Below, one piece after another: positions 1-64,000 of a stretch of DNA of 64,000 nt. The stretch covers positions 1 to 64,000 of the forward strand of contig JAIVFH010000137.1 in NCBI GenBank assembly GCA_025765595.1, read 5' to 3'. Position 1 is the first letter of the stretch. Each line of letters opens with the position of its first letter. The stretch is from Obelidium mucronatum. Taxonomy: Eukaryota; Chytridiomycota; Chytridiomycetes; Chytridiales; Chytriomycetaceae. The notes under the pieces are model-generated. The model made no database searches. It was given only the letters and a program-made list of their open reading frames with translations, and was not told the origin of the DNA. A program made the translations under genes and the position numbers.

Positions 1-2
1 TC

Positions 3-269
3 CGTCGACGTTGCTACTCTGGTGATCATCTGTGTCTCTGGCAGCCGCCGCTGGTTTTCAAGTCTACTGTGCTGTTCTGGGATGAGGAAGACGTCGATCC
101 GCTGCCTGATGACCCGATCTTTGCTGACGTCCTTGCCGGTGTTATCGAGGATCCATTCCAGTCGCTGATTAACGTTTCCGAGTCTTGTATTCTGCAACAA
201 GTTGACTCTGCCATGGACTTGGAATCTGGTGCTGCTGCTATTCTCTCCGCGTCAGGGGGCGACGCGTAG
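3..269 (+). CDS. 3' end of an unrecognised gene, cut by the window edge
   Basis: A reading frame is open from the first bases of the window to a TAG at 267-269, giving the last 88 or so residues of a protein. The tail is acidic at first (WDEEDVDPLPDD) and then small-residue rich (ESGAAAILSASGGDA). There is no ATG near the edge, so the start must lie upstream of the window or in an earlier exon. I recognise no domain. It could be the end of a host gene or of a mobile element ORF. The repeat array that follows makes the second option worth keeping, but nothing in the residues shows it. Confidence 0.4.
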   Translation, partial: RRRCYSGDHLCLWQPPLVFKSTVLFWDEEDVDPLPDDPIFADVLAGVIEDPFQSLINVSESCILQQVDSAMDLESGAAAILSASGGDA

Positions 270-472
270 CTACCGCTGGTTCAAAGGACTGTTACACCCT
301 TGCCGGAAGCGGTTTTATTATTAGTATTAGTTTACTTCCTTTCACATTTATTAAATTTCGTGATTTTTCCCCATTTCTTGTTTTTTCCCCTTGTTTGAAA
401 TTGCTTGGTTATTTGGGGTGGAATTTGGTGAATCCTATTTTCTCCATGCTTGGCTCCTTTTCTTTTTTTTTT

Positions 473-817
473 ATCCCAAAACTACCTGTTGTTAAAACTC
501 CCATCCTTCTCCTCTGTCGATTGTGACGCTATCAAATCGCTCTCATTAGGTTTGGGGTTTTGTTGGATGGTGTTTTGGGTTGTTGTGCCTTGCTGATTGG
601 TTGGAATGCTTTGAAGGTACTACCACCGCTTCCTCGACCCTTGATTTGCCTTGCCGCGCGTGGAACGAATTATTGACGCGCTGTTTGAAGGTAGTTTTGA
701 ATGGGCCTGGTGGGAATTGTTGTCTTATGGTGGTTTAGGTACTTTGAATCGTTGGTGGCTTGTGCTTGGCTTGACTTGGGTTCTGACACTTGTTTATCCT
801 TGTCTTTGAACCTAAAG
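473..817 (+). repeat. Repeat blocks A, B and C, first copy, with spacers
   Basis: Three unique blocks occur in order: A (473-549, 77 bp), B (617-690, 74 bp) and C (739-817, 79 bp). They are separated by spacers of 67 bp (550-616) and 48 bp (691-738). Both spacers begin GT and end AG, and each block also ends in AG and is followed by GT. The arrangement therefore looks like three exons with two introns on the plus strand, although the donor sites (GTTTGG, GTAGTT) are weak. The same blocks recur downstream without spacers. Confidence 0.85.
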
Positions 818-841
818 GTATCCTTTCTTATTGTTTAATAA

Positions 842-1145
842 ATCCCAAAACTACCTGTTGTTAAAACTCCCATCCTTCTCCTCTGTCGATTGTGACGCTA
901 TCAAATCGCTCTCATTAGGTACTACCACCGCTTCCTCGACCCTTGATTTGCCTTGCCGCGCGTGGAACGAATTATTGACGCGCTGTTTGAAGGTACTTTG
1001 AATCGTTGGTGGCTTGTGCTTGGCTTGACTTGGGTTCTGACACTTGTTTATCCTTGTCTTTGAACCTAAAGGTACTACCACCGCTTCCTCGACCCTTGAT
1101 TTGCCTTGCCGCGCGTGGAACGAATTATTGACGCGCTGTTTGAAG
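842..1145 (+). repeat. Second copy: blocks A-B-C-B joined without spacers
   Basis: Block A (842-918), B (919-992), C (993-1071) and a further B (1072-1145) lie head to tail. By eye they are identical to the first copy, and the junctions fall exactly where the 67-bp and 48-bp GT...AG spacers are missing. Block B is therefore present three times in the window and A and C twice. Every junction reads AG|GT, so a copy of spliced RNA and recombination between AGGT microhomologies both fit. Confidence 0.85.
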
Positions 1146-1298
1146 GTTTAATTAGGATTTGTCGACCGCCCATAATTCAGCACCGGCCGCTTGTCGTCAC
1201 ACACGCTGTCGGAATACTGTCGTAGTCGAACCATCTATTCTTCTACACACACACACACATCTATCATCTATCCTGTGCAACGGCAGCGACGAAGACTC

Positions 1299-4041
1299 TT
1301 AATCTAATTCGAATCGGAGCCTTCGTATCTTGTTTCGGTTGTACTTGTAACAACCAACAACCCAAAGACAGATACATTGCTTGAACGACCGAAAGTTGTC
1401 AGCTCCATCAGCTCCAATAATATTCGCGAGAAAACAAAAGACAACGGAAAGCAAGACCATGAGTGTCGACTCATTGTAGAATGAGTTAATGTTGTACGTC
1501 AATATCCCGACTGCTGCTAATCCCACAAGAAGAAGAGAACTCATTCCCAATACAGCCGAAAACAAGGTATTGCTTGTGTATGAAGAGTTTCTATGGATGA
1601 TGCATTCGTACAGAACATATTCTTTGAATTGGTGGGGCTCCACCAACAAATCTGTGAAATGCGTCCAGAACGAAAGCAGCACAATTATCAAGCCCACAAA
1701 AATCCAGCTTCCAAGAACTGAGTATCTGCTAGTTTTTTTTCATTGCAGAGCCTTGACTTGACTTTGCAGAAGTAAACAGCATAAATCAAGACGTTTTTCA
1801 TAATCAATGGCTGCAATTAGCAATGCAAAGCCAGTAAATCCCAGCCAAATGCGAATGTAACAATTCTTGACAGTTGCTTTCTCAAGGAAATAAACCAGAG
1901 AAGTATTAATCAAAGTCGTCCCCAAGAGAGAGGTTGCGGTATGTGAAGAATGAAGTGTCCTGACAATCGCTCGTTCACGATTTAGAATGATAAACAAAGC
2001 TGCTGCACAAATAAGCAAGTATCCTGCTATAATAATGATCCAAATAAGTTTTCCCTGAGTATTCTCCCACACTGGGGAAAAAAGGTGTGGGTCCATCTCG
2101 TGGTGGGTGGGAAACCCCTAAAATTTATTCACAGTGAGATCCTCATTAATTTTCTCAATGTGAATATTTACCTCCTTTGAAAATGGGGATCCCATTGGGA
2201 ATGTATCGATGAGTGAACTTGTCGATTTCCGCAAACGCCAACTGGTTCATGTCGACCCAAAAAGATTCATTCAAAGCAATAAAGATTGTATTCGCAGCAA
2301 TATCTCCAGTTGAGTCCAGCTTCATTGGATTCAAGAGAGATCCATTGAACCCTGCAATGCATTCAGACCCAAAAATAAAAAAGGCAGACCCTTAAGTTTT
2401 GAGTTACCTGTGTCCGAAAATGTCGAAAATGAGAGGTAGTCTTGAAGCAGTCCTTTGCGACAGAGTTTGTGCCGACATTTGTGAATGGGTTCGCAGCAGC
2501 TATAAAGAAAAAAGAAAATCAATCAAGGACTCAACTAATCAAGAGACTTCTACCTTATCAAGACCGTGCAGAAGAGTTCCTGCGCAGTCATAAGTTCCTG
2601 CATTTGTCCACGTCAAATAATCGATCTGGTAGCGTAATGGATCTTTTTCGAATAAATCTGCCCACTTTGCTTGAATAGAAATAAAGTTTGGATCCGTTGG
2701 CGGCTGATTCTTTGGAGCTGGCCAAACCATCCCAACAATCTTTTCCAGACGATCGTCAGCGCCACTCCCTAACACATGAATTTCAATCAGAAGCGTAGCA
2801 ATAGGTGTATCTCCTCTCTACCGCTATAATCTGGTGGATATGGAGGCTGCGTCACGATCCATAAGTGCTCTGGATTAAGGAGTCCGACTTTTTCCGCCTC
2901 TTCGACTAAATAATACGAGCTCGACCATGCTTGTGCACATAGAATTATATATCTGAAAGATGAATCTGTAAATGTCGTCTCCTCTTTCTAATGCAATCAA
3001 CCTGGCATCGACAAGTCGGAACTCGTTCAAAATATCATGAAAATCATTGTCAGATCGCAGACCATGATAGTGCCGGCTGGAGAGAATCAGAATGTTTGCA
3101 GCAAAGAGACTTCTCTTGATGTCCATACATGCTGATTCGGCCGAGAAAACGGCTCAATTTTTTTAACATGAGTCACTACTCAGATTTCAAGTCACCTCCA
3201 GTGCTTTGAATTTCATCTGCATCGTAAACCATCGCGACTCGCCCAACGTTCCAGTGGTTCAGAAGAATCGCAATATCGTCTCCCCATTTGTTGGAAAATG
3301 TGACCCGAAAAAAGTACGGGTAGTTGTCCTTATCTGAAAGCGCTGGCAAGTTCTGAGTGCCCCCACACATTGGAATCTGGGCATTATTGTTCTCAGGAAG
3401 ATCCTTCCAAGCCATAAAAGTCACTCGTGCTCACCTTGAATTGCGAGAGGATTCCGGCTGTAATCCTTAAATAATTATTACTCATCGTTATTGCAACTTA
3501 AGTAACCAGATATTTCCTACATTGTACTTTGATCAGCCACGTCACCCACAGCTCCAATAATATCTAATATAAAAAAAACAATATTCTGAATCAGTTGCAA
3601 GAACCAATGTCTTGACATGTGTACTCAACTGTGGTTCGTGGCAAGCTCCAACGCAACTGGAGCCGCACCTCCTATTCCAGCACCTGGTAAAGACTGCTGA
3701 TTCCATCCTTGAACACGTAGAATATTCACCATCGTGTCAGGCAGAATATCCACGCGATTGTTGACTTCCTGGACAGCCATTTCCGCTCCCGAGTCCATCT
3801 GTCTCATCCAACTGCAAAACATACATTGATCATACTCGTCCTGTGTGGTAAAGTTCCAAAAAGACCGATATGGGAAGATGAACGCGATGGTTATGTTTGT
3901 CTTTTGTTTGGACGGGATGGTTGAGGTTCCAGGATAGAACCCAATAATGGGATCCACAAACGTCTGGCAAAGAGCAGGATATGCCGCCAGTAGCAATGAT
4001 AGCGTCCAATAGAGGGTGCTACCTTTGATTTTGTGTTCCAT
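1299..4041 (-). CDS. Class C (GABA-B-type) GPCR 1, truncated in the last helix
   Basis: This is a multi-exon receptor. The first exon (4041 downward) encodes a signal peptide ending near ALCQ, then a Venus-flytrap ligand domain of the GABA-B/ANF-receptor type with motifs GFYPGTS, CGGTQNLPALSD and PYFFRV. Later exons carry the lobe-2 motif QPPYPPDY and a conserved TNAGTYDC segment, then the 7TM module (about 2096-1299) with the family pattern of an aromatic-rich TM3 preceded by a conserved Cys. The last helix begins normally (QCICLWVVG) but turns into a basic stretch and stops at 1299. The conserved Pro and the cytoplasmic tail domain of the neighbouring receptors are missing. It is probably a degraded or variant receptor at the head of a tandem array. 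The ligand is unknown. Confidence 0.82.
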
Positions 4042-4263
4042 GAATCTTTTGGGGAGTGGACGATCTCTTTTGGGATACGGTGGATTTACACTTTTATTTC
4101 AGTATTCATATTTGTAAACAAGTGATTAACACAAGAACAAGATGTTTAGGCTTTTTCAAGTTCGGGTTTTCAAGCAATGTAAGGGTGCAACTTGAAGTTG
4201 GCCAAGGGAACAATAAAATCCAAATCCAGCTAAATCTAATGCTTCATTTGCATTTTTGACAGT
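4042..4263. other. Intergenic gap between receptors 1 and 2
   Basis: About 220 bp lie between the start codon of receptor 1 and the stop codon of receptor 2. The gap must hold the 3' flank of one and the promoter of the other. I see no repeat and no clear TATA element. Confidence 0.5.
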
Positions 4264-7200
4264 TTAGTCCACAACTCCATCTTTTGGACATGATATCGCA
4301 CGGTAAAACTCCAGTGCTTCGGGCTCGCTGGCAAACTCTGCTTCCATTGAACTTACTCGAAAAAGCCAGCTTTGATTCATCTTCACTTGGCTTGCAAAAA
4401 CAATGGTTACAAGTTTGCCAAAAATTGTCGAACTGGCATTCACATCCAGCGAAAATGCGCAGTGAATTTCGTTGAGTGAGACCAACTCAATCCAGAATTT
4501 TTTGTTGAGCTCGCAAGTCACACCACCATATACTTGGATCCAGTCAGACCAATAACATAAATTCCACAGCTGGTATTTTAACCTGTAAGTCCACCCTGAT
4601 ATCTGCAAGATGATTTTGAGAAAACACTGAAGGGTGCAGCAGTATAATGAAAAAAATAACCAACCAGCCCATGAACACGAACAACAGTTTGCGGATCCTG
4701 TTGATACGGATTAATCGAACTAAAACAGCTTCTGGATCTCTGAGAAATGCTCCTTGAAAGCCTCCTCAATGACCTGCTTGAAAACTGAGATGTGGTATGT
4801 AGTTTCGGCGAAGCCTGCCCTGTTGCAAGACTGTGTTTTGAAGGAGACTTCTTGGTATAAAGAAGATTCCGTATATTTAGCCTGTCACTTTGATAAAAGA
4901 GCTGAATTACACGCGGGCCAATTCTCAAGACTGGGATGCTCATTGCTGCCAGCCACAAGACCGTTACTTGTTTCATGGCAAAATATTTATCGAATGAAAT
5001 CGATAAATCAACTGTCGCTGCCAAAAGAAACAGCGGTATGCAGAAGGAAAATTATGAGGTTTCGTTGTAAACTGGGCGAACATGGCGATTCAAGAACGCC
5101 ATAATTCCAAGACCGACAAGAAGTAGTGCATTATATGAGTATAAAGCATACATTGCTCGTCCTGTATGAGTTGAAATCGCCAGTGAAGAGCATTCGTATA
5201 ATATATATTGGCTGGATGTGACGGCAATTGGTCGAAACTCGTTGTAGAATGACCAATACGCGAGAATCCCACAGTTTCCTGCAGCTATTGCAAAGTTGCA
5301 GAGAAAGAGACGTTGATCGCATCGCCTCAAGGCACCCTTTTGCACAGTCCGCTTTGAATAGACAATGAAGATCAATACACCCCTCAAAAACATTGGGCCA
5401 ATCAAAAGTGAAATTCCAGTCCATGTGACCCATCTTCTGAAGTAACACAGTTTTGCTGTTGGGATGACCAAGTAACATATAAAGCTGGAGAGGATGCAGA
5501 TGGACCCAACAAGTGAAATAGCAGTGTGGCCCACATGCAGGGTTCGTATCTCCATTGTTTTAGAACTCCGAATTAATACCCAAAATAATACAGTGCATGT
5601 GATGTATCCAAAGGATAATAGCAAAACAATGAATTTCCCTTGATAATTGTGAATGGAAGGCAGGAACAAGGGCAGCACAATAGCACCATCATTTGGGAGC
5701 ACTTCAACACGTCTTTAATAAAAACAAACCACTCTAGAAAGAATTGAATACCTCCATTGATTCTCGGATCTCCATACAACAACAACTCCCTAGAAAATTT
5801 GTCGATTTCGGCAAACGGAGCTTGACCTCCATCAACCCAAAACGACCGATTAAATGAAATGAAAATCGTGTTGGCTGCCAAATCTCCTGCTGAATCAAGT
5901 TTCATAGGATTCAACAGCGTTCCTTTGAATCCTAGAATGAATTCCAACATAAGCTATAGATTAAAAGAAAAAAGTCATTTATCAAACCAGTGTTTGAAAA
6001 CGTCGGAACACTCAAGTACTCTTGTAGCTGGTGCGAAGCTAGCATAGCTGGTGTTAAAGACGTATTCGTACGAAGGACCTGTGAATCAATCTGCTAAGGA
6101 AAATAATGTATAGTTTTTTCTTCTTCCTGCCTTATCAATGCCATGTAGCATTGTTCCTGAACAGTCGTAAGTTCCAGCATTCGTCCACGTCAAATGCCCC
6201 ACCTGATACTTCAACGCATCACCTTCGTATAATTTTCTCCACTTGTTTTGTACAGTCATGAAATTTGGATCTTCGGGTGGTGCATTTTTTGGAGTTGGCC
6301 AAATCATTCCAACCAACTTGTCAAGTCGTGAGTCGGGTCCTCTTCCTTGCAGATGTGGAAGATAGATTTAGCCAAAAGAAACAATTGTTATAGTAAATAC
6401 AAGAAAGAAAGTACCGCCGTAATCAGGAGGATACGGTGGCTGTGTCACAACCCACACATGTTCAGAATTTATCAAACCTGCTTTCTCCGCCTCATCAACC
6501 AAATAATACGAGTTCGACCATGCTTGCGCACATAGAATTATATATCTGCATAGAAATCTGAATTAAGTTGCCCCTTTTCAAGTATAGTTCACCTAGCATC
6601 AACAAGAAGGAATTCATTCACAATATTCCGAAAGTCGTTGTCAGATCGCAGACCATGATAGCGCCGGCTAGATAGAATAACAATATTCGCAGCAAAAAGA
6701 CTTCCTTTGATATCCATACACGCTGATTGGTGGAGATATGGTTGAGTTTTAATCAAAGGCAGGCAGATTCAACTGACCGCCTGCACTTTCAATTTCGTCT
6801 GCATCGTAGACCATCGCGACCCGGCCGACTTTCCAGTGCTTCAAAAGAATCGCTATGTCGTTTCCCCACTTATTGGAAAACGTGACCCGAAAAAAGTATG
6901 GGTAGTTGTCCTTGTCTGAAAGCGCGGGTAAGTTTTGGGTGCCCCCACACATCGGAATCTGCCCAATAAACATAGTTTTTTTCTCAGGAGCTTTATCGCG
7001 AATAATGCCAACTCATTTTTTTTTTTCATTACCTTGAACTGCGAAAGAATTCCAGCCGTAATCCTAATGAAAACTTAGTTTTTGAGTAATGGTTTGAGTG
7101 TTTTCTTCCCCCGAAGTCCTACATTGTACTCTGATCGGCTACGTCACCTACAGCTCCAACGATATCTAATAGAATCAAATACTCCGGTTTAGGGACAGGA

Positions 7201-7627
7201 ACCGATGTCTCGGCATATGTACTCAACTGTGGTTCGTGGCAAGCTCCAACGCAACTGGAGCTGCACCTCCAATGCCAGCACCCGGTAAAGACTGCTGATT
7301 CCATCCTTGAACACGTAGAATATTGACCATCGTGTCAGGCAGAATATCGACGCGATTGTTGACTTCCTGAACAGCCATTTCCGCTCCAGAGTCCATCTGT
7401 CTCATCCAACTGCAAAACATACATTGATCATACTCTTCCTGTGTGGCAAAATTCCAAAACGATCGATACGGGAAGATGAACGCGATGGTTATGTTTGTCT
7501 TATGTTTTGATGGGATGGTTGAGGTTCCAGGATAGAACCCAATGATGGGATCCACAAACGTCTGGCACAGAGCAGGATACGTCGCCAGTAAGATTATGAA
7601 GAGTGGTGTCGTTTTCTTTAACCGCAT
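4264..7627 (-). CDS. Class C (GABA-B-type) GPCR 2
   Basis: This is a complete receptor in tandem with receptor 1. The start at 7627 gives a signal peptide followed by the same Venus-flytrap domain. Exon 1 differs from that of receptor 1 at only 3 of about 111 mature residues. The 7TM module (about 5702-4578) contains RTLHVGHT in the first loop and RRWVTWTG in TM3, and TM7 ends with the full IPVLRIGPR motif. A basic, Ser-rich linker follows, with RSLRRLSRS and other possible kinase sites. The last exon (4608-4264) encodes the cytoplasmic domain of about 100 residues shared by receptors 3, 4 and 5, containing CELNKKFWIELVSL. The 7TM part resembles receptor 4 more than receptor 1. Confidence 0.88.
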
Positions 7628-7736
7628 CGGGTTGCGTTTTGCAGATCTGGAATAGAGGTCCTGGTCAAAAATTCCCTTATATAAAATAAATATAATGTAA
7701 TATATTATAGAATACTATAGTTGTTTATTCCTCCAG

Positions 7737-10700
7737 TCAAGTGTACAATATATCGGATAGGTTTGTTTTGAAGCTATTCGCCAATTGGTCTGTTTCAAAT
7801 TCAAATTGAATACTATACCCTTGGAGGCCCTCAACACCAGACGCGATAAAGAACACTTGGTTTCCCGAATTCTTCACTTGAAGTTTTGAAGTTTCCATCA
7901 ATACAAAGCACTCGACTTGCAAGTTGGGTCGAAGCAAAAGCCATCTGCGCTGGTGAAAGCGACAAATAACAACCGTCTGAATTGCTTTCCATTCACTTTC
8001 GGTGTTAAGAATGCCGTTAAAAAGTGGGCGATATATTTTATAACTAGCTCTTGCATTCTGCGAACATGCGGATTTAAACTTTAAGAAAAGAAAAGAAGAG
8101 AAGGGAAGTAAAAACTCACAATAGCAGTGCAGAAAGAAGATGTTGGAACTTTCTTTGCGATTTTTGAAGGCTCGCCGTTATTTGGAAGAGCATATCCGGA
8201 ACTGGAGGATCCACCAGTCTCCCTTTTCTTCAACGCCTGAAGACTCTTTGAAGTTATACCACTTCGAGATGACATGATTAAAGGTGAAAGCAACGAACGT
8301 TCGCCAAAATATTCCATTGCTTTAGGTAAAACAAACAAGAAAGGAGGCGCAATTGCAGTCATCCAAATACAGATACATTTTTGCAATGGCATGATTTCAG
8401 TGACAGGAAAATTTACCGACAACGTAATCGTAATAACGCAAATCAATCCAAGAGTTATTAGAGGCGATGACTCATTGTACTTTGGTGTCACGTTTTTGGA
8501 GAGAATGGCAACGACAAATAAGAAGAGAACAATTGTAAGATTGAGGGCCAAAATGACCTTGTTGAACAATTGGCTTCGCTGATTTATCGTGCATTCAATC
8601 ACAAAAATGCCGTTTACGTAATATTGCTTTGGCCTGTAATCGCCTTTTATTGACCATGCAGTCAAAACACCCTAAAACGTTGTTAGTCATGTTCATGTTG
8701 AAAAATAATATCCCCAACCGCTTGAATTAGCAAAATTCCGGCAGTGAAAGCATGCAACTGTAGAGTTATTCGTTTGAGAATACGTTTTATAGCTGATTTT
8801 GCACTGAATATTTTCCACATGAACCAGTTCTTGCAAATCAGAGGTATCACCATCAAATTAAAGCCAATATATAGAGTCCAGCTTCGAGAGTAGCATCGAA
8901 AGGATGTGGCTCGTTCAAGATAGAATATCATGGATGTGATCATTGCTATACTCCCCAGCAGTGATACAGTCATATGCCCAACGTTAAGAGGTTTTACGGC
9001 CGCATTTTTTCTACACTTGAAGACAAATACAGTCGAGAGCAAGCAAACTGCATATCCAACCATAGCGAGGACAATGATGGCTTGTCCTTGCGGTGTTTTT
9101 AAATCAATAATAATGATTGCGGCATGTGAGCTGGGTGGCCCATCATCAGGAGGAACAGAGCCGCCTCCGTAAAACATTGGAAGGGCCTTATATGGAATGT
9201 AATCCCCCTCTTCTCCGATATAAGCGAAAGGAACTTGCTGTGATATCCAATAAACTGATGATATCGTGATAATAGCAGTACTCGCCAAGGCATCTCCATT
9301 AGAATCAAGACGCATTGGATTAAGAGCGATTCCTCGATATCCTGTGCTTGAAAAGGCATCGTGTCTCAAAAGCGACTGTAACTTCCCTCCCCCCAAAGTA
9401 CCAGAGGAGCTATTCTGCTTCAAAAGAATCTTTTTTTGGAACGAAGCCATGCTTTAGAGCTGTTTCGAAGTGGTTTTCAGGAAAGCATAGGTCTGCAGTT
9501 TACCTGGTGGAATCCATGTAACATTGTACTAACACAATCAAATCCTCCAGTATTTGCCCAATTCCAGCCTGGAACTTGATATTTGTATTCATTTTTTTCG
9601 TATTGTGTTTTCCAGAACTGTTCCAAGGCAATGTAGTTTGGTTCTGTTGTGGGGCTGAAGTCAGGTAATGGTATAACAATTCCGGATAGAATTTCCAAAC
9701 GCGGATCTTCGGGTGAGCCTGAAAAGCACAAGGAATTAAAAGATAGTCATTTTGGGTCTTGGAATCGTTTAACTACCATCATAATCTTCTGGAATCGGAG
9801 GATTTGTGGCAAGCCAAACATGATTGGGCGAGACCAACCCTGTTTGATTCGCCCTTTCGAGAAGATTGTAGGAGTTGGACCAACTTTGGGCGCATAGAAT
9901 AATGTATCTATAGGTTTCTGGTGTTAAATCCAAGTCATCGGCAATGGCGTGCTGTGAAGTTACCGAGCATCCACTGCCTTGAATTCTTCAAGGATTGCAT
10001 CAAAGTCCGATTCGTGCATATAGTAACGATAATCTAAAACTATTACATTACTGCTGAAAAGAGCGTTTCGAATGTCCAGACAGCCTTGGGTACTTCGTTA
10101 ATAATCTCATAGTTCCACACATTCACTCATTCAACATACCGCCAATACTCTCTTTATCTGTGCCATCATAAACCATTGCCACGCGTTTGACGTTCCATTG
10201 CTTCAAGAGCAAATTGAAGGGTGATCCCCATTTGGCTGAAAATGTCACTCGGTAAAAGTATGGATAGTTTTGTTTGTCAGAGAGAGTCGGTAGATTTTGA
10301 TCTCCACCACACATGGGCATCTATGAAGAAAAATTATGAGCTTTGGAATGAAGTTGTTGAGTTGGAAGTTTGCACCTGTAACTGAGAGAAGATTCCAGCT
10401 GCGACTCTGTACCGCAAGCAAGATGGATGTCTCAGTGAAAACAATAGTTTATAATGGAAACTTACAGCGATATTGAGTCAACTGTTTTTGCGTAAACGCC
10501 AAGAACGTTGTGCGAATCAAAAACGGTTTCCATTGCAACAACAGCCATCCCCCCAAGTCCCATATCGCTGCCAATAGAATGATCCCAGTTATTGACCCGC
10601 AGAATATTGACAGTCGTTTTCGGAAGGATCTCTGGGTCGCTGTTGATGCGTATCACTGCAAGTTCAGCAGCAGCGTCCATCTGCATATACCAAGTCGCAT

Positions 10701-10920
10701 CGGGGTTATGATCAGTAGCATTTGGAATGTTCCAAAACGTTTGATAGGGTAGCATAAACGCGATGGTGATATTGTTTTGCTGTTTCAACGGTATGGGAGA
10801 CTCTTGAGGAAAGAAGCCAACAACTGGATCAATATAGTGCTGTGCGACCGCAAGCGAAGAAAGTACGCATAAGACCAGCATGAAGAAAGAGAGCATGGTT
10901 GTGAAACATCCTTTGTTCAT
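7737..10920 (-). CDS. Class C (GABA-B-type) GPCR 3
   Basis: The start ATG at 10920 (MNKGC) precedes a hydrophobic signal sequence ending near AVAQ. The ligand domain follows, with motifs GFFPQES, MPMCGGDQNLPTLSD and PYFYRVTF. The 7TM region (about 9200-8270) has KPLNVGHMTVSLLG between TM1 and TM2, and CYSRSWTLYIGFNL in TM3, the position of CQARTW in animal GABA-B receptors. After TM7 comes a Ser-rich linker. The last exons (about 8050-7737) encode the tail domain seen in receptors 2, 4 and 5, with RRWLLLRP and a final acidic-aromatic helix. The protein is more diverged from receptors 1 and 2 than they are from each other. It starts 32 bp from the divergent transporter gene. Confidence 0.87.
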
Positions 10921-10952
10921 TTGTCCAGTATTTATTGTTTGACAGGAATACA
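10921..10952. promoter_or_regulatory. 32-bp bidirectional gap between receptor 3 and a transporter
   Basis: The start codons of receptor 3 (minus, 10920) and the DASS-type transporter (plus, 10953) are only 32 bp apart, so their 5' untranslated regions must be extremely short or must overlap the opposite gene. The sequence is A/T-rich (TATTTATTG) and has no room for two separate core promoters. Confidence 0.5.
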
Positions 10953-12700
10953 ATGGCCAACGCGCACGAGCTCACGCCGCTGCTTCCGACGGCCGGGGCG
11001 CACCAGCAGATACAGTGGCGCCACGTTGGCGTCAAGGTTTTCTTCGGCGCCGCCGTGTGCGGCACAGTGGCGCTGCATAGTTTCCTTACGCACGCGCAGC
11101 TGGTTGGCGCCGTGTTTGCGCTGCTTGTGGCGGCGCTGCTGCTGCTCGCGGCGCCGGTGGCGCTGCTTGTGCTGACGGCGCTGCTCGGCTTGACGGCGGC
11201 GAATGCGTGGCGGTGCGGGGGCGGCGGTGCGGCGTCCCATCCCACACCATCCCAGCTAACATCTCCAATCAGACTGCGTCTCGCTCAAGGACGCCTTTGC
11301 CGTGGCGCTCGCGGGCTTTGGTCTGCCGCTTGCGTGGCTCGTGTGGTCTGCATTCAATCTGGGTCTGGCCGTGGAAGTATCCGGTCTTGGAAAACGGATG
11401 AGTCTGCTTGTAATGAACCCTGCTGCCCAGTTACGCCACTACTCGTGCTAAATTCAAATATACACAACAACAACAACAACAACAACATCAAAGATCATCA
11501 AAACGTTTGCAAAGAATCCTTACTCTCTGGGTCCTTCGCTTTTGATTATCGAACTCATTACCGCTCTGCTGATACCCAGTAACACTGCTCGTGGAGGCGC
11601 TTTAATCTTCCCACTAGTTGTGTCAATCTCAAAAACAGTCGGCTCTCCGTCAATGGAAAGATATCTGATTCTGTGCGGTCTTCATGCCAATTTGCTAAGT
11701 TCCTCTGCCCTTTTCTACGGAACCGTAGGAAACCCAATATTGGCGGAAAGTGCGGAGTCTACATTTTCTATTGAGTTTGGATTTGTAGAATGGATGTGAG
11801 TATAAGGATGGTTTGAAGTGTGTCGTCGAAGAATTCTGGGACAGTTGAGCAATCTCTTTTAATCAGGATCGGAGCGTCCATCCCTGTTTTGGTCCTCTTT
11901 TTCCTTATTCCGAGACTGTGCTACTACTTGGCTGGTGTTAAAACTGAAGATTTTAACGCTTCAATCATTATTGAAAATTCTATGCAAGATCTTCATCAGA
12001 TGGGTCCAATTAGTCCGTCCGAAGTAGCTACGGCTGTGATTCTATCAGGCTGCCTGCTGACATGGGTGGCAGACGTAATGCCTGACGGTCTTGTTGCCAT
12101 GCTTGGACTCAATGCAATGATGATTGTTGGTGTTTTACGATGGGAAGATATAAGGGACAATGGAAAGGTTCTTATTTTTGAGCTTTGTTTGAGTGCTATT
12201 TCAGAAAATCGCTAAAAAGAACCATATTCAATGTTTCAAAGGCATGGGACTCTTTCTTTTGGTTAGCTGGAATGGTGATGATTGTTGAACAAATGAACAA
12301 AATGGGTCTATCTCAAGCTGTAGGAGACTGGTGCCGAGATGTGTTGATAAATGGAATGGGTCCAATCAGTTCGTCACTTGTTCTCGGCTTCTTCTATTTC
12401 GTATCCATGTACCTGTTCTCATCAATCACCAGTCACATTGTTGCGTTATCTACCCCTTTAATGTTGGCTGGAAAGGCAGCTGGCTGCCCCCCGCTTTTGT
12501 TGACAAGTTTAATTGCCTATTCCTCTGGCGTCTCGGCCTGCCTGACTTCGTATTCATCTGGTGTCGTTGTTATGTACTTTTCACAAAATTCATTCAGCAA
12601 AAAGGAATGGCATCTTTATGGGTTCTTTGCAGCTTTGTTGTATATACTTGTGTTTGGAACCGTGGGAGTCTGTTGGTGGAAAGTGCTCGGTTGGTGGTGA
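10953..12700 (+). CDS. DASS/SLC13-family anion transporter (dicarboxylate translocator-like)
   Basis: A polytopic membrane protein of the divalent anion:Na+ symporter family. The middle part contains PSNTARGGALIFPLV, the family's SNT signature of the first re-entrant hairpin. The second half contains AWDSFFWLAGM and a later SGVSACLTSYSSG segment that corresponds to the second substrate-binding repeat. The overall order resembles plastid 2-oxoglutarate/malate translocators and bacterial CitT/YbhI proteins. The start at 10953 gives a cytoplasmic leader (MANAHELTPLLP). At least four introns are needed; the second holds an ACA microsatellite (about 11463-11485) and the last runs from about 12169 to 12240. 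The first exon is far richer in GC than the rest. The substrate is inferred from family only: C4/C5 dicarboxylates are likely, other anions are possible. Confidence 0.8.
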
Positions 12701-12745
12701 ATAGGATGAATTCGTTTTTATTACGTATTATATTTTAATAGATTA

Positions 12746-13497
12746 TTATTGCCCTTTCGAATCGAAGATGTCTTTAACAGCATCCCGAAGTTTTTGATTC
12801 TCCTTTTCTCGCGTCTCAATCTCCTCCTTCAATTGAACAATATATTCCAAGCCGCTCTGCAGCAGCCTCGTGTGACTCCACCCAGTCTTCCCAACGCTTC
12901 CCTTGGCTGAAGGCAAGATTCTCTTGAGTTTATCAAAGCCCATACGTAACGAATTGCGACGGCTCTTTTCAGCGTCGCGGTGGTTTCTCCGCATGGACAG
13001 TTTGACCATTCAGGTTAGGGGCTTGAGCTATTTCGCGGGAACTTTGGTGGTATTTTTTTCGCTGATGAATGTTTGTGGTGTGCTTTGTGGAGGTGTCTGG
13101 ATGTACTGTTCAATGTGATGTTGGCGGATCGATTCTGGCTGGCCTGATGCTCCTATCGTTGATGCAATTGCAGAGAGTTACGTTGTTATTGTTGTGATTC
13201 GAAGTTGTTGCGAATGCAGATGATGTCACGATTATACCAATGGTCAATAGACATAGATGGTGGTGCAGACAGATCTTGTGCATTGAAGAATGAGGCAGAC
13301 AGCTCTTGCTGGCTAATGACAGGAAGCTGTGCGAATGTTTGGACTGTCGGCAGGGCATTGAGCTTGTTGCTGTTTACAGGAGGAAAGATGGTGTCCCAGT
13401 TGGGTTGTGGCTCAAAGACATCGAACAAGCTGTTGACATCAAATGCCTCCGGTTCCCAATGACCTCCAAGGAGCGGAAAGTTGGTGTTTGAGAACAT
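12746..13497 (-). CDS. bHLH transcription factor
   Basis: The last exon (about 13000-12746) encodes a basic helix-loop-helix domain. The basic region NHRDAEKSRRNS leads into helix 1 (MGFDKLKRILP), a loop of about 15 residues, and helix 2 (RLLQSGLEYIVQLKEEI), followed by a short leucine-zipper-like heptad run. The exon from 13497 encodes an Asn/Pro/Phe-rich N-terminus of the kind found in activation regions. The His-Glu/Asp-Arg pattern of the basic region suggests E-box binding. The joining intron is uncertain: the frame upstream of the bHLH exon is closed by a TGA just before its first ATG, so the acceptor must lie inside the basic region or the N-terminal exon belongs elsewhere. It converges on the transporter, with 45 bp between stop codons. 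Confidence 0.7.
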
Positions 13498-13735
13498 AAA
13501 CACTTTATCGGTTGCTTTTTTTTTCTTCGTCGTTTCAGCTTCTTTATCACTAAACGGAAATTTTAGATGTCAGAGAGATGGGCTTGACGGACTGCTTGCT
13601 GATTACATTTCGATGTGCCTTTGCGTGTAACTCTGCTATTACATGGCTTGGCTGAATTATCAGTTCAACTATGTACAATTGTGACAAGTTTTTTTTTGTA
13701 TTCAATTCACTCACTAGACAAAAAAAACATCAACA
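13498..13735. promoter_or_regulatory. Divergent promoter region, bHLH gene and IFT74
   Basis: About 240 bp separate the two start codons. The stretch is A/T-rich with T and A runs near both genes. I see no ORF or RNA gene in it. Confidence 0.4.
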
Positions 13736-16449
13736 ATGAATATGTATGGTGCGTATCGGCACATCGAATAGAATAATATCTTACAGTATTGTTCGAGTAA
13801 CAGGACGCCCACCTACCGGATCGCTGGCAAACAGACCCAGTAGCAGATCAGGGAACGCACCAAGTACACACAGAATACCTAAGACACTTAAACTCTAATT
13901 CAGATTCTTTTATTTAATAGACTGGGGAGGTGCTGGGAGAGGAGGAGCAGCTTCTGCGGTGCCAGGCAGTAGGGCAGGTAAATATTCATACCGTCTGTCA
14001 GATCCGATTTTAACGCCACCAACACTAGGACCTCCACCCGCTCCAGTAAATTTCAAAATGAATTGTTTTTTTTAACGCGCTCAGAGCTGAGCTGACATGT
14101 TTTTAAAATATGACAGCCAGGAAACACCAGAGGGCCAGGAACTGCCAGACCCATGACTGGGAGTATGCGCGGCGGATTTGGTAATATCTAATTGCATATA
14201 TTCTTCACTCCATCCGAGAAAACTTGACTGAACTATCTTTTTTTTACTCAACAGGATTTCAAGTCGCTGACCGTCCAATGACTCAGCAAGGACTTGGGGG
14301 AATTAAAGGAAATATGCCAAGTATGTTTCTTTAACGACTTTTATTACGCAATCTAAAGCAATACGGGTGTAGTGGGAAATGGAAGAATGGTTCAGGATCG
14401 AACATTTTGGCAAAGCGAGCTCCGTCAAAAAATTGGGCTTCTCACAACTGAGATCAACAAACTGAGTACAGAAGCAGAAAATATGAATAAGGAGAACAGC
14501 AATTATGCAGCTTTTGAGAAACGGTACTTTTCCTGTGTTTTAATCTGTCGCCACTGACACGCAGAATTTGCATAGTGCCGATATACTGGCGAATGACCTT
14601 CGCGAGCTTCAAGGACAATTAGGGGATTTCAATACGTTGATTGACAAACTCCACACGGACTCTGATTTGTCGGACATTGAAAAACAATGTGCACAGTTGA
14701 AGAGTAAAAACCAACGAGAGAGTCAAATCTTGGACGAAATATTTATGCAAAGACAACAGTTAAGTTCTTTGAGTCCCTGTTCCTTTTTGCTGATATTTTT
14801 TGGCTTCTTTTTTTGTATTCAGAAAGGACCTGCTTGTCCGAGAAGTTGAAAAGAACATTGAGGAGGAACGACAAAGATCGGAATCTCAGATCAACGAATT
14901 GGTATTGCGAAACTAGCCCTGCCCCGTGTTCTACTTCATTAGCCTGTAGCCTTATAGTATTATATTTCTCTTCAAGGATCCCGAACGTCGTTCAATGTAT
15001 TTGGAAGCCAAAGATAACAATGTCCGATACACTGAAGAAATCCAGCGACGCCAAATGGAGCTAGATGACTTGATCGCTAAAGAATCCACGCTGAAGCAGG
15101 TGCGATAAAATGATTCCTTGTTCAAAAAAAAAAATGCTTACCAATCCATGAATTTATTTCAGGAAATTCGCCACGATTCTGGAAAACAGCGTGCACTTGC
15201 GTACTATGAAAAACTTATGAATCTACGCAACAAACGGGAAGAAATTGAGGATTCCCTCAGAGAGTTGGACAAGGAGGCTGGCCCACAAGAGAAAAGCCGA
15301 CTTCTTGAGCAAGTCAAAGAGGATAACCAAGAAACCTCTGCTATGGAGAGGAAAATTGCAGAATTGGAGGAACAGGCTCACAGACTCAAAGAAGGACTTT
15401 CCCAAATTGATATGGATACAGACACTGGAGGGCACGGTAACAAATCTGAGAAATGATTCCGCCAAATACTTAAGCACCAAAAAGGCGACAAGTCTGGGAA
15501 GTACGAAGAACTTGTCAAAAAGGACAGAGAGATGACTACATTCCTTGACAACTTTGATGATCGCAAGGCAGATTCTATCAAGAAAAACCAAGAAATTGAG
15601 AAAGACATTGTTCAGTTGCTTCATCGCATCAAGAATCTTGCAAAGAATGATGTGAGTCGATTGCCATCGCAGCAGGATCATCAGGAACTTCAAAGCGATT
15701 TGAAATTCAAAGAAAAGGAAATGAGAAACTCGGAAAATACAACGGAGGGACTAATGATTGGTGAGTTACCTTTTTTCAGGGGTAAGTTGCCATCTGAGTT
15801 TTTCGTTAGAACGCGATCGCAGACTTCAAGATCTTGAAAAAGTCAACCAGCTTGAAACAAAGCTAAATGCCGAGCTGAAATTCCTGAATGATAAAATTGA
15901 AAAGTTGGAAGTTGATATTAAAAAGGTATCAAACATTGATGCTGTCAAAAAGGAAGCGGAGTTCATGAAAAAGGTAATAAGGGCCAAGTTGCGGATCGAT
16001 GTCTAGTTTAATATATCAACATATATCGCAGAAAAATATGAATGATCGCGAGTTCTTGAGAATCCAGAGAGACACACTCAAAAACTACAACAAGGCCTTG
16101 GCCTCTCGCCAAGAGGCAAAGAGGGCGCATATTCATGAGAATGAAACATACACCCAGCTTGGCGCTTTGGAGCAGAGACTGAGACATCGTGAGTTTCTTG
16201 ATCAGTTATTTGGTTTGGTTTTCTAAAAACGTTTACAGATGAATCAAACAACTTCCATCTCAAAGACTGTAAGCTCAACTAATTATTAAGCAAAGTATCG
16301 TTTTATAATTATTCATTTTTTATGTTCTAGATATTGTCTCGAAAACTGCTGAAAGTGATTATAAAACAGTTGCAATTGAGAGTATGCAATTGGTGGATGA
16401 ACTCAATGCGGTCCGCGGAAAGCTGCTATCACTTCCGCCCGCCCGTTGA
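13736..16449 (+). CDS. IFT74: Intraflagellar transport protein IFT74
   Basis: Core IFT-B subunit that pairs with IFT81 and carries tubulin into growing cilia and flagella. The N-terminal exons encode a Gly/Arg/Pro-rich basic region (VTGRPPTGS, then TARPMTGS and DRPMTQQGLGGIKG). The last element matches the conserved RPVTQQGL segment of animal IFT74. The rest is coiled coil: FWQSELRQKIGLLTTEINKL and LANDLRELQGQLGDFN match the family closely, and the protein ends at LSLPPAR. At least ten short introns interrupt the gene, which fits the usual length of about 600 residues. Its presence is the strongest sign that the organism builds a flagellum. Confidence 0.93.
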
Positions 16450-16520
16450 TATATTTAGATTATTTTAAATTATATCTTTTACATTAATTTGTTCTGTTAT
16501 TTATTATCCGTTTTTTTGAA

Positions 16521-19500
16521 ATGAACCGAAAAAGAAAGGAACCGCATCAACCCCAACATCATCATCAGCACCATCCATTGCAGCACCACATCAATAATGC
16601 GGTGCAACATCAAACTCAGACTCCTCTCGATCCATATTCGCTGTCACCAGATCCCAAGAGACGTTTCTTTACAGACCCAGCCCCTTCGTCTAAACTGGGT
16701 AAGTATAAACGGGGATGCTGATATTGATATTAACTCACCTTTTCAGATGGAGCCTTTGCTGATGTATTCACGCGAACAGCTATTGAAGAGGAGAGTCAAT
16801 TGACGGAAACAAGTATCCGCAATGGGATCATCTGTGCCCATCCTCTGATTGTATGTAGTCAATTGGTATCTCATACCTACACGAACTGATTCATCGTGAT
16901 TCGATAGTCTATTGATTCTCTGTCAGCATTTGACGTTTACAAGGAGAAACTAAACCAGGACGTGATTGGTGCCTTGAAAAGAATAACCACCAGCTTTGAA
17001 GCAAACGCGTCGAAAGTATTAGACAGGTATTCATTGTTGATAAATTAAATAATGGTAATTTCAACTTGATGCATTCTTAGTGCTTCGACGTTCAACCCCC
17101 CAGCACTCAATGCTCTTCCAAAGGCAGGCAAAACAGACTTCATGGATTGCCATCCTTTGTTCTAAAGAGCCGCTTGATAGACTTATATCATTAATTCCTA
17201 TACCCGGGCAGTTGAGTTCGTTTATCTTTCAAGCAGGGCTATCATTAAGAGCTCAACTTATAGGTCTCTCATGGACACGATTGGAGAAATATGCAAATAC
17301 CAGCCTGCGATTACTAGAGCTGCATGGTTTATGAAGTGTATTCTTCTTAAAATGGCCGTGAGTAGTATTCTCAACTTGATCTTACAGTTCTAATGTCTTT
17401 AAACTCCTGCAGTTTGGAAAGTCTCCTCAAACCTTGTTTGCAGAAGCCATGACAAAATATATTCAAGCTCAAGTTGATAAGTTGAAAGCGCCATCTGCGG
17501 CAACTCCTCTTAACATAGTTGGTAATATGAAAGGGAGCGCGACCCCAAGAGGTCCGACTGCCTTCAAGTCGCCTGAAGCACGGAACGCATTCATATTACC
17601 GTGGTTGTACTGGTAAGAAAATTGCGGTTTTTTGGTTTCAGCAGCCACTAATTGCAATTTTTCAGTGTCGAATTCGTTTCCTACTGTTATTTTGAAGGTC
17701 TTTTAGACCAGCGGAAAACGCTACTTTGTGTTCTTGAACGTTTCAATCTTAAAAAGAACAGCTTTTCACAGGTTTGTGCGTTGCTTGCCCTGTTTGGTAA
17801 CTAATGGGTAAAATAGGGTGTTATTATGATCCCGCTCGTGTGGAACCTTCTTGGAGAGTTCGTCAAGTCAAAAGCCCTTACTAGATCGATTCTTGAATCT
17901 ATTATTCCGCGCACAAAGACGGTGAGTTTCCATCTTGATTAGAACCAATCTAATGCCTTTCTGCAGCTGAAAACCATTCGGGGCGAATCTGAAGTCATAT
18001 CCATGCAATACCAAAATTTGCTGATGATGATTCAGTATATTGCGATATCTGAGCCGGATGCGTTTGTATCTCCAATGTGGGCAGGTGTGTGATTCCCTTC
18101 GCTCCGATATCTTTCATCCGTCAGCAGTAACCTCATTTAAGCATATGGTTCGTTTGATCGATTTTTGTTGGGGTTTTATTGCTAATGGGTTGACCAGCCA
18201 GAGGAGGCTCGTAAAGTTCTAGTTCGTGACCTTGGTCGTTTAGAGGCAGACATAAGTGCTAGAGTCGCGCGAATGAAGTACCAAGTTCGCAAAGGTCCAG
18301 AAAGACCCGTCTCTATTAATGTAATTTCTTCCTGATTTTTTCGCCTGTTACTTACAGGCGACGACAGGTAATGAATATCTTGGACACTGATAGTTTGAAC
18401 ATCAAAGGTTGTCGAAACAATGGTTCACAATAGACGAAGGCGGCATGATCAATGGTGTTTCTGATCGGATTCTCGAACTTATCCAATGGGCTCTATTGCC
18501 AGTAGATCTGGGTGGAGACGCAGAGTTTGAGAGGCGTGTATACCTAGTTACATGCGTGTTACTTGAATATATCAATGCGGATCATTCTGGACAATTGAGA
18601 GGCCGAATTCAAGTCATATTGATGGACATATTGAACGATGTTCTTACGCAGGACACTTGTATGTTGACTTCTCCTATATCTGTAAAACTGACGTAAAGAA
18701 TTCGCAGCAGATTTCGAAAAAGTGATTTGGTTGTTTGGAGACTTCATTCGGACACGAGTGTTTTCGCTTGCTAATTTCGTACAGAGGCTAATATCCAGGG
18801 GTGCCTTTGAGCTTTGCGAAGTAACTTTTTGACCAAAATTTATGACGCTCTTGTATTGATTTCATAATGTTAATAGGCGAAGGACCGGTATATTCGGTTG
18901 TGTTTGTCGTTACCATGTGGTCGAGAGTGGTTGTCACATTGCAAATATTCGTACCGAGCTTCGCGAAGAAAATAATCTAGTGTATGAAACGGTATGAGTA
19001 CATCTCTTTTGTCATATCGACTCTTTGTTAAGCGGATTAGTAGGCTGCCGAAGAAAGCGTAATATTAAAAGCGAAGAATCTGTTGAAGGCCTTGCTCCCT
19101 GAAATCTATGAAGACGGTGCTGATAATAGCTGTGTTCCTGCCACCGAAACCGAGAGGGATCTGTCGAACTTTACAGCCCTTACTCCTTCCATGAACTTGT
19201 TTGTGAAATCTGTACTCTCAAAGTGGATAAAGACTGGCTACGAGCTTTATGTTGTTAAATCTGTTGCGTGAGTATTATCATGAGGGTTTTGTGTAGATGT
19301 CTGTCTAAGTCTTATCTTTCAGCATAAATGCTGAAAACTGGAAGAAGCAGATTTCATCATTAGCACCTGGATCATCACTGCTGACTGTGGACCAGTATAT
19401 GGCCCTTTCATTCTTCTTGGAAGAAATGAAAGATTCGCGAAGTATAATTGAAGTGAGTCGCAGATATTGAAACGGCGTTTCAAGACACCTGCTAAATTCC

Positions 19501-22360
19501 AGAATAGCTGAATCTGTGGTTGCTGTCCGTAAAGGCGGATAAGAAACTGAACGCGTGCATGATCGATTCATTTTTAAAGTACAAGAGACTCTTATGCTAT
19601 ATGGGGGAAGCCTCAAATGTGGCGAAGACCTTTTGGGAAAATGTTAGTGTTTCCATATCCATGATTTGAATTAACGGCTCTTTTAGAAGCAATCGTTTAC
19701 TGTGACTGCATCTATTTTAGACAATCGCTTTGTATCCTTTCTTTCGTCCTTTTCAGCATTCCTTCCTTCCGAATATTTGGACGCCTTTCTTCACGAGACT
19801 CTTCCACCGACTTCCCACGCAAAAGATAGCATCACCGAATTTAATGAGATTCGTAATTTGAAAGACACTGAAGAATCCATCTTCTCGGCAGTCTCAAACT
19901 TAAGTTTTCGATATGCCTCCAGCAAGGAAATGGTCGACCGTATTTTCAAATACTCGTTGACAACTCTGTCAAAAATTTCCAAGGAAAACAGGTTATTAGC
20001 ATATCGGCTTTTTTCCCTCTTGAATGCCAACCATATTTTCTTTACAGTGACGTGTTCACTCAAAAACGTGTTCAGTCAATCGTTGGCGTCCTTCAAGGCG
20101 TAAATCACCAAGGGCGATTTTTGGATAAGCACATTGGAGACTTTTTGAGCAGCTCTTTGGACTTAACACCAGGCGCTAAGCTGGACTCTTTTATTGGAGA
20201 GCCTTGGATGATCCATTTCTTGGTACAACTTCTTTTAGCGCATTGTTGCTCAGTTGAGACTATTTTGATGAGATTTTTGCTTCCTGTAATATCACATCAA
20301 TTTGGGACTTCCGTAAGTTCTCCTTATAATTTAGTTTCCCACGCTTATTTAGTCAGCACAGAAACCGGATCATGTGTTGAGATTCCTAACTGTTATTGGA
20401 GTTTTGCAAACACTTCTTGTTGTGGGCGAAGATGGCGATAATACGGGACACAAGTTTACCGACTTGGTTCGTGCTAACGTCCTAGTTTTTGGCATTACGT
20501 TGACTCTTGCCATTTTTTTTCTCCAGGAACTGCAAGCCTTGAAGGGTGTCAGACGGTCCAGCTTTGACCAGCGAGAACTATTTTCTGCATTGTTTGATAT
20601 TATTTTCAAGCTTCAGACAATAAGGGATCGATTTGAATCAATCGTATCGTCTGCAAAAACGCAAGACACTGCAACCATAAACCAGTCCCTAGACTTGGTG
20701 AAAAAGACAATTGAGTTTGCAACAATGACAAGAAGCTGGATCAAAGTCATGATTGAAGCAAACTCCACCTTTCTTCGTGAAAAGCAAGTCGGGCCTTGGG
20801 TCCAATCTCAACGAGAACTAGCGTTGTCATCTCTCTCTGGTAAACCTCAAAAAAAGAGTCTGACTCCTGCATCTGTTGCGAGGAAAACAGGCAAAGCGTT
20901 TGCTTTCTTACGGCATGTCTACAGTCGTCCTGGTGATTTGTTGTTTGACTTGTCGGTTGAACAGGCTGGTTTGCCTGCACTGATAGAAGCCATGCTGACT
21001 GATGTGAATGAATCAAACTATCAGCTCAGAAAAATTCGGCTGTTCTTGATGTTTCAAGAAGTTGCAATTGTGTCACAACTTAAGGTGGACGAAAGACTGG
21101 CGGGTGGTGGATATGAACATTATTTGGTGGCAGTAGTGGCTGAAAAATTCGTTGAGGGTATGATGCGATCGTGGAACTACTGGCTTTATTGCATGATTCC
21201 GGAATTACCTATTTCAGTATTGGCTGTAATTTTAAGAATTGGACAGGGCCACTTGGAAAGGTCTTTAGAAGCAGTGTCAGTTTCAGAATTCGGTTGAAGG
21301 AAGATGCTAAGCGCGTTGAGGACATTGTTGAAGTTTGTTGCTGCGCTGCAAAAGTAGTTAGTAGATGAAGTTGTATTTTTGGGGAAATCTGCCAGGAATG
21401 GAAGCTGTTGGTGGTTGTTTTAACCTATATAAGTCAGTCCTTGGTCAATTGGACTGGTTTTTGAAGAAGAAAGATGTGAGTGTAAATATTCCTTTTTTTC
21501 ACTGCAGTTAATTTGTGGTGAACAGGACATTGCCAGCGTAGAATCGACTGCAATTCGAACAACAGATGCAGATAACCCGGTCAGAGACTTCATATTCTTG
21601 AACAAGCTGAGAAACAGTTTAGTATCAAGGCTCCGAATTTTAGGGGCCTTGATGCCCTTCCTTGTGAACCGAATCGACAGTTGCAGCCCATTGCTGATGG
21701 TCGAAACAGTGTTGATGCTGTCGGTTAGTGACTTGGTAGAAAGCAGCGACTGATTCGTTGGGGGATTACATTCTGGATTACGCCTCGTACTTGCTTGAGA
21801 CTCCTGAAGGGATGAAGCATGCAGACTTGAAGGGCTCGAATTTAGTTCAGGTTTGTAATTACTTGGAAGAATGTGGACGATTGGGATAACCGTCTTCATA
21901 ATCAGGTGGTCTCACCGAAATTGACGCTTCGAAGAAACTTAATGAAGAGGCTTGCACGCATATTCCCCATCCAATTCGACAGTCCATACATGAAAAACCT
22001 AGTTTCCTACGATGGATTTCACCAATTACTCTCCATCATACCCGCGGAAATACGAATCTTATTTGGAATCCTGCAAAGCATTTAGATCCTGTGAAATGGG
22101 TCGAGGGACGATCATATTCGTTGAAGGCGCCAGAGGGCTCTCTTGTATCTGAAGGCGATGGGGAGGCATCTGTTTACGACATTGGAAAAAGGAAATTAAA
22201 TGATACGCCGATGTCGCTCTCTCTTTTCGGTGCGACAGGTTACGACTCAGCAAACTGGGCTGTATCAAAAATTGCTAAAAAGTGGGTGGAAGCAAGAATC
22301 AAATGTTGGGTATTCCGAAATCAAGGAAAGGTCAACTATCTCTGTTCAATGCGATTGTAA
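16521..22360 (+). CDS. MED12: Mediator kinase-module subunit MED12 (SRB8)
   Basis: A very large multi-exon gene. The His/Gln-rich start (MNRKRKEP) is followed by conserved blocks in MED12 order: ITRAAWFMKC (the Med12 motif in which a basic residue precedes AAW), a TKYIQAQVDKL helix, then GLLDQRKTLLCVLERF (the LLDR/Q-x-F-L/T segment), and farther on SEPDAFVSP and NFVQRLISRGAFE. The remainder is long alpha-helical sequence of the expected size. MED12 links MED13 to the CDK8-cyclin C pair and activates CDK8. More than fifteen introns make the exact model uncertain. The end is uncertain too: a TAA at 22358-22360 closes one frame, but another frame ends at about 22385. Confidence 0.7.
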
Positions 22361-22480
22361 AGCATTCTAATAAAGACCAGATGTAAGTTTTTTTTTGTGT
22401 TCATTCTTCTTTCCTTTCACTGGCAATCACACTGATCTTGGAAGAAGAAAGAAAAAAAAAATCCTGAAAATCCCACCACA

Positions 22481-25400
22481 ATGCCATTCTTGGAGCAATC
22501 TCGATGGCTGTTTTTTCTATTCTCCGTGTATCCTGTATGGTGTCAGACGTTTATAGATCCCGTGATTGGCTTCTACCCTGGACAATCAATGATTCCATCC
22601 AAGCAAAATAGCAACATCACTATCGCGTTTCTCCTTCCATACAGACTCATTTTAGACTATACAACCATGTCTGAATATGACGATTGCATGTTTTGCAGCT
22701 GGATAAGGCAGATGGATTCAGGTGCTGAGTTGGCTGTTGAACGCATCAATAACGATAGCACCATCCTTCCGAATACAATGGTTCATGTATTGAGAGTGCA
22801 GAGTTGGGATCAAGGAATCGATCCTGGAGATACAATGGGTGGCGCAGCTGCTGTCGCGTTGGAACTGGCCAATGAATGTAAGGGGTTGAAAAAAAAAATC
22901 TGATGACTGATTTGACAATTTTCTCCAATCCAGATGAAATCAGTGGCGTTGTGGGTGAAACATCGGATCTAAGCACAATGTAAAGAAAGAAACGCGTCTC
23001 TCCCTTTTTTTTGTATTTGTCTGTACTTTTGAGAATCTGAAACGTTTATGAACTCAGGCTTACCGCTGGAATCCTGTCTCAATTCAAAGTACAGCAAAAT
23101 ACGCATATCTTAGCTTTTCTGCCCTTTTTTTAAATATTTATTACAAAACTAGATTCCTTTTTGTGGTGGTGTGCAGAATTTACCTGCCTTGTCTGATAAG
23201 GACGATTACCCATATTATTTTCGCGTCACGTTCTCAAACAAATGGGGTCAAGATATCGCGCTGCTACTAAATCTTTGGAATGTTAAAAGAGTCGCATTGG
23301 TTTATGACGTTGATGATATCGAGAGTAAAGGAGGTAAATAATGCAAGGCCATACTTTGTTTCCTTGGGTGTTATTTTTCATTTCATCCACAGCGTGCATG
23401 GATATCAAAAACAATCTTTTTTCGAATGATATTGTTATTCTGGCAAATCGATACTACCATGGACTGCGTTCTGATAATGACTATGATGCAATTTTGAACG
23501 AGTTTCGACTGGTCGATGCCAGGTATCAAATACATTTATATAAAAATACGCTGAATTTATTTTTCTTTTATTGTGTTACTTATTATTTATTTTATTTTTG
23601 TTGTATGCATGCATGTGTAACAGATACATTATTCTTTGTGCACAAGCATGGTCCAACGCATATTACTTTGTGGAAGCAGCCAAAAAAGTCAACTTTACAA
23701 GTCCTGACCATTTATGGTTTGTTACGCAACCGCCATATCCACCAGACTATGATGGTGAGTAAACTTCCCCCAATTTCGGAATAGGAGTTACATTTTTTTT
23801 AAACACCAACTTGTTGGAGGTGGTGGAACGGATCCGCGTTTGGATTTTATGGAAGGAATGATATACATTGCTCCAAAGAGCGTGTCTCCCAGCGATCCAG
23901 CACGTAGCTTGATTGAATCCGAGTGGGCGAGACTTTATGAAATCGATCCTTTGAAATACCAAACGGATCATTTGAATTGGGCGAGTGCAGGTCCATTTGA
24001 CTGTGTGGGAACTCTTTTGTATGGATTTGATAAAGTAAGTTGTGCAGAGGGGGGCTATTTTTCTGAGCCTTTTTTTTTTACCATAGATTCTACGCAACAA
24101 TCCGCACTACACAGCACAAATGCTAACCAGTCCGCAATTACGTAACCAGCTCAAGTTTAATGCGTTTGAAGACACGGGTAAAAAAAATCATTTAACACCC
24201 CCTTGTCCAGAGAATCATATTTTTTTTTTCTCCAGGCTTCAACGGAACCCTACTCAATCCCATGAAACTGGATTCATTTGGCGATATTGCTGCAAGTACT
24301 GTGTTTATCATGCTGAATTCAACGTTTTGGGGGCCCGATGGAAGTCAACGTCCATTTGCCCAAATTGATAAATTTAGCAGATCTTTAGGGTTTCATGGGA
24401 GTCCTGTATTTAATGGAGGTGGGGTGGGTCAAAAAGTTCATACTGCATATATAGTATTTACTCAAATACATATTTTTTTACAGGTCTGACAAGTCCTCCA
24501 AACGATGGGTCCATCATAATGCCAGTTTTCATTCCTTCGATTTACAACTATCAAGGAAAATTCATTATCATATTGGTTGCTATCGGATACATTGTCTGCG
24601 CTGGATTTCTAGTTATCGTAGTGTCGAATAGAAAAACCACTGAAATCAGGACTCTTCATGCTGGACACACGCTTGTCACGCTGTTGGGTTCGATATTCAT
24701 CCTAACTGGATTTTTGAGCTATTTGATTCCGCCGACCACGGCTCTTTGTTATTTAAGAAGGTGGTTGACTTGGACTGGTATTCCACTGTTGATTTCGCCG
24801 TTGATAATGAAGACTCTGTTGGTCTATACAGTGTATTCCAAGAAGACTGTGCAGAAGGGGATAATCAGTAGAAATAGTAGATATTTGTCGTACGGAAATG
24901 CAGTTATTCTTGCAGGAAATTCCGCCATTTTAGCTTATTCGACATTTGTTAAGGATTTTGGACCTATCGCTTTCACAAGCAAACATCAAGTTATTCATAA
25001 GTGTTCCAATGTTTCGGTTTCGAGTCGCAACAGCAACAGCAGCGGTGGTGGTGTATCGACTATAACACTGCTTTATTTATACAATGGGCTCTTGTTGCTG
25101 AGCTTGGGGTTTGCAGCGCTTTCAACAAACGGGGTGAAACCAATCCACAACGAGACATCTCTATTCGCCATATTCATACCTCTGTTTCTCTTGTTGGCTA
25201 TTATAATCTCGTCGGTTCCTTTTGATGAGTATTACGCAATGAAGCAAGTCATTGGGTTTTGGATTGTGGCTGTTGGGATACCGATTCTGCGTATTGGACC
25301 ACGGGCTGTTCAATTAGCAAACAGCAGTAGTAGTAGCAGTAATGATATTCGGAAATTTCTCAATTCGAATCATTATTGGAATAATGGGAAGCAGACGACT

Positions 25401-25937
25401 TCGGATGTTTGGGACGACAGTCAACAAAAGAGTACAGCGACAACAAAAAGTGTGTCACATCAATCTCGTACCAATACAAACTCAAAGAGTGCAAAGAATG
25501 AGGATTCGAGTTTTGTTATTCAAGTGAACGTGATGGTAATTACTCAGCTTTTTTTAATTTTTTTTTTTACAAGAACGAAATTTTAAAACGCCAGACGCGA
25601 TTAGGACTTGAAGATGGTGTATAGACTCACTTACAAGCTTCGATATATTGGCCTGTCATACCACTCGAATTGGAGTTTTGTCTCGAGTGCCATGTTGTGT
25701 GAGTTGAATGAAAAGAGGTGGATTCACCTTATTTCCGAGGACACCCACTTTGCACTTTCTGGAACACAGAGAAATCTGCTTGTGGAAACTGCTGGGAATT
25801 GTGTTTTCCTACAGATTCCTACGGCGGATTCTGGACAGAGAGGAGAGCTGTTCCAACCGTGCTTCATGGAGGCTGAGTTTGCGTGTGAAGCGGATGCCAT
25901 TCAATTCATGCAAGTGGTTGATACTTCAAAGTCTTGA
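22481..25937 (+). CDS. Class C (GABA-B-type) GPCR 4
   Basis: The best-preserved receptor in the window. ATG 22481 begins a signal peptide (cleavage near VWCQ). The Venus-flytrap domain carries GFYPGQS, NLPALSDKDDYPYYF and QPPYPPDY. The 7TM module lies within one long exon (about 24480-25530), with RTLHAGHT after TM1, RRWLTWTG in TM3 and GIPILRIGPR in TM7. A Ser/Asn/Thr-rich linker follows. The last intron most likely ends at the AG of GATTAG just before 25608, which keeps the frame into the tail domain (LCELNEKRWIHLIS to FACEADAIQF). Introns are short and interrupt the ligand domain at the same places as in receptors 1 and 2. It starts about 100 bp after the MED12 gene on the same strand. Confidence 0.9.
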
Positions 25938-26041
25938 GAGATGTGAAATCACACATACTTATACCATGATATATATATATTCACATTAAACTTTTATTAT
26001 TTCGTAAATCAACGAATATTTATTATAGGGTTCATGACAGA

Positions 26042-28349
26042 ATGCAAAACATGATTTATCGCCGCATCCCCTCCGTGTTTCGCCTGTTCCGTGTTCCTTC
26101 CGCCACTTCCGCATTTAAAAATCAGCGCCACCTTCCCCCCTGCAGTTTCACAAAAAGAACAATGCTGACCGCCACCACCAACGCCCTTCTCGCCGACTGG
26201 AGCAAGCGCCCCTTTGGTCTTCCGCCCTTTGAAGACATCAAGCCAAGCGACTATATCCCCGCCATTGATGTTGCGCGGGCGGAACACCTGCGCGAGATCC
26301 GCGAGATTGCAGAAAACCCGGAAGCGCCCACGTTCGACAACACGGTCAAGCTGTACGATCGCGCCGGCGCACAGCTCAAGTAAGTATTTCAGTATTTCAG
26401 TATTTCAGTGTTTCAGTGTTTCAGTGGTGTTCTGGCACTGTTCGCGACCAACCAACCAACCAACCAAACTTGAAACCAGCAACATCCTCGGAGTCTTCTA
26501 CAACCTCACGGCCTCGCAGAACACGCCTGAGCTGCAGACAGTCGAGCTCGCACTCGCCGGGCCGCTTGCCGACCACCGGGCGGCAGTGCGCACGACGCCG
26601 GGGCTCTTTGCGCGCATCCAGGCAGTGCACTCAGCGCGCGCGTCGCTCGGACTCGACGCGCAGCAGCAGCGGCTCGTTGAGCGCACGCACGCGGACTTTG
26701 TGCGCGAGGGCGCGCTGTTCGACGCGGCGACGCAGGCCGAGTACAACGCGGTCGTCAAGCAGCTCGCGCTGCTGTGCACGCGCTTCAACCAGAACGTGAT
26801 GCGCGACGAGAGCGAGACGCTCGTGCCCGTGGCCGCCGCCGAGCTCGCCGGCTGCCCGGGCCTCGTCGCCGCCGCGCGCCACGCCGCCTCGGGCCAGGCC
26901 GGCGGCCCCGAGCTCGCCGTGGCGCTCAAGCGCTCGCAGGTCGAGCCGTTCCTCGCCGCGTGTCCGGACGCCGCCGCGCGCGAGCGCGTGTTTGCCGCCT
27001 TCGTGTCGCGCGGCGAGCTGGCCGCCGCCGCCGACCCGGCGCGCGACAACAAGCCGCTGGCCGTCGAGATCCTGGCGCTGCGCGCAAAGCAGGCCGCGCT
27101 GCACGGCTACGCGTCGTTTGCGGCCTACCAGACCGCCGACAACATGGCAAAGACCCCCGAAGCCGTGACCGAACTGCTGGAGCGTGTTTGGACTCCTGCC
27201 AAGGCTGCTGCCAACAGAGAGCGCGAGATGCTGGCGGAATACGCAAAGTCTATTGGCGAAAGTGAAGTGATTCGTCCTTCTGACTGGCGCTTCTATTCTG
27301 AGAAGGTTCGTGCCGCCAAGTTTGACATTGATGAAAACCTGGTCAAGCCATACTTTAGCTTGGACCGCATGCTCGAGGCTTTGTTTGATGTGGCCTTCCA
27401 ATTATACGGCCTCAAGTTTGTTGCGCGTCCTGACCTCAAGGCATACCATGAAGATGTTGTCGTTTATGAAGTCCATGAAGAAGTCGATGGCCAAGATACT
27501 ATCCGCGCAATTTTCCTGCACGACAACTTTGCTCGTCAGTACAAGAGCGGCGGTGCCTGGATGAGCGAGTTCCGTTCCCAAAGTCGTAACGTGGACGACC
27601 TTGACACCAACGTCATTCCAATCGTCATCAACAACAACAACTTTACCAAAGCAGCCGACGGCGAACCAACTCTCTTGTCTTTTGATGACTGCATAACTTT
27701 GTTCCACGAATTTGGTCATGGTTGCCACGGAATGTTGTCCGACAGCAAGTATCAACGTCTTGCCAGCACCAACGTTCTCAGAGACTTTGTCGAGCTTCCA
27801 TCCCAACTCATGGAGCACTGGATTCGTCACCCTCAAGTTCTTTCCAAGCACGCTCGTCATTACCAAACAAACGAGCCAATTCCAGCTGAGCTCTTGGCCA
27901 AGTTGATGGCTGCTCGTACATTCCAACAAGGATTTGCAACTGTCGAATATAGTGTTTGTGCTCTTATCGATCAAGCCCTCCACACTCTTTCAGCCAAGGA
28001 AATCGCGACCCTCGATTTGACCGCGTTCGAGGCTGCCCAGTTGGCCAAGTTGGAAATGCCAGAAGGCATTGTGATGCGTCACCGAATCCCCCACTTTACT
28101 CACTTGTTTGCAGGAAGTGGATACGCTGCTGGTTACTATGTGTACCTGTGGGCTGAAGTTCTTGATGCAGATGCATTCGATGCTTTCTTGGAGGCCGGAG
28201 ACATTTTTGATAAGGCAACCGCTGCTAAAGCCAGAAAATACATTTACTCTTCTGGAAGTACTATTGACCATATGGAGGGTTACCGAGCGTTCCGTGGACG
28301 TGATCCTCGCATTGAGCCAATGCTCAAGAAGAAGGGATTATTGAATTGA
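26042..28349 (+). CDS. M3A zinc metallopeptidase, peptidyl-dipeptidase Dcp type
   Basis: A zinc peptidase of the thimet oligopeptidase clan that removes C-terminal dipeptides from short peptides. The catalytic motif HEFGHGCHG is present, followed by the downstream Glu region (DFVELPSQLMEHW) and, farther on, the substrate-binding segment HLFAGSGYAAGYYVYLW. These match bacterial Dcp better than mitochondrial MIP. The start at 26042 adds an Arg-rich leader of 40 residues (MIYRRIPSVFRLFR), which suggests mitochondrial import; an internal Met at 26162 would give a cytosolic form. One intron (26380-26479) joins exon 1 to a single exon of 1.87 kb. The first 690 bp of that exon are extremely GC-rich, and composition drops sharply near 27170. 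It converges on receptor 5, with 40 bp between stops. Confidence 0.9.
26380..26479 (+). other. Intron with two tandem repeats (Dcp gene)
   Basis: A 100-bp intron with a canonical GTAAGT donor and CAG acceptor; removal restores the Dcp frame (AQLNNILGV). It contains about six copies of an 8-base unit (AGTATTTC/AGTGTTTC), each creating a TTTCAG acceptor-like site, followed by an (ACCA)n run. The real acceptor is the last AG. Confidence 0.75.
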
Positions 28350-28389
28350 GAAGAATCCAAGTGTTTGTCAAATAAATGCACTTTTTTGT

Positions 28390-31300
28390 CTATTGCAATG
28401 GTTCTGCTTTTTGCTCAACTGACACAAAGAACGATTCCACCAACGTATTAAACTCTGTCACAAATCCATCTCCAGAATTCTCCGTCAGAAACTCCAAAAA
28501 GACAAACCCACGCGTCCCTTGAACGCAGCACTGATTCTCAGCTTGCTTATTATGCCGCGTAAACTCTGGTTTGGACTCCCTCTTTTCAAGCCACATTATC
28601 GGGAATGTGTCACAGTCCGAATCCAGATCATGGGCATGCGGCAAGAAAACCAGGAATGCTTTCCCACTGACAACTCCACCAGCCATTGCTCCGACTTTCC
28701 ATTTCTTGGGCAACACTGAAACTCGTTTCGATGCTTGAAAGCAGTACGAAACTAGCACCAAACGCGTAAACTTTGAACGCTTTTTGGCTGTTGAAGGGTC
28801 GACAATGGCTCTCGAAGACTTTCTTGCACCAGTACTGAAAACTGACATTTTCCGGTCATTTGCCATTGAATTCGATGTTTGACCTGCTTCACTGGTATCA
28901 TTTCCCACAGAACTGCCTCTTTTGAACATTGTCACGCTAGGCGATTGACTAGCGACAGATGTGTTCCTTCCTAGTTTCCCACCAACACTGAATTTTTTCA
29001 TGCCACCATTTTCATAAGTTGCAGTTCCTCTTCTGACAGTCGATAGAACACCGGACAGTGTTGTCAGGTGCGACTCTTGTAAGAGCACTGCAACTCGGGG
29101 AACTGCCTGCATAACAAGCGGTAGACATGTATTAATGAACACTAGAATCGATTGGTTGAATTGAGACTGAATCACGTTGGTTTCTGTCGATAATAAAGCA
29201 GCCAAGACGGCGCTAACGCTCAGGGATACAGAGAGGAAGAACAATAACGTGAATTCGGAGTGAACCGGGGAAATGTTTTGAGACTTGTGGGCGATAAGGT
29301 ATAATACCAAAAGAAGAAGGATGTTGAGTGTCCATAAAGCAGCTCCGACTTTATACCCGTTTGAGGAACCATATGCACATGAGTATTCGATGGTGTACCC
29401 AGCTAGCAAAGTCTGTTTGACCTTGGTTTTGGAGAGTATAGACCAGGAGGACACAAGAATCTGTGTAGGGGTGGCGGCTTTTTGTTAAATCTTTCAATAC
29501 TTGCAGTATCCGCAAACAACGTACCATCTCAATAATAAACACTGATAAAGTAGCTATAACCCACAACAAGTCACCAATAATATAGTTTGGAATTATTTTC
29601 TTTGAAGAGTAAATGATAGTAACTCTAGCATTTTTGCTGAGTGTACTCCCAAGACACAATGCAAATGACGCCAACTGGAGCCATAATCTGGCTTGACACT
29701 GAAACACAGTCGGCATTCCAATATACATGAGATGCGAAACGTGTGATGGGATAGTTCCGATCGTCATGATTGTGAGGAATATAACGGATCCCGACCGGAT
29801 CGCTTTTTTCTTCCTGAATAACAAGACAATGATTAAAAAAGCGATGGCTGCTGTGATTCCGAATCCGGTGAATGCTTGAAGCATCAGACCGGTTGAACTT
29901 GTTGGGGAAATGAAGACGTGGGTGTAGGCGGGGCCATCGGGAGGTGGGATGGATGACCCGTCGTAGAATATTGGTTTCGCAGTTTTCCATTGCATTATTT
30001 TCGTGACGTCAATGTCGGTGATTGCGAATTCTGGATAAAAAGGAGAATGGAAGTATTTTGGACCCGTTTAAGTATATAATCAAATGGAGAATCGTTGTGG
30101 ATGTTCACATACGCGGTGCAGTTAAAGCACTGCTTTTTCCATTCATGTAAAAGATATTAAAGACCCTTAATAAAAAAGACAGGGAAAAAATTAACGGATA
30201 TATCTACTTTTGTTTTGGTGGTCAAAAGAGCTACTCACGATTGAACGTCTCCATTTTTTGTCAATTTTACAGGTGCTCCAACAATCCCATTATATCCTGT
30301 ATCTCTAAACAACGTGTAGTTCATTAAATCTTGAAGACGCCTTGTTGATGCCATTTCGGTCGTGAAGAATGGATTGCTGGTCAACAACTGTTATAAAATT
30401 CAGCCAGTTTCAAAAAAAAAAAATGAATATGAAGACTAGCGCGACAACTCACATTATGCAGTCCAGTTGCGAAAATTTTTGTGCAATCATACAACTGTCT
30501 CATTCTAGTCCAATACGCCATGAAAGCCAGTGTAAAGATCTTGCCCGTATCAGGCTTGTTTAGCATTGGTCATGTAAAACAATTTATATTCTTCTTGAAG
30601 AAGAGAGGAATCCAGAGCATTGATTCCAGTCAGTAAAATGATTCCTCGCACCTCTTTGTAATATTCTGGTCCCCACACGGGAACAGGGTCAAAGAAGCTC
30701 AAGGGGGCCTTGTCGACTATCCAGACGTAGTCTTTTCCCACAAGTCGCTTTCTTTTCGCGAGGCCAGTAATATATCTTGGCCATTGTGTTTGTGTCATCA
30801 GCGGTTGCAAAGATATATCTATATTTGAGCGGGAAGATTTCATTTAAATCGAGACGTGGAAATAAGAATTACTAAAAACCTGGCTTCAACACGTTCAAGC
30901 GCAGCAATAATGTTATCCAGCGCGTACTCATCAATTTCGCGATACCGAAAGCGTGCGAGAACATCGAATCCCTGGCTATGTAGTGAATTGGCCACATATC
31001 CACCGACAGATTTATCGCCCAAGAAATTCGGCGCAAGCACAGCGATTCGATTCACATTCCAAGACCTCAATAGCAAACCGATTGCTTCCGCATAACCCGT
31101 AGCCGACGTTGTTTGGAAGTAGTACGGGTAATTATTCCTGTTCGCCAGCGGCATCCTCAATTCACTCGCTGTGCACTGAAGAATCTTGTAGTACCCATAC
31201 ACTTCCCCATCAGCCGTCATATCTTCGACAAAGTTGCCTCCAAACACAGCCACCACATCGGGATGCTCATTCGCGATTTCATTTGCCACCGCGATTGCGT

Positions 31301-31852
31301 ATCCCGGGTTCTGCTGTTTCCGCTGAACCGAATAGTAGTTGTTTTTGAATCTTTTGATTTTTATGGTGGTGTTTGGTAACAGGTTGGGATCGTGGTTGAT
31401 AACGTCCACGGCGATTTCTAACGCGACTTGGTTCCAGTAGAAGAAGGAATCGGCGTTCCATCGGCTGCTGTCGCTGAGTGCTGTGAGGTCGAGTTGATCG
31501 TAGCCTCTAATTACTTGGGATCCGTTGTAGATCAATCCTGGATACCTGTTTTTTTTTTTTCGTATATTTTCGATTTAACATGGTTGTTGTGTAACGGAAT
31601 ATCTCAAACATACCAGTTGTATGGACCAATGAAAGCCACAGTGATCGAAGACTGTGCCTTGTTGGCTAAACTCATGGTTTTGGGATTGAAGGTGGAATTG
31701 TCAGTTGAATCGCATGGGAACAAACAAATCCCACAACTTTCCTCTATCCTTTAATAAGCAAATTTTTAATTACGGAAAAAAAAACACGAAACGTAAAAAG
31801 TAAATAAAAGTAGAATAATAGCAGACGTAATAGAAAAAAAGCAATTTATCAT
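28390..31852 (-). CDS. Class C (GABA-B-type) GPCR 5
   Basis: The most diverged receptor of the set. ATG 31852 gives a strong signal peptide (SAIILLLFTFYVS). A short intron with a donor inside TTTC|GTGTTT and an acceptor at TTAAAG then leads in frame to a Cys-containing segment (CGICLFPC) and the start of the ligand domain (ITVAFIGPYNW). That domain has NRNNYPYYFQTT in place of the PYFFRV block. The 7TM region spans about 29995-29100. After it comes a long Ser/Thr-rich linker with many RxxS-like sites (VRRGTATY, MFKRGSSV), and then a version of the tail domain shared with receptors 2-4 (KKWKVGAM to FVTEFNTLVESFF). The gene starts 9 bp after the stop codon of an unknown gene on the same strand. 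Confidence 0.82.
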
Positions 31853-31861
31853 TTCTTCCCG
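31853..31861 (-). other. 9-bp gap between same-strand stop and start codons
   Basis: The stop of the unknown gene (31864-31862) and the ATG of receptor 5 (31852) lie 9 bp apart on the same strand. There is no space for a promoter or 3' processing signal in between, so the transcripts must overlap or be shared. Confidence 0.55.
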
Positions 31862-33579
31862 CTAACAACTTGCACTGCTACTCCCATTACCTCCATCCAC
31901 AGGACTGAGGCCCCCAGTTGCTCCAGAAGAAGAAGGAGCAGAAGTACCAACAAACGCACTCCAACTATTCACGCCAGGGACAAGCGCCACGCGGCGAAAC
32001 ACACTGCAAAACTCTTTCAAGTTGGGTCCCAAATAAAACAGGACAAATGATTCAAAAGGTGGTTGGACGCTGGCTGTCATTGGAGCTGCCGCTGTCCTGT
32101 TTTTCATTCCATCGAATTCCGAGGCTGTGAAAGAGGCGCGTTTTGATCGTTTTGATGTCGTTGTCGATTCGGAAGGTAAGGGGGAAGCCTGGGAAAGATT
32201 TGCCGATGTGATTGGGATTTCAATAGGTGCAGGTGGGTTTGTGTGTCTTAGAATGCAGTATGGATGCCGTAGAATTGGTGAAAACCAATCCGCTCCAAAT
32301 TCCGCACGTAGTAAAAATATACCCTGAAGGAGAGAGTTTTGTATAATTATGAGTTAGAGAAAAAAAGGCCATTCTGATGAGCAAGGATATGAATACCTCC
32401 GCAAACTCTTGAGCAGCGAACTTGGTGAAAATGATTCGCAACAAATGCTCAAGGCCCCCTTCAAACACACTCGAATCCCCAAGAGTAGGCGGCACGGAAT
32501 ATATTTCACTTGTTGTCAAGGGCCGAACACTGGCAAGATTACTCCAAATCCGACCTGCCCACATTTTGTTTTCTGCTGCTTGGAAATCCTCCACACTTTG
32601 AAGCACCATATCAAATTGATTTCCAAGAACAACTTCCTTTGAGAGCTCAAAAATCAAAAACTCATTGAAAGGTAGAGTGTTGTTGTTGTGCGGAGTATTG
32701 GCCAGATTTGAAGAAGATGTTTGTTGCTGATATGAAGAATTCAAGCTCGTGTCAATATTCATTGAGTGCGTGGAAGAGCCTTGGTCTATTGCGATATGTT
32801 CTTGTTTGGGTTCAGGATCTTCAGCTGGTTCAGCGGCTTGGATAGAAACACGGCCACTTTTACTTCGGAGGTTATGTTTGTCAAGGTATGATTCTGGCAG
32901 AGTTGAAGGAGGGTCAATTTACACAACTGGGATGGTACACGACCAGGGAAACGAACCAAGAAATGCAGTAGTTATAACTCCGCCAGGAGCTTGGCGACAC
33001 ACGTCAAGCCACGTTTCAACTAGTTTCTTTTGAGGAACTTTTGAAAGCAACTGGCAATGCGATTGGTACATTGGGGGATGAACCCCAGCAGGTATCTTGT
33101 TGGAAATTTCCATATATACGCGATATGAGATGATGTATTCATAAGTGGTGCTTTTTGAAAAGCCTGTGTGGATTTCAGTATTGCATGCCCAAGAACAGAA
33201 GAGAAATCAATCGAACCCAGATTGGCCTTTGTCCATTCGAGAAATTCCTTCTGAGTCTTCATCAGCTTATCCTCTGAGTTCAGCAGGGTCAAACATCTGA
33301 TGTCAAGTCTTGTCTATGGGTCACTCACCATAATACAGCTTATGCAGCGTCTGACCGATGACGACGAATGAGCTGCTGACCTGTAACGACATGAGATGAA
33401 TGCTGAAAAATATGGACAGGAGGGCGACTGACAGTTGTTGTGTGCTGGGACTCTTTGAGGATTCGGGACTTGTGCGTCTGCAACACTGACAGCTCTTCAG
33501 CGGACGAATCAGCGGAAGTGTTAATGACAGTTTTGGTCGAAAGCGTCAACACCGCACCTGAGTCTCCAGCGGTGGCCAT
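31862..33579 (-). CDS. Unrecognised soluble protein directly upstream of receptor 5
   Basis: The start ATG at 33579 opens a Ser/Thr-rich N-terminus (MATAGDSGAVLTLS). Predicted exons follow with TLHKLYY, KTQKEFLEWTKANL, EYIISYRVYMEI and LVETWLDVCRQAPGGVI, then a Ser/Asn/Gln-rich linker, a helical segment (FNEFLIFEL, QSVEDFQAAENK, EGGLEHLLRIIFTKF) and a Ser/Gly-rich tail ending at 31862. There is no signal peptide or membrane helix. I do not recognise the family. The EFL...E.S...VEDF...A spacing loosely recalls an RGS domain, which would suit a neighbour of a GPCR, but the insertion between those motifs is about six residues longer than usual and the last helices do not match. The intron model is approximate. 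Confidence 0.6.
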
Positions 33580-33706
33580 CTGACTTTTATGGTTTATTCA
33601 CACTTTGTAAATAAAACAAATAAAAATAATAAAAATAAAATACAATAAAATAAATAAGTATTATTAGTAAATAAAAAAAGAAATAGGACGCAGCATTTAA
33701 TCCCAA
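33580..33706. promoter_or_regulatory. A/T-rich divergent promoter, unknown gene and TAF2
   Basis: The 127 bp between the two divergent start codons are almost pure A/T, with repeated AATAAA-like runs. They contrast sharply with the GC-rich TAF2 coding sequence that begins at 33707. Confidence 0.5.
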
Positions 33707-36700
33707 ATGGACAAGGAGCAGCCGCCACCGCTCGCACTCTCCTCGCAGGCGCTGTCGCTGCGGATCGACTTTGAGACACGGCGCGTTCTTGTGAGTTTTG
33801 CGCGCTGGTCAACAGAGTCAGACTGACACAACCGCAGGGCCTCGCGACGCTTGTCCTCGCGGCATCGACGCCAGCTGCCGCTGTTCCGGACGCGCTGCGG
33901 CTGCACTGCCGCCAGGCGGGTGTGTTTTCGGTGTTTTCGGTGTTTCCTTCGAACACTGACTTGACCGAACACACAATAACACACTCAACACACACAAAAC
34001 CAAAAACAAAAACAAAAAACAAAAAACAAAGCCGTCACCGCCGCCTTCGTCAACGGCCGCGCCGCTGCCTTTGTGCTCGGCGATCCGCTCGCGGCCGCCG
34101 CCGGCGCGCTCGCCGCCAAGACGCCGGCGAACCACCCCGAGCTGCGCGCCGCCGTCGCAAAGGCAGCCGAGGCGGCCGACGACGACGGCGAGCTGCTGAT
34201 CCACGTGCCGGCAGAGCTGCGCGCGAAAAGCCAGGGCCTGGCGGATCCACAGGCCGAACAGCCGAAAGACGCATTCAGCTCAATCACCGTGCAGATCGAA
34301 TACGAGCTGGTTGATCCGCAAGTCGGCATCCATTTCGTGTTCCCCGACAGCGGAATATCGTCGGCTGTACGTGGAATCATGTTCATCGACCGTAAAATAC
34401 ACTAATATTCCGCCCTTCTTTTGCAGAAAACGCCGTATTTATACACTAGCAATGAAGGGAAAAGCGCTCGATTTTGGATGCCTTGCTTCGATAGTTCATC
34501 GCGAAAAGCCAGTTGGACTGTTGAGATTCTCACCCCTGCAACGTTTGCTGACATAATGGCATCCACTCAACCTCGAAAACAAACGAAAAAGAGCAAGGCG
34601 TTGGCTTCTAAAGAAATTATCGCTCAATGTAACGGATCTCTTGTGGAATGTTTCATGGATCCTATTGAACCTGGCTGGAAAGTAACGCGTTTTGCGTTTG
34701 ATGGATCTGTTTGTGCAAGCAGTATTTTGTTGGCTGTTGGTGCTTTCGGTTTCTATGAATTTGGACAGACTGAAGTTGTTTCAACAAATGCTGCCTCCCT
34801 GAATGTCTCCCAGCCTGCTGCTGCAACGACAGTTGAAGTTCCAGATGAAGATGATAAAGAAGATGACGAAAAATCTGATGATGAAGATGATAAAGAGAAG
34901 GCTGAGGCGACCGGCGACTCAGCTGCGAGAAAGAATGCAACGCGTGGTGTGAAGTGTGAGGCTTTCTTTCCTGACGAGCTGAAGGAAAATGTCCGCGCGA
35001 CTTTAGATTTCTTACCGCAAGTGAGTGGGCATGCACTCTTTCTTTTGGAATTGCCATAATTGATTCGTTCTTCAGGCTATGGAGTTTTATGATCAATTTA
35101 CTGGTTTATCCTTTCCCTTTCCGTCATACAAAATTATCTTTGTTCATGACGCCTCCCTTCCCATTATTATCGGGGCAGGAATGGCAATTTTTAGGTGATT
35201 TCAATTGATTCGCACAGCGTAGATAGTCTTGATGCTGACATATCTTGGCTTCTATAGCACTCATTTGCTACTAGAAGAGGATGATATCGAAAATATATTC
35301 GATTCTCGATATAAGTTCTCGGTTGCTTTAGCATATCAATGGTTTGGGCAATATGTCACGCATCGACATTGGTAAACCCAACACTTTCATAAGTTTTGTT
35401 CCCTGAAATTCTGTGTTTGATGATAGGACTGACTCGTGGTTGAACATGGGATTGGGAAATTATATGGCAGGATTATTTATTCGCAAGCTGTTGGGAAACA
35501 ACGAGTATCGGTATCGATTAAGTGAAGATATGAAACGTGTTGCAGCGATGGATGTGGGACAACTCCCGCTCTGCCCAGCATATCTTTTGAATGAAGAAGG
35601 AGGTGCTGAAACTGATGATGTTCTTTGCACGAAGTATTTCCATCCATCCGATGAGCCAGACTCTTTACGGACAGAGTTTTTGTCCTTGAAGGCTCCGCTG
35701 GTGATTGGGATGTTGGATCAGCGGCTGGGGAAAGGAAATTTGGTTAAAGTCATCAACAAGATTATGATCTCAACAATGAGTGGAGAATTAGAGAACGGGT
35801 TGAGCACAAACCATTTCTTCAAAGTCTGTAGAAAAATTAGCGCAAGTGCTGAACTCAAGAGTTTTGCCGATCAATGGATCTTTGGAAGTGGTTGGTAGAA
35901 TTTGATGATAATTTAAGCATACTCACAAAACTTGATTCTGAAAAGGGTGTCCAAAGTTTAAACTTGGGTTTAAGTTCAGCCGAAAGAAACTGGTTGTGGA
36001 GATAACGATTCATCAGGATAACACAAACAAGAATCACCCTACAGCAACCAAAAAATTTACGGTTTGTCCTTGGGACCCTGATGACACTCCAAATCTTGCT
36101 CAGTATTTAACCCAACACTATATCGCTAGGGTCCATTCATTGTTCGAGTTCACGAACCGAAGGGTATCGCCTATTCTCACCAAATATTTATTGATGAAAT
36201 GGAAAAAGTGGTGGAAGTCCCATACCATACAAAATACAAACGTGCCGGACAGAAGCTCAAGAAACTGCAAAAGATGGGAATAATGACTGGAGCCAATGGC
36301 GGAAAAGCCGATGATGGCGCTGATGATGACGATGACGCCCCACAAGAGTTTCACTCCTCACAGCAACCGCAACCTGGTGCAAACGACGGAGTCAAAGACA
36401 AAGGGAAGCCAGATTTGGATCAGTTTGACCGTCGGTCGTTGGATTGGATTCGGTGGGATCCTGATGGGGATTGGCTGTGTTTGAAGGTTCATGACCAGTT
36501 GAGAAGCATGTGGATTGAGCAATTGGCGAGAGATTTGGATGTTGTGGCTCATCATGAAGCTGTTGTCAGACTGGCATCCATGCCAGATAATCTGACTACG
36601 ATGGCGTTGATGCGAGTGTTGACTGATGAGAGGCATTTTTACCGTGTGAGAATGGAGGCTGCGTATTCGCTTGCCAAGGTATTACTCTTTTTTTAAATGT

Positions 36701-39700
36701 TATTGTGTATTATTTAAAGGTGTTAATTTTTTGTTACAGCTTGGTGTTGATCCTGCGATGGGAGCTCCTTTTGTAAAGCTTGTGAAAGAATTTAACACTA
36801 AGTACTGCTATGAGCGCGCCGCGAATTCAGTGATGACGATTCCAAAGCCAAACGATTTTTCCAATTTCCAAGACTATTTTGTGAAGAAGGTGAATTTGAT
36901 TTTCCTTCAGAAATGGGATATCGCTGAACTTCTGGGATTATAGGCAATGTCTACAGCCTTGGTGACTTATCGCGATGCGGAAAACAAGATCCCTCTTCTA
37001 AACAAAAGGATTGTGTTGGATTTGTTGCGTTTTAACGATAACAGTAAAAATCAAGTAAGGAGGTTTCGATTGCAAAATTCGTTTTGTCTCACCCTTTTTT
37101 TTTCAAAAGTACTCTGATGGTTATTACATTGCCGCGCTAATTAACGCGCTTTGCCACGCAACGATTCCGCAAAAGTTTCGGGAAGCGCAAGCCAAGCCCA
37201 AGGAGGTCAACATGAACGCAGCAGAAGGGATCTTTGAAGAATTTGACTTTGTGGGAAGTGCCCCTGAAGAACCAGACGATCAAGTAGATTTTGGGACCGA
37301 GGAAGAGAAGGCGCTTCTCGTTGCCGCAGTTGCTGAAATTGATCGATACTTGGCCTTGGATCGATTAAATGCGTCCCATCATAACATTGTTACCAGAACT
37401 TGTATTGAGGTTTTGTAGTTTCCCGTCTTTTCTATCGCCAGTTTTCGTGCGATCGATTTATAACTTAATTATATACACATTGTAGGCTAAAATGAAGTGG
37501 ATGCTGGCTGGGTTGCTTCCGATAGACTTGCCCTTCTTCCTTGGTTTTTCTGGGTACTTATTATTCTTGGTTGTTTTGGCAAAGTACTTAACGGTTTTTT
37601 TTTCCTTGATGATTAACAGCTATGGAAACTTTTTTTGTGTGCGAATGACAGCTATAGATTCTCTGTTAATGTTGGATGGATTCTACACCACCGAGATTGC
37701 AAACTACCTGCTTCAGATAGTGGAACAAGATGTGGATATTCGTATCGCTTGCTATGCGGCAAAGGAGCTGTACAACTTTGTTGTCCTTGCGAAAAGTGTT
37801 GGTGTGGATGAGGCTAGGAAAAAGAAACCGAGAAACAATGCCCCTCTGCATACTTGGGCTTCCATCTGTGCGAATATCACGAAAAACGGTTTCTTTTCGA
37901 ACTTGCTGTGGCCTTTGCTAACGTAAGGAAACGCCTTTTTCTTCGTATCGTTTTTAAAATGGGTTTGTCTCTTTATCAGTTCAAGCAACTTGGATTCCCG
38001 AATTCGATTGTATTTGCTTCGGTTTTGTGAAGTAGTGTACAAACCAGTGCCGTTTCATAATGGTGCTGTTGCTGTACCCAAAAAACTTGTCATTAAAATG
38101 CCATCTTTGAGTCTTACTGAGGTTGGATTCCTAGGTGCTCTGAAATAGTAGATGAGACTAAAAGCATTGTTCGAATAGGTGCCTGATGCAATCCCTGTGC
38201 CTCCAAAATCCTCGTCCAAGTCGGCACCAAAAGCCCAGGCTCCAAGACCACCTCCAAAGGCACCAGTGTTCACGGAACCTTTCCCGCCAATCGATCAAAA
38301 GTTTTTGGAAACCGGAAGGAAAGTGATGATGAACATTACAAATCACCCAAGCGCAGCTGCTTTCATGTTGCCTGTGGACGAATCGTTTGCTCCAATGTAT
38401 TTCACGCTCATCAAAAAACCGATGGATATATCCACCACGTCAAAGAAACTCGAAGCAGGAGCCTATAGAAACAATCTCACTTTTCTCTTTTCGGATATCC
38501 AGCTCATTTTTTCCAACTGTTACAAGTACAACACGGATGATTCACCAGTTACCAAACAGGCTCAAAAGCTTGAAAGGTTCTTTAATTCTGAGATCATGCC
38601 GCGGGCCCTGGTTCATGAATTGCCCATCTTGAGTAACGCCATTGAGATTGACGATGATATCATACTTGGAACACCGACGGATACAGTGATGGAAGATGTT
38701 ACACCCGCTCAACCTACATTGCCTAAACCTAAACTTGTTATTCCAATACCGCCAAAACCTGTTGTACCGCCACCAGCGAAACCACCTGTTGTGCAGGCAC
38801 AAGTGTCAGAAAAGCCGTCACCAGTAACTCCCAAGCTGACGTTGCTTCCTCCAAAACCTCATCTCGCTACATCTGCAGCAGCGCCATCTGGAGTAAAACC
38901 TCCTGCGCCTGGCCTGCCACAAAAACCTGCTGTGGCTGAACCGGCTACAGCAGAAAAACCAGTCGCTCTTGTTCCTCCAAAAAGCGCACTTCCTGTCAAA
39001 TTAAGTCCGTCTGTAAGTCCTGCTCCCGTCAAACCGGCAGCTCCAACTGCTAGTCTGCTTCCACCGCCATCCGCTAGACCACCGCCTTCAAAAATACTCG
39101 GCCCGCCACCATCACAAACAGCTAGTGGAACTCCTCCATTACCAAAAGCGATCTTGAAATTGAAACCAGAGAGTGAAATATCTTCAACAGCAACGGCACC
39201 AAAGAGGAAACTGTCTCTTGGTGGTGAAACTCCTCCTCATCCTCCTTCAGCTGGCCTTGCTTCTTCTTCGGCCCCCCCAGTTGCTGCCCGATTGGATAGT
39301 GAAGACTACAAGAAATGCAAAAAGATTATTCGTCACTTGGCTGAACATGAGAAGGCGTATTGGTTTCAAACTCCTGTAAATCAGATCTACTGTTTCCTTG
39401 AAGTCACCTTGATTTTGTGAACTAACTGAATTTTGTGTCTACAGGTGGATCCTGTTGCTTTTAACCTTCCGACATATTTTGACGTGATCAAGGAGCCAAT
39501 GGATTTATCGACTTTGAAAACACTGTTGACTGACAGCAAAATTACAACCATAAAGGAATTCAAGCATGCAGCCGCTTTGATTTTCAAGAACGCCATGGCA
39601 TTTAATGCCCCGTCCACGCAAGTGTATCAGGACGCCCAATTGCTTTTGGATATGTTGAAGACTGAAGTGAGACAATATTTTGGAGACTCTAAAGGAGACC

Positions 39701-40803
39701 GAGGTGGCGCGAGTAGTTCTTCTTCCGGTACAGCGAAAGCGTCTCAACCCCAGGCTCTGCCCGTGAAACCCGTGCAACAGGCGGCACCAGCACCGAGTGT
39801 ATCGAATGTAGATACGTTCAAATCAACAGCCGCAGAACCTGCGATCAAGAAGTTTAAGTTAAAACATGATCCTGGGTCTGTTGGAGGTAGTCCATCGCTT
39901 GTGTCTTCGCATTCTCCTTCTGCGCAAAGTGCACCATCTTCAGAGAGAATGGTGGTCTCTTCTGTTGCTGGGAAAAAGTGTTTGAAAGTTCTTAAAAAAC
40001 TGCAGGTACATATACTTAATTTTTATTGCTGCATATATATATTGGACTATGTTGACTCACGTACCTTTTTTTCCTAGAACAATGCTTTCGGAAAAATATT
40101 TTTGGCTCCTGTTGATCCTGTTGCGTTAAATATTCCCACATATTTGACAGTCATAAAGCATCCCAGTAAGTATAAACGAACGGTTTCTCTGCCGGTTTGA
40201 GTTTATTAAAATGGCAATGTAGTGGATTTGGGTACAATCAACAAGAAACTGGAGAGGGGATCCTATAGAGATCATTTAGGGTTTAAAGCAGATGTAGAAC
40301 TGATGCTTAATAATTGTTTCGTTTTTAATGTACCAGGTATGCTGAGGTTTTTTATATTATATCTTTTGCAACTTAAATAATAATCAAAACTACTTTAAGG
40401 GGATTGGGTTTACAATCAAGGAAAAGGACTAGAAAGCGTTTTTCTGAAAGAATGGCGAGACATTGATTGGGATATCTTGCCAATTCCAGGTGTTGTTCGA
40501 CCTGTCGGCCCAACCATTGAAAAGACATTGACCAAACTTCGGGAGCATCAAAATGCTTTCATTTTCTTGGAACCTGTGGACCCTGTCATCCTACCTGACT
40601 ACTACAAGAGAATCAGAAACCCAATTGACTTGAGTACTATGGCAGAGAAAAACAAACGCGGCGAATACTTGAGTCTGGACGCGTTTGAAAAAGACATGAA
40701 GCTCATGTTTGCAAATTGTTTCAGTTATAATGAGAAGGAGAGTTTGGGTCATAATTCTGGACTTGCCTTGGAAAAGTATTTCAAGCAAATCTTCCGCAAG
40801 TGA
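33707..40803 (+). CDS. TAF2: TFIID subunit TAF2 fused to four bromodomains
   Basis: The N-terminal half (33707 to about 38120) is TAF2: an inactive M1-aminopeptidase fold with FWMPCFDSSSRKASWTVEI, AYQWFGQYVTHRHWTDSWLN and then helical repeats. The zinc-binding HExxH of active M1 enzymes is gone (ALAYQWFG at that place), as usual for TAF2. An acidic insert lies at about 34838-34900. After the TAF2 end (KLVIKMPSLSLTE) a 57-nt intron (38122-38178) joins in frame to VPDAIPVPPK, a Pro-rich linker and four bromodomains: BD1 about 38281-38600, BD2 about 39301-39690, BD3 about 39973-40470 and BD4 about 40510-40803. Each keeps the acetyl-lysine-binding Asn (NCYKYN, NAMAFN, NCFVFN, NCFSYN). The exon carrying BD1 opens without an ATG, which supports one fused protein. 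TAF2 binds the initiator element in TFIID; the bromodomains would add acetyl-histone binding. Confidence 0.85.
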
Positions 40804-40869
40804 TGATACCATGCATAAACTCAATGAAATAAAATTGTATAATAAAGATGTGGTTGAGAGTTGAAAATA

Positions 40870-41247
40870 ATGGCTGACAATCACCAGCCGCCACCTCCAC
40901 CACTTCCTTCAGCACCACCGGTCGCTCCCGCGACGAATCCAAAATTCACACTGCGAAATGGAGTTTTTGATACTTGGGAGCTTGAGGAAAAGGCTCTTTC
41001 GTCCGCGATTTCCAGTGCCGAAAAGACTGCCCTTGTTCGACAACAGATTTGGAAAGGAACCAAGAGCGATCCCATCAGCCAAAACTCTAAATTTGGAAGA
41101 TATACAAACGTTCTCGGACTGATTGGGTATGAAAGATTGCAGATTAAACCTCTGGGACGCGTCGATGTTGAGTCTTCCAAATCAGTTGTGCAAAACGCAC
41201 AGTCTCTAATTGGGAACACCCATTCAGATTGGCGATCGAAGACTTAA
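40870..41247 (+). CDS. Small unrecognised protein, 125 residues
   Basis: An intronless frame from ATG 40870 to TAA 41245-41247. It begins with a Pro-rich segment (QPPPPPLPSAPP) and continues as a mixed charged domain with TLRNGVFDTWELEEKAL and FGRYTNVLGLIGYERL. There is no membrane helix or signal peptide. I do not recognise it. The stop is separated by one base from the start of the next gene on the same strand, so it could share that gene's transcript or form part of it through an unseen intron. An alternative intron at about 41127-41190 (GTATGA...CAG) is possible but does not give a better frame. Confidence 0.55.
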   Translation: MADNHQPPPPPLPSAPPVAPATNPKFTLRNGVFDTWELEEKALSSAISSAEKTALVRQQIWKGTKSDPISQNSKFGRYTNVLGLIGYERLQIKPLGRVDVESSKSVVQNAQSLIGNTHSDWRSKT

Positions 41248-41248
41248 T

Positions 41249-44200
41249 ATGGGCTCAAACAATGCTCCGGATTCCATGACTCAGAGTAATAATCGCCCAC
41301 AGCGTGTTCAGAGTATTCCAGCGCTCCTGAAAAGGATTGTGGGGGAAATTGAAATGGTGGCATGGTTAAACGCCGAAGAACGCGAGCATTTAGTGAGAAG
41401 AACTAAAAGGAGAATATCTCTTTTGTTTAACCCTTTTCTTCCCCCCAGATTAATGCTTTTATTTCGGACTTGGCCCATCGTTTCAATCACACAAGCGATC
41501 TCATCAGTACCAAATACACAGCTGCACAAAACCGAAGGATAATTCTCAAACTATTTGAAAAAATTGGACATACAAAGAATATTATACTTGAGAAATGCCG
41601 ATTGAAAAAGGCGAATATGGATCAACTGGGCATTTTTGCCGAAGATGCCAACAGTACTGTAAGGATATTTCACAAAACAATATCGAAAATGTAATTTCTA
41701 TGAATTAAAATATGAAGCTGTAGCGTGTTATATCAATGTTCAGGACAGAACTCAGTCGAAGGTGTGGTTGGACTGCACGTTTTTTTTTGGCCTCGTTTTG
41801 ATTGTTGAATGCACACAGGATCAACACTTCTGAAATGGTACAAAAAATTCTATCGGAGCTGGAAGGAAAAGAAACTGTTGTAGAAACTGTTGTTGTTGAT
41901 ACTGAAGATTTGTTCAATCAACAAGTTCAAGACGTTCGTATGGGCAGCACCCCCTTCTGCAAAAGTCTTCTCACACTAAAAATTTGATTTATTTAGTTTA
42001 AAGATGCACTTGATAGTGTGACACACCCAGTTCCCAAACTGGAAATGCCAAAAATATCAACCAAAGGACAACAAACATCTGTACGCCATAAACTGCTGAT
42101 GGAAAATGCCAACCAAAGCGGTAAAACAGAATCTTTTAGCTTCAGTGGACGTTTCAACAGAAGCGCCTTGAGCCGAAGTACGCCAATGAATATATCTCAC
42201 CGCGAAGAAATGTTTCTGATCAACGATATGGAGGCGATTGTCGCCAAAAACACAATGCAGATTCAGTCCGGCTCGTTAATTTTGTTGGGGGAAGGTGGCG
42301 AGGAAAACAAAAACGAGGATCCGTTATTACAGGCCCACACATCTGCGGCCAAACTTTCAAAGAGAAACAGACAAGGACTTTCAATTCCCTCTGGTCCATC
42401 AGTTGAGTTTGTATGGCTGATTCGTTTATGGCGGAAGTATTAATTCAAGGAAAAAAAGGATGAAGCAACTGAAAGATACCTTCCGCCGAACAAGCTCAGA
42501 GAAATTCATCTGAAAGACTTTAGTTATAGCATTTTGGATGACCAGGTGAGAGAAAGTCAAATCATTTTAATAAATGGGAAACAGTTGGCTGAAAGTATTT
42601 CACAGTCTATGGTCACCAAAAAGGACAACTTCGTCTACCAAAAGCAAAAAATGCCCGATCTTGTTAGTTTTATTTATTTTTAATGGTTCCAACTCCTTGC
42701 TGAAGTACCGGTCATAGACCATTGCAAGAACCATGGAATCCCGAGTTTCATTGCGAGTTCCAAAAGGCTTCATCAATTTATCTGCCGAGCCAGCATCTGC
42801 AGTGTCGCAATTTGGATCGGAAGTGGATACAAAGAAGATTGATATACTCGGTATGTTTGAGTGAATAGTTGTTCAACACCTAAACCATTTTTAGACGAGA
42901 AGCTGTCAAGATACAAGGAAATAGAAGAGTTATATTCGGAAATCACGAAAACTCTTTCCAGCAATCATTTGGAAACAGACGATGGTTTGTTCTGGAGACT
43001 GGCCTGAATACAGCAATCCAACTGAATTCGTAAAATAGTTGCTATCGACAACACAGGTTGCCCATCAGCGCCATATGACCCCAAAATACCACTTTCGAAT
43101 GCATTCAAAGGAATTCTTTTATCGTATTCAAAGCCCAAACCCGTTGTCGTTGAATCCAGTCCCGAGCCTTCAGAGACAGAAACCGCGCCATTCTCAACAC
43201 CACAAATTCGTCTAACTACCCGGAAATACGCAACTTCTAATGTTGACGCAGACGAATTCTCTAAAGATCGCAAAGCTGCAATGAAAAAGATTGTCAGTTC
43301 AAGATACAACACTTTCAAATACAATTATGGCGGTTACACACCTTACAAGGCAGAAAAGAAAAAGAAGAAAGAGGAAATTTTCAATCACGAAGACTATTTG
43401 GATTACATTCGAACCAGAACATGTGATTTCATCTTGGATTTATTGATTGATTCGGAGGAAGAAGCGCGAGCTTATCAAAGAGCGATGGAAGAAGAAGCAA
43501 ACAGGAAAATGGAGGAATCTATTCGAGCGAAAATCCAAAAAGAAGAAGATGACCGAAATGAAAGGAGAAGGAGAAGAACTCTATATAATCGAGGAAAATG
43601 GAATGTCGGTGCACTCACGCACATGCGAGAAGTTCAACAATTAAGTCAAGAAGAATTTGTTGAGGATATTGATCTTGGAGCATCTTCTGACGCTGAAGGC
43701 AATCAAGGGCAACAGAAACTTCATGAGCCAAAAGTAGTATTTGCTCCACCCGGCATTGCTAGAACATATGAGGAAAAAGAGCTACAATTCTTAACTGAAA
43801 AAGAGCGGCAGTTGGCTGAAGCGGAAGCAGAGGCGATCCAAAAGCACAAACTCCAAAAAGTCAAATCAGACACAGATATTTCAAGCGCACAGCAAGAGCT
43901 GGAATCTTTATGGGTGGAATTGAAAATGCCGTTGGACCAGAAATTGGACATGGCGATCAAATATGGTTCGAGAAAGTTTGGTAGTCGATTGGAGTTGGTA
44001 ATGAGTTTCAACGCAGTGTTTCATTGTTGACATTTCTGTTCCCAAAAGGCCATCAAGTACTGGAAAAAGGCGTCCGATCATATTCTTGCTAGAGAACGTG
44101 TTCTTCGTGAAATTGACGAGTTCGAACGCGAGGCTTCCAATCCAGATCGATATTTTATGAAAGGATACGAAGGGTCATCTGAAGCACGAATGCTTGAAGC

Positions 44201-44491
44201 AAGAACAAGAGATGGACATCTTCAAACTTTGCATGCGATGGAGGAGCAATTAGCGGATATAATTTCAATGATTAAGTTCGAGTTGAATGAAACAGTAACA
44301 TATCACGGTGAGATTCGGATCATTATCACGTATTTTCGCTAATGATTTGATTTAATGTGAATTCAGGAGTTCCATACACTGAGAAAATGAAATCTGACTA
44401 TAACACAATTTTGCACCAGCATCAAAAACAGCGACCCTTGACACCAGTTTCAGTTCTACCTCCTCTGCCAAAGCTGGAAGAAGAAAAATAA
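41249..44491 (+). CDS. Coiled-coil protein resembling CCDC87
   Basis: A multi-exon gene for a long, charged coiled-coil protein. The N-terminal exons encode SIPALLKRIVGEIEMVAWL and helical segments. The middle contains LPPNKLREIHLKDFSY and an Arg/Lys/Glu-rich stretch (43480-43600). The C-terminal part has a distinctive block with LWVELKMPLDQKLDMAIKYG, DEFEREASNPDRYF and ELNETVTYHGVPYTEKMKSD. This block recalls the CCDC87 family of sperm and ciliary proteins, which would suit an organism with IFT74. I base this on remembered motif order, so it is moderate. At least seven introns interrupt it. The stop at 44489-44491 is about 160 bp from the convergent MBIP-like gene. Confidence 0.6.
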
Positions 44492-44652
44492 ATGAAATGA
44501 TACAGCTTCGTGGAGCTATTTTTTGCCCAATAGCTTTTTTTTGAGCTCTTCGATCCTCCTTTAAGAATTGTATTCAGTAACAGAGCACGTCAACAAAAAT
44601 AAAAATTATACTTATTGATTGACTCGGAATCAATCTTGAAAAAAAAAAGACA

Positions 44653-45776
44653 TTAACAAAGGGTGACTCCACATGAAACAAAAATACAAACATCCGAGTA
44701 TGCCTTGTCATATCGACTTCCGAGAGTAGGTTCGGGGGGTTGAATAGTTTGTCCTGAATGCATGAATCGCGCCAGAGATACACCATCTGTGTTTCCAGAA
44801 TCTTGAACGACATTGGTCCAAACTGACTGACCAAATGGGTCCATTGGTGAGTCAACCGTAGTATGATCAAAATGGACTGCCGACCAGCATGGATATTTCT
44901 CCTCCAGTTGAATAATGGCATCCTCTAGGACTTTGAGCCGTTGGTGCATTCCCAACGAGCTATTTGGATCTATTAAGGATATCATTAGCGATCAGACATA
45001 GTTTCCCATAAAATTCATCAGAACCTATTTTGATGCGTAAATGCTGTTCAATAGTTGCAAGTCGTGATTGTAGGTGAACGAGAGTATTCCCTTTTGTGCT
45101 ATACTGAGTTTTCATGCCATCATCTCGAGCAGTTCCCAAATGTGTAGACTTGTCCAAAGGACCTTCTTCATTCACAGCCAAGTCCAACTTCATTTGAGTA
45201 TTCCTGTTTATTTCTTTAGCGTCCGTTCTTGCGCAAGTTGTTTCAGAGGCTGACAAGTAGTTCGGTTACTCCACAGTTTCAATACTTGAAAGGTTGTTGA
45301 TTTCATATAAATACATTTGGCTGAGACAAACTCGCTCTGGTTGGACGCATTTACAGCTTCTTTTTTGGCGACAATGTAAGCAGCTATTTTCGAGTCCACT
45401 TGCGAATTAGAGAGAAGAATTTGAACACTTGAGTTGGAAGATTGGGGCAGCGTTTCTTTGCTTTCTTCGCGTTTCCGTTTAACCCGTTGACTGGCTGCAT
45501 GCATTCGATCTTTGACGGAGTCCTGGGTAGAACAGACTTGCACAGAGTCTTTTATTCTTTCGAATGCCCATACAAGTCCCTTGAAAGGAGAATATTTGCA
45601 ATCAGGCAGGGGTGCAGGGACTTTGGTGTTCTTACATGTACAGTGCTCATGAAAGCCTCCAGATCCTAGTTAATCGCATTCAGCATTCTGCTGGTGTGCC
45701 CAAGAATCTTATTACTTACTTTTGATTCTAGATACGCCCGGCATAAGGTCTCAGTTTGATGATGGAGATTATCCAT
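44653..45776 (-). CDS. MBIP-like protein (ATAC-type acetyltransferase complex subunit)
   Basis: The start ATG 45776 gives MDNLHHQTETLCRAYLESK; later exons contain a basic segment (RVKRKREESKE) resembling a nuclear localisation signal. The C-terminal half carries HLQSRLATIEQHLRIKIG and, after an intron, MHQRLKVLEDAIIQLEEKYP. In animal MBIP the same two elements occur in the same order (IEERIQNIEAHLRLK and IYQRIKKLEDKILELEG) as leucine-zipper-like helices. Animal MBIP binds MAP3K12 and is a subunit of the ATAC histone acetyltransferase complex. The identification rests on these two helices and the overall order; the ends are less certain. It diverges from the next gene with only 22 bp between start codons. 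Confidence 0.58.
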
Positions 45777-45798
45777 TTTTTAAAATAAATAAAAGAAC
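45777..45798. promoter_or_regulatory. 22-bp bidirectional gap
   Basis: The start codons of the MBIP-like gene (minus) and the SCI1-like gene (plus) are 22 bp apart. The gap is A/T-only apart from one G and one C. Both genes must share a promoter or have core elements inside the opposite coding region. Confidence 0.5.
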
Positions 45799-46515
45799 AT
45801 GAACGACGAAATCGCCACTACAAGTTCACGCAACAAACGACGGCGACGGGATTCTTCCGACTCCTCTGATTCCAGTTCCGACTCTTCTTCCTCCGGCAGC
45901 GCATCCGAATCTGAGTCCGAATCCGAGCGGAAAAAGCGGAAAAAGCGGAAAACCAAAGAAAAGAAAAAGAAGGAAAAGGAAACGAAAAAAAAGAAAAAGG
46001 ACAAGAAAAAAAAGAAGGAAAAGAAGAGGAAGGGCGAAAAGAAGGAGAAGTCAACGTGGGGAAAACATGGAATCATTGCTGAATCTGATATTTGGACAAA
46101 AGACGCAGAGTTTCGTGCGTGGCTCGTTGAAGTGAAGAGAGTCTCGCCGGAAGACAGAGACGCGAAGAAGCACGTGGCAGAGTACGTCGAGGACTTCAAT
46201 ATGGGGATTCTCCCCCACACAAAGTACTACAACATGGACGCGTTCGACAAACATACCATGAGCCAAGCTGCACAGATGGGGAATTCTCAAACAGATTCTC
46301 TAGAGTTTGATTTTGCACGGGATGAGCAGATGCTAAAACAACAGCAACGGGCTGCAAAGAACCTTCCAGCAATGTCCCTCTCAATGTCGACCGATGAGTT
46401 GCGAGAGCTCAAAAGGGTACAGGAAGAAAGAGTTCAAATTGAACGCATGAAGAAACTGGGTTATAAACCAAAAGAGGGAATGGGTGTCCGTTATGATAAT
46501 AAAATGTTGGAGTGA
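45799..46515 (+). CDS. SCI1-like nuclear protein (style cell-cycle inhibitor 1 family)
   Basis: An intronless gene. The first 35 residues are an SR/SE-rich tract (SSDSSDSSSDSSSSG, then alternating ESESES), followed by a Lys-rich block of about 50 residues. A compact conserved domain follows: WGKHGIIAESDIW, FRAWLVEVKRVSPED, KHVAEYVEDFNMG and LPHTKYYNMDAFDKH. This matches the family that includes plant SCI1 and fungal/animal proteins of unknown role thought to act in the nucleus. The C-terminus has a helical run (ELRELKRVQEERVQIERMKKLG). The biochemical function is not established. The composition suggests a nuclear or nucleolar protein associated with RNA or splicing, which fits the neighbouring SYF2 gene. 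Confidence 0.75.
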   Translation: MNDEIATTSSRNKRRRRDSSDSSDSSSDSSSSGSASESESESERKKRKKRKTKEKKKKEKETKKKKKDKKKKKEKKRKGEKKEKSTWGKHGIIAESDIWTKDAEFRAWLVEVKRVSPEDRDAKKHVAEYVEDFNMGILPHTKYYNMDAFDKHTMSQAAQMGNSQTDSLEFDFARDEQMLKQQQRAAKNLPAMSLSMSTDELRELKRVQEERVQIERMKKLGYKPKEGMGVRYDNKMLE

Positions 46516-46566
46516 AATTGTGACGAAAACCAAACACTGTATATTAGCCATACAATCTATTCAACA

Positions 46567-47460
46567 ATGGACGCACGGCTACAGAAATTAGAAGCCCTCA
46601 AGAAGCAACGGGTTGGTTTTTTGTGGCTGTCCTTCACAACTGCCATCGTCAACTGCGCATTTCCGTTTGAAGTTCTCACACCTCTTCCCAATTCCAGGAG
46701 TCTTCACTTAAAGACAATAAAACGGATGTTCGTAAAGAGTTTGAGCGATCCAAGCGCAACCACAAGGAAGAAATCAGAAACACTAAACTCAAGCGTGAAG
46801 CCGAAATCTTGGAACAGAAGCTGGTACGAGAGAGTACTCTATACTTGGTGCGGCAGTGATACTAATAATTGGTGTGAAACAGAAAGCAGAAGAGGAGGGC
46901 GTTGATTACGAGCGGGTGCGGGCAATGACGTATTCAGTAGAGTCTGTCGAACGATACGAGAAGAAAGAACGGGCCAAGGAAAAGAGAAAGGATATCGATT
47001 TCACGGATTATGCACAAGTAGCTGCCAAAAAGTACAAGAGTCTGACAAAGGCTCTGGAGCCTGACATGAACAAGTATCACGAACAAAAACTGGTGGGTGC
47101 TATTGCAGATGTGGCTGCAGGCACAGCAGTGGTTGGCGTTTCTGGATCAATTACTACCACCGATCCAAATTCGTTGGCATATGCTGCTATTGGAAACAAA
47201 CCATCACAGGAGTCCATCATGAAGTTAGTCAAGGATGTTGAAAAGCAGAATGAAAAGAGGAAGGAATTCTCGAAAAGAAAGGCTCATAATCCGGATGAAG
47301 ACGTTACGTACATCAATGAGCGGAATATGCGCTTCAACAAGAAGATTTCTCGGGCTTACGACAAGCACACGGCCGAAATCAAGGTAACTTAAAGAGTATT
47401 ATGCGATTTAATACTAACTTACTCATTTAGGCTGCTTTTGAGCGTGGAACTGCATTATAA
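46567..47460 (+). CDS. SYF2: Pre-mRNA-splicing factor SYF2
   Basis: A component of the NineTeen-associated/Prp19-related part of the active spliceosome. The protein starts MDARLQKLEALKKQR, as family members do, and continues after an intron with a helical basic segment. It contains the SYF2 core VDYERVRAMTYSVESVERYEKKE, DFTDYAQVAAKKYKSLTKAL and a C-terminal block ending FNKKISRAYDKHTAEIKAAFERGTAL. Three short introns are seen; the last has a perfect ACTAAC branch site before the CATTTAG acceptor. A stretch rich in Ala/Val/Gly/Thr (about 47100-47160) is inserted in the middle and looks lineage-specific. Length (about 220-230 residues) fits the family. Confidence 0.9.
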
Positions 47461-47579
47461 TTTGTGGTATCTCAATAAACGTCATGAACTTCGCAACTCT
47501 AAATCGTTTCATGGATGCGGTCATCTCAAGTACAAGTGAAAGAAGCATATGTAACTTTTCACATAGTTTAATTAAGGCC

Positions 47580-50500
47580 CTATCGAGTCTCTTTCAATTT
47601 GAATTGTACCAAGAGCGCGTTGATACACAACAACGCAATCACCAACGATGCTGATACTATAAAGTTCCTCCAGTACGCCGTGAGATCGAATCCAAATTTC
47701 GAGAGAATCACAGAAGCGGGTATCTAGAGTTCACTTTAGCAGGGGAACCAGAAAATTGGGATGAAATCAGCCTTGCATACCGTCAGATTTGATCCCTGCA
47801 CGTTATCATGAATTTGCATATTTGTCAAATCATTAACAATCATGGCTTCATATGAGTATCTGAAAAAACTCAGGTATTGAATCCAACTCAAGGCTGGTGG
47901 AATAGAGCCTAGGTTTTTAAAAATTTAAAACAAACAAAAACTTCCGACTGCGGGACAACTTACTTTGATTAATCAAGAATCCTGCAAACAGCATTTTGAA
48001 CAGTATTATCATGGACCCAAGCAATGTCGCCGTTCCGATATCACTGATTGCAATTGCAAAAGCCATGCACAGAAGCCCTATTTCAGCTGAAAAAAACACC
48101 AGCATTGAAATGTATTTTGCAAAGTGGTCGCTTCCGTTGGTAAATCCAATCAAATAGAACGCTATGGATCCCATTGCAACTGCGGGAATCAAACGCAACG
48201 GTATCAGATCGAATAAAACCTTTTTTGGTATTCGAAATTTTAAAGTCTTGAAACCAAATAGACGTCACGAAAATAATAGCGTACGCACCTTGGTGAAAAA
48301 GTACGACATTGGACCATAAAATCCATTACCCCTCTCTCGCAAGAATAATTGCTTCTCTACAGCAAAAGATCCGATAGCACTGAGCCCCGAAAACCCAAGC
48401 AAAGCCAGCAGAAATATTAGAGATCCCAGGCGATTCTGAACTCCGGCAAGATCACTACCAGAGTTATAATAAAGACCACCAACAAATGCACCCAGCACAA
48501 CAGCAATCAGAATGTGAGCAAATAGTAAACTGGGCGTTCGAATTAAATTTTTGAGTGATCTTCCCGATAGTACTTTGATTTGAGTGTAGAAGCCGACTTG
48601 TCTCGTTTTTGGTTTCTCAACTGGAACGACTAAATTCTCTGAATAGTAGAAGAGAGATAAACAACAAATTAACAAACTTTAGAAGAGAGGAAAACAATTT
48701 TATAAAAGAAAGATTACCCACCCATAATTTCAATCATAGAAGGTCGCCTGTGAATAGAATCTTTTTCGACTTCTTCAAGTTTTAATTCATCCCCCGAGAT
48801 AATGGTCGTGGTTGGCGACGACGGATCAAAAAGTTTATCCGTCGAAGCCATATCCAGCAAATGGTCTGCAATGTTATATCCGTCAGGGCACGGCGCTCCT
48901 CTACGTTTGAAGACATCGGCTGCGGACCTGCCAGGTCCAAAGTAGAGAGGTGATCCTTTAGCGAGAACAAGAACTTGATCAAATAGTGTGAAGGCGTCTG
49001 ATCGTGGTTGATGGATGGTGAATATCACGGTCTTGTTGTGGATATGAGCAAGATCTGAGAGTGTCTTTATGACTGACAAAGCATTGAACGAGTCTAGCCC
49101 ACTATTATAAGAAGTTTTAAACTTTTTGCCATTATACGTCACTGCAATCGTTACCTTGTCGGCTCGTCCAGAACCAAAACAGAAGGACTAGTTACCAACT
49201 CAACTCCAATACTAACTCTCCTCTTCTCTCCCCCAGATATCCCCCGCTTACCATGCCCACCAATTCTAGTATTGGCGACATGACTCAAGCCAAGAGTTGC
49301 CATCACACTATCCACTCTGGCGCGCTTCTCTTTCTTTGAGATGGATTCTGGAAGCCGCAGCTGAGCGGAAAACATTAACGTTTCCCTTACTGTCAACGTA
49401 GGCATAAGGGTATCTTCTTGATCCACAAAACCAATAAGGTTTCTTTGGATTTGAGGTGTTACGGGGACATTGTCAAATTGAACGGTTCCCGTGACGATGC
49501 CAGACTTGGATTTGCCGGCTAGAATATCAAGGAATGTAGATTTTCCCGCGCCTTTTTTTCAATTATGGGTTTAAGTAGATGTTTGAGTGTAGGGAGGGGT
49601 TTAGAGGGGGTCTCTTTACCAGATGGACCCATTATGGCCAATACTTGACCAGGATTAATTGTCCCTGTGACGCCATCAATAATTGGTTTTCTGTTCCTTC
49701 GAAGCGTATATCCCACATTTACGAAGGATACGGCGACCCCTTGTTTCGGTGGGGGTATTGGCTGCCGTGTTGCTTTCAAATAACTCAGGAAAGACCAAAT
49801 CAATCCTGAATTTCAATAAAAGATGGCTTAAGCATACCAAAAAACCAAAAAGGCATGAAAAATAGTATCTAGTAAAAAGTACAAACCTGCAACAGCAGCA
49901 GCGAGAACTACTCCGGCCACCCCAACACCAGCTGTTTCACTTTGGGTGAGACCTCTCACTCCCTTTTCTTGTAAACTGGGTGCGTCTGCAGGAAGAGAGC
50001 ATTCGCCAAATTTGCATGTATTGAGAGGAAGCCCGTCAGGAAACAGGAAATCTAGAAAGCTGACTACAAAGAATAACCGTCAGAAAAATAAAAAGAATCA
50101 ATCTCTCATTATTTTTTAATACATTTTCCTGTGCAATCTCCGGTAGCCGATCCATCTGGATTTGTAGGACAAGTGAGAAGGAAAGTTCCAGATGCTGCTG
50201 CAAGTGGACCTTTGAAGTCGAATTGGGTTCCAGGACCCCCACAAAACGCCGAATTTCCAACGCAAGCGCAGCTTAGAGACGCGCAAGACCAAGAATAAAG
50301 TCCATTGTTGAGAAATTGCTCGCATGTTTTCATGAAGCAACTGAATTGCTGATTTCCTGCATACCATACTTGGCATTAAAACCGAACGTTAGTCCTTTTT
50401 GTTGTGGGGGGTTATCAATCACACAGATGGAAAAAAACTAACAGCTGCCCAAAGTTGTTCCAGCCTTTTTATCACGATCCAAGGTTATGATTGTTGTATC

Positions 50501-51208
50501 AGGATATATGGCCTGGAGGATTTCCTCTGTTTCATCACTAAGTTGAGAAATTGGGTAGAGGTACCTTCACGTACCCTCGATTGCACATTGAATAGACCCA
50601 GACTTATATACTGTTGGTGAAACATTGCATAAAGGGGTTTCGCTGGATGTCGTGAATATGCATGCTGTCGATTTCTGGCAAACTTGGAGGAATGTCAATC
50701 GATTGTACGGAATATGATTCACTGCATTCATGAATCAAATTTTTACAAACTGTTGCAATTTAACCCGGTAAATCCACTATCGCAAGAACATGTTTGACCA
50801 GATTGACGAATAGGTCGAAGCGAGTTGTCCGTGTTTGTGGATCCACAGACTGAAGTTGGAAGTTCAATGCAGGAAACCTTCTAAAAAGTGTACTCAAACA
50901 CCAGGAGAGTTGCAGTCCACACCACCGAATCCGAGCAAGCAATTGCACACGCTTCCACCGCAAGATCCAAAGTTTCCGCAGCTCTAAGCCGTGGTGAGTC
51001 ACAATCTTTGCCCCCGACAAATAATTTGAAAAGAAACCTGAGTCGCACAGTTAAAGCAAACTGGACAGTCACGCCGATTGGCCAGCGCAGTTTTTTCCGC
51101 GTAGATGGTGACTGTTTTTGTTATAGTCACATTGAAATCTGTGGATTCCCGTCGACCTCCCACGCATCGAGTCGCGACTGCCAGGATGAAAGAGAGATAA
51201 ATGTTCAT
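47580..51208 (-). CDS. ABCG-family transporter with EGF-like ectodomain (ADP1 type)
   Basis: A half-size ABC transporter. The start at 51208 gives a signal peptide (YLSFILAVATRCVGG) followed by a Cys-rich ectodomain. It includes EGF-like modules such as SCGNFGSCGGSVCNC and CSCDSGFTGLNC and a membrane segment near 49950. The nucleotide-binding domain follows (about 49770-48720): Walker A is split by an intron (IMGPSG then GKSTFLDILAG), the ABC signature reads ISGGEKRRVSIG, Walker B VLVLDEP, and the H-loop FTIHQPRSD. Six membrane helices follow (48675-47580), ending LKETR. The order and EGF-like ectodomain match yeast Adp1. Its substrate is unknown. At least eight short introns are present; exon ends in the ectodomain are approximate. 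Confidence 0.87.
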
Positions 51209-51337
51209 GGAATCGACGCAGTCGGATCGCGAATGGGAACAGATCAGTCAAGTGATGGATGACAATTTCTTGCGATGATGCACGAGAATTAATGAATAAA
51301 ACAGAAAAAATAAAAATTAAATAGAAGAAAGCAAAAA
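51209..51337. promoter_or_regulatory. Divergent promoter region, ADP1-like gene and SF3B1
   Basis: There are 129 bp between the two start codons. The SF3B1 side is A-rich; the transporter side has mixed composition. No further motif is clear. Confidence 0.4.
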
Positions 51338-54300
51338 ATGGATGAAGGTATGGTTCTGACTGCGCATGCGACTTTTCGCCAGCAACCAGCTCACCGCCTC
51401 GATACTCGCCCCGCAGATGCCATTGATTCCGAAATCCAGAAGGCGCAGGAAGCGCGGCGGCTCGCGCGGAACACGGTCAAGACTGTAGGACAGACGTACG
51501 AGAACCCGGACCTCGTTGGCCTCGCGTCGGTGTCCTTCGACAAGGACCTCTTCGACAACCGCGTCGACCTCGACGACTACGACTTTGGGCCGGACGAGAC
51601 AGACGACTACGGCGCCAAGGCGCGCGGGCTCGCGTCGTACACGGGGCCGAAGGGCGCCATGGCCGACACGCTCGACGCCGACAGCGGCGGCGGCGGCTTC
51701 GAGGGCGGCGGCGGCGGCGGCGGCGGGGCGTCCGCGCGCATCGTCGACCGCGAGGACGACTACCGGCGGCGGCGGCTTGCGCGCGCGCTGTCGCCCGAGC
51801 GGCGCGACGCCTTCGCGGCCGGCGGCGGCGGCGGCGACAGCGGCGGCGAAGGCGCGCGCTCGTACGCGGAGGTCATCAAGGAGCAGGCGCTGGACCGCGA
51901 GCACGACCGCCTGACGCGCCGCATCGCAGAGAAGAAGCGCGAGGCCGAGCAGGAGGAGCGCGAGAACGCCGCAAAAGAAGCACACGCAATCATCACCTGC
52001 CGCCGCCCAGCAGGACCCGCCAAAGAAGAAGCGCAGGTGGGACCAGGAAGAGCCCGTCGCCGCTGCGGCAAAGCCACAAGCAGACGAGCAGAAGAAATCA
52101 GAATGGGAAGAAGACGATGCGCCTAAAAAGAGCAAGTGGGACGACGATAAAGCAGAGGCCCCAGCTGCCGCTCCTGTCGTGGCGAAGAAAAGAAATCGGT
52201 GGGACGAAACCCCTGTGAATGCCGGGGCTTCCACAACAGGCTTGGGATGCGACTCCTAAAGGTGGTGGGGCTACTGCAACTGGAAAGAAATCGCGATGGG
52301 ATGAAACACCGGTCAATATCTCTCAGTTTGCTGCCACACCTGTTGGCTCGATGGGAATGGGCATGATGACTCCTATTCCTGGTCAAATGCAAATTCCAAT
52401 GACTCCAGAAGCCAACAATGCATTGCGGTGGGAAAAAGAGCTGGACGCCAGAAATAAGCCAATGTCTGATGCCGAACTGGATTCTATTTTGCCCGAGAAG
52501 GGGTACGTTTCCTTTTTTGTTTGCTTGCAACAGTAAATTAATGTTTTTTGTTTAGCTACAAGATTCTGGATCCCCCAGCTTCTTATGTGCCCATTCGTAC
52601 ACCTGCGCGCAAACTGATGGCTACTCCCACTCCAATGGCCGGAAGTGGGGGATTCGTCATGCAAGACGAAACTCAAGAAAAACCATTTGAAGTACCACCT
52701 GAAATTGCCGGCGTCGGCTCCCTTCAATTCTTTAAGCAAGAGGATATGCAATACTTTGGAAAACTGCTTGACGAGCGGGACGATATGGATTTAAATATTG
52801 AAGAGATTAAAGAGCGCAAGATCATGCGACTTTTATTGAAGATCAAGAACGGTACTCCTCCGCTCAGAAAGCAGGCTCTCAGACAAATAACAGACAAGGC
52901 GAGAGAATTTGGCGCCGGTCCTCTCTTCAATCAGATTTTACCATTGCTCATGTCTCCATCATTGGAAGATCAAGAACGTCACCTTTTGGTGAGTTGATTT
53001 TTTTTAAATTATTTCCAGACGCTGTTTCATTAACTTGAACTTTTGATTTAGGTCAAGGTCATTGATCGTATCTTGTACAAGTTGGACGATCTTGTACGAC
53101 CCTTTGTCCACAAGATTTTGGTTGTAATCGAGCCCTTATTGATTGACGAAGACTATTATGCGCGAGTCGAAGGTCGTGAGATTATCAGTAACTTGAGTAA
53201 AGCCGCTGGTCTGGCAACCATGATTGCAACAATGCGTCCCGATATCGATCACGTGGATGAATATGTACGAAACACAACTGCCCGTGCCTTCTCTGTCGTT
53301 GCTTCAGCGCTTGGAATCCCCGCTCTACTCCCCTTTTTGAAGGCCGTATGCCGGTCCAAAAAATCGTGGCAAGCTCGGCACACTGGTATCAAGATTGTCC
53401 AACAAATCGCCATTCTTATGGGTTGCGCCGTACTTCCACACTTGAAGTCGTTGGTTGAGGCGATTGGACATGGGTTGGAAGACGAGGAGCAGCAAAAAGT
53501 GCGGACTATTACAGCCCTTGCGATTTCTGCACTTGCAGAAGCAGCTGCACCATATGGTATCGAATCCTTTGACTCAGTTCTGAAGCCGCTTTGGGTTGGA
53601 ATCAAGAAACACCGTGGAAAAGGTCTGGCAGCGTTCTTGAAGGCGATTGGATATATTATCCCATTGATGGACGTGGAGTATGCAAACTACTATACCAAAG
53701 AAGTCATGTCGACGCTGATTCGTGAATTCCAATCTCCAGATGAAGAAATGAAAAAGATTGTGTTGAAGGTTGTGAAGCAAGTGTGCTGGTACAGATGGAG
53801 TGGAAGCGGGATACATTAAGGCAGAGATTTTGCCAGAGTTTTTCAGACACTTTTGGGTGAGAAGGATGGCGCTGGATCGCAGAAATTACAAGCAACTGGT
53901 TGAAACCACTGTGGAACTGGCACAGAAGGTTGGCGTTACTGAGATTGTGGGAAGGATTGTTGAGGATTTGAAGGATGAAAGTGAGCCGTACAGAAAAATG
54001 GTGATGGAGACTATTGAAAAAGTTGTATCAGAGTTGGGAACGGCTGATATTGATGAGAGGTTGGAGGAGATTTTGATTGATGGAATCTTGTATGCGTTCC
54101 AGGAACAGACTGTTGAAGATGTGGTGATGTTGAATGGATTTGGTACTGTCGTAAACTCGCTGTCGATGCGTGTGAAGCCATATTTGCCTCAGATTTGTTC
54201 CACCATTTTGTGGCGGCTCAACAACAAGTCAGCCAAAGTACGTCAACAAGCTGCTGACTTGATTTCCCGTATTGCTGTTGTGATGAAGACGTGTGCTGAA

Positions 54301-55315
54301 GAAAAGTTGATGGGACATCTTGGCGTTGTATTGTATGAATACTTGGGTGAAGAGTATCCAGAGGTATTGGGTTCTATTCTGCGTGCTCTCAAGTCTATTG
54401 TGAATGTGATTGGTATGAGTAGTATGACTCCACCAATCAAGGACCTTTTACCGCGCTTGACGCCCATTCTCAAGAACAGACACGAGAAGGTGCAAGAAAA
54501 TTGTATCGATTTGGTGGGTCGTATTGCAGATCGAGGTGCCGAGTTTGTATCTGCTCGTGAATGGATGAGAATCTGTTTTGAGCTGCTGGACATGTTGAAG
54601 GCGCACAAGAAAGGAATCCGACGTGCCACTGTGAATACGTTTGGTTACATTGCAAAAGCGATTGGACCGCAGGATGTCTTGGCCACCCTCTTGAACAACC
54701 TGAAGGTGCAAGAACGACAGAACCGTGTGTGTACGACTGTCGCCATTGCGATTGTTGCTGAAACCTGTGCACCGTTCACTGTCCTGCCTGCCCTGATGAA
54801 CGAGTACCGTGTTCCAGAGTTGAATGTGCAGAATGGTGTGTTAAAGTCAATGTCGTTCTTGTTTGAGTATGTTGGTGAAATGGGGAAGGATTATATTTAT
54901 GCTGTGACGCCGTTACTTGAAGATGCGTTGATGGATCGTGATTTGGTGCATCGTCAAACCGCGTGTACTACAGTCAAGCATATTGCGTTGGGTGTTGTTG
55001 GTTTAGGATGTGAAGATGCGTTGCTTCATTTGTTGAACTACGTTTGGCCCAATGTCTTTGAGGTATCGCCACATGTTATCAATGCAGTGTTGGATGCAAT
55101 TGAAGGAATCCGCATGTCAGTTGGGCCATCTGTTATCCTTCACTACTGTCCTGCAAGGGCTGTATCACCCTGCTCGACGTGTGAGAGAAATTTACTGGAA
55201 GATTTACAACAACTTGTATATTGGATCGCAGGATACTCTGGTTGCATTTTATCCCCGTATTGAAAATGAAGGGGCTAATATTTACCAAAGATACGAATTG
55301 GATTTGATTGTTTAA
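51338..55315 (+). CDS. SF3B1: Splicing factor 3B subunit 1 (SF3B1), frame broken at several points
   Basis: The large HEAT-repeat subunit of U2 snRNP that clamps the branch site. The N-terminal part has the SF3B1 pattern of Trp-Asp motifs ([29 protein letters not shown]). Two thirds of the protein is HEAT repeats almost identical to other eukaryotes (for example [20 protein letters not shown] and [20 protein letters not shown]), ending [10 protein letters not shown]. As given, the gene cannot be read in one frame. Plus-one shifts are needed at about 51985, 53781 and 55150, and a fourth at 52215-52239 that could instead be a 25-nt GT...AG intron. A normal intron lies at about 52505-52555 and another at about 52989-53051. 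The N-terminal 700 bp are very GC-rich with Gly-rich tracts. The gene is probably functional with assembly insertions, but see findings. Confidence 0.9.
52215..52239 (+). other. Candidate 25-nt intron in SF3B1
   Basis: The segment starts GTGAAT and ends ACAG. Its removal joins DETP to AWDATPK in frame with the next WD motif. Its length (25 = 3n+1) means it restores the frame just as a single-base deletion would. It is far shorter than the other introns seen here. Confidence 0.35.
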
Positions 55316-55731
55316 AAATAAAAATCAACATGTGAGAGATGTTTTATTTTGAGTGTGCCTTTTCCCTTTTTGCCTTTTGGTTTTTTATAACTCTTCTAAT
55401 CTTTAAATGGGGATGATGGACGTGCCCGCTGATTTTCCACGTATAATCTTGCATTGTTTCTCTTGGTTAAGTTGCCATTATGGTTAATTTTTTCTTACCT
55501 TCATCTATATCTATATCTTACATGGAAATTTGCTCAAAGTCGGTGTGTGAAAGTCCTTGAGAATTTTCAAGTTCTGCTTCTTTTGCATCATAATGCTTTT
55601 CTTTGTCAATACCCAGTGCAAAAAAAAACAACATTGTTTATTAATCATTGAACAAGGTGACTTCAACTTTACAGCCTCTCAAGTAAGCCGAAAGGCAATC
55701 ACTAACAAAAGATGCGGGCTTGGGTTCCTCT
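55316..55731. other. Gene-free convergent gap, SF3B1 and F-box gene
   Basis: A 416-bp A/T-rich stretch between the two stop codons. It holds a short (ATCTAT)n-like run at about 55504-55520 and an A-run at about 55620-55628. I see no gene, RNA or transposon in it. Confidence 0.5.
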
Positions 55732-57242
55732 TCATTTGAACGGGCTTGTAGAGTTACATGCAGATTCTTTAACTTTCCCGATTTCGTTGGATGTCTTCGC
55801 AAATGTGGCCACAACATTATCACTACTATGTGTCCAGTATGGTCGCCTGTTATCATACGGTCGCGATTGCATTAGCCTAATGCCCTCTGTAGATCGAGGG
55901 TCCACTTCAAGCAAGACGCGAACAGGTTCTTCATTTTCTGGCTCGCAATTCTCTAAAAACCCGCCGTCCCAAGCATCTTCCACCACTGCAAACTCCCCCA
56001 AAATCAGATTCTGCATATTTGGGCCCATGGCACCCAAAATAACATCCAGCGCATGCAACCAAAGCGTTTCCCTGCCAAAAGCAAATTCTTCAAGAGCAAT
56101 GCATTTGATTAGGATTTGATACACAGTTTTGATGGGAAGCCCAGAGTTGTCAATGCCTTGTCCATGAAACAATCGCAAAATCTTGAGATTTTCAGCAATT
56201 ACAGTCGGTGGGAGAGTTTGCATCAATTCTGCAAAAGCGATTGGAAGGTTTTGGCAGGTTGATTCAGCTGCAAAGCCTTCAAGGCACTCCAAACCAACAA
56301 AAGAAGCAAGATCTCCAGAAACAGACGCAAGAACCAAAGGATCTTCATGATCATACGAGCTATGTATATCTAACACCAACGTGGTAAGATTTGGGGTGGC
56401 TTGCTTCACGAGGGGGAGTTGGATGGAAGTGGCGAGTTTATCCCTGGAGACAACAATGTTTCGAAGATTCTTGAGGCTTCCAGCGTGAATAATGGTTTCC
56501 AGCATCTCATTTGTGAGTGGAATGCAGAGAGTGTGGAGAGAGCTCAACTTGGCAACTGTTTGCGAAATTCCAGCAATGTTTGCGATGCTAAAACCATTGT
56601 AAACGGGGCAGGAGACCAAAGAGCGCAGGGGAGGAAGTGTATCCAGGCCGTTCAGCCATTGGAAGAATTGAATGCACTCTTTGTGTTCAAGTGCAACTGT
56701 GAGCTGGCGTAGATTGGATAGTAATATCCGAGGCAAGCACTAAGGACGAGATCTACTGAAACACACGATAGTCCACGGTTAAAGACTGGACTGATTTTAA
56801 GCGTTCCGGGCTGTTGGACAGAATCTGACTCAAGGTGCTTTAAACATTCAACTCGAAAGATTGAAGACGATGCAATTGCGCACCTTGATGCCAGACTGCA
56901 ATTTTTCGATTCCCGAGCGTTTTCTCTCGTGCATGCTCAGGGAATACTTTGCCTGTGGCTCCCAGGTGCCCAACGATACAACATCGAGGGTTGCCCGCCT
57001 CGCAGCAACAGTGCAATGTTTCTCCAACGCACACAGACCGCAGCCAGGACAACCTCAACGGGGAGGTTGTTGGGACCGGATCGGCGGATGAGGGGATGCG
57101 AATCAAAATAGAATCTTGTCGTAGATGCAACACCATAGTTGCACATAAAGAGGAACCCACTTTTACTGAGGGACAGGTGGTCGATATTTGGCTGCAGATA
57201 TCGAAAGATTTGAAGCAATACTTCGTTGGGAACTTGTTCCAT
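55732..57242 (-). CDS. F-box protein with leucine-rich C-terminal part
   Basis: The start at 57242 gives an F-box (VPNEVLLQIFRYLQP), with the second half in the next exon (AAVCVRWRNIALLLR), the region that docks on Skp1. The long last exon (about 56736-55732) has irregular leucine-rich repeats (TPNLTTLVLDIHSS, ENLKILRLFHG, HALDVILGAMGPNMQNLILGEF), as in substrate-binding F-box/LRR proteins. It would be the substrate adaptor of an SCF ubiquitin ligase; the target is unknown. Fungi carry many such fast-evolving F-box genes, so no orthology is claimed. The first exon appears to be split by an intron inside the F-box (donor near 57167). Confidence 0.72.
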
Positions 57243-57287
57243 CCTTGAAGGATAATACTTTTTGTTAACCTCTTTCTTTGCTTTTAT

Positions 57288-58612
57288 TCACACATAACTC
57301 TTGACTTCTGCTGGGTTCACTTCACCCAAGAAGAGAGTTTTATCATTGCTTGAAGAAAGAAGAATCGGCTCTGTGGGATGCCAGTCAACCTCTGTGACGC
57401 ACCCTTTATGTCCCGGCAGTTTGTACACAATTCTCTTTGATGATACTTCCCAAACAACAACACTTCGATCAGCGCTGCCGGCAGCAACAAAACTTCCATC
57501 GGATGACCAACATGGTTTGAGCAAGTGTTTCTCCAGACCATGCGGAGCCCCATCAAACACTTTGAGCATCCTATTTCCCGCTGCGAACGGCTTGATATCC
57601 CAGACGCGAACGGTATTATCCATGCCGTTTGATAATAGCGATGATCCATCTGGACTAACTCTCAATCCCGTGATTGTATCCGCGTGCCCAGGCATCGTGA
57701 AAGCTACGGCGCCGGGTTTTCTGAGATCCCAGGCTTTGATGTCGTTGTCGATTCCACCACTGAATACTGTGGAGGCGTCCTTTGAAAAGGTGACGGCAGT
57801 GACTTGGTAGTTGTCGGTAAATGTATGAACTGCGTTTTTTTGACGAACGTCCCACAGAATAATGTTGTTGTCGTCTGTTGTGCAGTTTAAATGGATTGCT
57901 TAACCAAAAAAAAAAAAAAAAAAAAAAATTGGCTTCACCTCCTCCACTGACAGCCAATTCAGGACCATTTCTTGACACTGCGCAAGTATTTACAAAGTTG
58001 GAATGTCCTTTGAATTTTTTGATCCGTTCGCCAGTTTCGACATCCCAAGCAGCAACCTAAAAAAAAAAGGAGAAAATCAATTTTTTTTTAAAAAAGCACG
58101 AACAAACAGAGGAGTGTGAATGAATATCTGCATTTGGATAGTTACCATTTTGTCAGAAGAGGCAGAGTATACACGTCTTCCGTCTGCACTCCATTGAACT
58201 TCCAAGACAGCACCCTTGTGACCTCGAAGAACGTTGTAGTTTTTGCATTCCCCATAGGTATCCCACAAATCTAAAGAGAATGGCGATATCAGAATCACAA
58301 AGGCCCAGTTTTTTCTTCTTTGGGTGCCTTGCGAGGGTTGCGCAGTTTTAAACAAAAACACGTACAAATCAAACGGTCAAACGAGCCGGAAGCAAGATGC
58401 TGGCCGTCAGGAGAGAACTTTGTCGAAAAGACTTCCGATTGGTGGCCCGTCAGAAGCATGATTGGGGCAGTGAGTCCTGAAGTGCGTTGGACCTGCTTCA
58501 CGACTGCTCCGTTTCCTGGAGCTGAGCGGACAAGCGATGTTGATGGCGCATCGTCTCTGACTCGTTTCGCCACTGATGTTTCGTTGTCTGCTTTTCGCTT
58601 GAGATCCGTCAT
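57288..58612 (-). CDS. SNRNP40: U5 snRNP 40 kDa WD40 protein (SNRNP40)
   Basis: A WD40 propeller protein of the U5 snRNP. Blades include LTGHQSEVFSTKFSPDGQHL, ASGSFDRLI, RGHKGAVLEVQWSADGRRVY, then DDNNIILWDVRQK, TMPGHADTITGLRVSPDG, LSNGMDNTVRVWDIKPF and LPGHKGCVTEVDWHPTEPIL. The IKAWDLRKPG and WDIKPFA motifs are typical of SNRNP40. Start 58612 and stop 57288-57290 give a protein of about 350 residues, the usual length, after removing at least three introns. One intron has an unusually long polypyrimidine run (T23 on the coding strand, 57906-57928). The gene lies 74 bp from its divergent neighbour. Confidence 0.92.
57906..57928 (-). repeat. A23/T23 homopolymer in a SNRNP40 intron
   Basis: A run of 23 A on the plus strand, read as T23 by the gene. 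It lies upstream of the acceptor CTGCACAACAG and would act as a polypyrimidine tract. Homopolymers of this length are also prone to sequencing error. Confidence 0.8.
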
Positions 58613-58685
58613 GTTATTTTTAAATATTTTATTTTATTTTTATTATTTGTTTATTTATTAAACATTAAAATATTAAAAAACACAG
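58613..58685. promoter_or_regulatory. A/T-only bidirectional promoter, SNRNP40 and Vps3844-like gene
   Basis: The 73 bp between the divergent start codons are almost entirely A/T (TATTTTATTTT and ATTAAAATATT elements). The coding sequence on the plus side turns GC-rich soon after. Confidence 0.5.
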
Positions 58686-58917
58686 ATGGCATTGTCAGCG
58701 AGTCGCACTCTTCTTGCAGTGATTCTCCTCACCGCGACCGCGTTTGCGGCGTCGGGTAAGCGCGATCTGATTGGTCGAGACTGGACTGGACTGACGCGCA
58801 CACAGTCTCGCTGCACGCGCACCCGGCGCTGACGCAGACGCAGACGCAGGCGGCGGCGTGGGGCGACGTGACGGCGCAGCTTGCGCACGCGCACGGCGTC
58901 GCGCGGCTGCTCCGCTG

Positions 58918-58949
<32 letters not shown>

Positions 58950-60613
58950 GCGGCTTCGCAGCGCCAGCGACTCTGGCGGCGGACCCGGCGGCGCTCTTTG
59001 TCCGCGCGCGCGGAAGCCTCGTGGCGGCCGTGGCGGGACTCGAACCAGGTGCGTGCGCGTGCGCGTCTTTATAAAAACTCACCGATTCTCGTGCAGATCA
59101 GCTGCCGCTGCCGCTGGCCTTCGACACAACAGCAAACACCGACATTGGCGCCGTCGCTGACTACTTGACCCACTTTACCGAACTCATCAGCACCGAGCAC
59201 TCGGCCACACGCGCAAACGTGATTTCTATTTCTTCAAGCACCAGTGACAATGTTCTGGCAATCCCTGGCGTGTCTCGCGTCGTCTTGAAGAACAATGTTT
59301 GTCGCCGATATTCCTATTCTCTATTCTTTTTTTCTTTCGTGGGCTCCAACTGACGATTTCTTGATACTTAACATCGTAAAAGGCTGCCACTGTTTCTCTT
59401 CCGGATTCGACTACGGCCACATTCAAAGCCAAAGTAAAAGCAATTGCAAAGGAATCTTATATGCGCATTCAAGATAGTTTTGAGCAGCGATTTGATTTGA
59501 AGTCTTCAACCTTGAAGGAATCAGAGACGGTATATTTTGGACGGCAAAAAATTTGTCAACCGGGGTTTCTTACGCGAAACGAATTCCACTATTAGGCTGA
59601 CAGAATGTTTATGGTCGAAATGAATTTCTTCAGCAGTCTTTGTGACGTCATGAATGCAGATTTTCAGGATTTATTGAATGCTCAGGTTCCTGGAAACATG
59701 GCAGATTATATCTCTGTGTCAATAACACGATTAAATGTACGTCTTTTACTTTTTTGCTCTTTAACGTGAATATGATGCTCTAAACAATGTCCTTAGGATA
59801 TCGCTCAAGCTTATGGCCTCGAATCGGAGAAATATAAGTTTGCATCTGAAATTGCTCAAAACGTTTTCGCAAAAGTGAGTGCGGTGGAGAGCTAATTTGT
59901 TCGGAATTTAATGGCATTCAACAGTTTGTCGACGCTTTCAAAACTGTTTACCCTGACGGCACGATCCAACTCTTGGCGGTGGGTGTGTCATCCAACACAC
60001 TGGAGAAGAGAGACTCGAATACCCCCGATCTTCTTCGTCGTCTCGCGAAAGTAGATCCTAACTGTCCGTTGTACTTCAATGATTGCATGACGTAAGACGC
60101 GTAACAGTAGGACAATCGATACATATCACCAACTGACTTATTTTTTGAACCAAACAAGGTTGCACAACAATTGCTCCAACCATGGAACCTGCACGAAAAT
60201 GAGAAATCCACGGTCTGCAAATCAAACCTGCTTCTTCTGCAGCTGCTATACCAACAACACTGACGACAATGGAGAACTGATTATTGGTGGATCGCACAGA
60301 AAAGTGTTTTGGTCAGGTCCACAATGCGCCAAACAGGTGAAGATTGATGATGTTTTTTTTTAAATTCTTTTTCTTCCACGATGGCGTATTGTTTTAGCTG
60401 ACAACATCTTGACAGGATATTTCTGCGGACTTTCACTTATTGTTGTGGACCTCCGTTGGGCTAGGAGTCACTTTGATGTAAGAGAATGAGTTTATGAAAG
60501 TTGTTTCTTACTTACTTGTCCTTTGCAGCTTTATCGTGGGACTGATGGCAAGCGTTGGCTCTGACGAATCGTCGTCGCAGGGAGCCGGCGCCGGCAAGAA
60601 GAAGGAAGACTGA
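58686..60613 (+). CDS. Vps3844-like type I membrane protein
   Basis: The start at 58686 gives a signal peptide (TLLAVILLTATAFAAS). The luminal region is poorly conserved and contains a (DA)n run encoded by GACGCC repeats (about 58920-58945). The C-terminal domain is distinctive: CPLYFNDCMTLHNNCSNHGTC, an EGF-like Cys pattern (CFFCSCYTN), WSGPQCAKQDISADFHLL, one membrane helix (TSVGLGVTLMFIVGLM) and a short tail ending KKKED. This fits the fungal Vps3844/DUF3844 domain, linked to vacuolar protein sorting and residing in the secretory pathway. At least six introns are present. The identification rests on the C-terminal domain; the molecular role is not well known. Confidence 0.78.
58914..58947 (+). 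repeat. GACGCC hexamer repeat inside the Vps3844-like gene
   Basis: About five units of GACGCC/GACGGC encode alternating Asp-Ala in the luminal region. It is a coding microsatellite in a GC-rich first-exon patch and may vary in length between strains. Confidence 0.7.
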
Positions 60614-60662
60614 GCGTCGGTGAATAAAAAGAAGTTTGAAATCATTTGAAATCCGAAATCAA

Positions 60663-62247
60663 ATGCTCGGACACGAGTCACCGGACGTGCTCGAGGTGTC
60701 CGAATACGAACGCGAGCGCGAGCAGCGCATCGCCGAGCAGCAGCGCGTGCTGCGAGACCTCGGCATCGGCGCCGGCGTCGGCGTCGGCGTCGGCGGGGTC
60801 GCCGCGCCGCCGCGGCCGCCCGCAAAGCGCCGCAAAGTGGCCGCCGCCGCGCCGCTGCCGCCGCCGCCGGCGACGCGCTTCTCGCTGCGCACGCGCGGCG
60901 TCAAGCCCGACGCCGGGGAGGGGTCGGAAGCAGCAACAGCGACAACAACAACAACAACAACTGCGGCAGCAGACAGCCGCGATGTCCGCGTGCAGGGCGA
61001 CATTGACTTTGACTCCTCCTTGGCTGATCTGCTGCCCGACAAGGGAAGGCTTCAGTGGGAAGTGGCGCAAGAGTTAAAACCTGAACAGCGCTTAAAGAGT
61101 CCAATCGAAGGTTCTGTCAAAGTCACTCGCGAAATGATCTACTCCATCGCAGTCCATCCGTCAAAGGTTTCTGCGCTTTCTGTCTTGAATAAGATGTTTT
61201 TGAATTGATTCTCACGTGTGGCACTGGTTTCTAATCAAACATCACCAGGAAAAGCTCTTGGCGTTTGTGGGCGATAAACTCGGTAACCTGGGCATGTGGA
61301 ATATCTCCGACACAATCGAAAAAAGTCGGCAAATCAAGGACAGAGGCGGGAACGTGTCTGAGGAACTGGATGTCATTGTGCACGACTTCAAACCATTCAA
61401 AAAGCCAATCTCCCGCATAATGTTCCAGCACAATGACTTGACAAAACTGCTCATGTCCTGCTTTGATGGATCCATTCGGATAATGGACTTTGAAACACAC
61501 AAGTTCCGTGAAATCTTTGTACATCCAGACGAGGAGATGATTAGCCATTTTGACCTTTGCCAGAATTCCAATGTACTTTGGATTTCCGATGGCGCTGGCG
61601 AGGCATCTCAGTTGGATTTGCGCGTTTCTCCCACCAAAACAAGTGCTACTGTCGTTTTGTCTGAAAAGAAAATCAATACCATACACATCAATCCGACCAG
61701 TCAGAATCACATTGTTATCGGTGGACTCGACCGGACTGTAAAGATATTTGATGTTCGAAATATGAAGGCTGGGAATTCTGTAGAAACCCCAGACTTGGTT
61801 GACCCATTGTTGACACTGTCGCATCGACTGTCTGTCAATTCTGCATATTGGGATCCAAAAGGCGTCGATGTCCTTTCAACATCATTTGACGATACTCTTG
61901 GGCTGTGGAAAGACGTGTTGAATAAGAAGGAGGATGGGTTGGTGAAAATCCGCCACAATAACCAGACGGGAAGATGGGTTCAAAAATTCAAAGCTGTTTG
62001 GAAAGGGCAAGATTCTTGCCATTATACCAACTTTGCTGCTGCAGTGTCAAACAATTCAATATCGTCTGCGATTGTAATTGGAAATATGCAACGAACTGTT
62101 GATGTGTATAATGGAACCTCTGGGAATCTGGTTTCTTCGCTATATGATCCGTCTCTGACTGCTATACCAGCTGTCAATGTTTTTCATCCTTGTCTTGACA
62201 TGATTGTATCGGGGAATGCCAGTGGCAGAATGAACGTCTGGTGCTAA
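60663..62247 (+). CDS. CMR1: WD40 protein of the CMR1/WDR76 family
   Basis: A DNA-damage-associated WD40 protein. The N-terminus (MLGHESPDVLEV, then YEREREQRIAEQQRVL) matches the charged coiled helix typical of Cmr1/WDR76. It is followed by a GC-rich Gly/Val/Ala/Pro tract and a Thr-rich run. One intron (61167-61248, branch CTAAT) joins to the propeller: LLAFVGDKLGNLGMWN, SRIMFQHNDLTKLLMSCFDG, HFDLCQNSNVLWISDGAGE, IVIGGLDRTVKIFDVRN and VNVFHPCLDMIVSGNASGR. Yeast Cmr1 binds chromatin and damage sites and is handled by the intranuclear quality-control compartment. The upstream in-frame codons before 60663 lack an ATG, so 60663 is the start. The length is about 500 residues, as in the family. Confidence 0.87.
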
Positions 62248-62366
62248 AATAAAATAAAACAGCTGAATCTTTTTGTACCAATTGCAATACACTGTATAGT
62301 TGCGTTTCTTTGAAATTGAAGAATGATTTTCCGTTGTTTGCATTTGTATTCCAGACAAACAAAAAT

Positions 62367-64000
62367 ATGTCACACTTCACTGACTACCAAGTTCGACGGT
62401 TCAGATTCATATTTAATCAATACTCTGAAGGTGCAACTACGTATGCCAGTGTGCAACAGAAAACAGTTGATCCATTTCAAGATCCCATCAATGGATCAAC
62501 AAACACATTGTTGCATCGCGATGACCAAAGTTGGTCCATTAAGATCAATTTTAGACTCACGGCAAAAGAGTTTTGCGAGTTGATGGTGAGTGATGAATTC
62601 AGCCATGTACGAGATCCGACTGACAACACTGCATTGTATTCTTTCAGCCCCGATTTGGACCAGCCATTACTTTACTTCAGGCGCGAGACTTTATCTATGA
62701 ATATGACTCTTCATGTACAGGATCGCTAGACTTTGATGACTTTATGGAGTTTCTTGGAGATTATCAAGCCATTTTGCAAGTGCGACGAGACAAAGCCACA
62801 GCATATTACCTTGGAAGACTGAATGTAACTGGCAGCCGAAGCGCAGTTTCTTCAATGCATTAAACAGCTTATTTTTTGTTTTAAGAATGCTCAAAAGCCC
62901 AATATGGAAGGCGGTCCCATTTGGAATATCGAAGACCCAATTCCCCATGACGACCCTGTAAGTTGGAAATTCAAATCAAGAATTCGGCCAATAACCTCCT
63001 CTTTCAATGACAGAAAGTGTTAATTGCGCGGCTCTTTATTCAAAAATATCCCGAACCAGTTCATTATTTAAGCACTTTGTCACTGGATGATCCTGAATTC
63101 TTCTTCACAAAGTCGGAATCTGTCACAATAGACATTGCAGAAAAAGGATTTATTGAAGATATGAATATTTTAAAGCGTTCGATAGTGGTTCGCATTTATT
63201 CTGCAAGGAATTTGCTATCGTTGACAAGGTAAGCCTTGTTTTCCCCATTTTTCCTCAGGAGTCTGATCACTGACGAAAAAACAACGCAACGCGACACGTA
63301 CATACACACAAAGATTGAAGAAAAGACCCAAAAAGGGGATTGAGTTTGACTCATTGGATCCCATGATCCGCGTAGAACTTGCAGGAATAGTGCAACAAAC
63401 ACCTGCTATTATTTCCACCATAAAACCAGACTGGAATCAAGATTTGAAGTTTGAGATAACTATTCCTCCTGGAGAGATTCACGACGTGCAGCAGTGGGTA
63501 GATCGACAGGTTATGTATATTAGCTTGGTGGATTTCGACGGGAATGGGACCACCCAGTTAAGTGACCAAGGTGCCGTGATATAGCTGGGATGATTAAAAA
63601 CTTGAATGAATAGAAATACTGAAGTTCTGGCTGCTTGCTCTATCCCACTCTTGAAAATCCTAACGTCTGTCAAAAAACCAATGTGGCAGGTGGTCAGACT
63701 GAATCCATTGGATTGCGTACTGCCATCATCGTGGCTTCCTTGTTTAGAACTCAGTATTTCCGATAATACGAGAGAGCAGTGGGCATGGGCAAAGATAATG
63801 GATGCCTACACAATTCCCGAAGAAGGTATGGACGCCCATCACAAACAAGAGCGTTTCTGATTAATTTCGAAATGCGGCACAGTGTGGTTTCATAACCATA
63901 AAGAAAAACTTCTCAACGATTTGGACCGTGTAGCACGGAGTCAAACGGAATTGGTGAGGCTGGGCATGACTTGACTAAGTATTATTGATTTAGTTTTTTA
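62367..64000 (+). CDS. C2-domain protein with EF-hand-like N-terminus, cut by the window end
   Basis: The start at 62367 gives RRFRFIFNQYS and LTAKEFCELM, then SLDFDDFMEFLGDY after an intron, an arrangement like an EF-hand pair without clear calcium ligands. Later exons (about 63100-63580) encode a C2-like domain: SIVVRIYSARNLLSL, MIRVELAGIVQQT, TIKPDWNQDLKFEITIP and VMYISLVDFDGNG. Another part follows (SIPLLKILTSVKKPMWQVVRL, then VWFHNHKEKLLNDLDRVARS). A donor lies near 63955 and the gene continues outside the window. The style of the C2 domain recalls ciliary transition-zone proteins such as CC2D2A, but the match is too weak to name it. Confidence 0.6.

Follow-up and report, generated by a model that had tools for sequence, protein, structure and literature searches.

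A C-terminal array of four bromodomains in TAF2, a TFIID subunit, of the chytrid Obelidium mucronatum, and its counterparts in other fungi

Here, I describe a gene of Obelidium mucronatum, a chytrid of the order Chytridiales, in which the TFIID subunit TAF2 carries on one and the same polypeptide a C-terminal array of four bromodomains, an array that probably holds TFIID at acetylated nucleosomes. In the usual picture, the bromodomains of TFIID reside in TAF1 (animals) or come in trans with Bdf1 (yeast). As far as sequence can tell, the TAF2-bromodomain architecture is real and well conserved, and the Obelidium gene is an ordinary one within its group.

The gene occupies positions 33707-40803, plus strand, of the window, that is, of the whole stretch of 64,000 nucleotides of contig JAIVFH010000137.1 that was analysed. 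It was spliced by hand at GT..AG sites before any protein search, with the junction proposed in an earlier note on this DNA as a guide. The resulting 20 exons form one open frame of 1964 amino acids, whose product is letter for letter P0001, the NCBI hypothetical protein BDR26DRAFT_1012954 of O. mucronatum. Exons 16-20 encode the linkers and the four bromodomains (BD1 to BD4). The features, in window coordinates (computed for the bromodomains), are:

33707..38121, plus strand: exons 1-15, TAF2 core, residues 1-1177, with M1-peptidase-like domains, TAF2_3rd and TPR_TAF2_C (hand splice, Pfam, solved-structure matches)
38122..38178, plus strand: intron 15, 57 nt, phase 0, between the TAF2 and the bromodomain part, with in-frame stops inside
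38179..38304, plus strand: Pro/Lys-rich linker from TAF2 to BD1, without an ATG (hand splice)
38305..38595, plus strand: bromodomain 1, residues 1220-1316, pocket Asn1295 (Pfam, genome scan)
38596..39306, plus strand: long Pro-rich linker, residues 1317-1553, setting BD1 and BD2 237 residues apart
39307..39669, plus strand: bromodomain 2, residues 1554-1651, pocket Asn1630, interrupted by an intron at 39376-39444
39970..40455, plus strand: bromodomain 3, residues 1752-1849, pocket Asn1828, BET-like, exons 17-20
40510..40794, plus strand: bromodomain 4, residues 1868-1962, pocket Asn1941, only 18 residues after BD3
40801..40803, plus strand: stop codon of the fused gene

A further open frame, at 40870-41244, starts 66 nt past this stop codon and has no match in Pfam.

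Beside four bromodomain stretches, Pfam finds TAF2_3rd, TPR_TAF2_C, Peptidase_M1 (50.9 bits) and Peptidase_M1_N in the protein; the Ig-like and TPR domains of TAF2 (PF25316 and PF25577) score 90.5 and 147.9 bits, with a cut-off of 27 each. The active-site motifs of M1 peptidases, HExxH and GxMEN, are both absent from residues 1-1200, and an M1-peptidase-like region devoid of them is a feature of TAF2. Among solved structures, the protein matches Taf2 of 6hqa with an E-value of 1.7e-71 and, with one of 5.1e-90, TFIID subunit 2, presumably human, in entries such as 6mzl. Pfam finds no ET domain (PF17035) in the protein, which thus does not show the succession of tandem bromodomains and ET that marks BET proteins, nor does it find PF12157 (DUF3591), the mark of TAF1, which is a separate locus on contig C7. 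A second, bromodomain-free TAF2 was considered and rejected, the genome scan having located TAF2-specific domains at this locus only. By homology, on which its membership of TFIID rests, the protein is the TAF2 subunit.

Relatives were sought among 5.8 billion proteins with residues 150-1270 as the query. Of these proteins, 7990 were scored as candidates and the best 120 of 136 matches examined, with a slight bias toward bromodomain-bearing matches because the query held about 50 residues of BD1. Bromodomains were counted with a profile iterated from these same TAF2 proteins, some counts including partial domains, and Pfam agrees with it in all four proteins checked (P0001, 4 stretches; P0045, 3; P0021, 6; P0026, 4). 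Fungal groups were assigned from genus names. At least one bromodomain is present in 99 of 110 TAF2 proteins of the named groups and in 101 of the best 120 overall, always in the same order in public annotation, TAF2 domains and then bromodomains. Among the matches listed, bromodomains occur in 16 of 17 chytrids (one with 2, three with 3, ten with 4 and two with 5; the exception, P0014, is marked partial), so that four is the commonest number there (10/17, Obelidium included), in 15/15 Mucorales (seven each with 4 and with 6, and one with 5), in 9/9 Mortierellales (each with 4), in both Endogonales (6 in one; 7 in the other, a low-quality model in which three of the matches are partial), in the single Calcarisporiella (2), and in 56 of 57 basidiomycetes (all with 3, P0075 of Pleurotus pulmonarius among them; the exception, P0093, is only 1117 aa long). 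They occur in none of the nine named ascomycetes and in 2 of the 10 proteins outside the named groups. A second profile search, started from eight bromodomain-free TAF2 rows and aimed at other eukaryotes, gave 853 matches; the best 120 look ascomycete-like or are without a name, and none of the 116 new ones among them bears a bromodomain.

The earlier note had regarded the number of modules as unusually high and the architecture as peculiar to one lineage. Neither view is supported by the counts among the matches listed, the architecture being found in chytrids, in Mucorales, Mortierellales, Endogonales and Calcarisporiella, and in basidiomycetes. On the usual species tree, and for a sample made up of these groups and ascomycetes, the simplest reading of this distribution would be that the array goes back to the ancestor that all of them share and was lost in Ascomycota, the alternative being separate gains.

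The four bromodomains of Obelidium match PF00439 with 289 bits in total (cut-off 21.7), and the E-values of the genome scan (BD4, 1.4e-23; BD1, 1.0e-20; part of BD2, 2.3e-13; one BD3 exon, 6.9e-7) exclude a chance match. Each has the pocket Asn, at residues 1295, 1630, 1828 and 1941, as the earlier note had seen, and the ZA-loop Tyr as well. The TAF2 proteins among the best 120 of 136 matches contain 361 bromodomain matches, of which the 349 nearly complete ones were examined: 346 have Asn in the pocket and three, each of them a basidiomycete BD1, have Ser there, and none has lost the ZA-loop Tyr. The WPF shelf mostly retains Phe alone and reads xxF in all four Obelidium domains, so that these may not match BET domains in affinity or specificity. 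A close pair of bromodomains recurs, with a smallest gap of 11-19 residues in 56 basidiomycetes, 15-17 in 15 Mucorales, 7-46 in nine Mortierellales and 17-72 in 16 chytrids. The modules of the array are predicted to read acetyl-lysine.

A tree of 83 bromodomains over 104 columns, with an unresolved backbone, was built from the bromodomains of 18 of the 120 TAF2 proteins, those of 7 of the 22 bromodomain-bearing TAF1 proteins (Obelidium TAF1 left out) and four from other genes of the genome. In chytrids and in basidiomycetes, each shared bromodomain position forms a group of its own, as do five of six positions in Mucorales plus Endogone, the fifth position being the exception. The last chytrid bromodomain groups with the fourth of Endogone and Mucorales (91/92, below the 95 mark). 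The seven fungal TAF1 bromodomains form one clade (100/99), which sits in a weak group (80/90) with some TAF2 domains of Mucoromycota and Mortierella, and one BET domain joins the last TAF2 domains of Mucoromycota (80/84). Holding the 72 TAF2 rows together in this tree of 83 rows, 104 columns and unresolved backbone costs 4.94 log units (p-AU 0.386); with three BET rows added to them, the p-AU of the constraint is 0.319. A single origin of all TAF2 bromodomains is compatible with these values but not required by them. A profile of five chytrid BD3 sequences gives its top summed-domain scores to polybromo-1 and BRD4. Among single-domain chains, Bdf1, BRD2 and one from Candida glabrata score best, near 91 bits. 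The search with BD1 lists CECR2, GCN5 and BAZ2B after the same multi-domain chains, and that with BD4 lists polybromo-1, BRD4, TAF1 and BPTF. Judged by these profile scores, BD3 is BET-like and nearest to BET bromodomains.

The TAF1 of the same genome is annotated as P0121, with DUF3591 and one bromodomain match of 51.6 bits. Its locus (L018, C7:338500-347500, minus strand) shows frame changes without an evident intron at about 4250-4000 and 2900-2480, which affect DUF3591 as well as the bromodomain, the latter shortly ahead of its Asn motif, and around which P0121 skips; judged from the assembled sequence, they may stem from sequencing error or from decay. The genome scan found no further TAF1 locus. 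On contig C2, and again on C65, an ET match lies close to two bromodomain matches, and both loci are taken as putative BET (Bdf1-like) genes from these unspliced matches. In the C65 locus (L020 2453-3724), the open frame of the second bromodomain also encodes a GATA zinc finger, upstream of the ET match. The only other ET match of the genome is a domain frame on C204 (L021 2225-2797, minus strand), a contig on which the genome scans found neither a bromodomain nor a YEATS match. Other bromodomain exons come in near-identical pairs or triplets, namely L023/L024 (C5, C281), L029/L030 (C130, C95) and L026/L027 (C279 twice, C91), pointing to recent duplication or to haplotypes that the assembly left uncollapsed.

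A lack of bromodomains in TAF1 and in a Bdf1-like gene, for which the earlier note had proposed to look, is thus not what this genome offers, TAF1 matching one and the two BET loci two each. The note's placing of acetyl reading in TAF2 is supported in so far as four bromodomains lie in one gene model with TAF2, but not in the sense that such reading would be confined to TAF2. Among relatives of this TAF1, 22 have one bromodomain, 98 have none and none has two (best 120 of 161 matches, candidates being limited by the query length to about 470-1490 aa). TAF1 and TAF2 were paired by eye in 14 species, Physocladia being left out for its partial TAF1 record. The six basidiomycetes have three bromodomains in TAF2 and none in TAF1; the eight chytrids have two to four in TAF2, and in TAF1 one in five species and none in three. 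Some of these zeros could be due to truncated gene models. The idea that the bromodomains of TAF2 replaced those of TAF1 would therefore fit basidiomycetes better than Obelidium.

It might be argued that TAF2 and a bromodomain protein are two neighbouring genes wrongly merged by gene prediction, which is very improbable. The donor of the joining intron is weak-looking (its boundaries are GTTGGA..AATAG), and TAF2 could stop within it: if left unspliced, intron 15 stays open for eight codons (VGFLGALK) before two stop codons follow. Against this, 57 nt leave little space for a terminator and a promoter, and the bromodomain exons lack a start of their own, since the frame of exon 16 is closed directly upstream by the stop codon at 38176 and its first Met, at 38326, lies only inside BD1. 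Moreover, the junction is common to P0001-P0006, the closest chytrid relatives, in which the block preceding the intron, KKLVIKMPSL..E, aligns (six of the eight chytrid proteins aligned, P0004 and P0006 being near-copies of each other in this region; it is not clearly aligned in P0007 and P0009). Also, TAF2 and at least one bromodomain share one protein in the 101 of the best 120 relatives counted above, whose gene models are predictions that may carry the same errors. I rejected a false fusion because the start codon is missing, the gap measures 57 nt and the junction is common to these relatives. Both the in-frame joining of the TAF2 end by this intron to a Pro-rich linker and bromodomains, and the absence of a start from the first bromodomain exon, had been proposed from the letters alone, and both are confirmed at the level of sequence. 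The length of intron 15 is a multiple of three, yet it holds tandem in-frame stops, and its retention would end TAF2 just before the bromodomains.

As to function, two studies of TFIID report that the TAF2 lobe contacts promoter DNA in the solved complex and that the C-terminal tail of yeast Taf2 anchors Taf14, whose YEATS domain reads acylated lysine (PMC6220335, PMC9177701). In Obelidium, the tail of TAF2 would be placed at the downstream-promoter lobe, where its bromodomains would hold TFIID on acetylated nucleosomes beside the promoter, with the long Pro-rich linkers extending their reach and BD3-BD4 working as a close pair; the one bromodomain left in TAF1, and perhaps BET proteins too, would take part in the acetyl reading. 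That the TAF2 bromodomains are real but redundant, TFIID relying for acetyl reading mainly on TAF1 and BET proteins, is unlikely: Obelidium TAF1 does still match one bromodomain and the genome has two BET loci, but the pocket residues of the TAF2 domains are almost invariant, basidiomycete TAF1 is without a bromodomain while TAF2 keeps three, and the Obelidium TAF1 bromodomain is crossed by frame changes in the assembly. It is quite unlikely, too, that the array binds acetylated non-histone proteins or serves as an assembly surface instead of reading nucleosomes. Bromodomains can bind non-histone targets, and the reduced WPF shelf would suit such a role; on the other side, BD3 is closest to BET domains, which bind acetylated histones, and TFIID works next to nucleosomes. 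It is acetyl-histone binding within TFIID that I infer for the array.

In a wider and tentative reading, fungal TFIID may ancestrally have read acetyl-lysine via a TAF2 array made of a close tandem pair and lineage-specific extra copies, TAF1 keeping one bromodomain or none by lineage, while ascomycetes would have lost the array and use Taf14 in trans on the Taf2 tail; without the array, Taf14 and Bdf1 may both be used in trans there. Most fungal TFIID biochemistry comes from ascomycetes, the usual models. If a conserved array in the other fungi is true, the yeast model would miss a main chromatin-reading device of fungal TFIID, the reader function would reside on different TFIID subunits in different lineages, and the TAF2 tail would be one site of TFIID served by different acyl-lysine readers. 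The pattern at the level of the family is of moderate interest.

The review by Antonova et al. 2019, which lay outside the literature search and whose abstract reportedly mentions that TFIID has gained and lost epigenetic readers, may already describe TAF2 bromodomains in fungi. In the sources consulted in part, fungal TAF2 bromodomains are not described as such, the nearest account being that of a Cryptococcus Spt7 search which matched CNAG_03273, named the TAF2 ortholog, via its bromodomain region (PMC12844337). In a table of oomycete proteins, TAF1 is listed with a bromodomain and TAF2 without one (PMC4030286). The earlier note had allowed that the architecture might be already common and described: common it is in public domain annotation, and, as for its being described, a TAF2 of Plasmodium has been named a bromodomain protein.

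That protein, PfTAF2 (PfBDP6), is counted among the predicted bromodomain proteins of Plasmodium falciparum (PMC9039026, PMC9010790), although "TAF2" is absent from the main text of the review cited for it by the latter (PMC8638923). Its likeness to Obelidium TAF2 lies, by published listing, in both being TAF2 proteins classed with bromodomain proteins, Plasmodium being a distant lineage. Other fungal TAF2 proteins differ from that of Obelidium in the number of modules, with three in basidiomycetes, four in Mortierellales, four to six in Mucorales, two to five in chytrids and none in nine named ascomycetes among the matches listed. The double bromodomain of metazoan TAF1 is likewise a close pair of acetyl-lysine readers built into a TFIID subunit, but a different one, and the seven fungal TAF1 bromodomains in the tree form their own clade, TAF1 having one or none among the matches listed. 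Yeast Bdf1 and other BET proteins share with Obelidium TAF2 the kinship of BD3, whereas the latter has no ET domain and would act in cis, not in trans. Along the same line, the yeast Taf2 tail with Taf14 likewise brings an acyl-lysine reader to the Taf2 C-terminus (PMC6220335, PMC9177701), but as a YEATS protein docked in trans, where Obelidium TAF2 has bromodomains in cis.
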